DNA of 64,000 nucleotides, taken from positions 1 through 64,000 of the forward strand of contig JAGAPK010000016.1 of assembly GCA_017623295.1 (NCBI GenBank), in the 5' to 3' direction. Origin of the DNA: Lachnospiraceae bacterium. Lineage in GTDB: Bacteria; Bacillota; Clostridia; Lachnospirales; Lachnospiraceae. The notes under the pieces are model-generated. The model did not search any database, was not told where the DNA came from, and saw nothing but the letters and a program-made list of their open reading frames with translations. Position 1 is the first letter of the stretch; each line of letters opens with the position of its first letter. The position numbers were made by a program, and so were the translations under genes. Below, piece by piece: positions 1 through 64,000 of the stretch.

Positions 1-68
1 AAGACCTTTTTTTATTTTTTGCGATTTATTTTTGGCTTTTCGGAAGGATGAAACCGTACCGATTCGCT

Positions 69-93
69 AAAAACAAGGGATTTTTTATATCCC
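69..93 (-). terminator. weak terminator-like hairpin after the CvpA-like gene
   Basis: Read on the minus strand, GGGAT and ATCCC pair across a 7-nt loop and are followed by TTGTTTTT. The stem is only 5 bp, so this is a tentative end for the CvpA-like operon. Nothing else recognisable lies in 1-161. Confidence 0.35.
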
Positions 94-161
94 GTATCTC
101 GCGTGCTTTACTAATTTACCTCAAATACAATTAAATGTCAACACCCTTTTTAATATTTTTT

Positions 162-563
162 TCAAAAAATATAAATCCCGAAATAATCAAGCAATTTATA
201 TAAGAAAAAAGCAACAATAACTGCTTCGCAAAATCCCATAACTGCGCCTAATAATTTATTAAGACCTCCAATAACAGAAACATTCGTTATTCCTAAAATT
301 GGTTTAAACATCAAATTACATAGTTTCGAAACAATTCCGATTCCAACCAGAGCAATTACACATATCACCAAAGTACTAAATGCCTTTGCCATAATACTAC
401 TTACCATAAAAAAGACAAGAGCGATACATACGCACGAAACAATAGTTGATATAATGCTTACTATTTCTTTAATGATACCATTCTGAAATCCCTTTTTTAC
501 TCTGCCAATCGCTATAAGTAAAAAAATTAATAAAAATGCTATTTTCAAGTCAACTTCCAACAC
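162..563 (-). CDS. CvpA-like membrane protein
   Basis: This is a 133-residue, very hydrophobic protein with about four membrane segments. Its layout and the short glycine-containing turn before the last helix (VIGGLNKLLGAVMGF) fit the CvpA/colicin V production family, whose exact role in Gram-positives is not settled. It follows the DUF5711-like gene after 4 bases, so the two are co-transcribed. The listed start is a GTG with AAAGG almost touching it; a TTG one codon later has better spacing, so the exact start is uncertain. The family call is from topology and a short motif only. Confidence 0.6.
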   Translation of the reverse strand: MLEVDLKIAFLLIFLLIAIGRVKKGFQNGIIKEIVSIISTIVSCVCIALVFFMVSSIMAKAFSTLVICVIALVGIGIVSKLCNLMFKPILGITNVSVIGGLNKLLGAVMGFCEAVIVAFFLYKLLDYFGIYIF

Positions 564-567
564 CTTT

Positions 568-1770
568 CTATTTCAATTCAATTGTATCTATTGAATCCGC
601 TGTTACCAATACATATTTATATGAGGATGAAGTAGGTACCAATGCATATACAGCTTTATCAAACATTCCTGCATACTTCTGTACTCCATTCATATTATAA
701 ACCCGACACTCTGACTCATTATAAATAATAATCTGTTCCTCAGCAAATACAATATCTGAATATTCAATATCAAAATCAATTGAGCTGGCTAGCTGACCTG
801 ATTTATTATACACATCTAAACGATATCTGTTACTACTATCTGTACTGATAAATACCAATCCCACATAGTCTTGTCCATAATATATCTTCTGTATATCTTC
901 GCTTAACAAACATTCCGCAATGCTAACCGGCTTTTGTGCCCCTGCAAAAAACATAATTCTGTCGTCCGAAACGGCAAACGCCGTTTTTGTATCCAGAAAT
1001 CTTGTATATCCGACAATAACATCTAAATAATCATAACCGCTGACATAATTATCTGTATTGTTTTGTCCAACTGCTCCAAAGTTATAAAAAGCAACACTGG
1101 ATTTCATTTCACCACTGTCTACAAACAAATAGGATACACACACCAGTTTCCCATCCGGGGAAATTGATACGCTGAACGGATAACCGCTTTCTTCCATTGT
1201 TGTTCTAAAATGCACCAGTTCCTGGCCCTGCGTATCATAAAGATAAATCAAAGTAACATCCGAGTCATCCAAAACAGCAGCTACTACTCCGTTTGCCGAA
1301 ACACAAAAATCACGCAGTGGTTTGTTTGTCGTAATCTGTCCCAAAAGACCATTCGTATCCATTACATAGATATCTCTGCCATTATAATCGCCAATAGCGG
1401 CTACATTCTGACAGACATCAATCATTGGATTCTGCATTTCGAAAGTTTCATTCCAGACTGCATTGCCTTTTGCATCAATACAGTTCGTTCCATCCTTGCT
1501 ATAAGAAAGTATGTATCCCGAAAACGGAACTAACGTAGCATTCTGCTGCGTTGTAATTTCCACCGAAGAAACAACAACACTCTCTGTATAAATTTTATTT
1601 TCCCACTGAATCATAAGTGCCGCTGCTGCTGCCGCTAATAAAACTAATACAAGTATTGTTCTGTAAAAAATTGTAAATTTATGACTCTTAATTTTTTCTT
1701 TGTAGTTAATACGTTGAGCCGTTTCTTCACGTTTTTCTTTCTTTTTAAAGTAATCTCTAACGTTCGTCAT
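568..1770 (-). CDS. membrane-anchored beta-propeller-like protein (DUF5711 type)
   Basis: The 400-residue product has a basic cytoplasmic tail (residues 1-34), one membrane helix at about 36-55 (LVLVLLAAAAAALMIQW) and a large extracellular part. That part is built of repeating beta-rich blades of the type YILSYSKDG, IAAIGDYNG and VAAVLDDSD, as in PQQ/WD-like propellers. This matches the clostridial DUF5711 proteins, which have no known function. It lies between the LysM gene (78 bases upstream) and the CvpA-like gene (4 bases downstream). A hairpin formed by CCATAG and CTATGG at 1837-1854 includes the LysM stop codon and may separate the two genes. An envelope scaffold or sensor role is inference. 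Confidence 0.65.
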   Translation of the reverse strand: MTNVRDYFKKKEKREETAQRINYKEKIKSHKFTIFYRTILVLVLLAAAAAALMIQWENKIYTESVVVSSVEITTQQNATLVPFSGYILSYSKDGTNCIDAKGNAVWNETFEMQNPMIDVCQNVAAIGDYNGRDIYVMDTNGLLGQITTNKPLRDFCVSANGVVAAVLDDSDVTLIYLYDTQGQELVHFRTTMEESGYPFSVSISPDGKLVCVSYLFVDSGEMKSSVAFYNFGAVGQNNTDNYVSGYDYLDVIVGYTRFLDTKTAFAVSDDRIMFFAGAQKPVSIAECLLSEDIQKIYYGQDYVGLVFISTDSSNRYRLDVYNKSGQLASSIDFDIEYSDIVFAEEQIIIYNESECRVYNMNGVQKYAGMFDKAVYALVPTSSSYKYVLVTADSIDTIELK

Positions 1771-1848
1771 ACGTTATTCCTCATTTAATAAAAATCTATC
1801 TGTTTTTATCCATTAACATAGACAAGATTTATTGTACCATAGATTCGG

Positions 1849-3003
1849 CTATGGCAGTAATATTTTTTGACCATATTTTATATTATCCGGATTTTTAATC
1901 TGATTTAGTTCACAAATTTCCTTAACTTTATCTGTATTTCCATACACTTTCTGACTGATTGTATATAGAGTATCTCCCTTTTCAATCTGATAATATTGCG
2001 CCAAATCTTTTGCAGCTTCCTCATTTGTTTCTGTATTTTGCTCTGTTACTTCTTCACTTGCTTCAGCACTTTCTGTTTCTATCACTTCTCCGGTTGATTC
2101 TGCACTTTCTGTCTCCGGCGCTTCTTCGGCTGCTTCTGCACTTTCTGTCTCCGGCGCTTCTTCGGCTGCTTCTGCACTTTCTGTCTCCGGCGCTTCTTCG
2201 GCTGCTTCTGCATTTTCTTCTGCCACATGTTCATCCAGTTGGGTTAAATACAGCGTTGAACCTTCCATCCGAACAACTTCTTCTGCTTCTGCCGCATCTT
2301 CATTTTCAATTGCAAAAAAGACTTCTACCGCTGCCTGATTCAACTCTTCCAATTTACCATAGCTATTGGTCGTGTTAATAACAATCGCCGCCAGAATAAT
2401 AAAAACTGCTGTCAGCTGTATCGCAATAAATCCTCCTTTTGATTTTTGCGAATGGCTTGTCCTTTTAACTTGTTTTACAGCTTCCTTTTTCTCCTGCTCC
2501 CTTTCCTGCATTCTCTGCTTTTGAATGTCAAAAATCCTCTGTTCGGTATTGGCTGCGCGTTCCGTCTGCTTATCTGCTATTTCTCCACGCCCGGTCTGGC
2601 GAAACTCCGTCTGCGGTTGCGCCTTCTCCTTTTCCTGTTCTGTTCGCAGTTCTATCATATAATTTTGCATGGCTTCATTATTTTGATAAAAAATGTAGTA
2701 TCCGGTCAACTCATATGTCTTGTTTTTTTCCTGAATCGAAAAAACAGGCATGTCCATCACATAGCGGCAGGTAATTTCATGAAGTTTTTCATATTGGTTA
2801 AAATGAGAAATTTGTCTTTGAATTCCCGCTCCGTATATGTAGTACTTTTTCTCTCGCAATTCCTTTTTCCCAAAAAAGAAGAGTTTTCTATTTCTTTGTA
2901 CACTGCTTTGCTTTTTCAAATAGGACATTACATAATCTTCTACATATAATTGGTATTTTTCATCTTTTTCTCCTTTGTGAATCACAATATCGGATGTTTC
3001 CAT
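1849..3003 (-). CDS. single-pass membrane protein with acidic repeats and C-terminal LysM domain
   Basis: The protein has 384 residues. Residues 1-120 form an unrecognised globular region and 121-190 are charged and probably helical. A membrane helix lies at about 190-210. An extracellular Glu/Ala-rich stalk follows, with 12-residue repeats (AEAAEEAPETES three times exactly, then degenerate copies). The last 45 or so residues are a LysM domain (IEKGDTLYTISQKVYGN ... NPDNIKYGQKILLP), which binds peptidoglycan GlcNAc. The N-terminus therefore sits in the cytoplasm and the LysM at the wall. The start is an ATG behind GAGGAACAG. Unlike typical LysM hydrolases, no catalytic domain is visible. Confidence 0.75.
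   Translation of the reverse strand: METSDIVIHKGEKDEKYQLYVEDYVMSYLKKQSSVQRNRKLFFFGKKELREKKYYIYGAGIQRQISHFNQYEKLHEITCRYVMDMPVFSIQEKNKTYELTGYYIFYQNNEAMQNYMIELRTEQEKEKAQPQTEFRQTGRGEIADKQTERAANTEQRIFDIQKQRMQEREQEKKEAVKQVKRTSHSQKSKGGFIAIQLTAVFIILAAIVINTTNSYGKLEELNQAAVEVFFAIENEDAAEAEEVVRMEGSTLYLTQLDEHVAEENAEAAEEAPETESAEAAEEAPETESAEAAEEAPETESAESTGEVIETESAEASEEVTEQNTETNEEAAKDLAQYYQIEKGDTLYTISQKVYGNTDKVKEICELNQIKNPDNIKYGQKILLP
2099..2206. repeat. three tandem 36-bp coding repeats
   Basis: The unit TCTGCACTTTCTGTCTCCGG plus 16 more bases occurs three times without a mismatch at 2099-2134, 2135-2170 and 2171-2206. Degenerate copies flank it (about 2027-2098 and from 2207). It encodes the 12-residue acidic repeat in the stalk of the LysM protein. 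Exact identity at DNA level points to recent slippage or recombination. Confidence 0.95.
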
Positions 3004-3098
3004 CTGTTCCTCACACCTTTCCTACGCCATATAGAGGCATACTTTTTCTCAATATAGCATATGACAAGTGCGAAATTTATCAAATTGTGCGCATTCGT

Positions 3099-3143
3099 AA
3101 AAAAGGATATGAATCATGAAAAAAATCTTCACAATCCATATCC
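3099..3143 (-). terminator. Rho-independent terminator of galM
   Basis: On the minus strand GGATATG pairs with CATATCC. A second inner helix, GTGAA with TTCAT, lies beyond a small internal loop, and six T follow. It begins about 60 bases after the galM stop. Confidence 0.8.
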
Positions 3144-3205
3144 CAAGTATCACAATAACTATCTCATTCAATAGAGCAATTCACAAATCATCATTGGCAA
3201 AAACC

Positions 3206-4249
3206 TTACACGAACTGATAAACCGTCACTGCATCGTATTCACGATTCGGTCCGAAAACAGCAGATGGAAATTGCGGCTTATTGATAGTATCCGGATAAT
3301 ACTGTGTTTCTAAACACATACCGGTTCTTGGCTCATAAACCGCACCAGCCTTGCCATTTTCTTTACTGATACAATTACCTGCATAGAACTGTACTCCCGG
3401 CAGAGTCGTATAGGTTTTCATTTTTCTGCCACTCTTAGGATCTTCTAACAAAGCAATTTCGCGTAATGTACCATCTGCATTGTCAATTACCCAGTTATGG
3501 TCATATCCCAATGTCAGTTTTAACTGTTCAAAATCAGCATTAATATCCTGTCCAACCGGTTTTGCTGTTGTAAAGTCCATTGGCGTTCCTGCTACTGATG
3601 CAATTTCTCCAGTCGGAATAGCTCCCGGAACAACCGGTGTGTAATTGCTTGCATAAAGTGTCAAAATATGGTCTTCAATTTTACCCGCTTTATGACCACT
3701 CAAATTAAAATAAGTATGATTTGTCATATTAATCAACGTGTCTGCATCCGAAGTAGCGTGGTATGCCAGTTTTAACTCATTATCATCGGAAAGACTATAG
3801 GTCACAGAAATTTTCTTGTTTCCCGGGAATCCCATATCGCCATCCGGCGCTTCCAAAGAAAAAGTTACGCTGTTATCATCATTAACAACTGCATCCCATA
3901 CACGTTTATGATAAGCAAGTTCTATATGGCTGTGTAAATTGTTTGGTCCATCATTCACATCTACCTGATAGGTCTTTCCATTGATTTCAAATTTAGCATT
4001 ACCGATGCGGTTAGCATTCGGTCCGATTGTTGCACCAAAGAAACTACCGTTGCCATAGTAGCCTTCCAGATTATCAAAACCAAGTACAACATCCTCTGTA
4101 TTTCCTTCTGCATCAGGCACATACAGATTAACTAAAATTGCACCGAAGTTAATTACTCTTGCTTTCATGCCTTTGGCATTTTCCAATGTAAAAGCATAAA
4201 CTTCTTTCCCCTCTTTGGTTGTACCAAATATTTCTTTTGCAATACCCAT
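3206..4249 (-). CDS. galM: aldose 1-epimerase (mutarotase)
   Basis: The 347-residue product interconverts alpha and beta anomers of hexoses such as galactose and glucose in the cytoplasm. Family landmarks are readable in order: the N-terminal NFGAILVNLYVPD strand, GPNANRIGNAKFEINGKTY, DGPNNLHS with its conserved His, NMTNHTYFNLSGH with the catalytic His, and GVQFYAGN. A C-terminal Glu in CLETQYYPDTIN is the likely general base. Length is usual for the family. The RBS AGAGGA lies 10 bases before the ATG. It follows recR by 40 bases and ends at its own terminator, so it may be the last gene of the dnaX-ybaB-recR run. No Leloir-pathway genes are nearby. Confidence 0.93.
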   Translation of the reverse strand: MGIAKEIFGTTKEGKEVYAFTLENAKGMKARVINFGAILVNLYVPDAEGNTEDVVLGFDNLEGYYGNGSFFGATIGPNANRIGNAKFEINGKTYQVDVNDGPNNLHSHIELAYHKRVWDAVVNDDNSVTFSLEAPDGDMGFPGNKKISVTYSLSDDNELKLAYHATSDADTLINMTNHTYFNLSGHKAGKIEDHILTLYASNYTPVVPGAIPTGEIASVAGTPMDFTTAKPVGQDINADFEQLKLTLGYDHNWVIDNADGTLREIALLEDPKSGRKMKTYTTLPGVQFYAGNCISKENGKAGAVYEPRTGMCLETQYYPDTINKPQFPSAVFGPNREYDAVTVYQFV

Positions 4250-4289
4250 TATAAATTTATCCTCTCTTCCCTCATAATTTATTCTTAAT

Positions 4290-4886
4290 CTAAAGTTCTG
4301 TTCGACCTTCCAGCGCTCGCAGCAAAGTCACTTCATCAATGTATTCCAGGTCACCGCCTACCGGAACGCCACTTGCAATTCTTGTTACCTTGATACCGGT
4401 TGGTTTTATCAGCTTGCTGATATACATTGCAGTGGTTTCACCTTCTAAGCTGGAATTGGTCGCAATAATCACTTCATTAACCTCTTCCTGAAGCCGCTGC
4501 ATCAATTCTTTTAACTTAATATCGTTCGGTCCCACACCCAACATTGGAGAAATCGCACCATGCAGTACATGATATACACCGGTATATTTTCCAGTCTTCT
4601 CATATGCCGCCAAATCTCTGGTATTTTCCACTACCATAATTGTCTTATGGTCTCTGCCAAGATTTGCACAAACCGGGCAGATTTCCTGGTCTGTCAGTGT
4701 AAAACATTCTTTACAATATCTGACGTTCGCTTTCGCCTCCATGATTGTCGTTGCCAGTCTGTCCACCTTATCTTTTGGCATATTAATTAAATGAAATGCC
4801 AGTCTTTGTGCTGATTTGTTTCCAATACCCGGAAGTGCCGCAAGCTCTTCAATTAGTTTATTGATATGTCCGCTGTACAAATCCAT
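4290..4886 (-). CDS. recR: recombination mediator RecR
   Basis: RecR (198 residues) works with RecF and RecO to load RecA at gapped DNA. The N-terminal helix-hairpin-helix ([19 protein letters not shown]), the zinc finger [16 protein letters not shown] and the Toprim domain starting at [14 protein letters not shown] are all present, followed by the C-terminal Walker-like segment. Its ATG overlaps the ybaB stop by one base (TAATG), and its RBS GGAGG sits inside the end of ybaB, so the two are translationally coupled. This is the usual dnaX-ybaB-recR order of Firmicutes. Confidence 0.97.
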
Positions 4887-5239
4887 TAGAAAGGAAATCC
4901 TCCGCCGAGTCCAAGTCCGCCGGTCATTTTATTCATCACCTCTGCATTAGCTTCTTCTGCCATACGAAGCGCTTCATTGGTTGCCGCCATAACAAGGTCT
5001 TCCAACATTTCAACATCATCCGGATCGACTACTTCCTGTGATAATTTTACTTTTGTAATTTCTTTCTTACCGGTAACAGTTACTTCTACTGCACCGCCGC
5101 CAGCTTTTGCCGTAAACTCTTTTACTTCCAATTCTTTCTGGCTTTCTTCCATCTGACGCTGCATTCTCTGCGCCTGTTTCATTAAATTGTTCATGTTGCC
5201 AGGCATTGCTCCGCCCGGAAATCCTCCACGTTTTGCCAT
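4886..5239 (-). CDS. YbaB/EbfC family nucleoid-associated protein
   Basis: This 117-residue protein has a Gly/Met/Asn-rich start, a helical [20 protein letters not shown] segment, the beta-strand core [19 protein letters not shown] and a glycine-rich tail ([11 protein letters not shown]). Members dimerise as tweezers and bind DNA without strong sequence demands. It begins two bases after dnaX and overlaps recR by one base. Gene order and sequence agree, so the call is firm, although the physiological role of the family is not settled. Confidence 0.95.
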
Positions 5240-5241
5240 TG

Positions 5242-6840
5242 TTATTGTCCTTCCTCTTCTTCCTCTTCTATTTCCATATGAATAATCTGACTCAAATCTA
5301 CATAGTTTTGCTCAAAACTTTGCTCGCCTCTTATGCTTTGAATCGTCACTTCAATTTCTTTCCCTGCAAAATCGGATATTATCTGTTCCAAAAGCTGCTT
5401 GCTTCCTTCATGTTTCATCAAATAATCCGATGGCAGTCCATCTTCTACTACAATCATCAGTTTGTTATCCCCGCCAAGACTCAAGCGCGCATCTTTCAGA
5501 TACTGCTTCATTGGCATGGAAGTCATCGCCACAACTGACGGCCACTTACTGACAATCATTTTGACATCTTCCGGAATTGCCCTATCTAGCTTCGGACGAT
5601 TTACCGGTGCTGCCGGTTGCGCGGTCATTCCCTGTTCGCCTGTATAGGGAACAGATGCTCCACCTGCTGCCAGTGCTGCAATCACACCTTTTTCCAATTT
5701 ATCTTCTATCGTACGGACTCTGTCTAAAACAGAAGTCTGATCCGTTTCCATGCTTGGACGGCACAACTTTATCAAAGCTATCTCAATCAAAATACGCTTC
5801 TGTGCTGCGTATTTTATCTGACCGGAAAGCTCTGAAAAAATTCGAATATACCGCATGATTGTATCTGCCTCTATCATCTGAGCTTCTTCTTTTAATCTTG
5901 CCAGATTATCGGAAGATACATCTATAATATCTTCTATGTCGTCGGATGCTTTGATAAGCAGAAGGTTGCGCAGATACCATGTGAAATCTGTAACAAACTG
6001 TGTCAATTCCCTTCCCTGCATGACAATTTCTTCCAACAGAGAAATACATTCCAAAACATCCTGCTCCACCACACTACGAAGCAATCTGCTGAACACTTCC
6101 GTATCTACTGCCCCAAGAACATCCAGTACTTTATCATAAGTAAGTTCCTGTCCAAAATGAAATGCAATACACTGATCTAACAGACTAAGCGCATCACGCA
6201 TAGAACCATCTGCTGTTTTGGCAATATAACGAAGTGCTTTTTCTTCTACTGCAATTTCTTCCTTCTCCATCAATTCGCGAAGTCTGTCTGTAATCGTGTC
6301 GATGGTAATTCTTTTAAAATCATACCGCTGACAGCGGGATAAAATCGTAATCGGAATCTTATGCACTTCGGTTGTCGCCAAAATAAAAATAACATAGGAC
6401 GGCGGCTCTTCCAATGTTTTAAGGAGTGCATTAAATGCTCCTATGGAAAGCATATGAACCTCGTCGATAATATAAACCTTATATTTTCCTTCTGCCGGAG
6501 AATAAGATACTTCATCTACGATTTCTCTGATATTATCTACACCGTTGTTGGAAGCCGCATCGATTTCGATTACATTCATGCTGACCCCTGCTGCAATTGC
6601 CTTACAGGTCGCACACTCACCACACGGACTTCCATCCACCGGGTTTTCACAATTTACTGCTTTGGCAAAAATCTTCGCAATCGTCGTCTTACCCGTTCCT
6701 CTTGTTCCGCAGAAAAGGTAAGCATGTCCGATACGTTCCGCCTTAATCTGATTTTTTAACGTTGTTACAATATGTTCCTGTCCCTTGACACTCTCAAAAG
6801 AGTCCGGTCGGAACTTTCTATAAAGTGCTGTATATGACAT
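5242..6840 (-). CDS. dnaX: DNA polymerase III subunit gamma/tau
   Basis: The 532-residue clamp-loader ATPase carries a P-loop GTRGTGKTT at about 45-53, zinc-binding cysteines in [16 protein letters not shown] (64-79), Walker B IDEVHML, and sensor 1 in [13 protein letters not shown]. The arginine finger lies in LSRCQRYDF. The C-terminal part ends in an acidic tail ([10 protein letters not shown]). Length fits a Firmicute tau form. I did not find an obvious E. coli-style frameshift slippery site, so a separate gamma form is not predicted. It follows pfkA by 40 bases and leads the ybaB-recR run. Confidence 0.97.
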
Positions 6841-6880
6841 TTTTTCCTCCTTGCCGCATGCACTCTATACAGCAATCTTT

Positions 6881-7954
6881 TTAGTCACCGAAGCTGATGC
6901 CGGTCATTTTTGCTTCTTGAACGATAGTTGCATCCGGAGATACCATTTTTAATTTGCCGGCAACTTCTTCAAGTGGCACTTTCACGATTTCTCTGTTCTT
7001 ATATCCTACCATAAATCCGTATTCGCCATTCAGAATCATTTTTCCTGCTTCTGCACCAAGACGTGTTGCAAATACACGGTCATAAGGACAAGGACTACCA
7101 CCACGCTGTGTATGTCCCGGAACTGTTACACGCACTTCTTTGCCGGTCTTTTTCTGGATGCGGTCAGCAATCTCATAAGAAACAGACGGATATTTGTAAT
7201 TCTTCATCTTCTCTTTGTATTCTTTCTTGGAAAGCTTCGCATCTTCTTTGGAAATAGCACCTTCTGCAACTGCCATAATTGTAAACTTGGAACCACGTGC
7301 CGAACGAGCCTCAATCGCCTCAATTACTTTATCAATGTCATAAGGAATTTCCGGAATCAGAATGATATCTGCACCACCAGCAATACCGGCATTCAAAGTC
7401 AACCATCCAACCTTATGTCCCATAACTTCCACAATAAAAATACGTCCGTGAGAAGAAGCTGTTGTATGGATGCAGTCAATACAGTCAGTTGCAATATTTA
7501 CTGCACTCTGGAAACCAAAAGTCATATCAGTTCCCCATAAATCATTATCGATTGTCTTAGGAAGTGTTACCACATTCAGTCCTTCTTCACGAAGCAGATT
7601 TGCTGTCTTATGAGTTCCGTTACCACCCAGAATAACAAGACAATCCAATTTCAGCTTATAATAATTCTGCTTCATTGCCTCTACTTTATCAAGTCCGTTC
7701 TCATCCGGCTCTCTCATCAATTTAAAAGGAGTTCTGGAGCTTCCAAGAATCGTACCACCCTTCGTCAGAATACCAGAAAAATCTGCTCCTGTTAACATAC
7801 GGAAATCTCCGTAAATCAATCCTTTGTAGCCCTCTAAAAATCCGTAAATCTCTACATCTTCTCCACTACAGGATAAACATTTTACCACGCCACGCATAGC
7901 AGCATTCAGTGCCTGGCAATCTCCACCGCTGGTCAACATACCGATTCTTTTCAT
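6881..7954 (-). CDS. pfkA: 6-phosphofructokinase, group III type
   Basis: The enzyme (357 residues) phosphorylates fructose 6-phosphate in glycolysis. Conserved blocks are GGDCQALNAAMRG (10-22), GGTILGSSRTPF (66-77), GGNGT (110-114), PKTIDNDL (132-139) and GHTQRGGSP. Two diagnostic positions disagree. Lys133 in PKTIDND is typical of PPi-dependent or group III enzymes, whereas Gly113 in GGNGT is typical of ATP users, so ATP use in a group III scaffold is the best inference. Asn112 stands where E. coli PfkA has the Mg-binding Asp103. The gene has its own promoter at 8011-8039 and RBS AAGGAGG. Confidence 0.9.
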   Translation of the reverse strand: MKRIGMLTSGGDCQALNAAMRGVVKCLSCSGEDVEIYGFLEGYKGLIYGDFRMLTGADFSGILTKGGTILGSSRTPFKLMREPDENGLDKVEAMKQNYYKLKLDCLVILGGNGTHKTANLLREEGLNVVTLPKTIDNDLWGTDMTFGFQSAVNIATDCIDCIHTTASSHGRIFIVEVMGHKVGWLTLNAGIAGGADIILIPEIPYDIDKVIEAIEARSARGSKFTIMAVAEGAISKEDAKLSKKEYKEKMKNYKYPSVSYEIADRIQKKTGKEVRVTVPGHTQRGGSPCPYDRVFATRLGAEAGKMILNGEYGFMVGYKNREIVKVPLEEVAGKLKMVSPDATIVQEAKMTGISFGD

Positions 7955-8010
7955 GTTAGTTCCTCCTTCTTACAATCCCATAAAATATGTTTTCACAACA
8001 CATTAATTAA

Positions 8011-8039
8011 ATTATATAATATTTTAAAAAGTATCACAA
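8011..8039 (-). promoter_or_regulatory. promoter of pfkA
   Basis: On the minus strand TTGTGA (8034-8039) and TATAAT (8011-8016) are separated by 17 bases, a good housekeeping promoter upstream of pfkA. It is divergent from the tRNA-Ser promoter. Confidence 0.7.
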
Positions 8040-8049
8040 TGCTTTCTTC

Positions 8050-8064
8050 CGAAAAAGCTTTTCG
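8050..8064. promoter_or_regulatory. inverted repeat between divergent promoters, possible operator
   Basis: CGAAAA-AGC-TTTTCG is a perfect 6-bp inverted repeat lying just upstream of both the pfkA and tRNA-Ser -35 boxes. The position suits a repressor or activator site, but no cognate regulator is visible. Confidence 0.3.
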
Positions 8065-8082
8065 AAAAAGGTCAGTTGACAG

Positions 8083-8111
8083 TTGACGAACAAACTTTGA
8101 ACCGATATAAT
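8083..8111 (+). promoter_or_regulatory. promoter of tRNA-Ser
   Basis: TTGACG (8083-8088), a 17-base spacer and a perfect TATAAT (8106-8111) lie 18 bases before the tRNA. A second TTGACA overlaps just upstream. Confidence 0.8.
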
Positions 8112-8129
8112 TTGATATGTTATGAATGA

Positions 8130-8214
8130 GGAGGGTTGTCCGAGTGGTTTAAGGTGCAGCTCTCGAAAAGCTGTGTGCCGCAAGGCACCGTGGGTTCGAA
8201 TCCCATGCCCTCCG
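8130..8214 (+). tRNA. tRNA-Ser (anticodon CGA)
   Basis: The acceptor arms GGAGGGT and GCCCTCC pair. The anticodon arm CAGCT-CTCGAAA-AGCTG presents CGA at positions 34-36, which reads UCG. There is a long variable arm (GTGCCGCAAGGCAC) as expected for a class II tRNA, and the T-loop is GTTCGAATC. CCA is not encoded. Downstream an A/T hairpin (ATAAAAA with the opposing ATTTTTAT) at about 8226-8243 may end the transcript against the convergent aldolase gene. Confidence 0.97.
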
Positions 8215-8241
8215 TTCTTGTATAAAAATCTCTTTGAATTT

Positions 8242-9087
8242 TTATCCTCTGTTTACAGAACCAAATAATTTCATTTTTTCTGCAACCACTTCTTTCATTG
8301 CATCAATTTCATAAGGAATCAACCCCATCATTGTTGCAGCACCTTCCGCAAGTCCTTTTTCAATGCCTCTTTTTCCGGCCTTATCAATATCTGTAAAAAT
8401 ATTTACCTTGCTAATACCATTCTGTATTGCAATACGGAAATCATCGTCCAAAAGTCCACTTCCTCCATGAAGCACTAATGGCAGATTGGTTTTCTGTGCG
8501 ATAATTCGAATACGTTCAAAATCCAGTTTCGGTGCAAATTTATAATCTCCATGAGCATTTCCGACTGCTACTGCAAGAGAATCTACCCCTGTACGCCTTA
8601 CAAAATCTTCTGCCATATCAGGATTCGTATAATAATCACTTGGATTTAATAACTTGCCGGCTCCCTCGTTATCTCCCACGTGACCTAATTCACCTTCAAC
8701 CGTAACTCCAACTGCATGACAAATCTTGACCATTTCTGCCACTCTCATTACATTCTCTTCATAATCAGTCGTAGAACAATCATACATGATAGATGTAAAG
8801 CCTAGTTTCAAAGCCTCCATACAACGTTCAAAGGTCAAACCATGATCATAGTGAACGCAAACCGGAACGGATGCTTTTTGAGCCATCGGTATCAGATACT
8901 CTGCCACACGTTCCAGTTCCATTGCCGGAAGCAAAATTTCTGCAGTTCCAATCATAACCGGCGCCTGCAATTCTTCTGCCGTTTCAATCACAGCACGAGC
9001 CATTTCCACATTGACCGCATTAAAAAAACCAACTCCATACCCTTTTTCTTTGGCCGGTAGTAATAAATCATTCATATTAACTAACAT
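8242..9087 (-). CDS. class II fructose-bisphosphate/ketose-bisphosphate aldolase
   Basis: The 281-residue zinc aldolase cleaves ketose 1,6-bisphosphates into DHAP and an aldehyde. Zinc and catalytic motifs are readable: VHYDHG (catalytic Asp and zinc His), EGELGH, GNAHGDYKFAP with a zinc His, LHGGSG with the third zinc His, and KVNIFTDID, which holds the phosphate. It overlaps the upstream PfkB-family kinase by 11 bases, so the kinase product is probably its substrate, as in tagatose- or fructose-type routes. Whether the natural substrate is fructose- or tagatose-bisphosphate cannot be told from sequence alone. Confidence 0.92.
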   Translation of the reverse strand: MLVNMNDLLLPAKEKGYGVGFFNAVNVEMARAVIETAEELQAPVMIGTAEILLPAMELERVAEYLIPMAQKASVPVCVHYDHGLTFERCMEALKLGFTSIMYDCSTTDYEENVMRVAEMVKICHAVGVTVEGELGHVGDNEGAGKLLNPSDYYTNPDMAEDFVRRTGVDSLAVAVGNAHGDYKFAPKLDFERIRIIAQKTNLPLVLHGGSGLLDDDFRIAIQNGISKVNIFTDIDKAGKRGIEKGLAEGAATMMGLIPYEIDAMKEVVAEKMKLFGSVNRG

Positions 9088-10204
9088 CCTGTTTCCTCCA
9101 TCCCGCTGCTATTTTTTCTTTTAATTCGTCAAAAGATTTCAAACCGCTTAACGCATCATAGGAAGCAACACACGAAGCCCCTGTTGCTGCTGCAAGCTGC
9201 ACACATTCTTCCAGCGGATAACCGTCTAACATCGCTGTAAGAAAAGCTGCTATGCTGGTATCACCGGCACCCGTTCCTGATAAAACAGCCTCCGGAATAA
9301 AAGATTTTTCAAAACCTTCTTTTGCCGCCCAGCTATCAATATTTAATTCTGTTTTGGGTCCTATTCCTTGTAAAGTTGCCTTGTCCGCTGTCCGATAATA
9401 CATTCCCTTAGCCCCACATTTTATCAGCACTACTTTTGCACCATATTCCATGCATTTATCTGCCAACGGTTTAATATCCTTATCCACATCGAGAATCTCT
9501 GTAATATCCCTGCCGTCTGCTCTTTCCTGCCACGCACAAAAACATTCCTTATCAAGCATATAGCAAAGTTCTTCCACACTTGGAACGAAAAAATCCACAT
9601 ATGGCAATAATCTTCTCAAAATAATATTCCAATCTACCTTCCCGGCTTCCGAGTCTGCATCTACTGCTGCCATATCTAAGGATGTAGCCGTTCCATTTTC
9701 CTTCACATGTTTCATCATCTCGATTAAATGAACGCCTTCCTTTTCATACATGGATGCCATCAGTGTTGGATATCCAAAGTGAAACAAGGCAGCTTCCTTC
9801 AACGATTCTTCCTGAATATCCGAAACATCAAATGTATTATTTGCACCGGGATTATGTAGAAAAATGCGGTCGATTCCAGGTATTGCAAGCACAACCGAAT
9901 AAGATGTGGATTCTTCTTCCGATAAAATCATTCCATCATCCGCATCATACTTCTTCAAAATATTTAAAACCATTTCACCAAAAGCATCTTTGCCAATCTT
10001 TCCCATCAGCAAGGTATCCGCACCAAGAATTTTCATTGCCAGACCAGTATTTGCTACTGCTCCGCCAGTATGTACATCTGCCGCTCCCATTTGAATTAAT
10101 TTTCCGGGTGCTAATACATCTGATAAATGATTCATTTTTTTACCCGTAAAAATAGGTGTAATATCCAGACAGATATGACCTGCTACTATTACTTTTTTCT
10201 TCAT
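9077..10204 (-). CDS. PfkB-family carbohydrate kinase
   Basis: At 375 residues this sugar kinase is longer than the usual 300-330. The N-terminal PfkB glycine region (DVHTGGAVANTGLAMKILGA) and the C-terminal ATP-site signature (AVLSGTGAGDTSIAAFLTAML, with catalytic Asp in GAGD) are intact. Extra length comes mainly from a segment at about 215-240. The RBS AAAGGA precedes the ATG. Overlap with the aldolase indicates a two-step phosphorylation-cleavage unit. No transporter or isomerase flanks it, so the sugar (fructose 1-phosphate, tagatose 6-phosphate or another) is unknown. Confidence 0.85.
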   Translation of the reverse strand: MKKKVIVAGHICLDITPIFTGKKMNHLSDVLAPGKLIQMGAADVHTGGAVANTGLAMKILGADTLLMGKIGKDAFGEMVLNILKKYDADDGMILSEEESTSYSVVLAIPGIDRIFLHNPGANNTFDVSDIQEESLKEAALFHFGYPTLMASMYEKEGVHLIEMMKHVKENGTATSLDMAAVDADSEAGKVDWNIILRRLLPYVDFFVPSVEELCYMLDKECFCAWQERADGRDITEILDVDKDIKPLADKCMEYGAKVVLIKCGAKGMYYRTADKATLQGIGPKTELNIDSWAAKEGFEKSFIPEAVLSGTGAGDTSIAAFLTAMLDGYPLEECVQLAAATGASCVASYDALSGLKSFDELKEKIAAGWRKQDVS

Positions 10205-10398
10205 ATTTTTCCTTTCTTAGCAAATTTATTGCAAACATCTGATAATACAATTATAACCGATTAAAAGGTCGGAAAGAAGGAAAAATATGCTTTTTATTCT
10301 TATTTTTAATTCTTATAAATTTGCCAATTTGTAAATTTCATAATACAATATATCTGACTTAATTAAAGAGTATCTGATGAGTCAGAAAGGAATCCAGC

Positions 10399-11052
10399 AT
10401 GAAACCTATTATTCGCAAAGAAAACGTAAAATCTTTATTTGACTCTAAATTTATCAAGGTATTTGATTTGCAATACGAAGAGGGCAAGCATTATTTTGAT
10501 GCCACCAGAAGACCTTTTGAAAAAATTGTAGCAATCAAATCAGATGCAGAATTTCGTCAAATGCTTCCTGATGCCGTAACCTGTGTTGTGATTCTAAAAG
10601 TCAAAAACGAAAGTCCAAAACTTCTGATGACAAAGGAATATCGCTATCCTACCGGTCAGTTCTTAATGAGTCCTCCGGCCGGTCTTTTAGATTCTGAGGA
10701 TGAAACCGAAGAAAATCCCATTCTATCTGCTGCCAGAAGAGAAATTAAAGAAGAAACCGGATTGGATATACAAGAAAAAGATACTTTGTTTGTAATCAAT
10801 CCATTATTATTTTCCTCGCCGGGAATGACGGATGAAAGCAATGCTCTTGCCTGCGCTGTCATAAATCTGGACAATCTTTCTTCCCTTTCACAGGAAGGGG
10901 CCGTTGGTACGGAATGTTTCGACGGTTTTGTGCTTCTGTCCACAGAGGAAGCAAAAGAAATGTTGAAAACAGGAAAAGATAAAGATGGTATTTTCTATTC
11001 TGTTTATACCTGGGCTTCTCTTATGTATTTTATATCTGATTTATGGAGGTAA
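10399..11052 (+). CDS. Nudix hydrolase, ADP-ribose pyrophosphatase-like
   Basis: The 217-residue product has a Nudix domain with the core RREIKEETGLDI at about residues 113-124, giving the metal-binding REUxEE residues. The Gly that begins the Nudix box (PPAGLLDSEDETEENPI) is about five residues farther from the RE pair than in the canonical box, a small insertion. The preceding RYPTGQFLMSPPAG resembles ADP-sugar pyrophosphatases. RBS AAAGGA lies before ATG. A CTGACT/AGTCAG inverted repeat (about 10355-10386) lies in the leader. It is 3 bases from the DUF2971 gene and clearly in the same operon. The exact substrate is unknown. Confidence 0.88.
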   Translation: MKPIIRKENVKSLFDSKFIKVFDLQYEEGKHYFDATRRPFEKIVAIKSDAEFRQMLPDAVTCVVILKVKNESPKLLMTKEYRYPTGQFLMSPPAGLLDSEDETEENPILSAARREIKEETGLDIQEKDTLFVINPLLFSSPGMTDESNALACAVINLDNLSSLSQEGAVGTECFDGFVLLSTEEAKEMLKTGKDKDGIFYSVYTWASLMYFISDLWR

Positions 11053-11055
11053 TTT

Positions 11056-11877
11056 ATGCTATACCATTACACTGACTTTGCAGCTTTCGACGGTATTATC
11101 CGCTGCGCAGAGCTACGGTTAAATAATATTCTGAATATGAACGATGCTGCCGAGATGCGATTGTTTATGAACGGCATCTGTAAAGCAGTCGTTGACAAAT
11201 TAAAAGAGGATGGAGAGAATGATAAAGCTCGTAAAACCGAAGCTTTTTTCGAAAATGAAATGGAAGAAGAGTTCCATTACTCTGCCTATGCAGCATGTTT
11301 CTCTAAATATAGAGATGATGCTGCACAGTGGGAACGATACGGTCATCTTGGACAAGGTGTATGCATTGCCTTTCAAGAAGACCTGATGCAAAAAATGATT
11401 GGTGGTGCCGTATCTCTTCAGGAAGTATATTATCAGGCAGATATGGGAGAACATCGTCTTGTGGATGAATTTTATCAGATTATTAAGGCAGAAAAGAAAT
11501 TCTCAGATAATCTTCCTAAGCTACAGACTCTTATGAACGATGCATGGGTACAGTCAGCCGCTTTTAAGCATCCTTCTTTTGCAAGTGAAAGAGAATTTCG
11601 ATTAGTTGTCTCGCCATTTATTTCTCATGAATTTGCAATCGAGCCCAAATATCATGTAGCTGCGGAACGAATTAAAAAATATTACCCGCTTGATTTAAAT
11701 AGAATGTGTGGCAAACTGAATATGCATTTATCGGATTTGGTCGGTGAAATTATCATCGGTCCGACTTCTTCCCAGTCCCTTCCGATTTTACAGGACTATC
11801 TGGCGGACTCCGGATTAAATGTTTTAAAAGACCGAATCAGCATGTCAGAATGTCCATTGCGAAAACCGACTTCGTAA
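11056..11877 (+). CDS. DUF2971 family protein
   Basis: The product has 273 residues and no signal peptide or membrane helix. It carries the DUF2971 pattern: N-terminal LYHYTDFAAFDGIIRCAELRLNN with a following NMNDAAEM, central CFSKYRDDAAQWERYGHLGQ leading into GVCIAF, and a C-terminal ASEREFRLV. The family has no established biochemical function. By eye, the HYT...I...LRL start followed by later S..W and E-R elements resembles ADP-ribosyltransferase-like folds such as DarT, but this is an impression, not a demonstrated homology. Translational linkage to an ADP-ribose-type Nudix enzyme (gap of 3 bases) makes an NAD/ADP-ribose theme plausible. Confidence 0.82.
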   Translation: MLYHYTDFAAFDGIIRCAELRLNNILNMNDAAEMRLFMNGICKAVVDKLKEDGENDKARKTEAFFENEMEEEFHYSAYAACFSKYRDDAAQWERYGHLGQGVCIAFQEDLMQKMIGGAVSLQEVYYQADMGEHRLVDEFYQIIKAEKKFSDNLPKLQTLMNDAWVQSAAFKHPSFASEREFRLVVSPFISHEFAIEPKYHVAAERIKKYYPLDLNRMCGKLNMHLSDLVGEIIIGPTSSQSLPILQDYLADSGLNVLKDRISMSECPLRKPTS

Positions 11878-11904
11878 GACATTTTTTATAACCTATATAC
11901 AAAA

Positions 11905-11953
11905 ATGAAAGCGCAGGCTATATGTATCATTCACATAGCTTGCGCTTTTTCAT
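11905..11953. terminator. bidirectional terminator between convergent operons
   Basis: AAAGCGCAGGCTAT (11908-11921) pairs with ATAGCTTGCGCTTT (11935-11948). T runs follow on the plus strand and an A-rich stretch precedes, so it can end both the Nudix-DUF2971 transcript and the opposing lipoprotein transcript. Confidence 0.9.
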
Positions 11954-11986
11954 TATGTTTCGTTATGTTTTTCTTTTGTTTCTAAC

Positions 11987-12724
11987 TTATTTCACTGTTA
12001 CAGAAGTAATGTGTGGGTTAACTCCTTCATACCAGTATAAGAAACCTTCCATATCGATTGTGTCACCGATGCTTAAGTTCTTAACTGCATTGTAAACTTC
12101 TGTGGAACTGTCACATAAATAAGACTCAACTGTAAATGTATAAGTTGTTCCATCGATAGAAGCGTTAAAGTATAAATCATCGCCTTCCTGACCGGAACCA
12201 TCCCAGCTGTAAAGGAATGCAACATCATTTCCTGCTTCATCCTGTCCTGCTGCTTCTACTGTCATACCTTTGAAAGATACGAATTTGTTCTGGTGATTGA
12301 TTAATTCATCGGAACCAAGGAGAGAAGTAACATCTTCTGCTTCTGCAATATAGCTTCCTTCTTCGATTTCGAATGTTGCATCAATAATTTCAACTTCGCC
12401 AGACCATTCAGCCTTGTATCCTGTAACTTTAATTTTTGTTCCAACTTCTAACTTCTCATAGTCTTCTTCAGAACATGCCATATCATATAAGAAGTATGCA
12501 CCATCTTTATCCTGTGCATAAACAGTAGCTTTATCTTCCCACCAAGACTGTTTAGCCTGTACATAAGCTTCAATTACTACTTCTGTTTCCAGGTCTGCAG
12601 CAACATATTCTTCATAAGTCATAACACCTTCAGATTTTACATCTGCTTCTTCTGCTTCGGAACCGCATCCTACACATGCAAAAGTAAGTGCAAAAGTTAA
12701 AAGTAACGCTGTAAGTTTTTTCAT
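11987..12724 (-). CDS. secreted lipoprotein with OB-fold-like domains
   Basis: The start was set to the ATG behind GAGGAGAGAACA rather than 25 codons upstream, giving 245 residues. The N-terminus MKKLTALLLTFALTFACVGC is a lipoprotein signal with lipobox ending in CVGC. Two beta-rich modules follow: about 45-120 (VVIEAYVQAKQSWW ... VGTKIKVTGYKAEWSG) and about 135-245 (FVSFKGMTVEA ... LSIGDTIDMEGFLYW). Each resembles the small OB-fold domains of surface lipoproteins and secreted nucleases. No catalytic residues are evident. It has its own promoter and lies downstream of the sugar ABC genes, with no proven link to them. Confidence 0.75.
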   Translation of the reverse strand: MKKLTALLLTFALTFACVGCGSEAEEADVKSEGVMTYEEYVAADLETEVVIEAYVQAKQSWWEDKATVYAQDKDGAYFLYDMACSEEDYEKLEVGTKIKVTGYKAEWSGEVEIIDATFEIEEGSYIAEAEDVTSLLGSDELINHQNKFVSFKGMTVEAAGQDEAGNDVAFLYSWDGSGQEGDDLYFNASIDGTTYTFTVESYLCDSSTEVYNAVKNLSIGDTIDMEGFLYWYEGVNPHITSVTVK

Positions 12725-12790
12725 TGTTCTCTCCTCTTCACTATCTTTAGAATAAATAGTCAAAACTATTTCTTGATAAACTTCGAGATT

Positions 12791-12818
12791 ATTATACATG
12801 AAATTCTCAATAAAGCAA
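12791..12818 (-). promoter_or_regulatory. promoter of the OB-fold lipoprotein gene
   Basis: On the minus strand TTGCTT (12813-12818), 16 bases and TATAAT (12791-12796). The -35 overlaps a GCAATA/TATTGC hairpin (about 12813-12828) that also contains the end of the upstream binding-protein gene. Confidence 0.55.
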
Positions 12819-12823
12819 TAGTA

Positions 12824-14449
12824 TTATTGCCTATTTCTTTTCTTCTTTATCGTTTGAAAAACGACATATATTATAATGAGTACCCATGCTACCCCTAATG
12901 TAGACAATAATACAACTGATGTTTTAGGCAATTCTCCCAAATCGACTTTCTCGGCAGAAACCGCCATCCCTTGACCCCCAAACTGGTCCAGTCGATACAA
13001 AGATATAATATCCTCATACAATTTTTCCATATATGCATCATTAATATCTTCGTCTCGTCTTGCCGACTTTACTGTATTTTCAATCAGCTGACCGGCTGCA
13101 TTTCGAAGAGATGTTGAACCATTAAATACAGGAGTCACAAAAGTATTTTCAATGTTATCAAGCAATAATTCTGTGGCTTCGATTTTCACATCATAATAGG
13201 TGGAATTATCTTCCCCGCTTCTGGACAGATAATCCTGATATTCTGCGGATTCCTGCGCTTTGGATGTCACCGGTACATATCCTTCTGTTTCTGCATATGC
13301 AATCTGAACCTCATTTGTCAGAAGATACTGTGTAAACAACCAGGAAGCCATAACCTCCTGTGGGTCTTCTTTATTAAAAATACAAACCGAAGGTCCCTGT
13401 GATATCATCTGCGGATTTTCCGTATCATATTGTGGAATCGGCATAACTACGGTTTCAAAATCTACAATTTTATCTTCACTGATATCGCAAAGTGGTGCAT
13501 CCGTTCCCATCCATGTAGCACCGGCAGTAGAATCAATTGCAAAAATGCACTGTCCCGCATTCATAAAATTTGCCGGATAACTTGATATTTTAAAGGTAGA
13601 AAATGCTTCACTTTCAGCATGCTCCGCAATTGTATAAAGAATCTCTTCCGTCGTATCATTAAAAAGAAGTATTTCGCCAGCATCCGTAGAATATCCAGCA
13701 TCTTTTTGTTTTAACATCTGAATCATCATATTATCAGTGGACTTATAAATAAAAGGAATCAAAACCTTCTGTCCATTTACCAGAAAATTTCCTTCTGCAT
13801 CCTGCGCCATAGCCGCCTCAGAAACTTCCCAGATAAAATCCCAGGTAAGTGTCTCCGGCAAGGTATATCCCAAAGCTTCTACATAAGTTTTGTTAATATA
13901 ACAGGCCTCCGTAGAACGCATGTAAGGCAACGCATAATAATGGCCTTCAAAAGAACACTCTTCCAGAAACTGTGGAATAATTTCACCTTTAGTAGGGGAA
14001 TCAAAGAGGACTTCACTTCCACCAAGACCATATTTTTCATCTACAAATAAATCTTCCAATGGTACAACCAGATTACTACCCGTCAGATATGTTGCAATAT
14101 GATCCGGATAAGTAATACAGACATTCGGTGTCGTATTCGTAGAAATATTGGTAATAACATCATTATAAATTTTACCGTAATCGGTATACAGTCTGAGATT
14201 CACGGTAATGTTCGGATACAACTCTTCAAAATCGGCAATTGCCTGTTCATAAATAGCAGTCTGTGTTTTATTGGTGTCGTTCTTCGCCCAGAACGTAATC
14301 TCGTATTCTCTGGAAGTATCAAATTCCTCCGGAATTACAAAGGCATCCAACCCTTTCTGTCCATGACATCCGGTAAGAGAAAGGCTGCTGCCAACTACTA
14401 ATATCAATAGAAGAAAAAAAGATATCATTCTTTTGCGCGTTCTTATCAT
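12824..14449 (-). CDS. sugar ABC transporter substrate-binding lipoprotein with C-terminal membrane tail
   Basis: This 541-residue family 1-type solute-binding protein has a lipoprotein signal with LSLTGC lipobox at about 23-28. Binding-protein landmarks include EYEITFWAKNDTN, YALPYMRSTEACYINK, and GSTSLRNAAGQLIENTVKSA near the C-terminus. Unusually, the protein continues into LPKTS, a hydrophobic stretch of about 20 residues (VVLLSTLGVAWVLIIIYVVF) and a basic KKKRNRQ end. That is either a second membrane anchor or a sortase-like sorting signal. It overlaps the preceding permease by 4 bases (ATGA) and is last in the ATPase-permease-permease-SBP operon, an uncommon order. Likely ligand: an oligosaccharide. 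Confidence 0.88.
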   Translation of the reverse strand: MIRTRKRMISFFLLLILVVGSSLSLTGCHGQKGLDAFVIPEEFDTSREYEITFWAKNDTNKTQTAIYEQAIADFEELYPNITVNLRLYTDYGKIYNDVITNISTNTTPNVCITYPDHIATYLTGSNLVVPLEDLFVDEKYGLGGSEVLFDSPTKGEIIPQFLEECSFEGHYYALPYMRSTEACYINKTYVEALGYTLPETLTWDFIWEVSEAAMAQDAEGNFLVNGQKVLIPFIYKSTDNMMIQMLKQKDAGYSTDAGEILLFNDTTEEILYTIAEHAESEAFSTFKISSYPANFMNAGQCIFAIDSTAGATWMGTDAPLCDISEDKIVDFETVVMPIPQYDTENPQMISQGPSVCIFNKEDPQEVMASWLFTQYLLTNEVQIAYAETEGYVPVTSKAQESAEYQDYLSRSGEDNSTYYDVKIEATELLLDNIENTFVTPVFNGSTSLRNAAGQLIENTVKSARRDEDINDAYMEKLYEDIISLYRLDQFGGQGMAVSAEKVDLGELPKTSVVLLSTLGVAWVLIIIYVVFQTIKKKRNRQ

Positions 14450-15321
14450 CCTTTTGTTCCTCCTCTTGATACACCTTCCATTATCTGTTTACGAAATACA
14501 AGAAACAGAACGATCAAAGGCAACGAAATAACTACGACTGCCGCCATCATTGCCGGAATATTTTCACGGCCAAATCCATTCTCACGAATTTCCTGAATTC
14601 CATTGGATACGAGATAATAATTCTCGTCATCAGTAATCAATCTTGGCCAGACATAAGAATTCCAACATTCAATTATTTTTAATATAGTAACAGTTACGAG
14701 TGTTGGCTTTGATATCGGTATCATTACCTTCAACAAATATTTCAAATCAGACGTTCCATCAACTTTTGCTGCATAGTAAAGGCTGTCTGGTATCTGTTCG
14801 AAATTTTCTTTTAATAAATAAATATAAAAGACCGACGTAACTGATGGCAGAATCAATCCCTGAAAGGTATTGCGCATATCCAGATTGGTAATCGTTACAT
14901 AGTTTGTAATAATAACCAGTTCGTTTGGAATCATCATTAAGGAAAGAAATATAACAAAGGCAATATTTTTCCCTTTAAAATCAAGTCTCGCAAATGCAAA
15001 TGCTGCAAGCGTGATTACCACCAGCATAATCGCCGTTGTCGCAATCGTAAAAATAACCGTATTCGTAAGATATCTTCCAAGTGATACCGTTGTAAATGCA
15101 TCCACATAATTCTGCATAGTCGGTGATAATGTAAAAAACTTCGGAATATATTCCGAATTGTACTCCCCATACCCTTTCACAGAAGTTAATATCATCCAGT
15201 AAAAAGGGAAAAGCACAACAACTGCCCAGAAAGCTAATAATGTATAGGTAATTACATTAACAACTGTTTTACGGACTTTGGCATTTTTTTCAATTTTGCC
15301 ATAATCAATTTTATTTTCCAT
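14446..15321 (-). CDS. sugar ABC transporter permease, MalG type
   Basis: This inner-membrane permease has about 291 residues and six predicted helices. The start was placed at the ATG preceded by AGAGG; an ATG 9 codons earlier overlaps the end of the upstream permease. The ATPase-contact EAA loop appears as YYAAKVDGTSDLKYLLKVMIPISKPTL, and the C-terminal part is typical of MalG/AraQ proteins (FLVFRKQIMEGVSRGGTKG). It pairs with the adjacent MalF-type permease and the MsmK/UgpC-type ATPase at 16242-17345. Confidence 0.92.
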   Translation of the reverse strand: MENKIDYGKIEKNAKVRKTVVNVITYTLLAFWAVVVLFPFYWMILTSVKGYGEYNSEYIPKFFTLSPTMQNYVDAFTTVSLGRYLTNTVIFTIATTAIMLVVITLAAFAFARLDFKGKNIAFVIFLSLMMIPNELVIITNYVTITNLDMRNTFQGLILPSVTSVFYIYLLKENFEQIPDSLYYAAKVDGTSDLKYLLKVMIPISKPTLVTVTILKIIECWNSYVWPRLITDDENYYLVSNGIQEIRENGFGRENIPAMMAAVVVISLPLIVLFLVFRKQIMEGVSRGGTKG

Positions 15322-15334
15322 ACGCTCCGACCTC

Positions 15335-16240
15335 TTAATAATGAACATTCTTTTTACTGATTAATAAATTGATGCATGTAATTGTAAGCACAATCGCAAA
15401 CAAAATAATGGCTGCTGCCGATGCATAAGACGGATATCCGCCGCTGTCACCGTAAAGCATATCGTAAACGTAGCCAACGATTGTATTCATTTCCGCAGCA
15501 TTTAAATCCGTACCAAACAATGCAACCACATCACTATACGCTTTAAAAGCACCAATAAATCCTGTGATTACCAGATAGAAAATCATCGGGGAAATCATCG
15601 GAAGCGTAATTCGCATAAAAGTTCTGAATTTTGATGTGCCATCCACCTTAGCAGCATTATAGTACTGTTGATTAACCGAGGAAAGAGCACTCGTCAGAAT
15701 CAGGATCTTAAACGGCAAAACAACCCAGACTGTATAAAAGCACAGTACAAACATTTTCGCCCAATAAGGTCCGTCAATAAAATCCACCGTACTTCCGCCA
15801 AACCAGCCAATAATCAGATTGATAAGTCCATCCGAATATGCCGTCTTTTTGAATAAAATCATAAAAACCAGACCAACAGCCAGTGTGTTCGTTACATAAG
15901 GCAGAAAATAAATTGTCTGAAACAAATTTCTAAGCTTCTCAACAGAACTAAGTCCCACAGAAATGAGCAAAGCAATCCCCGTAGACAACGGTACCGTAAT
16001 AATAACCAAAATGAATGTATTTTTTACCGCCTGCAAAAAATAAGGATCATGCAGAACATAGGAATAATTGTATAAGCCAACACCCTGATAAGTCTGAGAT
16101 GCAAAGTTATATCCTTCTTCAAAGGAATAAATGAAAACATCTATCAGCGGATATACCATGAAAACTCCCAGAAACAGAATCGCCGGCAGAAGATAAAGCC
16201 AGCCTTTCAGGTTATTGTTTTTCAATATTTTTTTCATCAT
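15335..16240 (-). CDS. sugar ABC transporter permease, MalF type
   Basis: This 301-residue protein has six membrane segments starting with GWLYLLPAILFLGVFMVYPL. The EAA loop is QYYNAAKVDGTSKFRTFMRITLPMISP. The ATG begins one base after the ATPase stop, with GAGGT inside the end of the ATPase gene as RBS, so expression is coupled. It forms the heterodimeric pore with the MalG-type permease downstream. The transported sugar is not determinable from these genes; no glycosidase is in this operon. Confidence 0.92.
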   Translation of the reverse strand: MMKKILKNNNLKGWLYLLPAILFLGVFMVYPLIDVFIYSFEEGYNFASQTYQGVGLYNYSYVLHDPYFLQAVKNTFILVIITVPLSTGIALLISVGLSSVEKLRNLFQTIYFLPYVTNTLAVGLVFMILFKKTAYSDGLINLIIGWFGGSTVDFIDGPYWAKMFVLCFYTVWVVLPFKILILTSALSSVNQQYYNAAKVDGTSKFRTFMRITLPMISPMIFYLVITGFIGAFKAYSDVVALFGTDLNAAEMNTIVGYVYDMLYGDSGGYPSYASAAAIILFAIVLTITCINLLISKKNVHY

Positions 16241-16241
16241 A

Positions 16242-17345
16242 TCATTCTACCTCGAAATCAATTCTTTCTTCCGTTTCTCTATTGAAAAGGAATACCTTGC
16301 GAGGCACAAGGGAAAACTTAACAGAGGTATTTTCCATATTTACTTTATTCTCTGTTCCAATAATAGCACGAACGGTTACATTCAATGATGCCTTGTTCGT
16401 AGAAACCACGCTGATATCACGTCCCATAACTTCTACACTACTTAATTCACATTGAAATGCTCCGTCTTCTTTTAAAATAAAACCTTCCGGTCTGATGCCG
16501 ACATAAACTTCCTGATTTGCAACACCCTTGATAGTAAGAACCGCATCTTCACCAATATAAAGTTTGTTCTCTTTCACCTGTCCATTAAATACGTTGATAG
16601 GCGGAGTTCCTAAAAATTTCGCAACAAATAAATTAGTCGGACTGTCATAAACCTCCTGCGGCTTTCCTATCTGCTGCACAACACCATCCTTCATAACAAC
16701 AATCATATCCGAAATACTCATCGCTTCTTCCTGATCATGTGTTACAAAAATCGTTGTAATTTTCGTTTCTCTCTGAATTCTTCTGATTTCTTCTCTTGTC
16801 TGCAATCGCAAACGGGCATCCAGATTAGAAAGAGGCTCATCAAGCAAAAGCACTCGCGGCATTTTTACCAACGCACGGGCAATCGCTACTCGCTGTTGCT
16901 GTCCACCGGAAAGTTCGCCCGGTTTCCGATCCATCAACTCTTCAATCTGAACCAGTTTCGCTGCTTCGTATGCTTTCTTAAGCATCTCGTCTTTAGACAG
17001 CTTGTCCTTTCCCTTCAGATTCTGAAGCGGAAACAAAATATTCTGCTTCACAGTCAGATGCGGATAAAGGGCATAGTTTTGAAATACAAGCCCGATTCCT
17101 CTATTCTCGGGCGGCAAATCGGTTACATCATCTTCTCCAAAGAAAATCTTTCCGCTCGTCGGTTTCAAAAGTCCGCTGATTAAATTAAGCGTTGTACTTT
17201 TACCACAGCCGGAAGGACCAAGCAGACCAATCAGCTTACCGTCCGGAATCTCAAATGTAAAGTCATTGACAGCAATGACATCTTCTTTTTTCTTCCTGTC
17301 ACGACTTGGAAATTTTTTTGTCAGATTCTGTAATACAACTTCCAT
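16242..17345 (-). CDS. sugar ABC transporter ATP-binding protein (UgpC/MsmK-like)
   Basis: The ATPase has 367 residues with Walker A GPSGCGKST (about 43-51), Q-loop VFQNYALYPH, signature LSGGQQQRVAIARALV, Walker B VLLLDEPLSN and H-loop VTHDQEEA. A C-terminal TOBE/MalK-like regulatory domain follows from about residue 240 (VYVGIRPEGFIL). It is first in the four-gene transporter operon. The ATG follows a weak GGAAAGAATAAC region. A second, unlinked ATPase of the same family sits at 33863-34972, so the cell has at least two. Confidence 0.93.
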   Translation of the reverse strand: MEVVLQNLTKKFPSRDRKKKEDVIAVNDFTFEIPDGKLIGLLGPSGCGKSTTLNLISGLLKPTSGKIFFGEDDVTDLPPENRGIGLVFQNYALYPHLTVKQNILFPLQNLKGKDKLSKDEMLKKAYEAAKLVQIEELMDRKPGELSGGQQQRVAIARALVKMPRVLLLDEPLSNLDARLRLQTREEIRRIQRETKITTIFVTHDQEEAMSISDMIVVMKDGVVQQIGKPQEVYDSPTNLFVAKFLGTPPINVFNGQVKENKLYIGEDAVLTIKGVANQEVYVGIRPEGFILKEDGAFQCELSSVEVMGRDISVVSTNKASLNVTVRAIIGTENKVNMENTSVKFSLVPRKVFLFNRETEERIDFEVE

Positions 17346-17514
17346 GTTATTCTTTCCTATCCCTTTCCTAAATAGTTATCTCACATTATACGCAAAAATA
17401 GTGCTTTTTTCAATTATTCCCAGAAATTATATTGCTTTTCAAAAAAAGATGTTGTATTATGAGTTTACATAATTATACTATTATTGTAACCTATTATTAT
17501 TTGGAGGCATACTC

Positions 17515-18600
17515 ATGAAAAAACACTGTATTTTAAAAATATGTTTAACATTCTGTCTTGTACTTGGACTGCTTTGTCTTCCGACGAATCATCTGAATGT
17601 ACAAGCAGCTGAAATTATTGCGACCGTACAGGGAACTATTGCATCCGGAACAACATCTGATTTATTACAGCTTTCCACCAGTGAAGGTAAAATGCAGATT
17701 AAACTGGACAGCGAAACAGATGCCAGTGCCTGCAAAATATTACTTCCCGGAAAATCTATAAATGTTTCCGTATCACATGGCTCAGACGGATATTTACACG
17801 CTGTAAAAATCACAACCGCAACAGAGACATCTACCGTTTCTGTTGATTCATCCAAAACAACTACCGTAACAGGAACTATTGATGAAAAAACCACAGATGA
17901 TGTTATCTACTTCAATACCGTTCAGGGCGAAATGGAAATTAAACTGGATACTACTACAAACTTGAGTGGATGCTCTGTTTTAGTAGCCGGTAAAACCTAT
18001 TCAATCAGCTGTGCACGAGGTGCAGATGCGTATATGCACGCTATCAGTATTTCCGATGCCGTTGCAAGCACCGCAAGTACTACCACTACTTCTACTACTA
18101 ATTCCGGCTTAACACCTGCTCCTGCTTCCGATGCAAACAATAGTATTTCTACCACAACCGTTACCGGTACTGTAACAAAAAATACCACAGAAAAGCTTCT
18201 GTGTTTATCAACTTCTTATGGCGAAATGCAGATTGTTGTTGACGAAAATACAGACAGTCGAAATGGTTTGTTCCTGATACCGGAGCGTAAATTGACCGTT
18301 ACCGTTTATCGTGGTTCCGATGCTTATATGCATGCCGCAACCATTACCGGAACAAAAAGCAGTTTTGAATCAGCAACCGTTGATACTTCGAAAACTTCCA
18401 CTGTAACAGGAACTGTAAGTGATAAATCCACAGAGAATGTACTTTACTTGAACACTTCCTATGGCGAAATGGAATTGAAACTTGATTCCGTAAGCAGTAT
18501 TTCCAACTGTAAAGTTCTTGTAAATGGCAAGAAAGTTACCGTAACCTGTGCAAGAGGCTCTGATGCTTATATGCATGCTGTTACTATCAGCGGTTCATAA
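17515..18600 (+). CDS. secreted protein of four repeated beta-rich domains
   Basis: A signal peptide ends near NHLNVQAAEI in this 361-residue protein. The mature part is four imperfect repeats of about 62 residues, beginning near 37, 122, 220 and 302. Each starts VTGT or VQGT, then has an LxT..GEMqIKLD block and ends GSDaYMHAvtI. Ser/Thr-rich linkers separate them, the longest between repeats 2 and 3 (TASTTTTSTTNSG). No catalytic motif, lipobox, membrane tail or sortase signal is visible, so it should be released or held noncovalently. RBS TTGGAGGC is strong and a terminator follows. I do not recognise the family; a small beta-barrel is a guess. A lone gene between two minus-strand operons. 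Confidence 0.85.
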   Translation: MKKHCILKICLTFCLVLGLLCLPTNHLNVQAAEIIATVQGTIASGTTSDLLQLSTSEGKMQIKLDSETDASACKILLPGKSINVSVSHGSDGYLHAVKITTATETSTVSVDSSKTTTVTGTIDEKTTDDVIYFNTVQGEMEIKLDTTTNLSGCSVLVAGKTYSISCARGADAYMHAISISDAVASTASTTTTSTTNSGLTPAPASDANNSISTTTVTGTVTKNTTEKLLCLSTSYGEMQIVVDENTDSRNGLFLIPERKLTVTVYRGSDAYMHAATITGTKSSFESATVDTSKTSTVTGTVSDKSTENVLYLNTSYGEMELKLDSVSSISNCKVLVNGKKVTVTCARGSDAYMHAVTISGS

Positions 18601-18640
18601 GCACAAACTTAGCATCACTACTGAAATATGGTAATTGAAC

Positions 18641-18692
18641 GAAAGAGAGAAATGATAGACACTTGCTTTGTGTTATCATTTCTCTCTTTTTT
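18641..18692 (+). terminator. terminator of the four-repeat secreted protein gene
   Basis: AAAGAGAGAAATGATA pairs with TATCATTTCTCTCTTT around a short loop with an inner CAC/GTG, followed by six T. Some symmetry means it may also act for the opposing TtcA-like gene, which ends at 18742. Confidence 0.9.
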
Positions 18693-18741
18693 CCCGTTTG
18701 CCCAGCGGATTCACTTCCTATCAGATTCAGATTTTTCCATA

Positions 18742-19884
18742 TTATTTCTTATCATAATCATCCAAGAAGCTATGACGCACTCCTGCCGCTTTATATGCCA
18801 CTACCGTATCAAGATTAACATTTTCTACACTTTTAAAAATATTAGCTTCTACAAAAGGGTTTGTTTTTTTCAATTCTCTGATTAAATTTTTTATCTCCAC
18901 ACGCTTAGAAAGATTTTCCTCGTTATTACATGTCGTGCAAGTGTCCGTAAATTTGCAGGCACACTGAATAAAATGTAATTCATTGTAATCTCTCCATGCC
19001 TTAATATCATCTTCCCGAATAAGATAAAGCGGACGAATCAATTCCATTCCTTCAAAATTTGTGCTGTGAAGCTTCGGCATCATTGTCTGTACTTGTGCAC
19101 CATACAGCATACCCATGAGAATTGTTTCAATGACATCATCATAGTGATGTCCTAGTGCGATTTTATTGCACCCCAGTTCCTTTGCATAATGGTACAAATG
19201 TCCTCTTCGCATTCTTGCACATAAATAACAGGGCGATTTTTCTACATGATAGACCGATTCAAATATATCTGATTCGAATATCTCTATTGGAATATTCAGT
19301 TTCTTTGCATTTTCCTCAATAACAGTTCGATTTGCGGGGCTGTATCCGGGGTCCATTACCAGAAATTTCACTTCAAAAGCAAACTTATTGTGTAACTTTA
19401 ACTCCTGAAATAATTTCGCCATGAGCATAGAATCCTTTCCGCCCGAAATGCAAACTGCGATACAATCCCCCTCTTTTACCAGCTCATACTGGTTAATCGC
19501 TTTTGTAAATCTACACCATATATTTTTACGAAATTTCTTTCGAATACTTTGCTCTACTTCTTTGTTTACTTCCTTTTGCTTTTCTCCTTGTTTCTCTTCT
19601 TGAAAATAATCAAGCAGCCATGCCATATATCCTCCCGAAAGGCTGACTGCATCATATCCCTTTTCAACAAGCTTCTGCGCTGTTGTTAAACTGTTCTTAC
19701 CTCTACTGCAACAAATTACTATTTTTTTAGAAAAATCAATTTCCGTATTCCCTTCTATTTCATCGGCTGACACAGAAATTGCTTCAGGAATCGCACCATG
19801 AGAAATCTCTACTTTACTTCTGATATCAACAAGCTGATATTTTTCTTTATCTAATCGATTCAGATCTTGTACTGTTATTTCCAT
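18742..19884 (-). CDS. rhodanese-TtcA-like fusion (tRNA thiolation PP-loop enzyme)
   Basis: Two domains are joined in 380 residues. Residues 1-95 are a rhodanese with active-site loop CSRGKNS (Cys59), able to carry a persulfide. Residues 125-340 are a TtcA-type PP-loop ATPase with SGGKDS (147-152), the CYLC pair (219-222), LGHHYDDVIET, and a later cluster CACKFTDTCTTCNN. TtcA uses ATP and an Fe-S cluster to put sulfur on tRNA cytidine 32, so the rhodanese probably supplies the sulfur. It starts 3 bases after tcdA in an Rrf2-led operon. Exact tRNA target unproven. Confidence 0.85.
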   Translation of the reverse strand: MEITVQDLNRLDKEKYQLVDIRSKVEISHGAIPEAISVSADEIEGNTEIDFSKKIVICCSRGKNSLTTAQKLVEKGYDAVSLSGGYMAWLLDYFQEEKQGEKQKEVNKEVEQSIRKKFRKNIWCRFTKAINQYELVKEGDCIAVCISGGKDSMLMAKLFQELKLHNKFAFEVKFLVMDPGYSPANRTVIEENAKKLNIPIEIFESDIFESVYHVEKSPCYLCARMRRGHLYHYAKELGCNKIALGHHYDDVIETILMGMLYGAQVQTMMPKLHSTNFEGMELIRPLYLIREDDIKAWRDYNELHFIQCACKFTDTCTTCNNEENLSKRVEIKNLIRELKKTNPFVEANIFKSVENVNLDTVVAYKAAGVRHSFLDDYDKK

Positions 19885-19887
19885 ATT

Positions 19888-20655
19888 CTACCTCTTGCTG
19901 CAATCCTGTACTAAATCTTTGACAACTTCACCTGCAATAATAAGTCCTGCAATCGACGGGACAAACGCGGTGCTTCCTGGTATATCTCTTCTTTCTGTAC
20001 ATTTATGCTTAGCACCCGGAGGACAAATACAGTGTGTTCTACAACTAATTGCCATATCATCAATAGGTCGAGTCGGTTGTTCTTCCGAATAGACAACCTT
20101 TAACTTTTTTACTCCTCGTTTCTTTAATTCCCGTCTCATTACTTTTGCTAACGGACAAACTTTTGTCTTATATATATCAGCTACCTTAAATTGGCTGCCG
20201 TCTAATTTATTGCCAGCTCCCATGCAACTGATAATAGGAATATTTTTTTCTTTCGCCTTCATAACCAGTTCTATTTTGGCTGTTACCGTATCTACGGCAT
20301 CTACTATATAATCGTATTCTTCAAATGGAAATTCCTCTGCATTTTCCGGAAGGAAAAAACATTTATGAATTCTGACCTCTGCATCCGGATTTATTTCCCA
20401 AATACGTTCTTTCATCACTTCTGCTTTATACTTTCCAACCGTCTTTCTTGTTGCAATAATCTGACGATTTAAATTGGTAAGACAGACCTTATCATCATCA
20501 ATTAAATCAAATGCACCCACACCACTTCTAACAAGTGCTTCGCATACATATCCCCCTACGCCGCCTATACCAAACACTGCAACTCGTGATTTACTTAACC
20601 TTTCCATAGCAACTTTCCCAAGAAGCAATTCCGTTCTTGAAAACTGATTTAACAT
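19888..20655 (-). CDS. tcdA: tRNA threonylcarbamoyladenosine dehydratase (TcdA/CsdL-like)
   Basis: The start is placed at the ATG behind GGAGGAACT, giving 255 residues. It is an E1-like/ThiF fold enzyme with nucleotide loop FGIGGVGGYVCEALVRSGVG (about 25-44), the catalytic strand DDDKVCLTNLNRQIIAT, DYIVDAVDTVTAK, and a Cys-containing CRTHCICPPGAKHKC segment. TcdA converts t6A37 of tRNA to the cyclic ct6A form using ATP. In E. coli it works with a cysteine desulfurase pair; here the neighbour is a rhodanese-TtcA fusion, so the two tRNA-modification functions are linked. Confidence 0.9.
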   Translation of the reverse strand: MLNQFSRTELLLGKVAMERLSKSRVAVFGIGGVGGYVCEALVRSGVGAFDLIDDDKVCLTNLNRQIIATRKTVGKYKAEVMKERIWEINPDAEVRIHKCFFLPENAEEFPFEEYDYIVDAVDTVTAKIELVMKAKEKNIPIISCMGAGNKLDGSQFKVADIYKTKVCPLAKVMRRELKKRGVKKLKVVYSEEQPTRPIDDMAISCRTHCICPPGAKHKCTERRDIPGSTAFVPSIAGLIIAGEVVKDLVQDCSKR

Positions 20656-20682
20656 AGTTCCTCCATCAAAATAAATCTGCAT

Positions 20683-21117
20683 TTAAATTACATATTGATC
20701 TATCAGTTCATTTTGCCACTCTACCAAATCGGATAATTTTATATCATCTAATACACCATTTACCGCATCATTTAATCTTTTCCAGATTCGCACGGTAACG
20801 CATTTATCACTATTTTTACAGTCTTCGCCATTAATTTGTGCACAGTCGACCGGCACAAGTTCCCCTTCCGTTGCTCTTAAAATCATTCCAATCGTATAAT
20901 CTTCCGGTGCAGCAGCCAAGCGATATCCGCCTTTTGCCCCCCTGCTGCTTCTTACCAGAGAAGCCTTATGCAGAATAGACACAATCTGCTCTAAATATTT
21001 ATCTGATATATCCTGTCTTCTGGCTATATCTTTTATCTTAACCGGCTCTCCATTATAATAAATTGCAAGATCTAACATTAATTTAATTGCGTATTGTCCT
21101 TTCGTTGATATTCTCAT
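20683..21117 (-). CDS. Rrf2-family transcriptional regulator
   Basis: The start at ATG behind AAGGAGAAAA gives 144 residues (MRISTKGQYAIKLMLDLA). The winged helix includes IKDIARRQDISDKYLEQIV, and SRGAKGGYRLA follows. Three cysteines in the C-terminal loop (DCAQINGEDCKNSDKC, spacing x7 then x5) resemble the IscR cluster ligands (x5, x5), so an Fe-S cluster or thiol switch is likely. It leads the tcdA/TtcA operon. An inverted repeat overlapping its own -35 box (21184-21206) suggests autoregulation. Confidence 0.93.
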   Translation of the reverse strand: MRISTKGQYAIKLMLDLAIYYNGEPVKIKDIARRQDISDKYLEQIVSILHKASLVRSSRGAKGGYRLAAAPEDYTIGMILRATEGELVPVDCAQINGEDCKNSDKCVTVRIWKRLNDAVNGVLDDIKLSDLVEWQNELIDQYVI

Positions 21118-21170
21118 TTTTCTCCTTTCTCTACACAAAATACAAAACCAAATTTCTTTGTGATGCTGTT

Positions 21171-21206
21171 ATAATACTACACCATTCCTATCAATTCAAT
21201 AGGATT
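21171..21206 (-). promoter_or_regulatory. promoter and likely autoregulatory operator of the Rrf2 gene
   Basis: On the minus strand TTGAAT (21194-21199), 17 bases, TATTAT (21171-21176). The inverted repeat ATTCCTAT-caattca-ATAGGATT (21184-21206; arms of 8 with one mismatch) covers the -35 element, the typical place for repression by an Rrf2 dimer. Confidence 0.6.
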
Positions 21207-21294
21207 TAATAATTTTTTTAAAATTTTATTTTTTTGCATTTTTTACACATATTTTGCATATCCATGATAGTAAAGCACTTTTTTATGATTTAGA

Positions 21295-22005
21295 ATGAAT
21301 AGTAAAAAAATTTTACAATGTATTATGGAAATGGGAAAAATGGGAACAGCAGAAAAACAAAAAGAACTGGCAGACAGTAGCTTCTGGAAACAGCCCGAGA
21401 TAGTTGCCTTGCAAAAACAACTGAAAAGCGAAACCTTTCGAAGAGATTATGAACAGGCGTGTCTGTCTATTATAACAAAACTGGAAAAATTGAATACAGA
21501 AATATCAGAAAGTCTTGACCGCAACATTATTGATTCGATGGAATGGCGGGTAAAAACTTCTGAAAGCTGTATTTATAAACTATATTTGAAGGACAAAGAA
21601 CTGTCACTAAACGGAGTTGTCAACCGCTTAAATGACATTGCCGGTGTCCGCGTTGTGTGTAACTTTCTGGATGATATGTATGCACTGTACAGACAAATGG
21701 CCACGGACTCTGACTATGAATTTATCAAGCAAAAAGACTATGTGAAAAATCCCAAAAGCAGCGGATATCAAAGTCTACATCTAATTCTATATGTTCCAAT
21801 CGCAAATGGGAGAAAAATCAAAACAGAAATCCAGTTCCGCACAAAAGCAATGGATTTATGGTCTGATATGGAGCATCATTTTATTTACAAAAAAGAAGGT
21901 CTTCACGAAAAAGATACTGAACAGGCACTCCGCAAATGTGCTAAGGCAATCTATAAGCTCGACAAAGAAATGATGAACATACGTCGGAGGATGGAACAGG
22001 AATAG
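21295..22005 (+). CDS. small alarmone synthetase, RelQ/YjbM-type (p)ppGpp synthetase
   Basis: The 236-residue protein has only the RelA/SpoT synthetase domain: WRVKTSESCIYKLYLK, LNDIAGVRVVCNFLDD, the VKNPKSSGYQSLHLIL G-loop region, EIQFRTKAMDLWSDMEHHFIYKK with the catalytic Glu, and a helical tail rich in Arg. No hydrolase, TGS or ACT domain is present. Such enzymes make (p)ppGpp from GTP/GDP and ATP. The first ATG has no clear RBS; ATGs at 21325 and 21331 are alternatives. Monocistronic by spacing. Confidence 0.9.
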   Translation: MNSKKILQCIMEMGKMGTAEKQKELADSSFWKQPEIVALQKQLKSETFRRDYEQACLSIITKLEKLNTEISESLDRNIIDSMEWRVKTSESCIYKLYLKDKELSLNGVVNRLNDIAGVRVVCNFLDDMYALYRQMATDSDYEFIKQKDYVKNPKSSGYQSLHLILYVPIANGRKIKTEIQFRTKAMDLWSDMEHHFIYKKEGLHEKDTEQALRKCAKAIYKLDKEMMNIRRRMEQE

Positions 22006-22156
22006 TTTCAACGTTTGTTAAGATTGTGCTAAATCGGTGCTAATATCGTGTTTTCTTTTTGTTCAGTTTCCGCTAAAAACCATGTTTTTTAGTTCCATCG
22101 ATTTCATAAATTCAATATAATAAGCCTACAAAATATAGAAAGAGGGGGTAAACTCC

Positions 22157-22300
22157 ATGAATCCTGGTTTGCTTATTATTGCAATTATCGGTGGCGCTGC
22201 CGGACTTTTAAGTACATTATATTTGCTTTTCAGTCTGCCTGTTGTTCTTGTATGGAAAATCTATCGTCATTTCCGTTATGGATATTCCTTAAATGACTAA
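22157..22300 (+). CDS. 47-residue single-helix membrane protein
   Basis: An ATG behind the strong RBS AGAGGGGGTAAACTCC opens a 47-codon frame. The first 35 residues are hydrophobic (MNPGLLIIAIIGGAAGLLST onward) and are followed by a basic, aromatic end (WKIYRHFRYGYSLND). A possible -10 TATAAT lies near 22118 and a perfect terminator follows at once, so this is a real small gene and not noise. I do not recognise it. The Gly-rich helix with a basic cytoplasmic tail is common among regulatory micropeptides or type I toxin-like proteins, but no antitoxin RNA is evident. Confidence 0.75.
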   Translation: MNPGLLIIAIIGGAAGLLSTLYLLFSLPVVLVWKIYRHFRYGYSLND

Positions 22301-22307
22301 TTACAAG

Positions 22308-22359
22308 AAAAGTGTCGGTCTTAACATTACTGCTAATCAGACCGACACTTTATTTTTTT
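22308..22359. terminator. terminator between the small membrane protein gene and the DUF1846 gene
   Basis: AAGTGTCGGTCT (about 22310-22321) pairs with AGACCGACACTT (22339-22350), followed by TATTTTTTT. The A-rich flank on the other side makes it usable for the opposing DUF1846 gene. Confidence 0.9.
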
Positions 22360-22364
22360 CAAAT

Positions 22365-23837
22365 TTATTTCGTTTTTCCCTTCGTGGTTGGCTCACTGGT
22401 AAGGTCTACACCAAGCTTCTTGAATATCTTAATATCGACATCACTAAGCATAACAGAAGTATGCACCTGACAACCCTTCAGCTTCGGTAACTGCTCTAAC
22501 GCTTTCTTTGCATTCTCATCTGTTAAAGCAGAAATCGACAGTGCAATCAATACCTCATCCGTGTGCAATCTTGGATTCTTACCACCCAGATACTTTGTCT
22601 TTAATTCCTGAATCGGACCAATTGCTTCCGGAGAAATCAAATGCGTATCATGGTCTACATTTCCAAGATATTTTAAAGCATTTAATACAAGCGCCGCAGA
22701 AGCACCGAGCAAATCGGTGGTCTTGGATGTAATAATTGTTCCGTCTGCCAGTTCAATCGCCGCTGTTGGCACACCCAGTTCTTCTTCTCTCTGTTTTGCA
22801 GCAATCGTTACTTTTCTATCATCGGTAGAAATCTTTGCCTGTTTCATCAGAAGTTCAATCTTATAGACTTCATTCTCTTTGGCTTTTCCTTTTACGACCT
22901 CGTTACGCGCTGTATAGTATCGACGGATAATCTCCATATGTGAAGCTTCTTTACAAACCTCGTCATCTACAATGCAGTTACCCACCATATTAACTCCCAT
23001 GTCAGTTGGAGACTTATAAGGATTTTCGCCATAGATTCCTTCAAAAATCGCATTGAGTACCGGGAAAATCTCGATGTCACGATTATAGTTTACGGTAGTT
23101 TCCCCATATGCTTCCAGATGGAATGGATCAATCATGTTGACATCATTTAAATCTGCGGTTGCAGCTTCATAAGCAAGGTTAATCGGATGCTTCAACGGAA
23201 TGTTCCAAATTGGGAAGGTTTCGTATTTGGCATAACCGGCTTTGATACCTCTTTTATTATCATGATAAAGCTGAGATAAACAAGTTGCCATTTTGCCGCT
23301 TCCCGGTCCCGGTGCTGTAATAACAACAAGCGGTCTGGTCGTTTCAATATATTCATTCTTACCATATCCTTCGTCGCTGACAATCAACGGAATATTGGCA
23401 GGATAACCCTCGATTGCATAATGCAGATATACTTTTACATTTTTCTTCTCTAATTTCTCCTTAAAAGCAACTGCCGCAACTTGTCCGGCATAATGAGTCA
23501 GAACAACGCTGCCCACATATAAACCGTGACTTTCGAATTCCTTCATCAATCTTTCAACGTCTTCATCATAAGTGATTCCTAAATCACCACGCATTTTGTT
23601 CTTCTCAATATCTGCTGCATTGATAACAATAACAATTTCCGCTCTGTCAGAAAGCTTCATCAGCATACGTAGCTTACTGTCCGGTTCAAAACCCGGCAAT
23701 ACTCTGGATGCATGAAAATCATCAAACAATTTACCGCCAAACTCCAGATAAAGTTTGTCCCCGAATTTGTTAATTCTTTCTTCAATATGCTCTGATTGCA
23801 TTTTCAAATATTTCTCGTTATCAAATCCCACTCTCAT
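22365..23837 (-). CDS. DUF1846 family protein
   Basis: This 490-residue cytoplasmic protein matches the DUF1846 family, common in Firmicutes and structurally solved but without a defined role. Features are the start MRVGFDNEKYLKMQSEHIEE, RVLPGFEPDSKLRMLM, the nucleotide-like loop VITAPGPGSGKMATCLSQLY (around 172-191), and a late QTKYLGGKNPRLHTDE-like segment (here ELKTKYLGGKNPRLHTDEVL). The GPGSGK loop suggests nucleotide or phosphate binding (inference). It stands alone and is convergent with the 47-residue membrane gene. Confidence 0.85.
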   Translation of the reverse strand: MRVGFDNEKYLKMQSEHIEERINKFGDKLYLEFGGKLFDDFHASRVLPGFEPDSKLRMLMKLSDRAEIVIVINAADIEKNKMRGDLGITYDEDVERLMKEFESHGLYVGSVVLTHYAGQVAAVAFKEKLEKKNVKVYLHYAIEGYPANIPLIVSDEGYGKNEYIETTRPLVVITAPGPGSGKMATCLSQLYHDNKRGIKAGYAKYETFPIWNIPLKHPINLAYEAATADLNDVNMIDPFHLEAYGETTVNYNRDIEIFPVLNAIFEGIYGENPYKSPTDMGVNMVGNCIVDDEVCKEASHMEIIRRYYTARNEVVKGKAKENEVYKIELLMKQAKISTDDRKVTIAAKQREEELGVPTAAIELADGTIITSKTTDLLGASAALVLNALKYLGNVDHDTHLISPEAIGPIQELKTKYLGGKNPRLHTDEVLIALSISALTDENAKKALEQLPKLKGCQVHTSVMLSDVDIKIFKKLGVDLTSEPTTKGKTK

Positions 23838-23970
23838 ATTTCTACCTGTCCGCTTTCTTTCCCTATCATTTGCGCTTGTATTTTAACACATATCGCTTTT
23901 CATTGTAGCACAGCTTATTTAATTATTCCATAAAAAGAAAGAAATGAATCACATTTTTTATAAAATTTTA

Positions 23971-23999
23971 TTGACAGTACAAATAGTGGGTGCTAAAAT
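23971..23999 (+). promoter_or_regulatory. promoter of pyrG
   Basis: TTGACA (23971-23976), exactly 17 bases, TAAAAT (23994-23999). Transcription should start near 24006, giving a leader of about 65 bases. Confidence 0.85.
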
Positions 24000-24015
24000 T
24001 TCTCTATCAAAGCAA

Positions 24016-24049
24016 AGGCGCTGCGAGCATGGCTCGTAGTGCCTTTTTT
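24016..24049 (+). terminator. leader terminator (attenuator) upstream of pyrG
   Basis: AGGCGCTGCGAGC (24016-24028) pairs fully, with G-U pairs, to GCTCGTAGTGCCT (24032-24044) across a 3-base loop, followed by six T at 24044-24049. It lies about 10 bases after the predicted start and 23 before the pyrG ATG, so transcripts must read through it to express pyrG. pyrG attenuation by CTP is known in Bacillus and Lactococcus, where the transcript starts GGGC; that start is not seen here. Confidence 0.8.
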
Positions 24050-24071
24050 ATGTACAGAAGGGATGAAAATT

Positions 24072-25676
24072 ATGGCAGTAAAATATGTATTTGTAACAGG
24101 TGGTGTCGTTTCCGGACTTGGAAAAGGAATTACCGCAGCTTCGCTTGGTCGTTTGTTAAAGGCGCGCGGTTACAAAGTTACCATGCAGAAATTTGATCCA
24201 TATATCAATATCGACCCGGGTACTATGAACCCAATTCAGCATGGTGAGGTTTTCGTAACAGAAGACGGAACAGAAACCGATTTGGATTTAGGTCATTATG
24301 AAAGATTCATTGATGAAAATCTGGACAAAAATTCTAACGTAACAACCGGAAAAATTTATTGGTCTGTTTTACAGAAGGAACGTCGCGGCGATTATGGCGG
24401 TGGTACGGTACAGGTAATTCCACATATTACAAACGAAATAAAAAGTCGTTTCTACCGCAACTTCTCAGATAACGATACACAAATTGCCATTATCGAAGTC
24501 GGCGGAACCGTCGGTGATATTGAAAGTCAGCCTTTCTTAGAATCACTTCGCCAGTTCCAGCATGAAGTCGGTCACGAAAACGCTATTTTAATTCATGTAA
24601 CCCTGATTCCTTACCTGAAAGCATCACAGGAAATGAAAACGAAACCGACACAGGCAAGTGTCAAAGAGTTACAAGGAATGGGAATTCAGCCGGATATTAT
24701 TGTCTGCCGAAGCGAACATCCTTTAACGCAGGAAATCAAAGATAAAATTGCCTTATTCTGCAACGTGCCAAATAGTCATGTTTTACAGAATCTGGATGTA
24801 CAATATTTATATGAAGCTCCGCTTGCTATGGAAAAAGAAAATCTGGCACAAGTTACCTGTCAATGCCTGAATCTGGATTGTCCAAAACCAAATCTGGATG
24901 ACTGGAAAGCAATGGTAGATGCTCTCTATACCTCTACCGATGAAATAACTATTGCATTAGTCGGAAAATATGTGCAGTTACACGATGCTTATATCAGTGT
25001 GGTAGAAGCCTTAAAACACGGCGGTATTTCCAACCATGTCACAATTAACATCAAATGGATAGATTCTGAAATCATAACAAGAGAAAAGACAGAAGAATTA
25101 TTGGGAGGCGTAAATGGTATTCTTGTACCGGGCGGTTTTGGTTCTCGTGGCATTGAAGGTAAAATCTGCGCCATCAATTATGCCAGAACACACAAAGTTC
25201 CATTCTTAGGACTCTGTCTCGGTATGCAGCTTTCCATTGTAGAATTTGCCCGCAATGTTGTCGGATATAACGATGCACATAGCATTGAACTGGACCCTTC
25301 CACCACACATCCTGTTATCGCTCTTATGCCGGACCAGAATGGCGTAGAAGATATTGGCGGAACATTACGTCTTGGTTCCTATCCATGTATACTGGATAAG
25401 AGTTCCAAAGCCTATGAATTATATGGTGAAGAAACGATTCATGAACGACATCGTCACCGCTATGAAGTCAATAATGATTATCGTGCAGTTCTTACCGAAC
25501 ATGGCATGAAACTTTCCGGTTTATCACCTGACGGACGAATTGTAGAGATGTGCGAGTTACCGGATCACCCATTCTTCGTTGCAACACAAGCACATCCGGA
25601 ATTAAAATCCCGCCCAAACAGACCGCATCCTTTATTTAAAGGATTCATTAAAGCAGCAATTGACTATAAAAAATAA
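24072..25676 (+). CDS. pyrG: CTP synthase
   Basis: The start [11 protein letters not shown] behind AGAAGGG gives 534 residues. The N-terminal amidoligase domain has [32 protein letters not shown] and [16 protein letters not shown]. The C-terminal glutaminase has GLCLGMQLS with the nucleophile Cys and the HPE of [12 protein letters not shown]. It makes CTP from UTP, ATP and glutamine. Length is standard. Expression is probably controlled by the leader terminator at 24016-24049. It is monocistronic and ends at a hairpin shared with the opposing small peptides. Confidence 0.98.
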
Positions 25677-25690
25677 AATTTACCACATTA

Positions 25691-25750
25691 AAAAACGCCG
25701 GTTTTCATTTTGAGGATTACCTCATTTTCAACCGGCGCTTTATTTATTCT
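25691..25750. terminator. terminator between pyrG and the small membrane peptides
   Basis: CGCCGGTT (25696-25703) pairs with AACCGGCG (25730-25737), with an inner GAGG-ATTA-CCTC. T-rich TTTATTTATT follows on plus; AAAAA precedes, so it can serve both convergent transcripts. Confidence 0.8.
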
Positions 25751-25755
25751 ATTCA

Positions 25756-25848
25756 TTATTTTGCTTTATTTGCAATCAAGGAATACACTAAACATCCTCC
25801 TAATGCTACAAATACAATTCCAACAATAAGAATTTCTACAATGCCCAT
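25756..25848 (-). CDS. 30-residue KdpF-like membrane peptide
   Basis: The ATG is behind AGGAGGATAGGGAA, and this RBS overlaps the stop of the upstream 27-codon gene. The peptide is MGIVEILIVG followed by a hydrophobic run and ends GCLVYSLIANKAK. The LVYSLIAN end resembles LVYALINAE of E. coli KdpF, the small subunit that stabilises the KdpABC potassium pump. No kdpA, B or C is in the window. The KdpD/KdpE-like pair next door, transcribed away from it, supports a potassium connection. The homology is by eye on a very short sequence. Confidence 0.72.
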   Translation of the reverse strand: MGIVEILIVGIVFVALGGCLVYSLIANKAK

Positions 25849-25860
25849 TTCCCTATCCTC

Positions 25861-25944
25861 CTACTTATGTTCGTACCAGATTCCACCAAAAAAGCCGATT
25901 ACAGTAATAATAATTACAATAACAGACCACACATCTAATTGCAT
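25861..25944 (-). CDS. 27-residue membrane peptide, first gene of the micropeptide operon
   Basis: The start codon follows a consensus RBS (TAAGGAGGAAATCAAA). The peptide begins MQLDVWSVIV, has one hydrophobic helix and ends GIWYEHK. It is followed after 12 bases by the KdpF-like gene, the stop codon TAG forming part of the next RBS, so both are co-translated. A possible -10 TACAAT lies at 25967-25972 with no good -35, as expected for an activated promoter near the 11-bp repeats. I do not recognise it; a second small subunit or regulator of an ion transporter is a guess. Confidence 0.7.
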   Translation of the reverse strand: MQLDVWSVIVIIITVIGFFGGIWYEHK

Positions 25945-26022
25945 TTTGATTTCCTCCTTATACTTTATTGTATGAAAATACTAACACATGGATTTTCGAT
26001 TTTACAGCATTTGAATCAATTC

Positions 26023-26110
26023 TTAACACTTATTTGGCGTAATCTTGACGTTTTTTTTACGTTCTCTTGGCACTTTTTTTACCCTTTCTTAGCGACTTTT
26101 TAACGATACT
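26023..26110. promoter_or_regulatory. array of eight 11-bp direct repeats, OmpR/PhoB-family operator
   Basis: Eight consecutive 11-base units start with TTAACA, TTGGCG, TTGACG, TTTACG, TTGGCA, TTTACC, TTAGCG and TTAACG at 26023, 26034, 26045, 26056, 26067, 26078, 26089 and 26100. Each ends T-rich. The consensus is TTNRCG plus five. An 11-bp direct repeat is the binding grammar of PhoB/PhoP/KdpE-class regulators, and a KdpE-like gene lies just downstream. The array ends 5 bases before the expected -35 of the kinase gene. Confidence 0.85.
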
Positions 26111-26114
26111 TTTG

Positions 26115-26143
26115 TTTTTCTTTTATACAAAACAAGTTATAAT
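26115..26143 (+). promoter_or_regulatory. activator-type promoter of the KdpD/KdpE-like operon
   Basis: A perfect TATAAT (26138-26143) has only TTTTTC at the -35 position 17 bases upstream. A good -10 without a -35, directly after the repeat array, suggests activation by a bound response regulator. Confidence 0.6.
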
Positions 26144-26205
26144 AAATGAAGATATACATACCTTAAATATATGCTTAAATGAAAAATAGTTTTGCGGAGA
26201 ATATT

Positions 26206-27279
26206 ATGTCAAAAACACTTAAGAATTTTATTTTAACTTTTTGCGGGTTGGCTGCTGCCACTATTTTTGCAATGTTCTTTTCACATTTTGCACCGGGTAA
26301 TTCTGGTAATATCGCACTTATTTATATACTGGCTCTGATTATTACAGTTCGTTATACCGATGGCTACTGGCCCGGCTTATTTTTTTCAGTCATTGCCGTT
26401 ATCTGCGTTAATTATATCTTTACTTATCCATATTATGAACTCAACTTTACACTCTCCGGATATCCTGTTACGTTTCTGGAAATGCTAGGCGCTGCACTTC
26501 TGACCAGCACCATGACCACTAATATGAAACAACAGGCACGGGTAATTGCTGAAAAGGATAAGCTTCTTTCTGAGACAGAAAAAGAAAAAATGCGCGCCAA
26601 TCTACTGCGTGCAGTTTCCCATGATTTAAGAACTCCTCTGACCAGCATTATTGGTGCAAGTTCTTCTTATCTGGAAAGCCGTGACATTCTTACCGAAGAT
26701 GAAAAAAATGCCATTGTGATTCACATCCAGGAAGATGCTAACTGGCTACTTAACATGGTAGAAAACCTTCTTTCGGTTACGCGTATTCACAATCAATCTT
26801 CCAAAGTAAAGAAAACGTACGAATCCGTAGAAGAAATTGTGTCAGCCGCAATTCTCCGATTGAAAAAAAGACTTCCGGAGGCCTCTGTCACGGTTTCTGT
26901 TCCTGATGAATTGTTGATTATTCCGATGGATGCTATTCTAATTGAACAGGTATTAATCAACCTGTTAGAAAATGCTATTATACATGCTCAAAGTGCCAAG
27001 CCTATCCTTTGTTATGTAGAAGACGGACCGCATTACGTTACCTTTCATGTAAAAGACTTCGGTGTCGGCATCGACCCTGACCGGTTAACCAATATTTTTG
27101 ACGGAAATTCTTATATCGGAAACAGCGAATCCGATTCCAATAAAGGAATGGGAATTGGTTTGTCCATCTGCAAAACGATTATTACAGCGCATAATGGTAT
27201 AATTAATGCTCAAAATCATTCACAGGGAGCAGAATTCTATTTTACCCTGCCAAAGGAAGAGGTGTCTTATGAGTCCTAA
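26206..27279 (+). CDS. KdpD-like sensor histidine kinase lacking the N-terminal KdpD/USP region
   Basis: The start at the ATG behind GCGGAGAATATT gives 357 residues. Residues 5-105 form a four-helix DUF4118 membrane domain as in KdpD, including RYTDGYWPGLFFSV. Then come a dimerisation/H-box VSHDLRTPLTSI (His139), N-box LLENAIIHA, and G-boxes DFGVGID and GMGIGLSICK. Full KdpD carries about 400 further cytoplasmic residues at the N-terminus that sense c-di-AMP or K+ in other bacteria; they are absent here. It overlaps the regulator gene by 11 bases. The repeat array upstream probably controls this operon. Confidence 0.92.
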   Translation: MSKTLKNFILTFCGLAAATIFAMFFSHFAPGNSGNIALIYILALIITVRYTDGYWPGLFFSVIAVICVNYIFTYPYYELNFTLSGYPVTFLEMLGAALLTSTMTTNMKQQARVIAEKDKLLSETEKEKMRANLLRAVSHDLRTPLTSIIGASSSYLESRDILTEDEKNAIVIHIQEDANWLLNMVENLLSVTRIHNQSSKVKKTYESVEEIVSAAILRLKKRLPEASVTVSVPDELLIIPMDAILIEQVLINLLENAIIHAQSAKPILCYVEDGPHYVTFHVKDFGVGIDPDRLTNIFDGNSYIGNSESDSNKGMGIGLSICKTIITAHNGIINAQNHSQGAEFYFTLPKEEVSYES

Positions 27280-27979
27280 ACACGAAATACTTTTAATCGA
27301 AGATGAACGAAACATCTGCAACTTTATTGTAACTACCTTAAAAAGCAATGATTACAAAGTAAACTACGCATTAAACGCATCCAGCGGGCTTTCTCTTGCC
27401 GCCGCAGGCTGTCCGGATTTGATTCTTTTAGATTTGGGATTACCTGATATGGATGGAATTGATGTCATTCGCAATATCCGTAACTGGAGCAATGTTCCGA
27501 TTATTGTGATTTCTGCCAGAACCCAGGAGAAAGAAAAAGTAGAGGCTTTGGATGCCGGTGCCGACGATTATATTACCAAACCTTTCGGTACATCCGAGCT
27601 CATGGCAAGAATCCGTACTGCACTCCGCCGTTCCACGATTAATAACAATATGCTTCTGCCAACTCAAAACCAATATGTTGCCAAAGATTTAGTGATTGAT
27701 TATGAAAAGCATATCATTACAATTGCCGGAAATATCGTTCATTTTACGCAGATTGAATACAAGATTCTTACCTATCTTGCTCAGAACGCCGGGAAAGTTA
27801 TTACTTATGATTCTTTGATTTCTCACGTATGGGGACCTTTTGCAGACAGCAACAATCGAATTCTGCGTGTTAATATGGCAAACATCCGTAGAAAATTAGA
27901 AAGTAACCCAGCCGATCCGCAATATATTTTTACAGAAATCGGCATAGGTTACCGTATGATAGACAATGAAAATCTATAA
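27269..27979 (+). CDS. KdpE-like OmpR-family response regulator
   Basis: The start at ATG (MSPKHEILLIEDE) within the kinase gene's end gives 236 residues. The receiver domain shows the acidic pair ED at 11-12, phosphorylation Asp55 in LILLDLGLPDMDG, Thr/Ser in VISARTQ and Lys in YITKPF. The winged-helix DNA-binding domain at about 135-236 includes TQIEYKILTYLAQNAGKVIT and NRILRVNMANIRRKLE. It is the obvious candidate to bind the 11-bp array at 26023-26110, either autoregulating or driving the micropeptide operon. It ends close to the opposing antiporter gene. Confidence 0.94.
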   Translation: MSPKHEILLIEDERNICNFIVTTLKSNDYKVNYALNASSGLSLAAAGCPDLILLDLGLPDMDGIDVIRNIRNWSNVPIIVISARTQEKEKVEALDAGADDYITKPFGTSELMARIRTALRRSTINNNMLLPTQNQYVAKDLVIDYEKHIITIAGNIVHFTQIEYKILTYLAQNAGKVITYDSLISHVWGPFADSNNRILRVNMANIRRKLESNPADPQYIFTEIGIGYRMIDNENL

Positions 27980-28004
27980 CTCTGTTAGTTTTTATCTTAA
28001 GAAA

Positions 28005-29612
28005 TTAATTCTCCTGTTCACAGATAACGACGATGTCCTTGCATCGAATCGTTGTCTGTCCATCAGGAATAATCGTTTCCTCATTTCTTCGAATCATTGT
28101 TACTAATGTATTTCTTGAAATCGGCAATTCCATAATTTTCTTATCGCACCATGCATGGTTCTTATCAACTACAATCTCCTGCAGCTGTATTTCATTATCC
28201 GCGTTATAATATGGAACATTCAAAATAAGATTATCCCCGGCAAGAAGCTTTGTATCTCCTTTGGGAATCAAAGTTTCACCGTCTCTTTTTATCATAACAG
28301 CAAGGGAATCTGACGGAAGCGCAACATCCTTTATCATACGATTCTCCCAGTTATGTCCTTCGTGAATGTGCATACGCAACAGTGTGATTGCCGTTTCTTC
28401 CTGATAGTCATTGAAGGTTTTTCTGACATCATTATCATCATCCACCATATCAAGCTTACGAGCTACTAAAGGAAGCAAAGAACCCTGTAAAGCTACTGAG
28501 AACAAGGATATCAGAAATACGATATGGAAAATATCATGCTCCAGTTCTGCGCCCTGTGCAATTACCATAATAGCAAAAACAATCGATGCTGCACCTCTTA
28601 GTCCCGCAAAGGATACCAAAAGACACTGTCGAAATGATGCTTTTACCGGCAAAAGAATAGCCGAAACAGCAATCGGTCTTGCAACAAAGTTCAGAATTAA
28701 GGCAATCACAAGCGCCGGTACAACTACCTCTGGCAGCTTATGTGGGAAAGAAAGAAGTCCCAACAGGAAGAACAGACAAATCTGCGCAAGTCCCGTAATA
28801 CCATCAAAGAAATGTACCAGTACCGCCTTATTCCGTAATTTACTGTTACCAAGAATAATACCGGCAAGATATACACTTAAATAGCCATTTCCACCTACTA
28901 TGGACGGCAATACATATGCCAGTAACGCAATCGCTATCATGAAAATCATATCCAGATTTTCTGCTTCAATCGAAATTTTCCGCATCAACCAGATAGCCGC
29001 TAATGCCACACCGATACCAAAAATGATGCCAAAAACAATCTGGGCAAAAACTAAGTACGGAATGGATGTCTGCTTTCCTCCCTGCACCAGTGCCAGACCT
29101 ATCATTGTCAGCATATAGGCAATCGGGTCATTACTACCACTTTCTATTTCCAAAAGTGGTGCTGTACCGCTTTTTAAACTAAGATTTTTGGAACGTAAAA
29201 TAGAAAATACTGATGCAGCATCCGTAGAACTGATTACTGCTCCAATGAGAAAACTTTCTGCCCATTCTATTTTCAGAATAAAGTGACATAACACACAGGT
29301 AATACCCGCCGTCAGAATAACACCTAGCGTAGATAAGGTAACCGCCTTACCAATAACCGGTTTCGCAGCTTCCCATTTTACACAGAAGCCACCATAAAAC
29401 ATAATAAAAATAAGTGCAACACTACAAACCTGTTCTGTCAGCTGATAGTTCTCATAATTGATACTAAAGATACCGTCCGAACCAAACATCATACCAATCA
29501 GCATGAATAAAAGAAGCGCAGGAACCCCTACCTTAGAAGAAAATCGTCCGAATAAAACGCATACTAAGATAACGATTGCGCAAAATAATATGTAGCCATT
29601 CATATTGTCCAT
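28005..29612 (-). CDS. K+/H+ antiporter of CPA1/NhaP2 (CvrA) type
   Basis: The 535-residue protein has about 12-13 membrane helices over residues 1-390. Antiporter core motifs are present: GADAIISSTDAASVFS-type segment (here LIGAVISSTDAASVFSILR) and ESGSNDPIAYMLT. Cytoplasmic residues from about 405 contain RCK_C/TrkA-C-like beta modules (PSDSLAVMIKRDGETLIPKGDTKL and ELPISRNTLVTMIRRNEE), which in this family sense ligands such as nucleotides. Its place next to a KdpDE-like pair suggests control of cytoplasmic potassium; K+ selectivity is inferred from family. Confidence 0.88.
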   Translation of the reverse strand: MDNMNGYILFCAIVILVCVLFGRFSSKVGVPALLLFMLIGMMFGSDGIFSINYENYQLTEQVCSVALIFIMFYGGFCVKWEAAKPVIGKAVTLSTLGVILTAGITCVLCHFILKIEWAESFLIGAVISSTDAASVFSILRSKNLSLKSGTAPLLEIESGSNDPIAYMLTMIGLALVQGGKQTSIPYLVFAQIVFGIIFGIGVALAAIWLMRKISIEAENLDMIFMIAIALLAYVLPSIVGGNGYLSVYLAGIILGNSKLRNKAVLVHFFDGITGLAQICLFFLLGLLSFPHKLPEVVVPALVIALILNFVARPIAVSAILLPVKASFRQCLLVSFAGLRGAASIVFAIMVIAQGAELEHDIFHIVFLISLFSVALQGSLLPLVARKLDMVDDDNDVRKTFNDYQEETAITLLRMHIHEGHNWENRMIKDVALPSDSLAVMIKRDGETLIPKGDTKLLAGDNLILNVPYYNADNEIQLQEIVVDKNHAWCDKKIMELPISRNTLVTMIRRNEETIIPDGQTTIRCKDIVVICEQEN

Positions 29613-29800
29613 CCCTTCCTTTTATGCATACCCTCATAATATATTAGTTTAACATATTCATATTTCTATTTCCACATGGTAATTCCTTTATTTCTATGAT
29701 AAACTGTGTACAGTTATCATTCATTTTTCAATATTGTAGCAATGATTGAATTGATATTCATATCAGAATATTAGAAATCTTAACATAAAGCAGGTATTAT

Positions 29801-30307
29801 ATGACACAAGATGAAAAATATATGAAAGAAGCCATCAAACAGGCAAAAAAAGCATATGCACTCGGTGAAGTTCCAATTGGCTGTGTCATTGTTCATGACG
29901 GAAAAATTATTGCTCGTGGATACAATCGCCGGAATACAGACAAAAATACACTCGCTCATGCCGAAATCACTGCCATAAATAAAGCCAGCAAAAAACTTGG
30001 TGACTGGCGTTTGGAAGAATGCAGTCTCTATGTAACCTTAGAGCCCTGTCAGATGTGTGCAGGTGCTATTGTGCAGGCACGCGTTACAGAAGTCATTATG
30101 GGCAGTATGAATCCCAAAGCCGGCTGTGGCGGCTCTATTCTGAATCTTCTGGAAATGCAGGAGTTTAATCATCAGGTTATTGTAAGACGTGGAATTTTGG
30201 AGGAAGAATGTTCCAATCTTCTTACTTCTTTTTTCAAAGAATTACGAGTCCGGAATAAAATGAAGAAAGAATCGCGCATAGGGGCCACAATATTGACAAA
30301 ACAGTAA
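29801..30307 (+). CDS. tadA: tRNA-specific adenosine deaminase
   Basis: TadA (168 residues) deaminates A34 of tRNA-Arg(ACG) to inosine. The zinc site is clear: HAEITAI (His and catalytic Glu) and PCQMCAGAI (two Cys), with VPIGCVIVHDGKII and RNTDKNTLAHAE nearby. Length is typical with a slightly extended basic C-terminus. The RBS is weak (AGCAGG). The -35 of the SRP RNA promoter lies in its last codons, so the two genes are tightly packed. Confidence 0.95.
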   Translation: MTQDEKYMKEAIKQAKKAYALGEVPIGCVIVHDGKIIARGYNRRNTDKNTLAHAEITAINKASKKLGDWRLEECSLYVTLEPCQMCAGAIVQARVTEVIMGSMNPKAGCGGSILNLLEMQEFNHQVIVRRGILEEECSNLLTSFFKELRVRNKMKKESRIGATILTKQ

Positions 30308-30321
30308 AAAAACAGTATACT
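30293..30321 (+). promoter_or_regulatory. promoter of SRP RNA
   Basis: TTGACA (30293-30298), 17 bases, TATACT (30316-30321). The -35 is inside the last codons of tadA. Confidence 0.88.
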
Positions 30322-30327
30322 AATTAA

Positions 30328-30592
30328 ACCGTGCAGCCGGGGAGTTAGCGGTGCCCTGTACCTACAATCCGCTTTAGTAGGGGTGATGCTTTATCGAGGG
30401 CTTTTGCTTGTGTAGCTGCCCTTTATAAGTGGCGTTGAAGTTTGGGTCTTACGCAATGGATGTCTATGAACCGTGTCAGGGTGGGAACACAGCAGCACTA
30501 AGTAGAATTTTCCATGTGCCGTGAGGGTGCCTGGCGGAGTTAACTGTAAAGGTAACGTGCATGAGTTCTGTTCGACATAAGGCGCACGGTTT
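30328..30592 (+). ncRNA. ffs: SRP RNA (4.5S/scRNA, large Gram-positive type)
   Basis: The termini AACCGTGC and GCACGGTT pair (30327-30334 with 30584-30591). The 5' part has the Alu-domain pattern GGTGCCCTGTACCTACAATC with GTAGGGG. The domain IV hairpin GTGTCAGG-GT-GGGA-AC-ACAGCAGCAC is capped by a GNRA tetraloop, the binding site for Ffh. It forms the core of the signal recognition particle for membrane targeting. The length of about 265 is right for Clostridia and Bacilli. Confidence 0.95.
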
Positions 30593-30666
30593 TAAATTGC
30601 AATCATTTTCTTTGGGAATAGTTTCAGACAAACGCTATAAGCCATAGGGAAGGAAATTACAAGAAT

Positions 30667-31608
30667 ATGAATCTGACAGATTGTGTACTTTGTCCAAGAG
30701 AATGCCATGTTGACAGAACTGCTGGTCAAACCGGCTATTGTGGACAAAACGACAAAATAGTTGCAGCAAGAGCTGCCCTTCATATGTGGGAAGAACCTTG
30801 CATCTCCGGCGTAAACGGCTCCGGGGCTGTTTTTTTTGCGGGCTGCAATATGCGCTGTGTTTTCTGTCAGAACTATGACATTGCTCACAGCAACGCACCT
30901 TGCAAAACCATTTCTGTTTCCCGCCTTGCGGAAATTTTTCTGGAATTACAAGAAAAAGGTGCCCACAATATCAATCTTGTAACACCTACTCATTATATTC
31001 TTCAGATAATTGATGCACTACATCTGGCAAAAGCAAACGGACTGACCCTGCCTATTGTTTATAATACCAGTGGCTATGAAAAAGTCGAAACACTTAAACT
31101 TCTGGACGGTTTAATTGATATCTATCTGCCGGATTTGAAATATTATTCTTCTGACATCAGTAAACGTTATTCTAATGCACCGGACTATTTTCCGGTTGCT
31201 ACCGCTGCGATTGCAGAAATGTTCCGTCAGGTCGGAACGCCTGTTTATGAATCATCCGGTTTCATTGCTGATGCCAACTCTGAATTTGATATTAGTGAAT
31301 CTTCCTTAATGAAAAAAGGAGTTATCGTACGCCATCTGTTATTGCCGGATTGTACCGAAGACTCTCGCTATATTTTACGCTATTTACATGAAACTTATGG
31401 AAATAATATCTACATAAGCATTATGAATCAATATACTCCGCTTCCACAGGTTGCTTCTATCCCTGCTCTTAATCGCAAAATTACCGATAACGAATATGAT
31501 GGCATCATTGATTATGCTATTTCTCTCGGTATTGAAAATGCCTTTGTCCAAGAGGGCGAAACAGCCTCTGAAAGTTTCATTCCGGCTTTTAATTGTGAAG
31601 GACTTTAA
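30667..31608 (+). CDS. radical SAM protein, PflA-like
   Basis: The 313-residue enzyme has the Fe-S/SAM motif FFAGCNMRCVFCQNYDI (CxxxCxxC) at about residues 56-72, preceded by an N-terminal cysteine cluster (CVLCPRECHVDR and GYCGQ). It belongs to the group often annotated as putative pyruvate formate-lyase activating enzyme (AmmeMemoRadiSam-like/YgkA), whose substrates are mostly undefined. No pfl gene is near. Start at the first ATG; a GGGAAGGAAA lies about 14 bases upstream. It sits alone between SRP RNA and a convergent gene; a weak hairpin lies at about 31615-31645. Confidence 0.87.
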   Translation: MNLTDCVLCPRECHVDRTAGQTGYCGQNDKIVAARAALHMWEEPCISGVNGSGAVFFAGCNMRCVFCQNYDIAHSNAPCKTISVSRLAEIFLELQEKGAHNINLVTPTHYILQIIDALHLAKANGLTLPIVYNTSGYEKVETLKLLDGLIDIYLPDLKYYSSDISKRYSNAPDYFPVATAAIAEMFRQVGTPVYESSGFIADANSEFDISESSLMKKGVIVRHLLLPDCTEDSRYILRYLHETYGNNIYISIMNQYTPLPQVASIPALNRKITDNEYDGIIDYAISLGIENAFVQEGETASESFIPAFNCEGL

Positions 31609-31646
31609 AGAGTTTTTCCATACACCTGTGTATACGAAAAATGCTA

Positions 31647-32543
31647 TTAAAGTTCTACTTTCCGCAAGTAATAACCAAACTTGCCTTCTTCTGCCATTCC
31701 TCCTTCACATTCAAAAGCTTCAAATCCAAACATAAGTGCCACCATTTTTTCTCTCTCATAGAAAACCCCCGGCACGCCTACATAGAAATCCTTTTCTTTT
31801 CCCAGAATCAGATAACGATAATTATAAAATCCATGCAAAAGAAAGCTATTATTTACAAGATGCTGGTAGTTGGAGCGAAGTACAATAAAATCCTTTGGCT
31901 CCAATTTGATATACGTTCTTTCATCCCCATATGGATGAATTTTCTCATACGTTGTCAACAACTGCTCCCATTTATCCTCATACAATGGAACCTCCTTTCG
32001 TTTCTTTTTTTCAGGAGCGGTTGTTATTGCTGCAGCCTGTACAGGACTTTCCGTCAGGCATTGCTCTTGAACTTCTGCTGTGCTTTGCTTCGAAATTTCT
32101 GCTGCGCACTGTTGTACCGGTTTTTCTGGCATTTTCTGCACGGGTGCCTGCATTGGCAATTCGACTTCTTTCGACTGTTTTGCTTGCTGCGTTTGTTCTA
32201 TTTGTTCCTCTTGTTTCGGCTGTTCCGGCTGCGGTATCGCTTTACTTTGTCCTACAATTTTATAGGAATCCGATAGCATAATTTCTATACGCCAAACCTC
32301 TTCTTCCACATTTTTTTCCCAACTGGCACTTCCTGACTGGAGAGCAACTGTATCTACCTCTTTCCATCCCTTCTGTGTCTGCATACGGATTGGAAAATTC
32401 CCATTGCTATGACTCATGACATTTTTTATTTGTAAGCTAAGGCAGCAAACCTCCTCTTTCTTTTCTATTTTCAAAAAACCGACATTTTTTTCTTTTTCAT
32501 CATTACATAATAAATTCAAATATATAATTTCCTTTTGATACAT
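31647..32543 (-). CDS. uncharacterised cytoplasmic protein with Q/P/E-rich linker
   Basis: In 298 residues it has an N-terminal beta-rich part (about 1-105, YLNLLCNDEKEKNVGFLKI), then about 100 residues of low-complexity Gln/Pro/Glu/Lys linker, and a compact C-terminal domain (about 212-298). That domain has HPYGDERTYIKLEPKDFIVL, HGFYNYRYLILGK and FYVGVPGVFYEREKMVALMF. No signal or membrane helix is seen. I do not recognise the family with confidence; similar proteins with this C-terminal module occur in Lachnospiraceae (recollection). Monocistronic. Confidence 0.65.
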   Translation of the reverse strand: MYQKEIIYLNLLCNDEKEKNVGFLKIEKKEEVCCLSLQIKNVMSHSNGNFPIRMQTQKGWKEVDTVALQSGSASWEKNVEEEVWRIEIMLSDSYKIVGQSKAIPQPEQPKQEEQIEQTQQAKQSKEVELPMQAPVQKMPEKPVQQCAAEISKQSTAEVQEQCLTESPVQAAAITTAPEKKKRKEVPLYEDKWEQLLTTYEKIHPYGDERTYIKLEPKDFIVLRSNYQHLVNNSFLLHGFYNYRYLILGKEKDFYVGVPGVFYEREKMVALMFGFEAFECEGGMAEEGKFGYYLRKVEL

Positions 32544-32644
32544 CCTATTCTATCCTTTCTGATTCTTTGTCCTTTTTGGTTTTTTGTCCTTTTTGATACT
32601 TTGTCCCTTTCAATACTCCTATTTTATATATATGTTGGACATAC

Positions 32645-32676
32645 TAAAAAATGCCAGATGATTTCTCATCTGACAT
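32645..32676 (-). terminator. terminator of the CdaR-like gene
   Basis: On the minus strand ATGTCAGATG-agaaat-CATCTGGCAT, then six T, 15 bases after the CdaR-like stop. Confidence 0.88.
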
Positions 32677-32690
32677 TTCTCTTAATAATC

Positions 32691-33779
32691 TTAGTATTCC
32701 ATAGAATCAAGATACTTCATGTAATTTACTACCATCAAAGCAATTTTGAAGGTAAGGGCATCATCAAAGGTACGGATATCAAGTCCGGTACTCTTCTCCA
32801 GCTTCTCAATACGATAAACCAGAGTATTACGATGTACAAACAATTGTCTGGATGTTTCCGATACATTCAGGTTATTCTCGAAGAACTTGTTAATCGTTGT
32901 TAATGTTTCTTCATCCAGTTCTTCCGGCACATTAGAGCCGAAAATCTCATCAATGAAAATACGGCAGAGATTAACCGGAAGCTGATAAATCAATCGGCCA
33001 ATACCTAATTTATTGTACGCAGTTACTTTTTTCTCTGCATAGAATATTTTGCCTACATCCAGTGCCATTTTTGCTTCTTTATAGGATTTGGATACTTCTT
33101 TTAATTCACTGACAATTGTTCCATAAGAAACCCTGACATTCATCATTGCTTCCATGTTCATCATATCTACAATTGTTTCAGCAATCTGATTTAAACTCTC
33201 ATAATCATCATTCTGGTCCAATGCCTTTATTAAAATCACATTGCTCTCATCCACTGCCGTAATATAATCACCGACCTGAGGTGAGAACATACCATTTAAC
33301 AATTCCAATGCTGGATTTTCTTTCTCATTTCCTGTCTCAATCAGAAAAACAGCACGCGGTACTGTTACCTCTATATGCAGCTTTTTGGCACGATTATAAA
33401 TATCCACCAAAAGCATATTATCCAAAAGTAAATTCTGGAAAAAGTTGTTTCTATCGAATCTTTCTTTGTATGCAACAATAAGATTCTGCAACTGACTTAC
33501 TGCTATTCTGCCAATCATATAAGTGTCTTCTCCGGCACCTCTTGCGTCCAGAACAAACAGCAATTCGCCTTCATCCAATATCTTCAATAAATGATGAACT
33601 CCGATTACCTGACTATCTGCCGGTGAATTTACAAATCCTGTAATCAAAGACATAGAAAGGTCATTCGGTTCAAAAGTAGATGCTACTGTATTTCCCTCTA
33701 AATCTAATACACATAAATCAACTTTAGTAATGGACTTTAATTCTTCTATACTGGTTTTAATAACCTGACTGGAAATCAT
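32691..33779 (-). CDS. CdaR/PucR-type transcriptional regulator
   Basis: The 362-residue protein has an N-terminal region resembling a sugar-diacid recognition domain (residues 1-110), a central GGDEF-like degenerate region (about 150-265) and a C-terminal PucR helix-turn-helix (NLNVSETSRQLFVHRNTLVY to FKIALMVVNYM). Regulators of this class respond to small acids or sugars in other bacteria. The adjacent upstream gene is a multi-sugar ABC ATPase with an intervening terminator, so the regulator may be expressed partly by readthrough. Target genes are unknown. Confidence 0.85.
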   Translation of the reverse strand: MISSQVIKTSIEELKSITKVDLCVLDLEGNTVASTFEPNDLSMSLITGFVNSPADSQVIGVHHLLKILDEGELLFVLDARGAGEDTYMIGRIAVSQLQNLIVAYKERFDRNNFFQNLLLDNMLLVDIYNRAKKLHIEVTVPRAVFLIETGNEKENPALELLNGMFSPQVGDYITAVDESNVILIKALDQNDDYESLNQIAETIVDMMNMEAMMNVRVSYGTIVSELKEVSKSYKEAKMALDVGKIFYAEKKVTAYNKLGIGRLIYQLPVNLCRIFIDEIFGSNVPEELDEETLTTINKFFENNLNVSETSRQLFVHRNTLVYRIEKLEKSTGLDIRTFDDALTFKIALMVVNYMKYLDSMEY

Positions 33780-33817
33780 ATTCTAACCTCGCTCTACTTA
33801 AAAATACAATATCTGAA

Positions 33818-33849
33818 AAAATATAAAAGGGGATGCTGTTGCATCCCCT
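33818..33849 (-). terminator. terminator of the stand-alone sugar ATPase gene
   Basis: On the minus strand AGGGGATGC-aaca-GCATCCCCT followed by TTTATATTTTTT, right after the ATPase stop. Confidence 0.88.
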
Positions 33850-33862
33850 CAATTCACTATTA

Positions 33863-34972
33863 CTAGTTGGTAATAATCTGCTCTGTTTCTTTGTCAAATA
33901 CGTGAATCTTCTCAACATCGAAAGCAAATTTAACTGTATCACCAGGTCTTGCTGTTGTACGAGAATCAACTCTAGCTGTAATAGGGAACTCAGCAAGATC
34001 GAAGTATAAGTAAACTTCTGCACCAAGTAATTCGTATACTTTGATAGTAGATTCGAATACACATTTAGCTGTTTCAATATACATTTCAGAATCATATACG
34101 TCTTCTGGACGAATACCGAATGTAACAGTCTTTCCAGCGTAACCACCTTCAATAAGTTTCTTAGATTTTGCTGGAGGAAGAGGAATGCTTGTGCCAGCTA
34201 CTTTCAAGCTTGCAACATCACCATTAACTTCAACAACTGCATCTAAGAAGTTCATCTGAGGAGATCCCATGAATCCTGCAACGAACAGGTTCTGTGGTTT
34301 CTGATATAAGTTCTGAGGTGTATCTACCTGCTGAATAACACCATCTTTCATAACTACGATTCTTGTACCAAGTGTCATAGCTTCTGTCTGGTCATGTGTA
34401 ACGTAGATGATAGTTGTACCTAATCTCTGATGTAATTTGGAAATCTCAACACGCATCTGTACACGAAGTTTAGCATCCAAGTTAGAAAGAGGCTCATCCA
34501 TAAGGAATACCTTAGGATTACGAACGATTGCACGTCCCATAGCAACACGCTGTCTCTGACCACCGGATAAAGCCTTAGGTTTACGATCAAGAAGTGGAGT
34601 TAAGTCAAGAATCTTAGCTGCTTCTTTAACCATCTTATCGATTTCATCTTTTGGTACTTTTCTTAATTTAAGACCAAATGCCATATTGTCATATACAGAC
34701 ATATGAGGATACAGAGCGTAGTTCTGGAATACCATCGCGATATCTCTGTCTTTAGGTTCTACATCATTAACAACTCTGTCACCGATTTTTAATTCACCGG
34801 AAGAGATGTCTTCCAGACCTGCGATCATACGAAGTGTTGTAGATTTACCACAACCTGAAGGTCCTACGAAAATAATAAACTCCTGATCTGCGATTTCAAG
34901 GTTGAAATCTTTTACTGCTTCAAATCCGTTTGGATATACTTTGCAGACATTTTTTAATGATAAACTTGCCAT
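33863..34972 (-). CDS. stand-alone multi-sugar ABC transporter ATPase (MsmK/UgpC type)
   Basis: All nucleotide-binding motifs are intact in this 369-residue protein: GPSGCGKST (Walker A, about 37-45), VFQNYALYPH, LSGGQRQRVAMGRAIV, FLMDEPLSN and VTHDQTEA. A TOBE regulatory domain begins near 240 (VTFGIRPEDVYDS). No permease or binding protein flanks it. In other Firmicutes such unlinked ATPases energise several sugar importers, and that is the likely role here. Codon use is highly biased and the RBS (CAGGAGGCGC) strong, consistent with high expression. Confidence 0.93.
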   Translation of the reverse strand: MASLSLKNVCKVYPNGFEAVKDFNLEIADQEFIIFVGPSGCGKSTTLRMIAGLEDISSGELKIGDRVVNDVEPKDRDIAMVFQNYALYPHMSVYDNMAFGLKLRKVPKDEIDKMVKEAAKILDLTPLLDRKPKALSGGQRQRVAMGRAIVRNPKVFLMDEPLSNLDAKLRVQMRVEISKLHQRLGTTIIYVTHDQTEAMTLGTRIVVMKDGVIQQVDTPQNLYQKPQNLFVAGFMGSPQMNFLDAVVEVNGDVASLKVAGTSIPLPPAKSKKLIEGGYAGKTVTFGIRPEDVYDSEMYIETAKCVFESTIKVYELLGAEVYLYFDLAEFPITARVDSRTTARPGDTVKFAFDVEKIHVFDKETEQIITN

Positions 34973-35304
34973 GTTTGCGCCTCCTGAAATATTTGTTCGT
35001 TTTCTGTTTCACGATTATTTTTCAATAATCAAGTCTGAATTTAGTATAACGGACTTTCGAATTCTTTTCTATACCACTATTCCACAAAGATTTTACTTTC
35101 CATTGTAGAAATTGCTTACTTTCTTGTTTTTTTTTTTACCTTCTTGACAAGTTGACCAACAAAATCAAATTTTCCTATACATGTTGACTAAATATCTATC
35201 CTTCGTTTCTTTTTATATTATATTATAAAAATTGTTTTAAAACACCGCTCTGGACTCACATCCGAAGCGGTTTCATATTTCTTTCTTATAATACTTTTAT
35301 AAAA
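34973..35304. other. intergenic region upstream of the sugar ATPase gene
   Basis: 332 bases without a gene. It holds a -10-like TATACT for the ATPase (minus, about 35043-35048) without a convincing -35. A perfect 7-bp inverted repeat GATTATT-tttc-AATAATC lies at 35013-35030 in the leader (possible operator or mRNA hairpin). There are T-rich runs near 35128-35140, and the terminator of the diguanylate cyclase gene is at 35236-35271. No small frame with an RBS was seen. Confidence 0.6.
35236..35271 (-). terminator. terminator of the diguanylate cyclase gene
   Basis: On the minus strand ACCGCT-tcggatgtgagtccag-AGCGGT, with inner GGAT/GTCC pairing, then GTTTTAAAACAATTTTT. Confidence 0.75.
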
Positions 35305-36792
35305 TTATTCCTTAGGTTTTACCTCAGCCCATTCATCTTTATAGAATGCAAGCTGATTCTTGCCTCTCTTCTTCGCCTTATAAAGTGCCTGGTCGGCCGC
35401 CTTATAAATGCTTTCCCAATCGGAACCTTCCTGTGGATAAATTGCAACACCAATACTTGCTGTTGCAGAATATTTTACATATTCTCCTGCCTTGAAATCT
35501 TTGAAGAAATCTTCTACCTTCTTTGCCTCTTTACGGATTGCATCTGCATCCGCAACATTCTTCAAGAAGATAATAAATTCATCACCACCGGCACGACCAA
35601 CAATATCGGTTGCACGGAAGATAGCTCCAATCTGCTGTCCAAGAGAACGAATTACTTCATCACCAAAAGCATGACCCATTGTATCATTGATTTTCTTGAA
35701 ATTATCAATATCCAACATAAACATCATAGACTGTGCATTTGGATTTTGTGCAATAAATTCCTGAATCTTACGCTCTGTTGCCAATTTATTATTCAGTCCG
35801 GTCAACAGGTCTGTATCTGCTTTCACTTCCAGTTGTCGTTTCTTCTCATTGCTTTTAACCTTGCTAACAACATTAATAACAACAATGACACAGCTGAAAA
35901 TAAAAATAACTACAATTAACTGATACAGCATATTCTTTGTATTATTCCACTGCTGACTAACCTGCTTATCGATATAAGACTGACTTACAGAACTAACCAG
36001 TGTCCATTCGTTCATACTTATTGGCACATATACAAAAGCAGTCGTTGTATTACCCGTTTCTATGGAAGTAAGACCACTGATACGACCAACAATTCTACTC
36101 TTCATCTTTCTGACAGCTTCCGGACTCTCTTTGGATAACTCAGTAAAAATATTAGTTCCCTGTACCAGACCATTATCTGTACCTGCGCCAACAATAATAT
36201 TTCCTTTACTGTCAATCAATGCCTCGTAAGTCCATGCAGCAAAATCAACACCCTTTACCGCATTTTCAAATTTACTAAGCGGATAAAATAAGAGAAGATA
36301 GCCTGCTCCGGTTTTGTACGCAACCGGTATAGACACAACAATAGCATCCTGATCCTGCATATCATCTTTAGCTACGAATATGTATTGTGCCTTGTTAGAT
36401 GCTTTTGCCTGTTTAAAATATTCAGTTTCGCCTATGGCAATCCTGCTTCCATCACTGCTTATACCCGCACCGGAATCATCACATGTGTACACCATATACG
36501 CATCGGAATGCTTCATCGCCACTTCTATCAATTCCTGAACTTCTTTCTCACTTGTACTGTTCCCAAGAAGTTCCGCAATCGGCTCTCCTACTTTCTCTAA
36601 CAGTGTAAGTTCCTCGGTAAAATTAGTGGCACACTGTTCCGCTATGGTCGTCATATTTTTGCTAACCGTATCACTTGCACTATCTCTACTTTTCGTAGAA
36701 AAATTATACACCATGATAATCAAAACCAGCATCGAGACTGCTGTTGGAACAACCCATTGGACTGCCATCGATTTTGTTTGATTCTCTGTCAT
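35305..36792 (-). CDS. membrane diguanylate cyclase with extracellular Cache-like sensor
   Basis: The 495-residue protein has helix 1 at about 12-29, an extracellular Cache-like sensor (30-285; EYFKQAKASNKAQYIF and EWTLVSSVSQSYID), helix 2 at about 290-312 and a GGDEF domain (about 330-485). The active-site AGGDEFIIF is intact, as is the inhibitory RxxD site (RATD, five residues before GGDEF), so it should make c-di-GMP from GTP under product control. It overlaps the DUF624 gene by 4 bases. An HD-GYP protein is two genes upstream. Confidence 0.93.
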   Translation of the reverse strand: MTENQTKSMAVQWVVPTAVSMLVLIIMVYNFSTKSRDSASDTVSKNMTTIAEQCATNFTEELTLLEKVGEPIAELLGNSTSEKEVQELIEVAMKHSDAYMVYTCDDSGAGISSDGSRIAIGETEYFKQAKASNKAQYIFVAKDDMQDQDAIVVSIPVAYKTGAGYLLLFYPLSKFENAVKGVDFAAWTYEALIDSKGNIIVGAGTDNGLVQGTNIFTELSKESPEAVRKMKSRIVGRISGLTSIETGNTTTAFVYVPISMNEWTLVSSVSQSYIDKQVSQQWNNTKNMLYQLIVVIFIFSCVIVVINVVSKVKSNEKKRQLEVKADTDLLTGLNNKLATERKIQEFIAQNPNAQSMMFMLDIDNFKKINDTMGHAFGDEVIRSLGQQIGAIFRATDIVGRAGGDEFIIFLKNVADADAIRKEAKKVEDFFKDFKAGEYVKYSATASIGVAIYPQEGSDWESIYKAADQALYKAKKRGKNQLAFYKDEWAEVKPKE

Positions 36793-37466
36793 TCTCCCTC
36801 GTTCTCCTCATCTACATTTACAGAAAAATCATAATCTGATACCGGTTTTGCCTCGTCCGGTTCAAATTTCTTAAAGATATCACTATATAAATATGCGGAT
36901 GCCAATGCCGGCCCCGAAATACCAAACATAATTACAAAGAAAGTCGCGTAAGTTGAAAAATATACAATCAAAAATGGTATGAAAAGCAATATAACCATTA
37001 TTATTGTTCTCGGCAAATTAAGAATTGCCATCGAAAAAGCATTCTTAAACGTATTCTTAATGGTGTTGTCGAATCTTGCCAAAATAGGAAAAACATACAC
37101 AGCTCCCATCAACAAGACAACCGCCACTGCAAAAAATACAATTGTAAATACCTTCGAAAACTCTATACCGGAATAACTGAAAATCAAGAAATCCCCAACA
37201 AAAATTGCAATAACCAGAAGCATTATTAACCAGATAATCGTTGCCTGTTTAAAATTCTGCTTAAATGATTTCAAAAAACCTCTGACTAAATATCCTTCTT
37301 CTTTTCGCACGATTTTCAAAAGCACGTAATGCATTGCGGTAAATGCTGCCCCGGCTGTAATCACAGGAATACAGCAGATAATCATAATAATATTCAAAAA
37401 TAACAAATCCCCTATGCGACTCATAACACGCATAAATGGACTGTCCATATCAAAAACCTTACCCAT
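36789..37466 (-). CDS. DUF624/YesL family membrane protein
   Basis: The start was placed at the ATG behind AGAGGTAGCT (225 residues). It is a five- or six-helix membrane protein beginning GKVFDMDSPFMRVMSRIGDL, with the typical CCIPVITAGAAFTAMHYVL and FLKSFKQNFKQATIIWL blocks of YesL. In other genomes YesL/DUF624 genes sit in sugar ABC transporter operons, with an unknown role. Here its stop overlaps the diguanylate cyclase start, so the two are translationally coupled, which is an unusual partner. Confidence 0.85.
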   Translation of the reverse strand: MGKVFDMDSPFMRVMSRIGDLLFLNIIMIICCIPVITAGAAFTAMHYVLLKIVRKEEGYLVRGFLKSFKQNFKQATIIWLIMLLVIAIFVGDFLIFSYSGIEFSKVFTIVFFAVAVVLLMGAVYVFPILARFDNTIKNTFKNAFSMAILNLPRTIIMVILLFIPFLIVYFSTYATFFVIMFGISGPALASAYLYSDIFKKFEPDEAKPVSDYDFSVNVDEENEGE

Positions 37467-37570
37467 AGCTACCTCTTTTTTTGTATTTAGCACTATTATA
37501 TTACATATTGAGGTAAAAAAGCTACCTATTTGATAAACTTTTACAAAAATTTTACTTAAATTTAAAGCTT

Positions 37571-38836
37571 CTATTTATCCCAGACCTTAAATTTTTTACT
37601 AACTTGATCATATTGATAGTTCAATGTTTGGTACATTTTCATAATTTCAGCAGATTCAGTTTGTACCCTCTGCATTATTGTATCATAAAATCGAATAAAA
37701 GTATTCACAATTTGTCGATTTAATCGATTCTTTGAAACTTCTTCATTTAAAATTGCAATAACCTGGTCTTTATGTAAAGGATCACGATAACTTCTTTTAT
37801 TCGTCAGACCTGTAACCGTATCTGCTACCTGAAGAATTTTCTGCATATGATTCATCTGAAAATCCTTTAATTTTCTCGGATATCCGCTGCCATCTGCTCT
37901 TTCATGATGCGCGATTGCGATTTCAATGACATCCTCACGCATCCTTTTCCGAAGAAATTTCTCTGCAATTGTCACATGCGTCCGCAGCAATTTTATTTCT
38001 TCCGGTTCCAATTTTCTTGGTGCTTCAATAATTTCTCTTGGGATTGCCAACATACCAAGGTCATGAATTAATGCACCATAATAAAGAAGTTCCTTCTCAT
38101 TCTCCTTCAATAACATCTTGTCAGCAATTTCCTCACTAATGCAAACAGTAGTAATGGTATCAACTACCGAATACTCACTTCGGAATCCGACACAGTACAT
38201 AAGCATTTCCAGAAATTTTTTCTTATCTTCATTAGAAAAAATCATAAAATCTACGATATAGTCCAATTCTTCCTTGTATTCATCTGACTGTATTTTCGTA
38301 AAAATATCATGCTTTTCCGCAGTCCTGTAAAATTGCTCCAGTCCTTCTGCCGACAATTTCGTTCCCGCCTGCTTCTGAAACATATGCATATCAAACTGAC
38401 TTCCCATTGCTTTAAAATAAATATCCATTTTCTCAGCAATATTGATATAAGCCGCCAGCTCTTTGTGCGGATAATCTACTTTTTCAAGCTGATCATAGTC
38501 CATGTGATGATACATGATAACCTTCGCCAATTCTTCTACCGGCGACAAATATTTAAAGAAAAGATATCCATATATGGTATGTGCCACACTGTCTCTGGAT
38601 TCATAGCGAAGTACATCATTCAGATTGTCCGGCTCTGTTTTATATGCTCCGATGTCATGTAAGGTTGCAACCATAACAATATCAGCCAGTTCGAATTCCT
38701 CGTAACCGCCCTTGTCTTCTAACATCTTATAAACCATATACGCCACTCTGGAACCATGCTCCATCAATCGCGGATGAATCAGTTTCAAAGTATCCCGCAT
38801 CAATAAAAAGATTTCTTTACTTTTAATATACTCCAT
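37571..38836 (-). CDS. HD-GYP-like protein with a second HD domain (probable c-di-GMP phosphodiesterase)
   Basis: Two HD regions are visible in 421 residues. The first (about 15-150) has LHDIGAYKTEP, SVAHTIYGYLFF and MYHHMDYDQLE; the second (about 245-390) has IHDLGMLAIP, RTHVTIAEKFL, HHERADGSGYP, and QVADTVTGLTNKRSYR. HHERADGSGYP is the diagnostic HD-GYP element. The Lys after HDxG is Met here, a departure from most active HD-GYP proteins. With the GGDEF gene close by it probably tunes c-di-GMP. Confidence 0.86.
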   Translation of the reverse strand: MEYIKSKEIFLLMRDTLKLIHPRLMEHGSRVAYMVYKMLEDKGGYEEFELADIVMVATLHDIGAYKTEPDNLNDVLRYESRDSVAHTIYGYLFFKYLSPVEELAKVIMYHHMDYDQLEKVDYPHKELAAYINIAEKMDIYFKAMGSQFDMHMFQKQAGTKLSAEGLEQFYRTAEKHDIFTKIQSDEYKEELDYIVDFMIFSNEDKKKFLEMLMYCVGFRSEYSVVDTITTVCISEEIADKMLLKENEKELLYYGALIHDLGMLAIPREIIEAPRKLEPEEIKLLRTHVTIAEKFLRKRMREDVIEIAIAHHERADGSGYPRKLKDFQMNHMQKILQVADTVTGLTNKRSYRDPLHKDQVIAILNEEVSKNRLNRQIVNTFIRFYDTIMQRVQTESAEIMKMYQTLNYQYDQVSKKFKVWDK

Positions 38837-38867
38837 ATCCTTCTCCCATTACACATGAAAACCCACA

Positions 38868-39341
38868 CTATAAAATAAATTCCATCGGGGTGTACTTGAT
38901 TCCGTCTTTTTCTTCCTCCGGCCGGATATCCCGAAATCCAAGTTTATGATAAAATACAACACCATAAGGTGCCGCATTCACAGTTATTCTGCTAATTCCT
39001 ACTTCTGAAAGCAGATACTCCCTCAAATGCTCAATCAGTGCACGTCCAATTCCCTGTCTATGATATTTGGCATCTACAAAAAGCAACGAAATATGAGAAC
39101 CATTTCTAAGTGTAATCATACCAACTATTTTATTCTGGTCGAGTGCCACAAACATTTGATAGGAGCCCATAATAAACATACGATGAAGTGTTGTGTCGGT
39201 AATGAAATCCTCAAAGTTTCTGACTCCTTCTGCCGTATAAACGTCTGCTTCAAACTGTAGAAAAGTCTTCCATGCAAGAGCCATTGCATCATCCCATTCA
39301 TCACGATATGCACTTCTTATCTGATATGGACTCTCCGACAC
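38868..39341 (-). CDS. GNAT family N-acetyltransferase
   Basis: The 157-residue acetyltransferase has the acetyl-CoA loop YHRQGIGRALIEHLREYL (R/QxxGxG/A form) at about 101-118 and a closing NAAPYGVVFYHKLGFRD. The substrate is not predictable. It begins 32 bases after the D-lactate dehydrogenase gene in the same direction and 31 bases before the HD-GYP gene, so co-transcription is possible. Confidence 0.88.
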   Translation of the reverse strand: MSESPYQIRSAYRDEWDDAMALAWKTFLQFEADVYTAEGVRNFEDFITDTTLHRMFIMGSYQMFVALDQNKIVGMITLRNGSHISLLFVDAKYHRQGIGRALIEHLREYLLSEVGISRITVNAAPYGVVFYHKLGFRDIRPEEEKDGIKYTPMEFIL

Positions 39342-39373
39342 GATACCTGACTCCTTTCGTACTTTTCTTTATT

Positions 39374-40357
39374 TTATCGTATTTCTGTTCGATTTACAAG
39401 CGGTAATCCATTCTCTAACGCATAGGCATTTTCTAACGTTTCCTTTGCGATTGCCTGCATTGCTTCTTTCGTAAAAAATCCCATATGAGAAGTAATCAGT
39501 ACATTGGGAAACGTCATAAGTCTCGCCAGATTTTCATCCTGCATGATTTCATTGGATTTATCCTCGTAAAAGATGCCTTCCTCTTCTTCATATACATCCA
39601 GTCCAACTCCACCGAATTTCCCCTGTACCAGCCCATCAATCAGTGCATCTGTATCAATCAGACTGCCCCTTGAAGTATTTACCAGATACACGCCTTCCTT
39701 CATCATCTCTATTGTATTTTTATTAATAATATGCTTTGTACCGGAAGTCAGCGGACAGTGCAAAGATATCACATCCGATTTTACAAACAGGTCTTTCAGT
39801 TCTACATATTCCACATCCAGTTTTGGATTCGGATAGGGGTCGTAAGCAAGTACTTCCATGCCAAATCCATTGCATATGCGAATCATCGCCTGCCCAATTT
39901 TACCGGTTCCTATAATACCCACTGTTTTCCGATACAAATCGACACCCATCAGACCATGCAGACTCATATTAAAATCTCTTGTCCTGTTATACGCTTTATG
40001 AATATAACGATTGACGGTAAGCAACATTCCCATCGCAAATTCTGCTACTGCTTCCGGAGAATAACTTGGCACTCGCAATACAAATATTTTATCCTCCGCC
40101 GCTTTGATATCTACGTGATTAAATCCGGCACTGCGCAATAAAATTGCTTTGACCTTCATTTCATAAAGCATATCAATCATATTTGCTGTAACGTAATCGT
40201 TTACAAAAATGCAGACCGCATCGAAATTTTTTGCCAGATAAACCGTTTCTTCCCGGAAAGGAACTTCATAAAATTTTATTTCAAAACCATATTCTTTTCC
40301 CATTGGTTCAAACCAGATTTTGTCATACGGTTTGGTACTAAAAAAAGCAATTTTCAT
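39374..40357 (-). CDS. D-2-hydroxyacid (D-lactate) dehydrogenase
   Basis: The start at the ATG behind ATGGAGGCTATT gives 327 residues. It is NAD-dependent, with GTGKIGQAM (Rossmann loop at about 152-160) and cofactor-site CPLTSGTKHIIN. The catalytic Arg is in VNTSRGSLID, the Glu in GLDVYEEEEG, and the His in LITSHMGFFT. The N-terminal FFSTKPYDKIWFEP is typical of LdhA-type enzymes that reduce pyruvate to D-lactate, a fermentation end step. Other 2-hydroxyacids are possible. Confidence 0.92.
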   Translation of the reverse strand: MKIAFFSTKPYDKIWFEPMGKEYGFEIKFYEVPFREETVYLAKNFDAVCIFVNDYVTANMIDMLYEMKVKAILLRSAGFNHVDIKAAEDKIFVLRVPSYSPEAVAEFAMGMLLTVNRYIHKAYNRTRDFNMSLHGLMGVDLYRKTVGIIGTGKIGQAMIRICNGFGMEVLAYDPYPNPKLDVEYVELKDLFVKSDVISLHCPLTSGTKHIINKNTIEMMKEGVYLVNTSRGSLIDTDALIDGLVQGKFGGVGLDVYEEEEGIFYEDKSNEIMQDENLARLMTFPNVLITSHMGFFTKEAMQAIAKETLENAYALENGLPLVNRTEIR

Positions 40358-40409
40358 AATAGCCTCCATATCTGTTTATATTTGTATAAACTAGTATAAG
40401 CAGAAGGGC

Positions 40410-40444
40410 AAAAAAAATTCCGGTTTTAATTCATAAAACCGGAA
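40410..40444 (-). terminator. terminator of the metG-hydrolase-DUF1002 operon
   Basis: On the minus strand TTCCGGTTTT-atgaatt-AAAACCGGAA followed by eight T. The stop codon of the DUF1002 gene (40426-40428) lies inside the hairpin. Confidence 0.92.
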
Positions 40445-41385
40445 AATAAATCTTTAAAAAATCCTGTAATTGATTCTTTAACTTCCTGCACAAAATTTTT
40501 TGCTGCAGTTTCTACGGCACTCTCTACCGCTTCATTAATTGCTTCATTTGCATTTTCTACAATTTCCAAACCATATTTTTCATATAGCTGCTGTGCCTGA
40601 TCAATCAGATAATCCGCATCTAGTCCGATGGAATCCAATTTCTTCAATAAAGAAATTATCTGTTCTTTTTCTTCCTCAGTCAGCGTAATGTCAAAAGTCT
40701 GCTCGCCTTCTGCAATTGCTTTTCGGACACTTTCTTCATCTCCTGTGTCAAGCTCACCGTTTGCGATTTTACCCTTCAGCCAGGCAATCAATGCTTCTAC
40801 TTCCTCGGAAGTAACATCGCTCTGTACATTTTGCAAACTTTCGCTCAGTTCTCCTGTCATAATCAGTTCATTCAACGCGGTATCATACACCGAGTCCTCT
40901 ATCGTCTGTCCTGACATCAATTCATATGATTTCAGTGCACCAATAAGTCCTGCTGTTCCAGAAATCGGAGAAGGTCCGACTACCAACACTTCTACATCTT
41001 CCACGCCCGCTGTCAGAAGCGCATTCCGATACATTCCGGTTGTACAGTAATTAATATTCTGTGTCGTTACCAGAACACCACTGCCCGCTTCGCCTTTTGT
41101 CAACTTTACGCTGGATAAAGACTTGCTTCCAATGACAGATGCATCCAGATAAGAGTCCAGATATTGATGCTCCATTTCATTTGTAATCGTAATCACGGTA
41201 CAGTTTTCTAAATCTGTCTCCGTAAGTCCCATCAATTCCAGTACAGTTGCACGCTGCTCTGCTGTCAAATCTGCACCAAGCGCAACAACGACCTCTTCAC
41301 CGGCAGATGGCGCTGTCGCCATCGCCGATGTATCACATACCAGAAACATCATAAATGCGGCCAGAAGCCCCAGCCATTTTTTCAT
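40426..41385 (-). CDS. secreted DUF1002 family protein
   Basis: The start at ATG behind GGAGGAAGTTT gives 319 residues with a signal peptide (MKKWLGLLAAFMMFLVCDTS). The body matches DUF1002: VALGADLTAEQRATVLELMG, SVKLTKGEAGSGVLVTTQNI and GPSPISGTAGLIGALKSYEL. The C-terminus is helical and acidic, ending FFKDLFSGF. The function of the family is unknown. Its stop codon lies inside its terminator stem, and it is last in an operon behind the lipase-like hydrolase and metG. Confidence 0.87.
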   Translation of the reverse strand: MKKWLGLLAAFMMFLVCDTSAMATAPSAGEEVVVALGADLTAEQRATVLELMGLTETDLENCTVITITNEMEHQYLDSYLDASVIGSKSLSSVKLTKGEAGSGVLVTTQNINYCTTGMYRNALLTAGVEDVEVLVVGPSPISGTAGLIGALKSYELMSGQTIEDSVYDTALNELIMTGELSESLQNVQSDVTSEEVEALIAWLKGKIANGELDTGDEESVRKAIAEGEQTFDITLTEEEKEQIISLLKKLDSIGLDADYLIDQAQQLYEKYGLEIVENANEAINEAVESAVETAAKNFVQEVKESITGFFKDLFSGFMN

Positions 41386-41418
41386 AAACTTCCTCCATAC
41401 TATCAATATCTCTGCCGG

Positions 41419-42354
41419 TTACGAAATTCTCTGCAGAATCCAGCGGTAAATATCGCCATATACCTGCTCTCTGTCTGTTTCGTTCAACAATTCGTGTCTA
41501 TCTTTTTCATACAACTTCATATGCACATTCTGCATACCGTGATCCAAAAAAGACTGGTATACTTTCTCTACACTTTTGCCATAATTGCCAACCGGGTCAT
41601 CTGCTCCCGCAATTAGGAAAATCGGCAATCTTTTTGGCATACTCTCTAACTTTTCTTCGTCATGACAATTTCGAATCAATCGGAATAAGGTCTCAAATCC
41701 ATTCAGTGTAAAAGTAAAACCACACATTTTATCTGCCAGATAACGGTCTACATTTGCTTTTTCTCTGGAAAGCCAGTCCATTTCAGTTCTTGCAGGCTCA
41801 AACTTATCATTGAAGTTTCCAAAAGAAGCCTTATCTACAAACTTACCAACATGCTTTGGTCCCAAGAACAGTTTCTGAACTGCTGTAACGGCTCTTCCAA
41901 GAAATAAAATTCTTTTTGACTGCATTCCCGTTCCGCAGATAATTGCGCCATTGATTCCGGTTCCATAACGGAATAAGTAATTTCTCAAAATAAAGGAACC
42001 CATACTATGACCGAGAATCAAATACATAACGCCCGGATATTCTTCCTGTATCATTTTTTTCAAACGATGGACATCTCTTACCAGCACGGTATCGGCATCA
42101 TTTTCACAGAAATATCCATAAGTGCCGCCCTCTGAAACAGATTTACCATGTCCGAGATGATCTTCGCCTACGACAAGAATTCCTTTGCCTGCCAGATATC
42201 TTGCAAACTCATCATAGCGGTCAATATGTTCTGACATACCATGCACAATCTGAAAAATGCAAACCGGTTTGTCTGTTTCCGGAATCCACTTAACGGCATG
42301 TATTTTACTTTTCTGATCTCTGGAATCAAAATAAAATTCTTCTTTGCGTATCAT
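41419..42354 (-). CDS. alpha/beta hydrolase, monoacylglycerol-lipase-like
   Basis: The start at ATG behind TTGGAGTGAGAAAT gives 311 residues; a GTG three codons earlier is possible. It has the oxyanion HGMSEH motif, nucleophile elbow LGHSMGSFI (catalytic Ser), GEDHLGHGKS, an Asp in FLIAGADDPVG and a His in KDRHELLNE. This set matches the lysophospholipase/monoacylglycerol lipase branch. No signal peptide is present, so it acts in the cytoplasm or at the inner membrane face. Substrate unverified. Confidence 0.9.
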   Translation of the reverse strand: MIRKEEFYFDSRDQKSKIHAVKWIPETDKPVCIFQIVHGMSEHIDRYDEFARYLAGKGILVVGEDHLGHGKSVSEGGTYGYFCENDADTVLVRDVHRLKKMIQEEYPGVMYLILGHSMGSFILRNYLFRYGTGINGAIICGTGMQSKRILFLGRAVTAVQKLFLGPKHVGKFVDKASFGNFNDKFEPARTEMDWLSREKANVDRYLADKMCGFTFTLNGFETLFRLIRNCHDEEKLESMPKRLPIFLIAGADDPVGNYGKSVEKVYQSFLDHGMQNVHMKLYEKDRHELLNETDREQVYGDIYRWILQRIS

Positions 42355-42399
42355 ATTTCTCACTCCAAATCTATCATTTCTGCATCATGTGGCATCTAA

Positions 42400-44421
42400 T
42401 TAACAAATTTCTGCTCCTGCCGGCATTGCTTTCTCCGGTGTCATAAGTGCCAGATTGCCTTCTGCATCTTCTGCACATAAAAGCATACCTTCTGACATCA
42501 TACCCGCAATTTCTCTAGGTTGTAAGTTTACTAATACCATAACTTTTTTGCCAACCATTTCTTCTGCACTGTAATGCTGCTTAATTCCGGATAAAATCTG
42601 TTTCACAGAAGAACCAACGCGTACCTGGGAACATAATAATTTTTTGGATTTTGGCACTTCCTTACATTCCAGAATTTCGCCTACCTGGAACTGGCATTTA
42701 TCAAAATCATCATAGGAAATAACATCTTTTGGTTCGATATCAATTACATCTTCTGGCACTTCTTCCTTCTCCTCTTCTACAATGCCTGCTGCCGCTTTGC
42801 GCTCTGCAAACATTGCTTCTACTTTTTCCATTACCTCATTCAAATCCTGACGGGCAAACAGAATTTCCGGTGCTTCGGTTACTTTATTTCCGGATGGGTA
42901 CAAAGCAGATGCTTTGGCGATATCCTGATTCTCAGCACATTCTTCCAAAACTTCAAAATCTACTAACTGTGCATTTATCTGTCCTGCAATCTTAACTGCT
43001 GTTTCCGGCATATATGGCTCTAACAGACTTGTACCAACTAAGATACCATTTAACAAGTTGTATAAAACAGTAGCCAGTCTGTCTTTCTGTGCTTCGTCTT
43101 TTGCCAGTGCCCAAGGCATTGTCTCGTCAATGTATTTGTTACAGCGTTTGAACAGTACAAAAATCTCTGTAATTGCATCTGCCACACGCAAATCGTCCAT
43201 CTTCTTGCTGACTCTTGCATAAGTATCTGTCAACACTTTCCACAAATCTGCATCTACATCTTCTGCACCATCAGCCACACCTACTCTTTTATTCTCTACT
43301 ACACCACCAAAATATTTGTTACTCATGGAGATAGTTCTGTTTACCAGATTACCTAAAGTATTGGCAAGATCAGAATTCATTCTTTCTACCATTAAATCCC
43401 ATGTAATAACACCATCGTTTTCAAACGGCATCTCATGAAGCACAAAGTAACGAACCGCATCCACACCAAAGAACTGAATCAAATCTTCTGCATAAATAAC
43501 ATTTCCTTTGGATTTACTCATCTTACCATCGCCCTGTAACAACCAAGGATGACCAAATACCTGCTTTGGCAACGGCTCATCCAAAGCCATTAAGAAAATC
43601 GGCCAGTAAATGGTATGGAAACGGATAATATCTTTGCCAATCAGATGCAAATCTGCCGGCCAGAGTTTCTTATACTGGTCTGTACTATTACCATCTGCAT
43701 CATAGCCAATTCCTGTAATATAGTTTGTCAACGCATCCAGCCATACATAAATGACATGTTTGTCATCAAAGTCTACCGGAATACCCCATTTGAAAGAGGT
43801 TCTGGATACACATAAATCCTGTAAGCCCGGTAAAAGGAAATTGTTCATCATCTCATTTTTACGGGACACCGGCTGAATAAATTCCGGATGAGTATTAATA
43901 TGTTCAATCAGTCTGTCTGCATATTTACTCATTTTAAAGAAATATGCTTCTTCCTTGGCCGGTTTTACTTCTCTTCCACAGTCAGGACATTTGCCATCTA
44001 CAAGCTGGGATTCCGTCCAGAAAGATTCACAAGGAGTACAATACAAGCCTTCGTATGCCCCTTTGTAAATATCACCTTTGTCATATAATTTCTTGAAAAT
44101 TTTCTGCACCTGTTTCTCATGAAAATCATCAGTTGTACGGATAAATTTATCATAAGAAGTATTTAGGGAATCACAGATTTCTCGAATCTGTCCTGCTACA
44201 CCATCTACAAATTCTTTTGGTGTAATACCTGTTTCCTGTGCTTTTAATTCAATTTTCTGCCCGTGCTCATCGGTTCCTGTCTGGAAAAAGACATCGTATC
44301 CATCTTTTCTTTTAAATCTGGCAATACTGTCTGCCAGTACAATTTCATAACTGTTTCCGATATGCGGTTTGCCGGATGTGTAAGCAATCGCTGTTGTAAT
44401 ATAATACTTTCCTTTGTTCAT
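42400..44421 (-). CDS. metG: methionyl-tRNA synthetase
   Basis: The start at ATG (MNKGKYYITTAIAY) behind GGAGAGAATC gives 673 residues. Signatures are KPHIGN (HIGH-like) at about 16-21, zinc knuckles CTPCESFWTESQLVDGKCPDC, KMSKSKGN, and the C-terminal dimerisation/tRNA-binding domain (FDKCQFQVGEILECKEVPKS ... VNLQPREIAGMMSEGMLL). It charges tRNA-Met and is controlled by the T-box leader upstream. The lipase-like gene begins 45 bases after it, so all three genes of this operon respond to the methionine supply. Confidence 0.98.
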   Translation of the reverse strand: MNKGKYYITTAIAYTSGKPHIGNSYEIVLADSIARFKRKDGYDVFFQTGTDEHGQKIELKAQETGITPKEFVDGVAGQIREICDSLNTSYDKFIRTTDDFHEKQVQKIFKKLYDKGDIYKGAYEGLYCTPCESFWTESQLVDGKCPDCGREVKPAKEEAYFFKMSKYADRLIEHINTHPEFIQPVSRKNEMMNNFLLPGLQDLCVSRTSFKWGIPVDFDDKHVIYVWLDALTNYITGIGYDADGNSTDQYKKLWPADLHLIGKDIIRFHTIYWPIFLMALDEPLPKQVFGHPWLLQGDGKMSKSKGNVIYAEDLIQFFGVDAVRYFVLHEMPFENDGVITWDLMVERMNSDLANTLGNLVNRTISMSNKYFGGVVENKRVGVADGAEDVDADLWKVLTDTYARVSKKMDDLRVADAITEIFVLFKRCNKYIDETMPWALAKDEAQKDRLATVLYNLLNGILVGTSLLEPYMPETAVKIAGQINAQLVDFEVLEECAENQDIAKASALYPSGNKVTEAPEILFARQDLNEVMEKVEAMFAERKAAAGIVEEEKEEVPEDVIDIEPKDVISYDDFDKCQFQVGEILECKEVPKSKKLLCSQVRVGSSVKQILSGIKQHYSAEEMVGKKVMVLVNLQPREIAGMMSEGMLLCAEDAEGNLALMTPEKAMPAGAEIC

Positions 44422-44515
44422 GATTCTCTCCTTCTTTCTTATGCTGATATGCACTCTGTCTGGTCTTGCACCATTTTCTGAAAGGCATGAGTGTGGCAAA
44501 GTCTTTCCTGTAAAA

Positions 44516-44825
44516 CAAAAACCGCCTTCTCATATCTCTCAATATAAGAAGACGGATATTAACCGTGTTACCACTTCTCTTCATTATCTCCTCACGAAGA
44601 CAATCTCTGCAAGTACCATCTGATACTCTGCCGCTATAACAGGCGGAACCTGTTGCAACCTGACCTTCCGGCTCGGATGCACTGCTCAGAAGCCATGTTC
44701 GGTATGTTTCCTCTCCATCCCTCTCAGCAACTGTGTTTAATAATACACAGGCGCTACCGCGCAATGGGATATTCTCTGTAAAGACCCCGCATACTTACTC
44801 TCTTCATCACTGCTTTTTTCAATAT
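44516..44825 (-). promoter_or_regulatory. T-box riboswitch of metG
   Basis: The leader of about 310 bases contains, in order on the minus strand, a stem I region with GATGAAGAGAGTA, a specifier loop with GAAC-ATG-GC (ATG at 44694-44696 = Met), and the T-box core GTGGTAACACGG (44563-44574). Its UGGU can pair with the ACCA end of uncharged tRNA-Met. A terminator then follows, CCGTCTTCTTATAT ... GAAGGCGG plus TTTTTGTTTT (44516-44555). Uncharged tRNA-Met should favour readthrough into metG. Confidence 0.93.
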
Positions 44826-44831
44826 ATTGTT

Positions 44832-44860
44832 AGCCTATCACAAAGAAATTATGTTGTCAA
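44832..44860 (-). promoter_or_regulatory. promoter of the metG T-box leader
   Basis: On the minus strand TTGACA (44855-44860), exactly 17 bases, TAGGCT (44832-44837). Predicted start is near 44825. Confidence 0.8.
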
Positions 44861-44911
44861 TGTCACATAGCTGACAGATTATCCGATGAATACTTCATGC
44901 TTTGCTCATTT

Positions 44912-46171
44912 TTAGTATGCAACGCCTTTGATAACCACCTGGACACTTCCTTCTAAAGGTTCAACATCCTCATTTGATACCACCAGCTTGCAATAATAGA
45001 CACCCACGTTCTGCACTTCTATTTCAGTACCCGTACCAAGCACTTCTCCCTGTTCATTACTCCATACCAGCCATTCACCTTCTGTCTCCGGCAATAATAA
45101 TTCAGGAAAGCCTTCTTGTTCCACAAGTTCTGCATATAGCTTCATTTTTCTATCCGAATAATCATCATCTATTCCGGTTATTTTTAAAATAGCATACACA
45201 AAATCTGTTTTTTCGCAGATAAGATCATGATGCCATGTTATAACCTCCTTTTTGGATACATGATTACAAGTTCCCGGATTCTCATACACACCTTGATGTG
45301 CCGGACAAGTATAATATCCACCATGCCAGGAACCGCCACCTTCCTCTGATTCATTCGGATACCAGGTCACTTCCGTCTGTTCTAACGTAGCTCCACATAC
45401 ATTTTCTTGTACTTTCTTCGTTGTGTAATGATTATAACATCCCAAAATCCCCTCCGTTTCATTCTCTTCACCAATATGTTTATGCTGTATTATTATTTCT
45501 GCCTCATTCGCTGCATAGACCGGAAACATGTCCGGGCGAAAAACGCCTCCGGCGCCATCTTCTTTCCCTTTCTCATATGCCTTTTCATTATCTGCACCTG
45601 TACCGAGCAGCAAGTTTCCCTCTACCCACGCAGCTTTTCCTTTCGAAATACTATCTGCTGTGGCTGTTTTATAAAAATCTGTATATTCCGCAATCCCTTC
45701 TATCTGCAACGAGATCTTAGGCTCCACAACTGCCACATTCTCCGGTACACTCTGCGAATCCAGAATTGCATTGAATAACAAATCCCAGCCAATCTGTCCT
45801 CCTTCCGGTGTGTTGCCTGATGAATCTTCAGGACTGCGGGAATACTGCCATCCGGTATCTGTCCAGATAAAAGTTGTCCCAAGCTGCAATAATTTCTGAA
45901 GAAGACCTTCTTTCTGCAAATCCAGATATTTTTTTATTTCCCGGATATCCGCTGCATCATAAATAACAGCTTCTGTCTCTCCTGTTTCTGCCACTCCTTC
46001 TTCCCAATAAACCAGACTTCCACGACTACGAATCATATCTTCCTCTGCTGCATAAGCAATGTTGCCACAACTATAACAGAAAATGCTGACCGCAAGGCTC
46101 ATTCCGATACACATTTTTTGTCGCAAAAAACTTCTTGTTCTATTTTTCTGTTTTTCTTTCTTGTAACCCAA
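44912..46171 (-). CDS. secreted protein of unknown function with Cys/His-rich C-terminal region
   Basis: The 419-residue product has an N-terminal signal (RQKMCIGMSLAVSIFCYSCG, cleavage near AYAAE). Residues 45-220 are homologous to most of the 200-residue neighbour at 46226: IRSRGSLVYW, IYDAADI, GWQYSRSP, DSQSVPE, and AAWVEGNLLLGTG all align. A unique C-terminal part follows, with cysteines and histidines in GCYNHYTTKKVQENVCGATL, YYTCPAHQGVYENPGTCNHVSK and LICEKTDF, then a beta-rich Ig-like end (GEWLVWSNEQGEVLGTG). No sortase signal or lipobox is seen. I do not recognise it. Confidence 0.75.
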   Translation of the reverse strand: MGYKKEKQKNRTRSFLRQKMCIGMSLAVSIFCYSCGNIAYAAEEDMIRSRGSLVYWEEGVAETGETEAVIYDAADIREIKKYLDLQKEGLLQKLLQLGTTFIWTDTGWQYSRSPEDSSGNTPEGGQIGWDLLFNAILDSQSVPENVAVVEPKISLQIEGIAEYTDFYKTATADSISKGKAAWVEGNLLLGTGADNEKAYEKGKEDGAGGVFRPDMFPVYAANEAEIIIQHKHIGEENETEGILGCYNHYTTKKVQENVCGATLEQTEVTWYPNESEEGGGSWHGGYYTCPAHQGVYENPGTCNHVSKKEVITWHHDLICEKTDFVYAILKITGIDDDYSDRKMKLYAELVEQEGFPELLLPETEGEWLVWSNEQGEVLGTGTEIEVQNVGVYYCKLVVSNEDVEPLEGSVQVVIKGVAY

Positions 46172-46225
46172 TGATATCTGTCTCTCCTTTCAATTTAGCC
46201 TTGAAATTTTATTTGCAGGCTCATA

Positions 46226-46828
46226 TTACTCAAATATATAACCCGTTGTATTTCCGTTTTCATCCTGAATCGGAATCATATTCGTATATCCGGCTCCTTC
46301 CATCCAACCTCGCGCATAGCTTTCCAGCAAATCGTGATTATTTCCAAGCAAAAGACTTCCATCCGACCACGCTGCATTACCTAAAGTCAAATTGTCCGAA
46401 GTCGCCAGACTATAAGTTTCCACATATTCCTGCGGCAGCTTCTGTGAATCCGAAAGTGCCTCTGCCAATACGGAAAAAGGCATTCTTTCTAAATCCTTTA
46501 CACTATGTAATTTTATTATTTCTGTTTCCAATTGCGGATTTCTGGAATACTGCCATCCTTCTTCTGTCTGAAAAATTTTTGTCCCTACGCCGCTAAGTGA
46601 CTCTATCATTCCATTTTTGCCCTTAGCGGCTGATTGAAAAAGCATTTCCAAATCTCCCGCATCAAAAATCACTTCCCCACCACTTTCGTCTATGTAATGA
46701 ATCACACCTTTACTTCTTATCTGCTCAGAAGTTTCTGCGTGCGAGGTCATTTTGGGAACAAACATAAGCAGCAAGGCAAGAAGCCCTCCACACATCATAC
46801 AAAACTTCTTTACTTCTTGTTTCCTCAT
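46226..46828 (-). CDS. secreted paralogue of the 419-residue protein
   Basis: A signal peptide (about 1-32, ending KMTSHAETSE) precedes a single domain in this 200-residue protein. The domain shares with its downstream neighbour IRSKGVIHYID, VIFDAGDLEML, EGWQYSRNP, SDSQKLPQEY and NAAWSDGSLLLGNN. It lacks the Cys/His-rich extension. It lies 54 bases upstream of the neighbour and 81 downstream of the coiled-coil gene, all in the same direction. The pair arose by duplication (seen). Function unknown; an extracellular partner of the coiled-coil membrane protein is inference. Confidence 0.75.
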   Translation of the reverse strand: MRKQEVKKFCMMCGGLLALLLMFVPKMTSHAETSEQIRSKGVIHYIDESGGEVIFDAGDLEMLFQSAAKGKNGMIESLSGVGTKIFQTEEGWQYSRNPQLETEIIKLHSVKDLERMPFSVLAEALSDSQKLPQEYVETYSLATSDNLTLGNAAWSDGSLLLGNNHDLLESYARGWMEGAGYTNMIPIQDENGNTTGYIFE

Positions 46829-46909
46829 TTCTATCTCTCCTTTTTACTTTTTCTCTTCTTTATTTCTGCACGACTTTTATTCTTTCTCTCCTTCTATTTC
46901 TTCTCTCTT

Positions 46910-47776
46910 TTACTCCTTTGGAAATAAATAAAGTGTATTACTTGATGCATCATAACGGTAATATTGCCCCTGTGCCGTCAGCTTCTGTATCTGAGCCTGC
47001 ACATCCCCTATCTGCATTGCCATATTTTGAATTTTATCTGATATGTCTATCATATTTTGCTCCATTGTCGCTTTTAAAGAACCTTCCACTTCATTAATCT
47101 TGGTTCTCAATTCCTTATCCGCTGTTTCCAATGCTGCAATTTTATTGTACAGATTGGTAATATCTGTATTGACATTAGCAATCTGTACACTGACAGCTGC
47201 CATCTGTTCCTGTATCTGCGGAATCGTTTCTGCCCGCATAACATTTACGATATCTTTCAAATCATACAACTGTGTCTGTGTTTCCTGCAGTCTGGTAACA
47301 AGCTGCGTGATATCTGCTGTAATCTCATTTATCTGGGTTTGCAGTCCTTCCGTATCTTCTTCCTGTGTGGTCTGTACACTTTCCAATGTTTCTTTAATAA
47401 TCGTCATGGATTCCAGTAATTCACTTACTTTATCTTCCAGATACTGAATGGTTGTAAGATATTGCTGCTTGAGTTCCTCATCTTCCGGAGAAGCCATAAT
47501 TTCCTCCTGCTTCACTTCAAACGTTTCCACCATCATTTCACTTTCCAAATCCATTTCTTCATCGAAATTCATTCCTTCCAGACCTGCTTCTTCCATAATC
47601 GTTTTCTCTGCATTTGATTGCTCTGTTTTTTTCTGCCAGAGTAATAACAGGCATAAAATAATAATCACAAGCACTACTACACCCAGCATGCAGAAAGTCA
47701 AAAGGCTTCCTCCTCGTTCCGAATGATTTCGTCTTTCGTTGACAAATTCTGACACCCTTGTCATAAATTCTTCCAT
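46910..47776 (-). CDS. membrane-anchored coiled-coil protein
   Basis: The start was placed at the ATG behind AAGGGAGAAAAGT; the longer open frame upstream has no support. The 288 residues have a short cytoplasmic tail (1-24), a membrane helix (about 25-47, LGVVVLVIIILCLLLLW), an acidic Met/Glu-rich spacer, and a long heptad coiled coil (about 90-265, many Gln/Thr/Ile). A small C-terminal strand region follows (YYRYDASSNTLYLFPKE). The coiled coil must project outside the membrane, as a rod or spacer for surface assembly (inference). It is first of the three-gene locus. Confidence 0.75.
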   Translation of the reverse strand: MEEFMTRVSEFVNERRNHSERGGSLLTFCMLGVVVLVIIILCLLLLWQKKTEQSNAEKTIMEEAGLEGMNFDEEMDLESEMMVETFEVKQEEIMASPEDEELKQQYLTTIQYLEDKVSELLESMTIIKETLESVQTTQEEDTEGLQTQINEITADITQLVTRLQETQTQLYDLKDIVNVMRAETIPQIQEQMAAVSVQIANVNTDITNLYNKIAALETADKELRTKINEVEGSLKATMEQNMIDISDKIQNMAMQIGDVQAQIQKLTAQGQYYRYDASSNTLYLFPKE

Positions 47777-48096
47777 ACTTTTCTCCCTTCCAGATTTTGT
47801 TTTTACCATAAATAAATTGGTTGAACTTCTGGCGAATTGCCTGATAATATCGTCACGCAGATATAAGAAATATCCAAAAGACATTAGATATTCAGATTGC
47901 TTCAAAAGGTTGTAAAGACACGATATCAGAATCATTTTATAAATGCAATATCGGAAATTTGTACAAAGTTTTTCATAAAAAAATCGGAAACACACCGTTT
48001 GCCCCGATGTTTTCCGACTTTTTATCTGTCAATAAATTTCCCAAAAATATCCCTTAAATAAATATTTCAGAAACTATTCATATATGACTATATTGA
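47777..48096. other. intergenic region upstream of the secreted/coiled-coil locus
   Basis: 320 bases without a gene. The map-proximal end carries the map terminator (47977-48019). A weak promoter for the coiled-coil gene may be TTTACA (47911-47916), 17 bases, GAATAT (47888-47893) on the minus strand. A 10-bp palindrome TTTGTACAAA lies at 47958-47967. Nothing else recognisable. Confidence 0.45.
47977..48019 (-). terminator. terminator after map
   Basis: On the minus strand GTCGGAAA and TTTCCGAT pair around a 20-base loop containing further complementarity, followed by seven T. It is about 80 bases beyond the map stop. Confidence 0.8.
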
Positions 48097-48969
48097 TTAC
48101 CATGTAAGAATTTCATAACCATCTTCGGTAACAGCGACAGTCACTTCCCACTGAGCTGATGGCAACCCATCATCTGTGAACACAATCCAGTCTGTTTCCT
48201 CGTCAATATAAATGTCTGCCTTACCCATATTCACCATAGGTTCAATGGTAAATACCATACCCGGAACCATCAGCATTTCTGTTCCTTTTGGAGTAACATA
48301 GCTGACAAAAGGTTCTTCATGGAATTCCAGACCAACTCCATGACCACCGATTTCACGTACAATAGAATAGCCGTGTGCTTTGGCATGGTCGTTGATTGCC
48401 TGTGCCATATCACCGAGAAAATTCCAAGGTTTTACCTGTTCCAAACCAATGTCAATACATTCTCTTGCTACTTCTACCAGCTTCTTTGTTTCCGGTGCTA
48501 CATTGCCAAACATAAACATTCTGGAGGAATCTGAAAAATAACCGTTGTAAATGGTAGAAACATCCACGTTTACAATATCTCCATCTTTCAGAATATCTTT
48601 TTCGGACGGAATACCATGACAAACCTGATTGTTCAGAGAGGTACAGACACTCTTTGGGAAGCCCTGATAACCAAGCGGCGCCGGAATACCACCCATTTCA
48701 ACCGTTTTCTGATGCACCATCTGATTGATTTCTTCCGTGCTCATACCTACTTTGATATGCTCTGCCACATAATCTAAAATTGCAATATTAATTTTGCTGC
48801 TTTCACGAATGCCCTGTATCTGCTCCGGTGTTTTAATCATGTCATGATTCGGCACGATGTGTCCCTGCAACGAATACTGCTCTATTTTCTCATCCATTGC
48901 CATATGACAAGTTTTGTATTTACGACCACTCTGACACCAGCACAGATCGTTCCGTCCTAATTTTTTCAT
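48097..48969 (-). CDS. map: type I methionine aminopeptidase with N-terminal SEC-C zinc motif
   Basis: The enzyme removes initiator methionine (290 residues). Residues 1-22 carry a SEC-C-type zinc finger (LGRNDLCWCQSGRKYKTCH). The pita-bread catalytic domain has His in VCHGIPSEK, metal Asp in NVDVSTIYNGYFSDSSRMF, His in GGHGVGLEFHEEP, Glu in FTIEPMV and Glu in WEVTVAVTEDG. The SEC-C form is known in several Firmicutes and may aid ribosome or chaperone contact. It starts 12 bases after the GH9 gene, an unusual partner for a housekeeping gene. Confidence 0.95.
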   Translation of the reverse strand: MKKLGRNDLCWCQSGRKYKTCHMAMDEKIEQYSLQGHIVPNHDMIKTPEQIQGIRESSKINIAILDYVAEHIKVGMSTEEINQMVHQKTVEMGGIPAPLGYQGFPKSVCTSLNNQVCHGIPSEKDILKDGDIVNVDVSTIYNGYFSDSSRMFMFGNVAPETKKLVEVARECIDIGLEQVKPWNFLGDMAQAINDHAKAHGYSIVREIGGHGVGLEFHEEPFVSYVTPKGTEMLMVPGMVFTIEPMVNMGKADIYIDEETDWIVFTDDGLPSAQWEVTVAVTEDGYEILTW

Positions 48970-48981
48970 AATTGATTGCTC

Positions 48982-50592
48982 CTATCTGTTAAAATATGCT
49001 GTTACAAAAACCGCCGGCGAATTCCAGTAAATTGTAATCTCATTTAAAGAATAACACATAACATGATCCAGATAACATTTCATCGGCGGTGTGCCCTGTG
49101 GAATGTTCTGAATCGCTGTCTCATCATAAGGAATACCGGATGGTCCACCACTTACCCAGCCAGGCATTGGTAATTCAATGCCATCACATTCCGTCGGTCT
49201 GTTGTGCGGATTCTTATATGCATTTTCTCCATATCCGGTCACATAGCTGTAACCTACTGCGTTGGTTCCAAGCAAATAATGTAACTGGGCAAGTGCCGTA
49301 TTTTCATAAACCGCTTTCCGTTCTTCCAGTAAAACACAAGCAAGCACTAATAGCATTCCACGATTCAGCACTACCATATTGCTGCCCCAGACATAATCTT
49401 CCGGTTTCATGGCTACCAGATAACCATTTTCTTCACTGAGCTTTGTTAAGCGGTCTGCTTCTGCCAGAACAATATCACAAAATTCTTTGCGAAGTTTTTC
49501 CGGTGTCTGTTTCTTTGCATCTGTTAAAATTGCCATAGAAGCAAGTCCCGATACATCCGTCCAGCCAAAATCAGTTTTGCATAAATTTTCTTTGCTTAAT
49601 TCTTCTAATGCGTTCTTATATTTTTCTTCTCCGGTTGCAACAAACATTTCTGCTGCCGCCCAGAGTCTTTCATCTTTATCACAGACATCATCGTATTCAC
49701 CGGTATTGCAATTCTCCGGGTTTTTGAATCCAATATATTCCGGATGTTTCTCCAACCAACCCCAGGCTTTCTTTGCCGCATCCATCATTTTATCTGCAAA
49801 AGCTTTGTCATATACCGCATACACCCTGGATGCCAATGCCATCGAAGCAGCATAATCCGCTGTCGCCATCGACGAAACCGGGAATAAATAGAACTGACTC
49901 TTATCTTCCTCCGGCATCATAAAATCGGCATGCATAGCAGAAGTCAGTTTATGATAAGCACCACCTTCTTCATCCTGCATTTTTAACATCCATTCCAGTT
50001 CATAGCGACATTCATTTAAAATATCCGGCACACCATTACCGCTCTCCGGTATATTGATTTCTTCCTGAAAACTTTCCGGGAAAAGCATAAACGCATAAAG
50101 AAGATGTGCAACAGCTACTGCTGCCGGAGAAATATATCGTCCGAAATCTCCCGCATCATGCCAGCCCCCATTTACTTCCTTGCTGATTTCATGATTCTCC
50201 CACAGCTTTGCTTCGCCGGTGTGACAACATGCGTGAGTATAAACACCTGCATGTTTTTCCTCTAAAGCACAACCACATCTTTGATAATACAAAGCTTTCA
50301 ATAAATCTTTCTGCAAAGGTTTGTAAAGTTTATCAGCAATTTCAAAATGATAAGATACATCGCCAGTATTATCTTTTATAATATAAATTCCCGGTTCTTT
50401 TACTTCTGAAAAATCAGCAATTGAAACCTCATCCTGTGATGACTCGTCTAATCCAAAAGCTACTGCTTCTTTTTCTAAAACTGTTTTTTCTTCCCCATTT
50501 ACAATCTGTATTACCCGGAAACTGTTTCCCTTTGTCAAAACAGCTTTTTTCTGAGCTTCTATTAAATACCCCACTTGATTTAATGCTATCAT
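48982..50592 (-). CDS. glycoside hydrolase family 9 enzyme without signal peptide
   Basis: The start at ATG behind GGGAGATTAAT gives 536 residues (MIALNQVGYLIEAQKKAVL). An Ig-like CelD_N domain occupies about 1-95. The (alpha/alpha)6 GH9 domain has NGGWHDAGDFGRY with both catalytic Asp residues, NPHNRPTECDG, and the acid Glu in SLNEITIYWNSPAVF. There is no secretion signal, carbohydrate-binding module or dockerin, so it should act in the cytoplasm on imported beta-glucan oligosaccharides, perhaps exo-wise, as some Vibrio GH9 enzymes do. Operon with map. Confidence 0.9.
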   Translation of the reverse strand: MIALNQVGYLIEAQKKAVLTKGNSFRVIQIVNGEEKTVLEKEAVAFGLDESSQDEVSIADFSEVKEPGIYIIKDNTGDVSYHFEIADKLYKPLQKDLLKALYYQRCGCALEEKHAGVYTHACCHTGEAKLWENHEISKEVNGGWHDAGDFGRYISPAAVAVAHLLYAFMLFPESFQEEINIPESGNGVPDILNECRYELEWMLKMQDEEGGAYHKLTSAMHADFMMPEEDKSQFYLFPVSSMATADYAASMALASRVYAVYDKAFADKMMDAAKKAWGWLEKHPEYIGFKNPENCNTGEYDDVCDKDERLWAAAEMFVATGEEKYKNALEELSKENLCKTDFGWTDVSGLASMAILTDAKKQTPEKLRKEFCDIVLAEADRLTKLSEENGYLVAMKPEDYVWGSNMVVLNRGMLLVLACVLLEERKAVYENTALAQLHYLLGTNAVGYSYVTGYGENAYKNPHNRPTECDGIELPMPGWVSGGPSGIPYDETAIQNIPQGTPPMKCYLDHVMCYSLNEITIYWNSPAVFVTAYFNR

Positions 50593-50620
50593 ATTAATCT
50601 CCCACAATCATTCAGCTATA

Positions 50621-50649
50621 AATGGCAGCCAGTAATACCGACTGCCATT
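50621..50649 (-). terminator. hairpin between the MCP and GH9 genes
   Basis: On the minus strand AATGGCAG-(13 bases)-CTGCCATT then TATAG. A perfect 8-bp stem but a poor T tail; either a weak terminator of the MCP-FIST unit or a stability element. Confidence 0.5.
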
Positions 50650-50689
50650 TTATTAACATTCCAATACCTCTTATGTAACAATTCTGCCA

Positions 50690-51655
50690 CTATTTTGCTT
50701 CCGAAATTTTCTGGATTAACGGCTCTGCCTGTTCCATCATGTTGGAAATATCTTCGTAGATAAATCCTTTCTCTGTCATCAGACTCTTCAGTTCCTCAAT
50801 ATTAATCATAACCTGTGTATACTGTTCTTCATAAGAATTTACTTCTTTCTGTAAAGTTCCAACCTGACCGGAACATTCTACAATAACCTGATTAATATCT
50901 TTCTGAACATCTTTTACGCCATCGACAGAAGTGGCAATGTTCTCAAAAATTTTCTCTGTATTTTCCGTCTGCTCATTGGAAGAATCTAATGCTTTTCTGG
51001 CATCCTGCAAAGAATTTGTCAGACTTTCAGAACTTTTCTGCAAGCCTTCCATACTCTTATTTACATCGCCAACCAATTCTTTGATATCAACAGACAATTT
51101 GGTTACTTCATCTGCAACTACCGCAAAACCTCTACCATGCTCACCGGCTCTTGCCGCTTCAATAGATGCGTTCAACGCTAACATGTTAGTCTGATTTGCT
51201 ACACCAACAATGCTTAACATGGTATTTTTAATTTCTTCAAAGCCTTTCTGAAATTCATCATAAATCTTACCAATTTCTTCGAATTTAGCTTCTACTTCTT
51301 TAGAATTATCTTTCAGCTTTGCAATATCAGCCATAGCCTCTTTTGAAACTTCTGTAACATTCTGGATTACATTGCTGAACTCTTCTGACATTGCATCAAT
51401 TCGATTGAATTCCTGTTGAAAAGAATCAATTGCCTGACTCACTTTTGCATTATTTTCAATTACCTCGCCATAGGAATCACGTACTTTATCAATTTCACGT
51501 ACTGTCTTAACCTCTTCTTCTACCAGCTGTTCCTTTTTATCCATAACAAAACGGCTTAAGAAAGACATTGCATGTAATGCTTCTTTTGCATCCGGCTGTT
51601 GTGAAACGACAGTTTCTACTTCCTGTACATTCTTTTCTTTTTTTCTTCCAAACAT
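50690..51655 (-). CDS. soluble methyl-accepting chemotaxis-type signalling protein
   Basis: The 321-residue protein is entirely helical with no membrane segment. The MCP signalling tip is at about 150-190 ([35 protein letters not shown]), flanked by long coiled-coil arms. An N-terminal basic stretch (FGRKKEKN) precedes it. It lacks a ligand domain and follows the FIST protein by 11 bases, so the FIST protein is probably its sensor. No che genes are in the window. Confidence 0.9.
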
Positions 51656-51666
51656 AACTTCCCCTC

Positions 51667-52758
51667 CTATTCAAATACAGCACAGACCATTGTCTGATTT
51701 ACATGCTGGTTATTAAACTGTTCTCCACCGCCAACGATACCGGCATGATTTCCTAAACTTGCCATACCTTTTGCATAAGTACCGAAATATCCCTTCTGAT
51801 CATACAGAAGATAACGATAAATACAGTCGATTGAAAGTACGAGAGAAATATGTTTCATTTCTGACTTAATGTTATCTCTTGTTCTGATTTCAGATTCTTC
51901 ATAATCCCCAAGCTCTAAGAAATACATACAGTCATTTTTGTTAATTCTCTTATAATTCTGTAAAGAACCATCTGCTTCCAGTTTGTTCATGGATGCGATA
52001 AATACCTGATCACCAACAGCTCTTCCCATCGGGTTAAGCAATACGTTGTCTACGATTTTATCTTTCGGAATACCAATCTCTTTGCTGTATACTTCAGCTG
52101 CCGGTCTTCCATCCAGTTCCACAACTGCTTTTTTGGAAACATCTACTTTGGTTGCAAAATGAGCGACTCCGTCTGCTCTCTTCTGATAAATATTCTCTTT
52201 ATAAACTTTAACTCTGCCTGTTGTATTTTTAATTACTGCATAGGCGCAGGCATTTTCATATATTTTACCATTATAAGCTACAATACTTGGCTTGCCTTCC
52301 GGTACACCAAATACCGTACCGCCTGCTAACTGAACACCCTTTTTCTCGATAACTGCCTGGAAAGTTGTTACAAGCATTTCTTCTGCACAAGTACAGAATT
52401 CAATACAAACAGTATTATCTCTTCCCGGTGATACCTTATTAATGTTCTTCTCCAATTCGCCGATTGCTGCGATTGGGCAGCTGCTAACATTCTCAATTAC
52501 ACCCGCACTTACATTTGCATCCTGGAATAAACCAACAACTACTAGCTGGCCGTCACCAACCGAGCCATTCGCCAGACTTGTTCCTATTGTGCCAATGGAT
52601 AACGCTTCCGGATATTTTTCTTTTAATAACGCTGCGACATCTGCCGCTGCCTCGTATGGAGACATGAAAATAATCAAACTCGGCGATGTTAACCCTTGTG
52701 TAGCCGCAGAAACTGCACTTTGCGGATTTCCTTTTCCTATTCCAACAAATGATTTCAT
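51667..52758 (-). CDS. FIST domain sensory protein
   Basis: The 363-residue protein has FIST-N (about 5-200: [55 protein letters not shown]) and FIST-C (about 215-355: [53 protein letters not shown]). FIST proteins are proposed small-molecule sensors coupled to signal transduction. There is no membrane helix. Transcription is monodirectional into the soluble MCP gene. Ligand unknown. Confidence 0.88.
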
Positions 52759-52844
52759 TGTTTACCCTCCCAGATGTTTTTTATACCTCTGCTATTATAC
52801 CTTTATTTCAGAATTTTTACAATATTTTACACCAAAAGACTGAC

Positions 52845-52882
52845 AAAAGGCTGACAATACGTTTAAATACGCTTTGCCAGCC
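52845..52882 (-). terminator. terminator after rpe (end of the pentose block)
   Basis: On the minus strand GGCTGGCA pairs with TGTCAGCC, with inner CGT/ACG, followed by TTTTG. It lies 17 bases after the rpe stop. Confidence 0.75.
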
Positions 52883-52898
52883 AATTTACACATTAATA

Positions 52899-53549
52899 TT
52901 AAAATTTGTTGAGAATATTTTTCACGTTTTCAGTAATATTTCCGCCAAAAACCGAAGACCCCGCTACAATAACATTCGCTCCTGCTTCTAACACAATATG
53001 CACGTTATCCTGCGTGATTCCACCATCTACCTGAATATCCAGAGAAAGTCCCATTTCCTCTGCCATCTGGCGTGCCTCTTTAACACGTTCTGTAGATTCC
53101 GGAATGTATTTCTGACCGCCAAATCCCGGTTCTACCGTCATCATCAGAAGCATATCAATTTTCGCAAGATAAGGTTTTAATGCTTCCACCGGTGTTCCCG
53201 GTTTAATAGAAAGACCAGCTTTACAACCATTCTTATGAATCAGGTCTATCACGGCATCTGCATCTTTGGTTGCTTCCAGATGAAATGTAATAATGTCTGC
53301 ACCGCATTTTGCAAATTCTTCAATATAGCGCTCCGGCTCTACAATCATAAGATGAACATCAAAAACCTTTTCCGTTACAGAGCGAATCGAAGAAATAACC
53401 GGCATACCGAAAGAAATAGATGGTACAAAAATGCCGTCCATAACGTCAATGTGTATATAATGAGCCCCCGCCTTATCTGCTTCCTCAATCTGCTGTCCTA
53501 AAATACTAAAGTCTGCAGCAAGAATGGATGGTGACAATAATCTTTTCAT
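52899..53549 (-). CDS. rpe: ribulose-phosphate 3-epimerase
   Basis: The 216-residue TIM-barrel enzyme interconverts ribulose 5-phosphate and xylulose 5-phosphate. Conserved motifs: SPSILAADF, HIDVMDGIFVPSISFG, DVHLMIVEPERYI, TFHLEAT, TVEPGFGGQKYI and QVDGGI, with phosphate binding VAGSSVFGG. It follows the two transketolase genes, from which it is separated by a hairpin, and completes the non-oxidative pentose steps for arabinose use. Confidence 0.96.
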   Translation of the reverse strand: MKRLLSPSILAADFSILGQQIEEADKAGAHYIHIDVMDGIFVPSISFGMPVISSIRSVTEKVFDVHLMIVEPERYIEEFAKCGADIITFHLEATKDADAVIDLIHKNGCKAGLSIKPGTPVEALKPYLAKIDMLLMMTVEPGFGGQKYIPESTERVKEARQMAEEMGLSLDIQVDGGITQDNVHIVLEAGANVIVAGSSVFGGNITENVKNILNKF

Positions 53550-53574
53550 AAAAACTCCTCTTTAAACGTCATAA

Positions 53575-53602
53575 GAAGAATGACCCCTCAGAGCCATTCT
53601 TC
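53575..53602 (-). other. intercistronic hairpin between the transketolase C-subunit and rpe genes
   Basis: On the minus strand GAAGAATG-(12 bases)-CATTCTTC, a perfect 8-bp stem with no T tail; a processing or partial termination element is likely. Confidence 0.5.
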
Positions 53603-53624
53603 CTACAATATACACTATTTGCTG

Positions 53625-54566
53625 TTATTTTACAAATTCTTTTACTTTTGCATAAATGCCTTTGCCATCTAAGCCGTATTTTTCTACCAGAGCTGCTGCC
53701 GGTCCGGATTCACCGAATATATCCTGCATACCAATCTTCATAACCGGAGTAGGAAGCTTCTCGCATAAGCAGTCGCAAACTGCACTGCCAAGTCCACCGA
53801 TTACGGAATGTTCTTCTGCTGTTACGACTTTACCAGTCTTCTTAGCAGATGCCAAAATAAGTTCTTCATCCAATGGCTTAATCGTATGAATGTTAATCAC
53901 TTCTGCGTTAATACCGTCTGCTGCAAGCATTTCTGCTGCATCCAAAGCAGATGCTACCGTAATACCGGTTGCTACAATAGTAACATCTGTACCTTCTTTT
54001 AAAAGGACACCTTTACCAATTTCAAATTTATAATCCGGTGTATCATTCACTACCGGAACAGCAGCACGGCCAAATCTTAAATATACAGGTCCCTGCATTT
54101 CCATCGCTGCTCTGACTGCTGCTCTTGCTTCTACATCATCAGACGGAACAATAACAGTCATTCCCGGAATTGTTCTCATAAGTGCTACGTCTTCGTTACA
54201 CTGATGGGTTGCACCATCTTCACCTACTGTAATACCGGCATGAGTTGCACCGATTTTGACATTCAGATGCGGATAACCGATAGAGTTACGAATCTGTTCG
54301 AAGTTACGTCCTGCTGCAAACATAGCAAAAGAACTGATAAAAGGAATTTTACCACAGGTGGCAAGACCTGCTGCAATACCTGTCATATTACATTCTGCAA
54401 TACCACAATCGATGTGACGATCCGGATATGCTTTCTGGAAAACACTTGTTTTCGTTGCGCCTGCAAGGTCAGCATCCAGAACTACCAGATTCGGATATTC
54501 AGCGCCACACTCAGCAAGTGCATTACCATAACTTTCTCTTGTAGCAATTTTCTTTACATCTGCCAT
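53625..54566 (-). CDS. transketolase, C-terminal subunit
   Basis: This 313-residue half enzyme carries the pyrimidine-binding and C-terminal domains: VVLDADLAGATKTSVFQ, DCGIAECNMTGIAAG (catalytic Glu in AEC), GATHAGITVGEDGATHQC, and AEEHSVIGGLGSAVCDCL. It pairs with the separate N-terminal subunit just upstream; the ATG overlaps its stop by one base (TAATG). Together they transfer two-carbon units between ketose and aldose phosphates. The split form is common in Clostridia. Confidence 0.95.
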   Translation of the reverse strand: MADVKKIATRESYGNALAECGAEYPNLVVLDADLAGATKTSVFQKAYPDRHIDCGIAECNMTGIAAGLATCGKIPFISSFAMFAAGRNFEQIRNSIGYPHLNVKIGATHAGITVGEDGATHQCNEDVALMRTIPGMTVIVPSDDVEARAAVRAAMEMQGPVYLRFGRAAVPVVNDTPDYKFEIGKGVLLKEGTDVTIVATGITVASALDAAEMLAADGINAEVINIHTIKPLDEELILASAKKTGKVVTAEEHSVIGGLGSAVCDCLCEKLPTPVMKIGMQDIFGESGPAAALVEKYGLDGKGIYAKVKEFVK

Positions 54567-55405
54567 TAGTTTGCACCTCCTAATTTTGCACCAATTTTCT
54601 CCAAATCTGCCATTGCAATCTGGTATTCATCATCATTCGGAGCTTTTCCATGCCATCCCGCATTATTCTCCATGAAAGAAACACCTTTACCTTTTACTGT
54701 TTTACAAACGATAGCAGTCGGCATACCTTTGGTATTTCTTGCTTCTTTAAAAGCAGCATCAATCTGGTCAAAATCATTTCCATCAATATCAATTACATGG
54801 AAATTGAATGCTTCGAATTTTTTATCAATTGGATAAGGAGAACAAACATCATCAATCTTACCATCAATCTGTAAACCATTATTGTCTACGATAACAACGA
54901 GATTGTCCAGCTTTCTGTGTCCGGCAAACATTGCTGCTTCCCAAACCTGTCCTTCCTGAATTTCGCCGTCACCAAGTAATGTATAAACACGGAAGTCTTT
55001 GTTATCTAATTTTGCAGCAAGTGCCATACCAACTGCTGCGGAAATACCCTGTCCAAGAGAACCGGAAGACATATCAACACCCGGTGTTTCCTGCATACAA
55101 GGATGTCCCTGTAAATAAGAGCCCACATGACGAAGTGTTTTCAAATCTTCTACCGGGAAAAATCCACGATTTGCCAAAGCGGAATATAATCCAGGTGCTG
55201 TATGTCCTTTGGACAAAACAAAACGGTCTCTGTCTGCTTTCTTAGGATCTTTCGGATCAATATTCATTTCCTCGAAATAAAGATAGGTAAAAATGTCTGC
55301 CGCAGATAAGGAACCGCCCGGATGACCGGCTTTTGCACTGTGTACTGCTGTTACAATACCTTTACGAACTTCATTAGCTGTTTTCTGTAACTCTAATTTG
55401 TTCAT
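54566..55405 (-). CDS. transketolase, N-terminal (TPP-binding) subunit
   Basis: The start at ATG behind ATGGAGGTTTGTG gives 279 residues. It holds the diphosphate-binding domain: SAKAGHPGGSLSAADI, SKGHTAPGLYSAL, MSSGSLGQGISAAVG, and the TPP motif LLGDGEIQEGQVWEA ... DNNGLQIDG (GDGE ... NN). The gene is coupled to the C-terminal subunit. A strong hairpin lies in its leader (55443-55476) and separates it from araD by 137 bases. Confidence 0.95.
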   Translation of the reverse strand: MNKLELQKTANEVRKGIVTAVHSAKAGHPGGSLSAADIFTYLYFEEMNIDPKDPKKADRDRFVLSKGHTAPGLYSALANRGFFPVEDLKTLRHVGSYLQGHPCMQETPGVDMSSGSLGQGISAAVGMALAAKLDNKDFRVYTLLGDGEIQEGQVWEAAMFAGHRKLDNLVVIVDNNGLQIDGKIDDVCSPYPIDKKFEAFNFHVIDIDGNDFDQIDAAFKEARNTKGMPTAIVCKTVKGKGVSFMENNAGWHGKAPNDDEYQIAMADLEKIGAKLGGAN

Positions 55406-55442
55406 CACAAACCTCCATATTACTGTTTTCATTATTATGACA

Positions 55443-55476
55443 GGAAAATAGAGTAGCATAGTACTATCTATTTTCC
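55443..55476 (-). promoter_or_regulatory. 10-bp inverted repeat in the transketolase leader
   Basis: GGAAAATAGA (55443-55452) and TCTATTTTCC (55467-55476) form a perfect inverted repeat with a 14-base loop containing TAG/CTA. No T tail follows, so an operator or mRNA element controlling the transketolase genes is more likely than a terminator. Confidence 0.5.
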
Positions 55477-55542
55477 CACTCATTCAACATCATATCATAA
55501 TACCTGATTTCTCTCTACTAAAAAATTGCTTTTCCATATCAT

Positions 55543-56241
55543 TTAATTGCTCTGGCCATAATACGCATTGGCACCATGTTTTCTGTAATAATGTTTATCC
55601 TGCAATTCCTGTGGAGCCGGTTGAATACGCGAATTGATTGCCTCTGCCCGATATGCCATTTTCGCAACTTCCTCCAATACCACTGCGTTGTGAACTGCAT
55701 CCACGCCATTTTTGCCCCACGCAAAAGGACCATGATTCTTACAAAGAACTGCCGGAACTGCCATAACTTCTTTGTTCATTTTTCTAAATTCATCCACAAT
55801 CAGAAGTCCGGTATTCTGTTCATAAGCTTCTGCAATTTCTTCTTCTGTCAGACAACGCAGACACGGTACTTCGCCATAAATATAATCGGCATGCGTTGTT
55901 CCGTAACAAGGAATGCTTCTGCCAGCCTGTGCCCAGCTTGTTGCATAAGAGGAATGGGTATGCACAATACCTCCGATTTCCGGAAATGCTTTATAAAGTT
56001 CCAGATGTGTCGGTGTATCGGAAGATGGATTATAACGCCCTTCTACCTTATTTCCCTCTAAGTCCATAAGCACCATATCGTCCGGCGTTAATCTATCATA
56101 ATCCACCCCGGATGGTTTAATAGCAAAAATTCCTGTTTCCGAATCGATTTCACTTACGTTCCCCCAAGTAAAAGTAACCAGATTGTATTTTGGGAGAAGC
56201 ATATTCGCTTCGTAAACTCTTTGTTTTAATTCCTCTAACAT
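55543..56241 (-). CDS. araD: L-ribulose-5-phosphate 4-epimerase
   Basis: The zinc-dependent epimerase (232 residues) converts L-ribulose 5-phosphate to D-xylulose 5-phosphate. Motifs: VTFTWGNVSEID, KPSGVDYD, SSDTPTHLELYK, GGIVHTHSSYATSWAQ with two zinc His and the HTH site, YGTTHADYIYG with the third zinc His and catalytic Asp, and LCKNHGPFAWG. It follows araB by 60 bases in the araA-araB-araD order. Confidence 0.96.
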   Translation of the reverse strand: MLEELKQRVYEANMLLPKYNLVTFTWGNVSEIDSETGIFAIKPSGVDYDRLTPDDMVLMDLEGNKVEGRYNPSSDTPTHLELYKAFPEIGGIVHTHSSYATSWAQAGRSIPCYGTTHADYIYGEVPCLRCLTEEEIAEAYEQNTGLLIVDEFRKMNKEVMAVPAVLCKNHGPFAWGKNGVDAVHNAVVLEEVAKMAYRAEAINSRIQPAPQELQDKHYYRKHGANAYYGQSN

Positions 56242-56301
56242 CGCTCTGTCCTTTCTGTTTGTACAAAAATTATCACAAAATCTTTTCGTTTACTACATAC
56301 A

Positions 56302-57909
56302 TTATTTCATGCACTCTACTGCAACTTTTTCAATAGCAAGGCCAGCACTGTAACGTTTCATAAATGTATCAAAGCCTTCCACGTCTTCTTTATGCGGTTC
56401 TTCTTTCGTACCCTTCTGTCCTGCAAAAACCTTTTGCTCTAAGAAAGCTGCTAAGGTTTCGTCTTCTTCTTTATGAAGCATATAGGATGCCAGAAGTGCA
56501 ATACCCCATGCACCGCCTTCGCCGGCTGTTTCCATAACCGCTACCGGAGCATTGATAGCCGCTGCCATAATACGCTGTCCGACACCTTTTGTCTTGAACA
56601 GACCGCCGTGTCCGAGCATTTCATCTACCTGAACGCCTTCTTCTTTTAACAGAATATCCAGTCCGGTTTTCAGTGCACCAAGCGCTGTGAAAAGATGTAC
56701 TCTCATAAAGTTTGCAAGATTAAAGTTATCGGAAGGAGTACGCACGAACAATGGACGACCTTCTTCAAAACCTGTAATATGCTCACCGGAGAAGTAATTG
56801 TAAGCAAGTAAACCGCCACAATCACTATCGCCTTCCAATGCTTTACGGTATAATGTACCATAAAGCTCGTTCATATCAACGCTCATACCCATGCTCTGTG
56901 CAAATTCTTTGAAAATATTTACCCATGCATTCAAATCAGAAGTACAGTTGTTGCAGTGTACCATTGCTACCAGACTGCCGTCCGGTGTTGTTACCAAATC
57001 AATCGCATCGTATACTTTTTTTAATTCTTTTTCCAGAACAATCATGGCAAATACGCTGGTTCCGGCTGATACGTTACCGGTTCTTTTTGCAACAGAATTC
57101 GTTGCCGCCATACCGGTTCCTGCATCACCTTCCGGTGGGCAAAGCGGAATGCCTGCCTGCAGCGCTCCGGTTGGGTCTAACAAAGCAGCCCCTTCTGCGC
57201 TCAAAGTACCTGCTGCCTCACCGGCGGTCTGTACCTTCGGCATAATCTCCCGTAATTTCCATGAAAATCCTTTGTCTGCTACCAGTTCATCAAACTGTGC
57301 AATCATCTTCTCATTGAAATCACCGGTTTCAATATCAATTGGGAACATACCGGAGGCTTCGCCAACACCAAGTGTACGAACACCGGTCAGTTTCCAATGC
57401 ACATAGCCCGCCAGCGTTGTAAAATATTTGATAGAAGGAACGTGTTCTTCTTCATTCAAAATTGCCTGATAAAGATGTGCAATGCTCCATCTCTGCGGAA
57501 TGTGATAGTTAAATACCTCAGTTAATTTCTCAGATGCCGGTCCTGTAATGGTATTTCTCCAGGTACGGAATGGTACTAATAATTCATCTTTTTCATTAAA
57601 AGCCATGTAACCATGCATCATGGCACTGAAACCAATCGCACCGATTTTAACCAAAGTAATACCATACTGCTTTTTTACATCTTCTGCCATATTTTTATAA
57701 CAGTCCTGCAAACCATTCCAGATATCATCCAGACGATACGTCCAGATACCATTCTCCAGACGGTTTTCCCAGTCATGAGCACCGGATGCAATTGGTGTAT
57801 TATCTTCTGCTACCAGAACTGCTTTGATTCTGGTAGAGCCAAATTCAATACCGAGAACCGTTTTGCCGTCTTCAATCTGTTTCTTAATTTCTTCTACACT
57901 ATACCCCAT
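56302..57909 (-). CDS. araB: probable ribulokinase (FGGY family)
   Basis: The 535-residue FGGY-type kinase has the N-terminal phosphate loop [17 protein letters not shown], a substrate region [32 protein letters not shown] leading into [14 protein letters not shown], and a C-terminal [20 protein letters not shown] nucleotide site. It lies between araA and araD, so L-ribulose is the likely substrate. The sequence is of the divergent clostridial type rather than classical E. coli AraB. Confidence 0.88.
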
Positions 57910-57938
57910 CTTCCTCTGACCTCCTATTTTTCACACTG

Positions 57939-59432
57939 TTAGCGAAATGCTGCTTCGTTCCATCTTAACTCATTTTTAAAATCACGAATGGTTGTATTTT
58001 TATCAATTACAACACTTTCAATGCCCATTGCTGCTGCCCAGTCTACCATCTGGTCTACGCTTAAGTCATAAGAGAATGCCGTATGATGTGCACCTCCTGC
58101 CAGAATCCAGGCCGTTGCACCGATTTCCATATTCGGCTGTGGTGTCCAGAATGCAGTACCAACCGGAAGCTTCGGCATCGGTTTCTCTACCTTCTTACAA
58201 TCAACCGCATTGATTAACAATCGGAATCTTGTTCCAAGGTCAACCAAAGAACATGCTACTGCCGGGCCGATCTTAGAAGTAAATACAAGACGAGCCGGGT
58301 CTTCTCTATTACCCATAGAAAGAGGACAAACCTTAATACCGATTTCACCGTCTGCTACGGAAGGACAAACCTCTAACATATGTGCCTGCAAAATACCGTC
58401 TTTGCCCGGAACCAGATTATAAGTATAATCTTCCATCATAGAAGTTCCTTTGGCATCTTTGATATCTGCCGTCATAAGCTTCATCAGACGAACCATAGCC
58501 GCTACTTTCCAGTCACCTTCTGCACCGAAACCATAACCTTTTTCCATCAATCTCTGAATGGAAAGACCCGGTAACTGCTGCAAACCACCTAACATACCAA
58601 AGTGAGTAACAATAGCATGATAATCATTCTCTACTAAGAATTTCTCGATACCGATTTCCTGTCTTGCCTGTACTGCAACATGTTTCTTAAATTCAGCTAA
58701 ATCTCTGCCTTCATCAATGATTTTGTATTTGCTGTAATATTCTTCTACCAGAGCATCTACATCACCCTGTGCTACCGCATCGACATATTCTACTAAATCA
58801 TTTACACAGAAGTGGTCGATTTCCCAACCAAATTTAATCTGGGCTTCTACTTTATCACCTTCCGTTACGGCTACATTGTTCATGTTATCACCGAAACGAC
58901 AAACTCTGATATGAGAAGATTCGATAATGCCAAGTGCTGTTCTCATCCAGCTTCCAAGCTGCTCCTGAACACTTGGATTTGCCCAGTGACCAACAATAAT
59001 TTTTCTCTCGATACCCATACGGCTTACGATATGACCATATTCTCTGTCACCATGTGCAGACTGATTTTCATTCATGAAATCCATATCTATTGTATCATAA
59101 GGAAGCTCTTCGTTAAACTGTGTATGTAAATGACAAAGCGGTTTTCTGAATTCTTTTAATCCAAGAATCCACATTTTAGCCGGAGAAAAAGTATGCATCC
59201 AGGTAATAACGCCCGCACATTCTTCGTCATTATTTGCATCGTTAAAAGTTTTACGGATAGAAGCCTGACTGATTAAAGTAGGTTTCAGAATAACTTCAAA
59301 AGGTAATTTACCGGAAGCATTCAAACCTTCTACTATTTTAGCAGAATGTTCTGCTACTTTTCTTAAACATTCATCCCCATATAAGTCCTGTGATCCTGTG
59401 CAAAACCAAAATTTATAATTTTTTGTCTTCAT
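57939..59432 (-). CDS. araA: L-arabinose isomerase
   Basis: AraA (497 residues) converts L-arabinose to L-ribulose with Mn2+. Landmarks: FWFCTGSQDLYG, GVITWMHTFSPAKMWI, FNEELPYDTIDMDFMNENQS, MRTALGIIESSHIRVCRFGD, the metal ligand region GFGAEGDWKVAA and MMEDYTYNLVPG (both Glu residues), MLEVCPSVA, and GGAHHTAFSYDL. The ATG follows an AAGAGAGAAAATT region. No clear own promoter is seen behind the upstream terminator, so part of its transcription may be readthrough from the transporter. Confidence 0.97.
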   Translation of the reverse strand: MKTKNYKFWFCTGSQDLYGDECLRKVAEHSAKIVEGLNASGKLPFEVILKPTLISQASIRKTFNDANNDEECAGVITWMHTFSPAKMWILGLKEFRKPLCHLHTQFNEELPYDTIDMDFMNENQSAHGDREYGHIVSRMGIERKIIVGHWANPSVQEQLGSWMRTALGIIESSHIRVCRFGDNMNNVAVTEGDKVEAQIKFGWEIDHFCVNDLVEYVDAVAQGDVDALVEEYYSKYKIIDEGRDLAEFKKHVAVQARQEIGIEKFLVENDYHAIVTHFGMLGGLQQLPGLSIQRLMEKGYGFGAEGDWKVAAMVRLMKLMTADIKDAKGTSMMEDYTYNLVPGKDGILQAHMLEVCPSVADGEIGIKVCPLSMGNREDPARLVFTSKIGPAVACSLVDLGTRFRLLINAVDCKKVEKPMPKLPVGTAFWTPQPNMEIGATAWILAGGAHHTAFSYDLSVDQMVDWAAAMGIESVVIDKNTTIRDFKNELRWNEAAFR

Positions 59433-59472
59433 AATTTTCTCTCTTTCTGCCGTTTTTGCGGCTTATTTTTTC

Positions 59473-59515
59473 AAAAAAACTGCCAAAGCGGCAATGGAAA
59501 TCACCGAAATGGCAG
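59473..59515 (-). terminator. terminator between the pentose transporter operon and araA
   Basis: On the minus strand CTGCCA-(24 bases)-TGGCAG with inner GG/CC pairing followed by seven T. A second small hairpin (GCCG/CGGC, about 59452-59465) lies just before araA. Confidence 0.8.
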
Positions 59516-59535
59516 CCTCTTATTTCATATCCTAT

Positions 59536-60597
59536 TTATTCTGCTTTTTTCTTTTTACGCATTGTCATAACAACACTCTGAATTACGAGGAATAAGCAGA
59601 GCATAACTGCTCGTGTAATTCCTGTCCACCATGCCTGGTCCAGACCGGCAGATGAAACAATATTCTGAATGGTACTAAGTGATAATACACCAAAGAAGGT
59701 TCCGATGATATTACCAACACCACCGGTTAACATTGTACCGCCGATGATGGAAGATGCGATTGCATCCATTTCTGCGCCGGTCGCATGGGATGCAGAACCG
59801 GAACCAACATGCAGGAAGTAAACAAATCCACCAATTCCTGCCAGAATTCCACATAATAAATGAGCAATAAATTTTGTTCTTTTTACATTGATACCAAGCA
59901 TCAGTGCACTCTGTTTGTTACCGCCCAGTGCATAGAAAGAACGACCAAGCTTCGTCCATCTTAAAACACAGAATAAAGCAATTACAACAATAAGAGCAAC
60001 AATAACACCGATTTCAACATAAGCATTTACGTATTTGCCAAGTTTGTTGACAGAACCCATTCCCGGAACAACAATTCTTGTCATTTTCAAGGTATTAAAT
60101 GCTTCGTTCTCTACGTTAAAAGGTTTTGTATTAACAATCGTTGTCATACCACGTGCAAAGAACATTCCGGCTAAGGTAACGATAAATGGCTGGATATCCA
60201 GATAAGCTATTAAGAAGCCCTGGAATAAACCAAATGCCAAGCCGATTGCTACTGCAATTAACATGGATACAACAAGATTACCACCTTTATAATCCAGATA
60301 TACTGCACAGCACATACTTACCAATGCTGTAATACCACCAACAGAGATATCAATACTGCCGGTAATCATAACAAGGCTGAGTCCACAGGATAAGATAATC
60401 AATGCTGCATTTGCATTTAAGATGTTAAAAAATGTCTGTGGTTTTAAGAAACCGGCTCCCTGAAATACGATTGCACCAATATACATTACAAAGAAAACAA
60501 CAATAGTAATTGTAAGGAGTAAATTTGTATCGCTGATATTTTTCATTCTGTTCATCAGAGAATTGCCTGATGCAGCTGTTTTGTTTGATTTTGACAT
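59536..60597 (-). CDS. pentose ABC transporter permease (YjfF-like)
   Basis: The start at ATG behind AAGGAGG (which lies in the end of the previous gene) gives 353 residues with 8-10 membrane helices of the RbsC/YtfT/YjfF class: MITGSIDISVGGITALVSM, LIAYLDIQPFIVTLAGMFFA, and AIASSIIGGTMLTGGVGNIIG. It ends in KKKKAE. It is the second permease of the transporter. The terminator at 59473-59515 follows. Confidence 0.9.
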   Translation of the reverse strand: MSKSNKTAASGNSLMNRMKNISDTNLLLTITIVVFFVMYIGAIVFQGAGFLKPQTFFNILNANAALIILSCGLSLVMITGSIDISVGGITALVSMCCAVYLDYKGGNLVVSMLIAVAIGLAFGLFQGFLIAYLDIQPFIVTLAGMFFARGMTTIVNTKPFNVENEAFNTLKMTRIVVPGMGSVNKLGKYVNAYVEIGVIVALIVVIALFCVLRWTKLGRSFYALGGNKQSALMLGINVKRTKFIAHLLCGILAGIGGFVYFLHVGSGSASHATGAEMDAIASSIIGGTMLTGGVGNIIGTFFGVLSLSTIQNIVSSAGLDQAWWTGITRAVMLCLFLVIQSVVMTMRKKKKAE

Positions 60598-60598
60598 A

Positions 60599-61687
60599 CT
60601 AAGCAACCTCCTTAACTTTCAGTTTCTTTGTCATAGAAGAGAATGCCTCTCTTACGGTCGGTGCACTGATTACAACCAGAAGAATAACAACGATTGCTTT
60701 GTATGCCGGAAGTGCATCGGACTGTACATTAAATTTGTAAAGTGTTGTTGTCAGGAACTGAATTACATATGCTCCGATGATGGAAGCTGCCATATTAAAT
60801 TTACCACCGCTTAATGCGTTACCGCCTAATGCAACTGCCAGAATGGCATCCATTTCAATATCTTTAGCAATAACAGAGTAGTTAATCGTAGAAATACGGC
60901 TTACTTTAATCAATCCGACAACTGCAACACACAGACCAAGAATTACAAAGGAAAGAACCTTAATAAATGCCGGGTTCAGACCATTTAATCTGGAAGAACT
61001 TTCGTTGATACCAACTGCCTGTGTAAATAATTTTAAATTGGTAACCTTTAAAACGATTCCTATGATAATCATGCAGGCTACTGCAATAAAGAATGGTGTA
61101 GGAATCGGAATTCCCGGAATGAACTCACCAAAATATGTAAAGGATGGTTCGCTGATAACCGGAAGTTCATTGTTGTTAATCCATGCTGCGATAGAACGTC
61201 CTGCTGTATACAGAATCAGTGTTGCTATCATCGGCTGAATTTTGAAATACGCTACCAGTACACCGTTGAATGCACCAAATAACATTGCCACAACGCAGCT
61301 TACAAGAAATGCTACGATAATTGGTGCCTGTAATGTTTCCGGACGGGAATTAGTTCCGCAAAGTACACGCAGCAGAACGCTTCCGCTGATTGCAATTGCC
61401 GCGCCGACACTGATATCCTGACCTCCGGTAGCAGCTGTAACAAGCGTCATACCAATGGCAAGAATCGCAAGCTCAGAACCGCTGTCCAGAATCGTAATTA
61501 AGAAACCTGACAGAACAGGATTTCCTGCGCTGTTATATCCTAATGAAATTTTGAAAAAAGAAGGATCAGCAATCAAATTGAATACAGCAAGTAATAACAA
61601 AGTTGCCAATGGAATAAAACACTGATTCTTTACTATTTTCATAAAAAAGCTGGATGCACTTGATTTTTTTGCTTCATTTGTCTGCAT
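60599..61687 (-). CDS. pentose ABC transporter permease (YtfT-like)
   Basis: The start MQTNEAKK was chosen because GGAGGTGA at the end of the ATPase gene gives a good RBS (362 residues). Class features: VTAATGGQDISVGAAIAISG, AYFKIQPMIATLILYTAGRS, MDAILAVALGGNALSGGKFNMAAS. It is the first permease of the pair; YtfT/YjfF-type heterodimers import furanose forms of galactose or arabinose in other bacteria. Confidence 0.9.
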   Translation of the reverse strand: MQTNEAKKSSASSFFMKIVKNQCFIPLATLLLLAVFNLIADPSFFKISLGYNSAGNPVLSGFLITILDSGSELAILAIGMTLVTAATGGQDISVGAAIAISGSVLLRVLCGTNSRPETLQAPIIVAFLVSCVVAMLFGAFNGVLVAYFKIQPMIATLILYTAGRSIAAWINNNELPVISEPSFTYFGEFIPGIPIPTPFFIAVACMIIIGIVLKVTNLKLFTQAVGINESSSRLNGLNPAFIKVLSFVILGLCVAVVGLIKVSRISTINYSVIAKDIEMDAILAVALGGNALSGGKFNMAASIIGAYVIQFLTTTLYKFNVQSDALPAYKAIVVILLVVISAPTVREAFSSMTKKLKVKEVA

Positions 61688-61688
61688 T

Positions 61689-63203
61689 TTATTTGTCACC
61701 TCCGGCAATCGTACTCATTACCTTGTTCTGATTTAAGTCTGCTCCCGAAAGCTCGCCTACCACCTTACGGTCTCTCATAACAACCAGGCGGGAACAGGTA
61801 CGTATCATTTCATCTAATTCGGAAGAAATAAATGTAACACTCATTCCTTCGGATGCCAGTTTCAATACCAGTTTCTGGATATCAATCTTGGTACCGACAT
61901 CAATACCACGAGTCGGCTCATCCAGAATCAGATATTCCGGATGTGTGAACAGCCATCTTGCCAGAATTACTTTCTGCTGATTACCACCGGAAAGTGATTT
62001 AATCGGGGTATCCTTTGATGCTGTTTTAATACTCAGAAGTTTGATATATTCATCTGCCACTTTGTTTGCTTCTGCTTTGGAGAATGGTTTAAAGAAACCT
62101 CGCAGTACCTGCTGTGCCAGGATAATATTATCTCGAACGGAAAGATCCCCTATAATTCCGTCATTCTTGCGGTCTTCCGGTAAATATGCAATGCCGTTTT
62201 TCATAGCATCAAGCGGTTTTGAAATTTTCACATTTTTACCATTCATTTTTACCGCTCCACCAAGCACTCTGTCTGCACCGAAAATAGCACGGACACATTC
62301 GCTTCTTCCGGAACCAAGCAGACCGGTAAAGCCGTTTACTTCACCTTTATCAATGTGGAAATCAAATGGTTTGATACCTGCATCACTGACAAGTCCTTCT
62401 GCTTCCAGTACCGGTACTGCTCCTTTTTCTTTGGTATATTCCTGCTGTTCACCCTTGATATCAGATAAATCATCCAGTTCTTTTCCAAGCATCTTAGAAA
62501 CAAGCTGTACACGCGGAAGTTCTTTAATCGGATATTCTCCTACCAATTTACCATCTCGCATAACGGTAATTCTGTCACATACCTCATACACCTGATCTAA
62601 GAAATGTGTAACAAATATAATTCCAACGCCTCTTTCCCTCAAATCACGCATAAGCTTGAAAAGTTTTGCAACTTCCTGCTCATCCAGGGAAGAAGTCGGT
62701 TCATCCAAAATTAAAACTTTACAATCCATATCAACTGCTCGTGCAATTGCTATCATCTGTTGAACTGCTATGGAACAGCTTTCCAACTGCTGTGTCGGTT
62801 TTGCCGGTATATCTAATGATTTCAGAATTCTATCCGTTTCCGTATTCATTTTTTTCCAATTCTGATATACCCCCTCTGTTCTGCCGATAAACATATTTTC
62901 TGCAACAGACAGATTAGGACATAAGGTAATTTCCTGATATACGGTACTGATTCCAAGCCGTTGTGCATCCTGTGGCGAATGAATTGCCACTGCACCTTCT
63001 ACTCCATCTAAGAAGATTTCGCCTTCCTCTTTTCCATAAACTCCGGTTAAAACTTTAATTAACGTTGATTTTCCGGCACCATTTTCGCCCATCAACGCAT
63101 GTATTTCCCCTTTACGCAACGTGAAATCTACTCCTTGCAAAGCATGTACACCGGGGAAAATTTTATGAATGTTTCTCATTTTTAATACAATATTATCTTC
63201 CAC
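61689..63203 (-). CDS. sugar ABC transporter ATPase with two nucleotide-binding domains (YtfR/XylG/RbsA class)
   Basis: The 504-residue tandem ATPase starts with GTG behind GGGAGG. Domain 1 has GENGAGKSTLIKVL (Walker A), a signature-like CSIAVQQMIAIARAV and VLILDEPTSSL. Domain 2 has GLLGSGRSECVRAI, LSGGNQQKVILARWL and YLILDEPTRGIDVG. The stop overlaps the RBS of the next permease. It powers the YtfQ-type importer for pentoses, by operon context. Confidence 0.93.
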   Translation of the reverse strand: MEDNIVLKMRNIHKIFPGVHALQGVDFTLRKGEIHALMGENGAGKSTLIKVLTGVYGKEEGEIFLDGVEGAVAIHSPQDAQRLGISTVYQEITLCPNLSVAENMFIGRTEGVYQNWKKMNTETDRILKSLDIPAKPTQQLESCSIAVQQMIAIARAVDMDCKVLILDEPTSSLDEQEVAKLFKLMRDLRERGVGIIFVTHFLDQVYEVCDRITVMRDGKLVGEYPIKELPRVQLVSKMLGKELDDLSDIKGEQQEYTKEKGAVPVLEAEGLVSDAGIKPFDFHIDKGEVNGFTGLLGSGRSECVRAIFGADRVLGGAVKMNGKNVKISKPLDAMKNGIAYLPEDRKNDGIIGDLSVRDNIILAQQVLRGFFKPFSKAEANKVADEYIKLLSIKTASKDTPIKSLSGGNQQKVILARWLFTHPEYLILDEPTRGIDVGTKIDIQKLVLKLASEGMSVTFISSELDEMIRTCSRLVVMRDRKVVGELSGADLNQNKVMSTIAGGDK

Positions 63204-63244
63204 GCCTCGGCACCTCCCATTTTTACCATCGGATTAAAGAAAAT

Positions 63245-63282
63245 GCGGCGCAGCCTGAAATTTTTAACATATGCTGCGCCGC
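63245..63282 (-). other. intercistronic hairpin between the binding-protein and ATPase genes
   Basis: On the minus strand GCGGCGCAGC-(18 bases)-GCTGCGCCGC then ATTTTCTTT. A GC-rich perfect 10-bp stem just after a binding-protein gene, the usual place for a partial terminator or 3' stabiliser that keeps binding protein in excess. Confidence 0.75.
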
Positions 63283-63314
63283 GCTTTTTCCAGTAATTCA
63301 AATAACGACTTTAT

Positions 63315-64000
63315 TTAGATACCATAAATATTTACATCATCCTGTGTAATTGTTTCAGCATCGAAACCTTTTTCATCCATGATGATTACTTTTTCAGAAA
63401 TTGTTTCTCCTGCTTCCAGTTTCTTAATAACTTCATCAATGTAAGAAGCCTGGAATGGGTTACACTGACCATCATAGTTCCAGTTCTGAGCTAACAGTTC
63501 TTCTAATGCCCATTTGTTACAGTCAAATCCCATAACAATAACGTCTTTGCCTACACCATGAGAGATGTTTGCTTTATCAAGAGCTGCAACAGCACCTTTC
63601 GCCATATCATCATTTTCTGCATAAATAACATTGAAGGATTCACCGGAATCAATTACAGACTGAACAATCTGCTGTGCTTTTTCTGCATTCCACTCAGCTG
63701 TCTGCTGTGTAACAAGTGTCCAACCATCAGAAGCTACTGCTGCATCCAATGCACCGGAACGTCCCTGCTGTGCTGCGGAACCCATAACACCCTGAAGGTG
63801 AATAATCTTGTATTCAGAAAGTCCCTGCTCCTTTAACCAGTTAACTGCTGTTTCACCTTCTTTATCCATATCAGATACGATGGATGCTTCATAAAGGCTT
63901 TCGTCTGCATCAATAGTACGGTCAAATAAGATAACTCTTACGCCGGCATCCTGTGCATCCTGAAGAACGGAATCCCAACCAGCTGTATCAGCTGCGGAAA
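63315..64000 (-). CDS. pentose ABC transporter substrate-binding protein (YtfQ-like), partial
   Basis: The frame runs past the right edge of the window, so the N-terminus and start are missing; 228 codons are seen. It reads ADTAGWDSVLQDAQDAGVRV, LFDRTIDADESLYEASIVSD, then GETAVNWLKEQGLSEYKIIHL, VIYAENDDMAKGAVAALDK, IVMGFDCNKWALEEL and GQCNPFQASYID. This matches periplasmic-type sugar-binding proteins of the YtfQ/ChvE group. In E. coli YtfQ binds galactofuranose; with araABD next door, L-arabinose (perhaps the furanose) is the likely ligand here. Confidence 0.88.
   Translation of the reverse strand, partial: SAADTAGWDSVLQDAQDAGVRVILFDRTIDADESLYEASIVSDMDKEGETAVNWLKEQGLSEYKIIHLQGVMGSAAQQGRSGALDAAVASDGWTLVTQQTAEWNAEKAQQIVQSVIDSGESFNVIYAENDDMAKGAVAALDKANISHGVGKDVIVMGFDCNKWALEELLAQNWNYDGQCNPFQASYIDEVIKKLEAGETISEKVIIMDEKGFDAETITQDDVNIYGI

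Follow-up and report, generated by a model that had tools for sequence, protein, structure and literature searches.

Why do eight 11-bp direct repeats, all in phase and all pointing the same way, stand upstream of a two-component system that resembles KdpDE? The question was raised for a stretch of 64,000 nucleotides of Lachnospiraceae DNA (the window), in which an initial annotation had described the array as lying between divergent potassium-related genes. The features concerned are collected in Table 1.

Table 1. Features at the array and its flanking genes in the window.
Feature	Position	Strand	Remarks
Second small ORF, 30 aa	25756..25848	-	one hydrophobic stretch, AGGAGG before start
Small ORF, 27 aa	25861..25944	-	one hydrophobic stretch, ends GFFGGIWYEHK, AGGAGG before start
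Candidate extended -10 of divergent promoter, TGTTAGTAT	25978..25986	-	from sequence
Outlying half-site, TTTACAGCATT (TTTACAG)	26001..26011	+	in phase, 22 bp before first array unit
Degenerate slot, TGAATCAATTC	26012..26022	+	between outlying half-site and array; in phase, without the core
Array of eight 11-bp units, core TTNRC	26023..26110	+	all oriented toward kinase gene
Two 22-bp pairs, candidate tandem duplication	26045..26066 and 26067..26088	+	16 of 22 positions identical
-10 TATAAT of kinase/regulator promoter	26138..26143	+	from sequence
Short KdpD-like sensor kinase	26206..27279	+	DUF4118, HisKA and HATPase_c above cut-off
KdpE-like response regulator	27269..27979	+	receiver and Trans_reg_C
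Potassium/proton antiporter	28005..29612	-	above NCBIfam cut-off; convergent with kinase/regulator pair

The units start at 26023, 26034, 26045, 26056, 26067, 26078, 26089 and 26100, just where they had been placed, with a step of exactly 11 bp. The core TTNRC was found in all eight, whereas the longer consensus TTNRCG of the initial annotation held in only five: the units at 26023 and 26067 end in CA and the unit at 26078 ends in CC. The C at position 5 was the most informative position of the unit, present in 8/8 units of the window and in 86% of the units of relatives. Dinucleotide-preserving shuffles of the stretch 25950-26180 (2000 in number, + strand) gave TTNRC runs of no more than 3 units at period 11 and no more than 4 at periods between 6 and 24, and a maximum of 4 was also seen in 40 shuffles of the whole window read on both strands. 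Head-to-tail half-sites at 11 bp are the arrangement of OmpR/PhoB-type direct-repeat operators. With the outlying half-site included, the in-phase series spans 26001 to 26110, interrupted only by the degenerate slot at 26012. Part of the array was called as a 22-bp period by Tandem Repeats Finder, and Rfam gave no match at the array at the gathering threshold.

Downstream of the array, the promoter of the kinase/regulator operon has the perfect TATAAT and the missing -35 that had been described: TTTTTC at 26115-26120, at a spacing of 17 bp, matches in only 2 of 6 positions. The last unit of the array ends 27 nt upstream of the -10 element. The kinase ORF has an alternative start at 26179. Neither the KdpD N-terminal domain nor a Usp domain was found before DUF4118 in this protein. 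The regulator ORF overlaps the kinase ORF by 11 bases and lies, as the initial annotation had it, 1.2 kb downstream of the array. The potassium relation claimed for both sides of the array was borne out only on the + strand, by the KdpD/KdpE-like pair; on the - strand stand the two small ORFs, followed by the convergent pyrG. No family above the cut-off was obtained for the 27- and 30-aa ORFs, the only match at E<=1 being a weak one to FeoB_associated. The KdpF family gave no match to them at E<=1, in a type of search that easily misses short queries.

The identity of the regulator points to KdpE. The best solved structural matches were E. coli KdpE (4kny, 4kfc); the entry 6lgq is filed under another name and has the same aligned sequence as these two. 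In a tree of 20 rows, the regulator formed a clade (support 100/99) with E. coli KdpE and with the KdpE of the same-genus genome G038, which is encoded beside kdpABC, to the exclusion of seven paralogs of the own genome and E. coli PhoB; four further own paralogs were left out of this tree, for which the tree tool gave a long-branch warning. Sequence identity was 46-48% to the E. coli and G038 KdpE proteins and 28-35% to the seven paralogs and PhoB. R193, R200 and T215, which are important for DNA binding by E. coli KdpE according to the accessible part of PMC3264566, are all aligned and identical in the regulator (numbering derived from the alignment), and the first of them is missing in all seven own paralogs tested and in PhoB. 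The NCBIfam KdpE model assigned 232 bits (232.3) to the regulator, below its cut-off of 325, and the protein is therefore filed as KdpE-like.

The DNA side agrees with the protein side. The published KdpE half-sites are TTTATA and TTTACA with a 5 bp gap, and their first two T are invariant across genera (PMC3264566, seen in part); judged by its sequence, the core of the array unit is equal to this half-site. In the E. coli promoter sequence (L088), where the KdpE site is present, ACTTTTTTTACAC is identical in 12 of 13 letters to ACTTTTTTTACCC at 26072-26084.

We consider it quite probable that the array is an enlarged, autoregulatory operator of the adjacent KdpE-type regulator, shared with the divergent small ORFs. 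This reading is based on a run of eight units against at most four in the shuffles, the conserved register, the KdpE half-site, the kinship of the regulator with KdpE and the linkage to the small ORFs. In the proposed mechanism, the short KdpD-like kinase would phosphorylate the regulator, and dimers of the phosphorylated form would bind head-to-tail pairs of 11-bp half-sites with the core TTNRC. The proximal pair (26089-26110), just upstream of the missing -35, would probably recruit RNA polymerase to TATAAT at 26138, by which the kinase/regulator operon would activate itself. Three further pairs and the outlying TTTACAG at 26001 would extend the chain of dimers across the gap to the divergent -35, and a single operator would in this way govern the regulator operon together with the two small membrane ORFs. 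What the sequence shows is the repeats with their phase and conservation, the fixed distance to the -10, the linkage with the small ORFs and the kinship of the regulator; binding, cooperativity, the order in which the sites fill and the activation of the operon are inferred. Repression of the small ORFs at high occupancy seems somewhat more likely than their activation, because a reversed half-site lies over their putative -35. The isolated DNA-binding domain of E. coli KdpE showed no cooperativity in the accessible text of PMC3264566; any cooperativity would thus need the rest of the protein.

Conservation was studied in 77 same-genus genomes, of which 23 had the kinase gene at E<=1e-100; a first kinase search had covered 60 of the 77 and returned 20 such genomes. 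Eight units were found in two of the 23 only, the own genome and G024, and six slots in the same register in 15. G044 has 4+2 units that are out of phase by 3 bp, and most or all of the array is lost in five genomes (G042, G043, G045, G023 and G360). The array of G027 is on a separate contig, C210. The end of C210 duplicates the beginning of the kinase gene, and the two were joined by reading and not by assembly. In array-bearing genomes the last unit and the -10 element are at a distance of 37-39 nt. The initial annotation had named loss of the period in close relatives that keep the genes as evidence against a KdpE-class operator: 17 of the 23 genomes retain register and -10 distance and the 18th has slipped, but five keep the genes without the period. 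With five genomes lacking the distal array and three of them lacking any direct pair, autoregulation by the array is evidently not essential.

The core itself was less well kept than the register. Among the 15 six-slot genomes, strict TTNRC was met in 6/6 slots in G030, in five in G046, G057 and G362 (the latter anchored by eye), in four in ten genomes and in three in G032. In other words, between one and three slots lack the core in 14 of the 15. Slots 3 and 4 account for most of these misses and carry a consensus of their own (TTATC and TTGAT); the usual pattern in relatives is thus a good pair on either side of a middle pair that is conserved but different. An unbroken strict core occurs only in the window and L010 (G024), with 8/8 units each, and in L011 (G030), with 6/6. 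That the unbroken eight-fold core is restricted to two of 23 genomes counts against the enlarged-operator reading. The KdpE-class assignment of the initial annotation gains from the 11-bp register in relatives, the half-site match and the KdpE-related regulator with its contact residues, and it loses from a strict core that is mostly broken. Overall, the initial annotation described a genuine feature and was for the most part correct in its interpretation, with potassium as the frame and occupancy of all eight sites as its more conjectural parts. Two slots ahead of the first unit, at the place of the outlying half-site, a strict core was found in L010, L011, L012, L018-L020, L022-L025, L027 and L202 and not in L013, L014 and L151.

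The sequence makes it likely that a tandem duplication of a 22-bp pair raised the unit count from 6 to 8. Comparison of L010 with L011 was fitted best by a 22-bp insertion after unit 2 (51/66); for the window itself the fit was weak, as alternative placements barely differ (42-46 of 66).

Of the genomes that lost the array, G045 and G023 (L021, L026) keep the proximal direct pair, and G042, G043 and G360 have two half-sites on the opposite strand instead (by eye). In these last three (L015, L016, L201) the direct array is replaced, with TTAGCAAAATTTTAGCAG on the opposite strand. G043, G360 and G045 (L021) share TTGACAYRGGCAACAAAATATCGTATTTTGTTAACC further upstream, which looks like an inserted promoter-bearing piece and did not appear in the part of G042 that was read. 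As the flanks are similar in several of these genomes, the five losses are not independent events.

The presence of the small ORFs goes with that of the array. In the first 60 genomes, the 27-aa ORF was present in 12 of 20 with the kinase gene and in none of the 40 others; the raw tally of 13/60 includes a match with E 0.043 inside a 712-aa frame of G039, which was taken as chance. Every one of the 18 array-bearing genomes had at least one small ORF: the 27-aa ORF in 13 (G370 included), and in the other five (G024, G030, G046, G057 and G362) the 30-aa ORF, which was read near the kinase gene only. Neither was found in the five genomes without the array. In G042, G043, G045 and G023 the 27-aa ORF gave no match genome-wide and the 30-aa ORF none in 9.5-12.5 kb around the kinase gene, and in G360 neither was seen within about 1.5 kb on either side of it. 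Since the small ORFs were not found where the array is lost, an event probably took out both. Two undescribed, conserved membrane mini-proteins are hereby tied to a KdpDE-like pair without an adjacent pump, and this link offers a route toward what the short kinase senses.

The geometry of the divergent promoter also involves the outlying half-site. Its reverse complement overlaps the -35 of this promoter: TGTAAA (26001-26006), the reverse complement of part of it, is located 17 bp upstream of the divergent -10 hexamer. Of 22 same-genus rows searched with a fixed pattern, 12 had the same spacing between the -10 and the outlying half-site, and ATACTA itself was present in 10 of them. The remaining 10 rows comprise two distant homologs, four genomes that lost the array, one sequence that is cut off and three array-bearing ones without a match.

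These data also bear on a narrower form of the preferred explanation, in which only the proximal pair serves the kinase operon and the distal units belong to the small ORFs, so that two operators adjoin each other. We regard it as conceivable, if doubtful. The two good pairs around a degenerate middle pair in most relatives would fit such a division, as would the observation that loss of the distal units goes along with absence of the small ORFs in 5/5 cases, two of which (L021, L026) keep the proximal pair. However, all units point one way, toward the kinase gene, the window and L010 have no degenerate slot between the pairs, and three loci of other genera (L058, L064, L066) have 2-4 units and no small-ORF match within flanks of at most 1.5 kb.

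These three loci came from a survey of 299 family genomes, in which the kinase gave 45 matches at E<=1e-100, one being the own genome; the upstream regions of the 44 others were read. The unit matrix was trained on 12 same-genus arrays with the window excluded, and scores within those 12 are high by construction. Seven of the 44 orthologs (L058, L059, L061, L064, L066, L077 and L082) have 2-4 in-phase units 37-39 nt before a -10 element, where at least two in-phase units, reached by at most 1 of 100 shuffles, were demanded and the -10 of L077 and L082 (CATAAT) was assigned by eye. Weakly scoring pairs stand at the right place in L092 (3 of 100 shuffles) and L094 (52 of 100). L056, L072, L076 and L102 had low shuffle counts but single units or no -10 at that distance. 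In all, 37 of the 44 orthologs, these six among them, had no significant array in the stretch directly preceding the kinase gene, which in several of them closely follows another gene. The gene context across these genera is mixed: other loci have unrelated genes before the kinase gene, with no potassium link, and the long ORF directly before it in several loci is presumably a D-alanyl-D-alanine carboxypeptidase. A locus with four units (L077/L107) is accompanied by a divergent ORF of the 27-aa type (58% identity) and, by eye, a second small ORF.

A more far-reaching form of the preferred explanation is that a KdpDE-derived system, parted from the pump and from the cytoplasmic potassium-sensing domains, governs itself and the 27- and 30-aa peptides via a bidirectional operator that grows dimer by dimer (2, 4, 6 and 8 good half-sites). 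We think this rather unlikely. If true, natural relatives would form a series in which the steepness of a bacterial switch could be tested against its number of half-sites. A conserved six-slot operator has probably grown to eight unbroken units here, and with relatives that have two, three or four units at the same promoter distance it makes up a natural dose series for asking how repeat number affects cooperativity.

It is improbable, in our view, that another OmpR/PhoB-type regulator, e.g. a PhoP/PhoB-like one, binds the array and controls the KdpDE-like genes from outside. Eleven other regulators of the own genome match over both domains, and PHO boxes are likewise 11-nt direct repeats, as stated in the portion of PMC4415409 available. 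Yet the best match of the array model was at the kinase gene in 14 of 16 same-genus genomes, the other two being genomes that lost the array, and the unit equals the KdpE half-site; the seven of the eleven paralogs that were examined all lack the KdpE-type arginine. In the own genome the array model, which is sequence-only, has six units and includes the units of the window, matched strongly at the array alone (E 7e-11; the next, E 0.08, lies in a coding frame), and no second strong array that would indicate a regulon was among the 150 of 2926 first-look candidates scored. It gave 18 matches at E<=10 in this genome, two of them the array itself.

Weak matches of a second kind (E 0.005-0.04) were picked up by the six-unit array model in 12 of 16 same-genus genomes. 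These sit on a TTAAGAAA-N11-GCCGATA promoter, which we take to be of the sigma-28 type, in front of a 71-aa ORF; a scripted rule found this promoter in 23 of 30 loci of that ORF. Twelve of the 30 loci are from genomes without the kinase, and five of the twelve show the same look-alike stretch (by eye), which is not seen by eye in the own genome or in G024. The 71-aa ORF promoter was therefore rejected as a regulon member and is considered unrelated. The ORF was found in 58 of 60 same-genus genomes, and in part of the genus a conserved CTGYTAAAAT stands upstream of TTAAGAAA-N11-GCCGATA (L163-L174 and others, e.g. L139 near 1500).

That the array is chiefly an intrinsic bend in front of a promoter lacking a -35, produced by phased T-runs with the core as a secondary matter, is very improbable: a wedge model does predict a bend (end-to-end ratio 0.829, as low in 4/300 shuffles and in 0.8% of the sampled 111-mers of the window), the same tendency ranks 1-16 of 100 in 14/14 same-genus arrays tested, window included, and the two middle slots keep their T-runs but not the core in most relatives, but A-tract bending does not demand the conserved C at position 5, and the 2-unit versions elsewhere are too short for much bend. 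According to this model, part of the repeat pattern may still serve DNA shape.

Regarding the signal, potassium is a guess that is drawn from the kinship of regulator and kinase with KdpDE. Of the clearly named potassium genes, that of the antiporter lies closest, and it is not divergent across the array; the antiporter stood beside the kinase/regulator pair in 4 of 18 loci of relatives examined (L034-L037). A few kb away are ORFs that we assume to be TrkH-like (L036 and L037) and TrkA-like (L037). In the own genome (87.75% complete) kdpA was not found, and the pair is not assigned to a Kdp uptake system, in which it would control kdpFABC. KdpA was above the cut-off in one of 60 same-genus genomes, G038, which had no match to the short kinase at E<=1e-100. 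One stretch of G038 (L084) contains a full-length KdpD-type kinase, KdpE, kdpABC and TrkH-/TrkA-like ORFs. No good half-site pair was present in the 190 bases upstream of trkA in the own genome, nor in the gap before the antiporter gene, where the best score was 6.9 vs 14.6-19.8 for the pairs of the array; no array was seen by eye in the stretch before kdpA of G038.

Compared with known systems, the array is most like the E. coli KdpE operator before kdpFABC, with which it shares the half-site (TTTAYA/TTNRC), the 11-bp step, the repeat direction along transcription and a regulator with R193, R200 and T215. That operator consists of two half-sites and controls kdpFABC, whereas eight (plus one) stand before a kinase/regulator operon and small ORFs in the window; the recognition site of OmpR/PhoB regulators is likewise described as one half-site pair (PMC3264566, all as far as the accessible part goes). 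Longer chains do occur. ArcA sites have 2-5 direct-repeat elements at 11 bp, that is, repeats beyond the two of a dimer, and there the footprint lengthens and filling depends on concentration; ArcA is, in contrast to the regulator proposed here, a different protein with two to five elements per site (PMC3798270, in the sections available). At pitH2, the site of Streptomyces PhoP consists of six 11-nt repeats, four of them core and two weaker; such chains of half-sites are filled by strength and give several complexes, but PhoP operators reach up to six units and belong to a phosphate system (PMC7866108, likewise seen in part). The letters of the E. coli- and Streptomyces-type PHO units differ from the array unit. 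Eight unbroken in-phase units exceed the examples of ArcA and Streptomyces PhoP given in these partly accessible sources, although the principle was already known. In the open literature we found no description of this locus or of a response-regulator site with eight direct repeats, and nothing related on KdpD/KdpE in Lachnospiraceae.

For the small ORFs the closest comparison is KdpF, a small membrane peptide belonging to the KdpFABC pump; in mycobacteria it has 30 aa, is co-transcribed with kdpABC and is regulated by KdpDE, as described in the available part of PMC3618439. The small ORFs resemble it in their length of about 30 aa, the one hydrophobic stretch and the position beside KdpDE-type genes. 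Unlike KdpF, they have no KdpF family match and no kdpABC beside them, and membership is not claimed.

Two other repeats were observed elsewhere in the window. On the - strand at 22011-22043 there are three TTNRC units with an 11-bp step (TTAGCACCGAT TTAGCACAATC TTAACAAACGT), which have no promoter context and possibly arose by chance; the gene whose end directly precedes them is, we assume, RelA/SpoT-like. Tandem Repeats Finder also reported a 36-bp tandem repeat at 2059-2218, with 4.4 copies and a 91% match.
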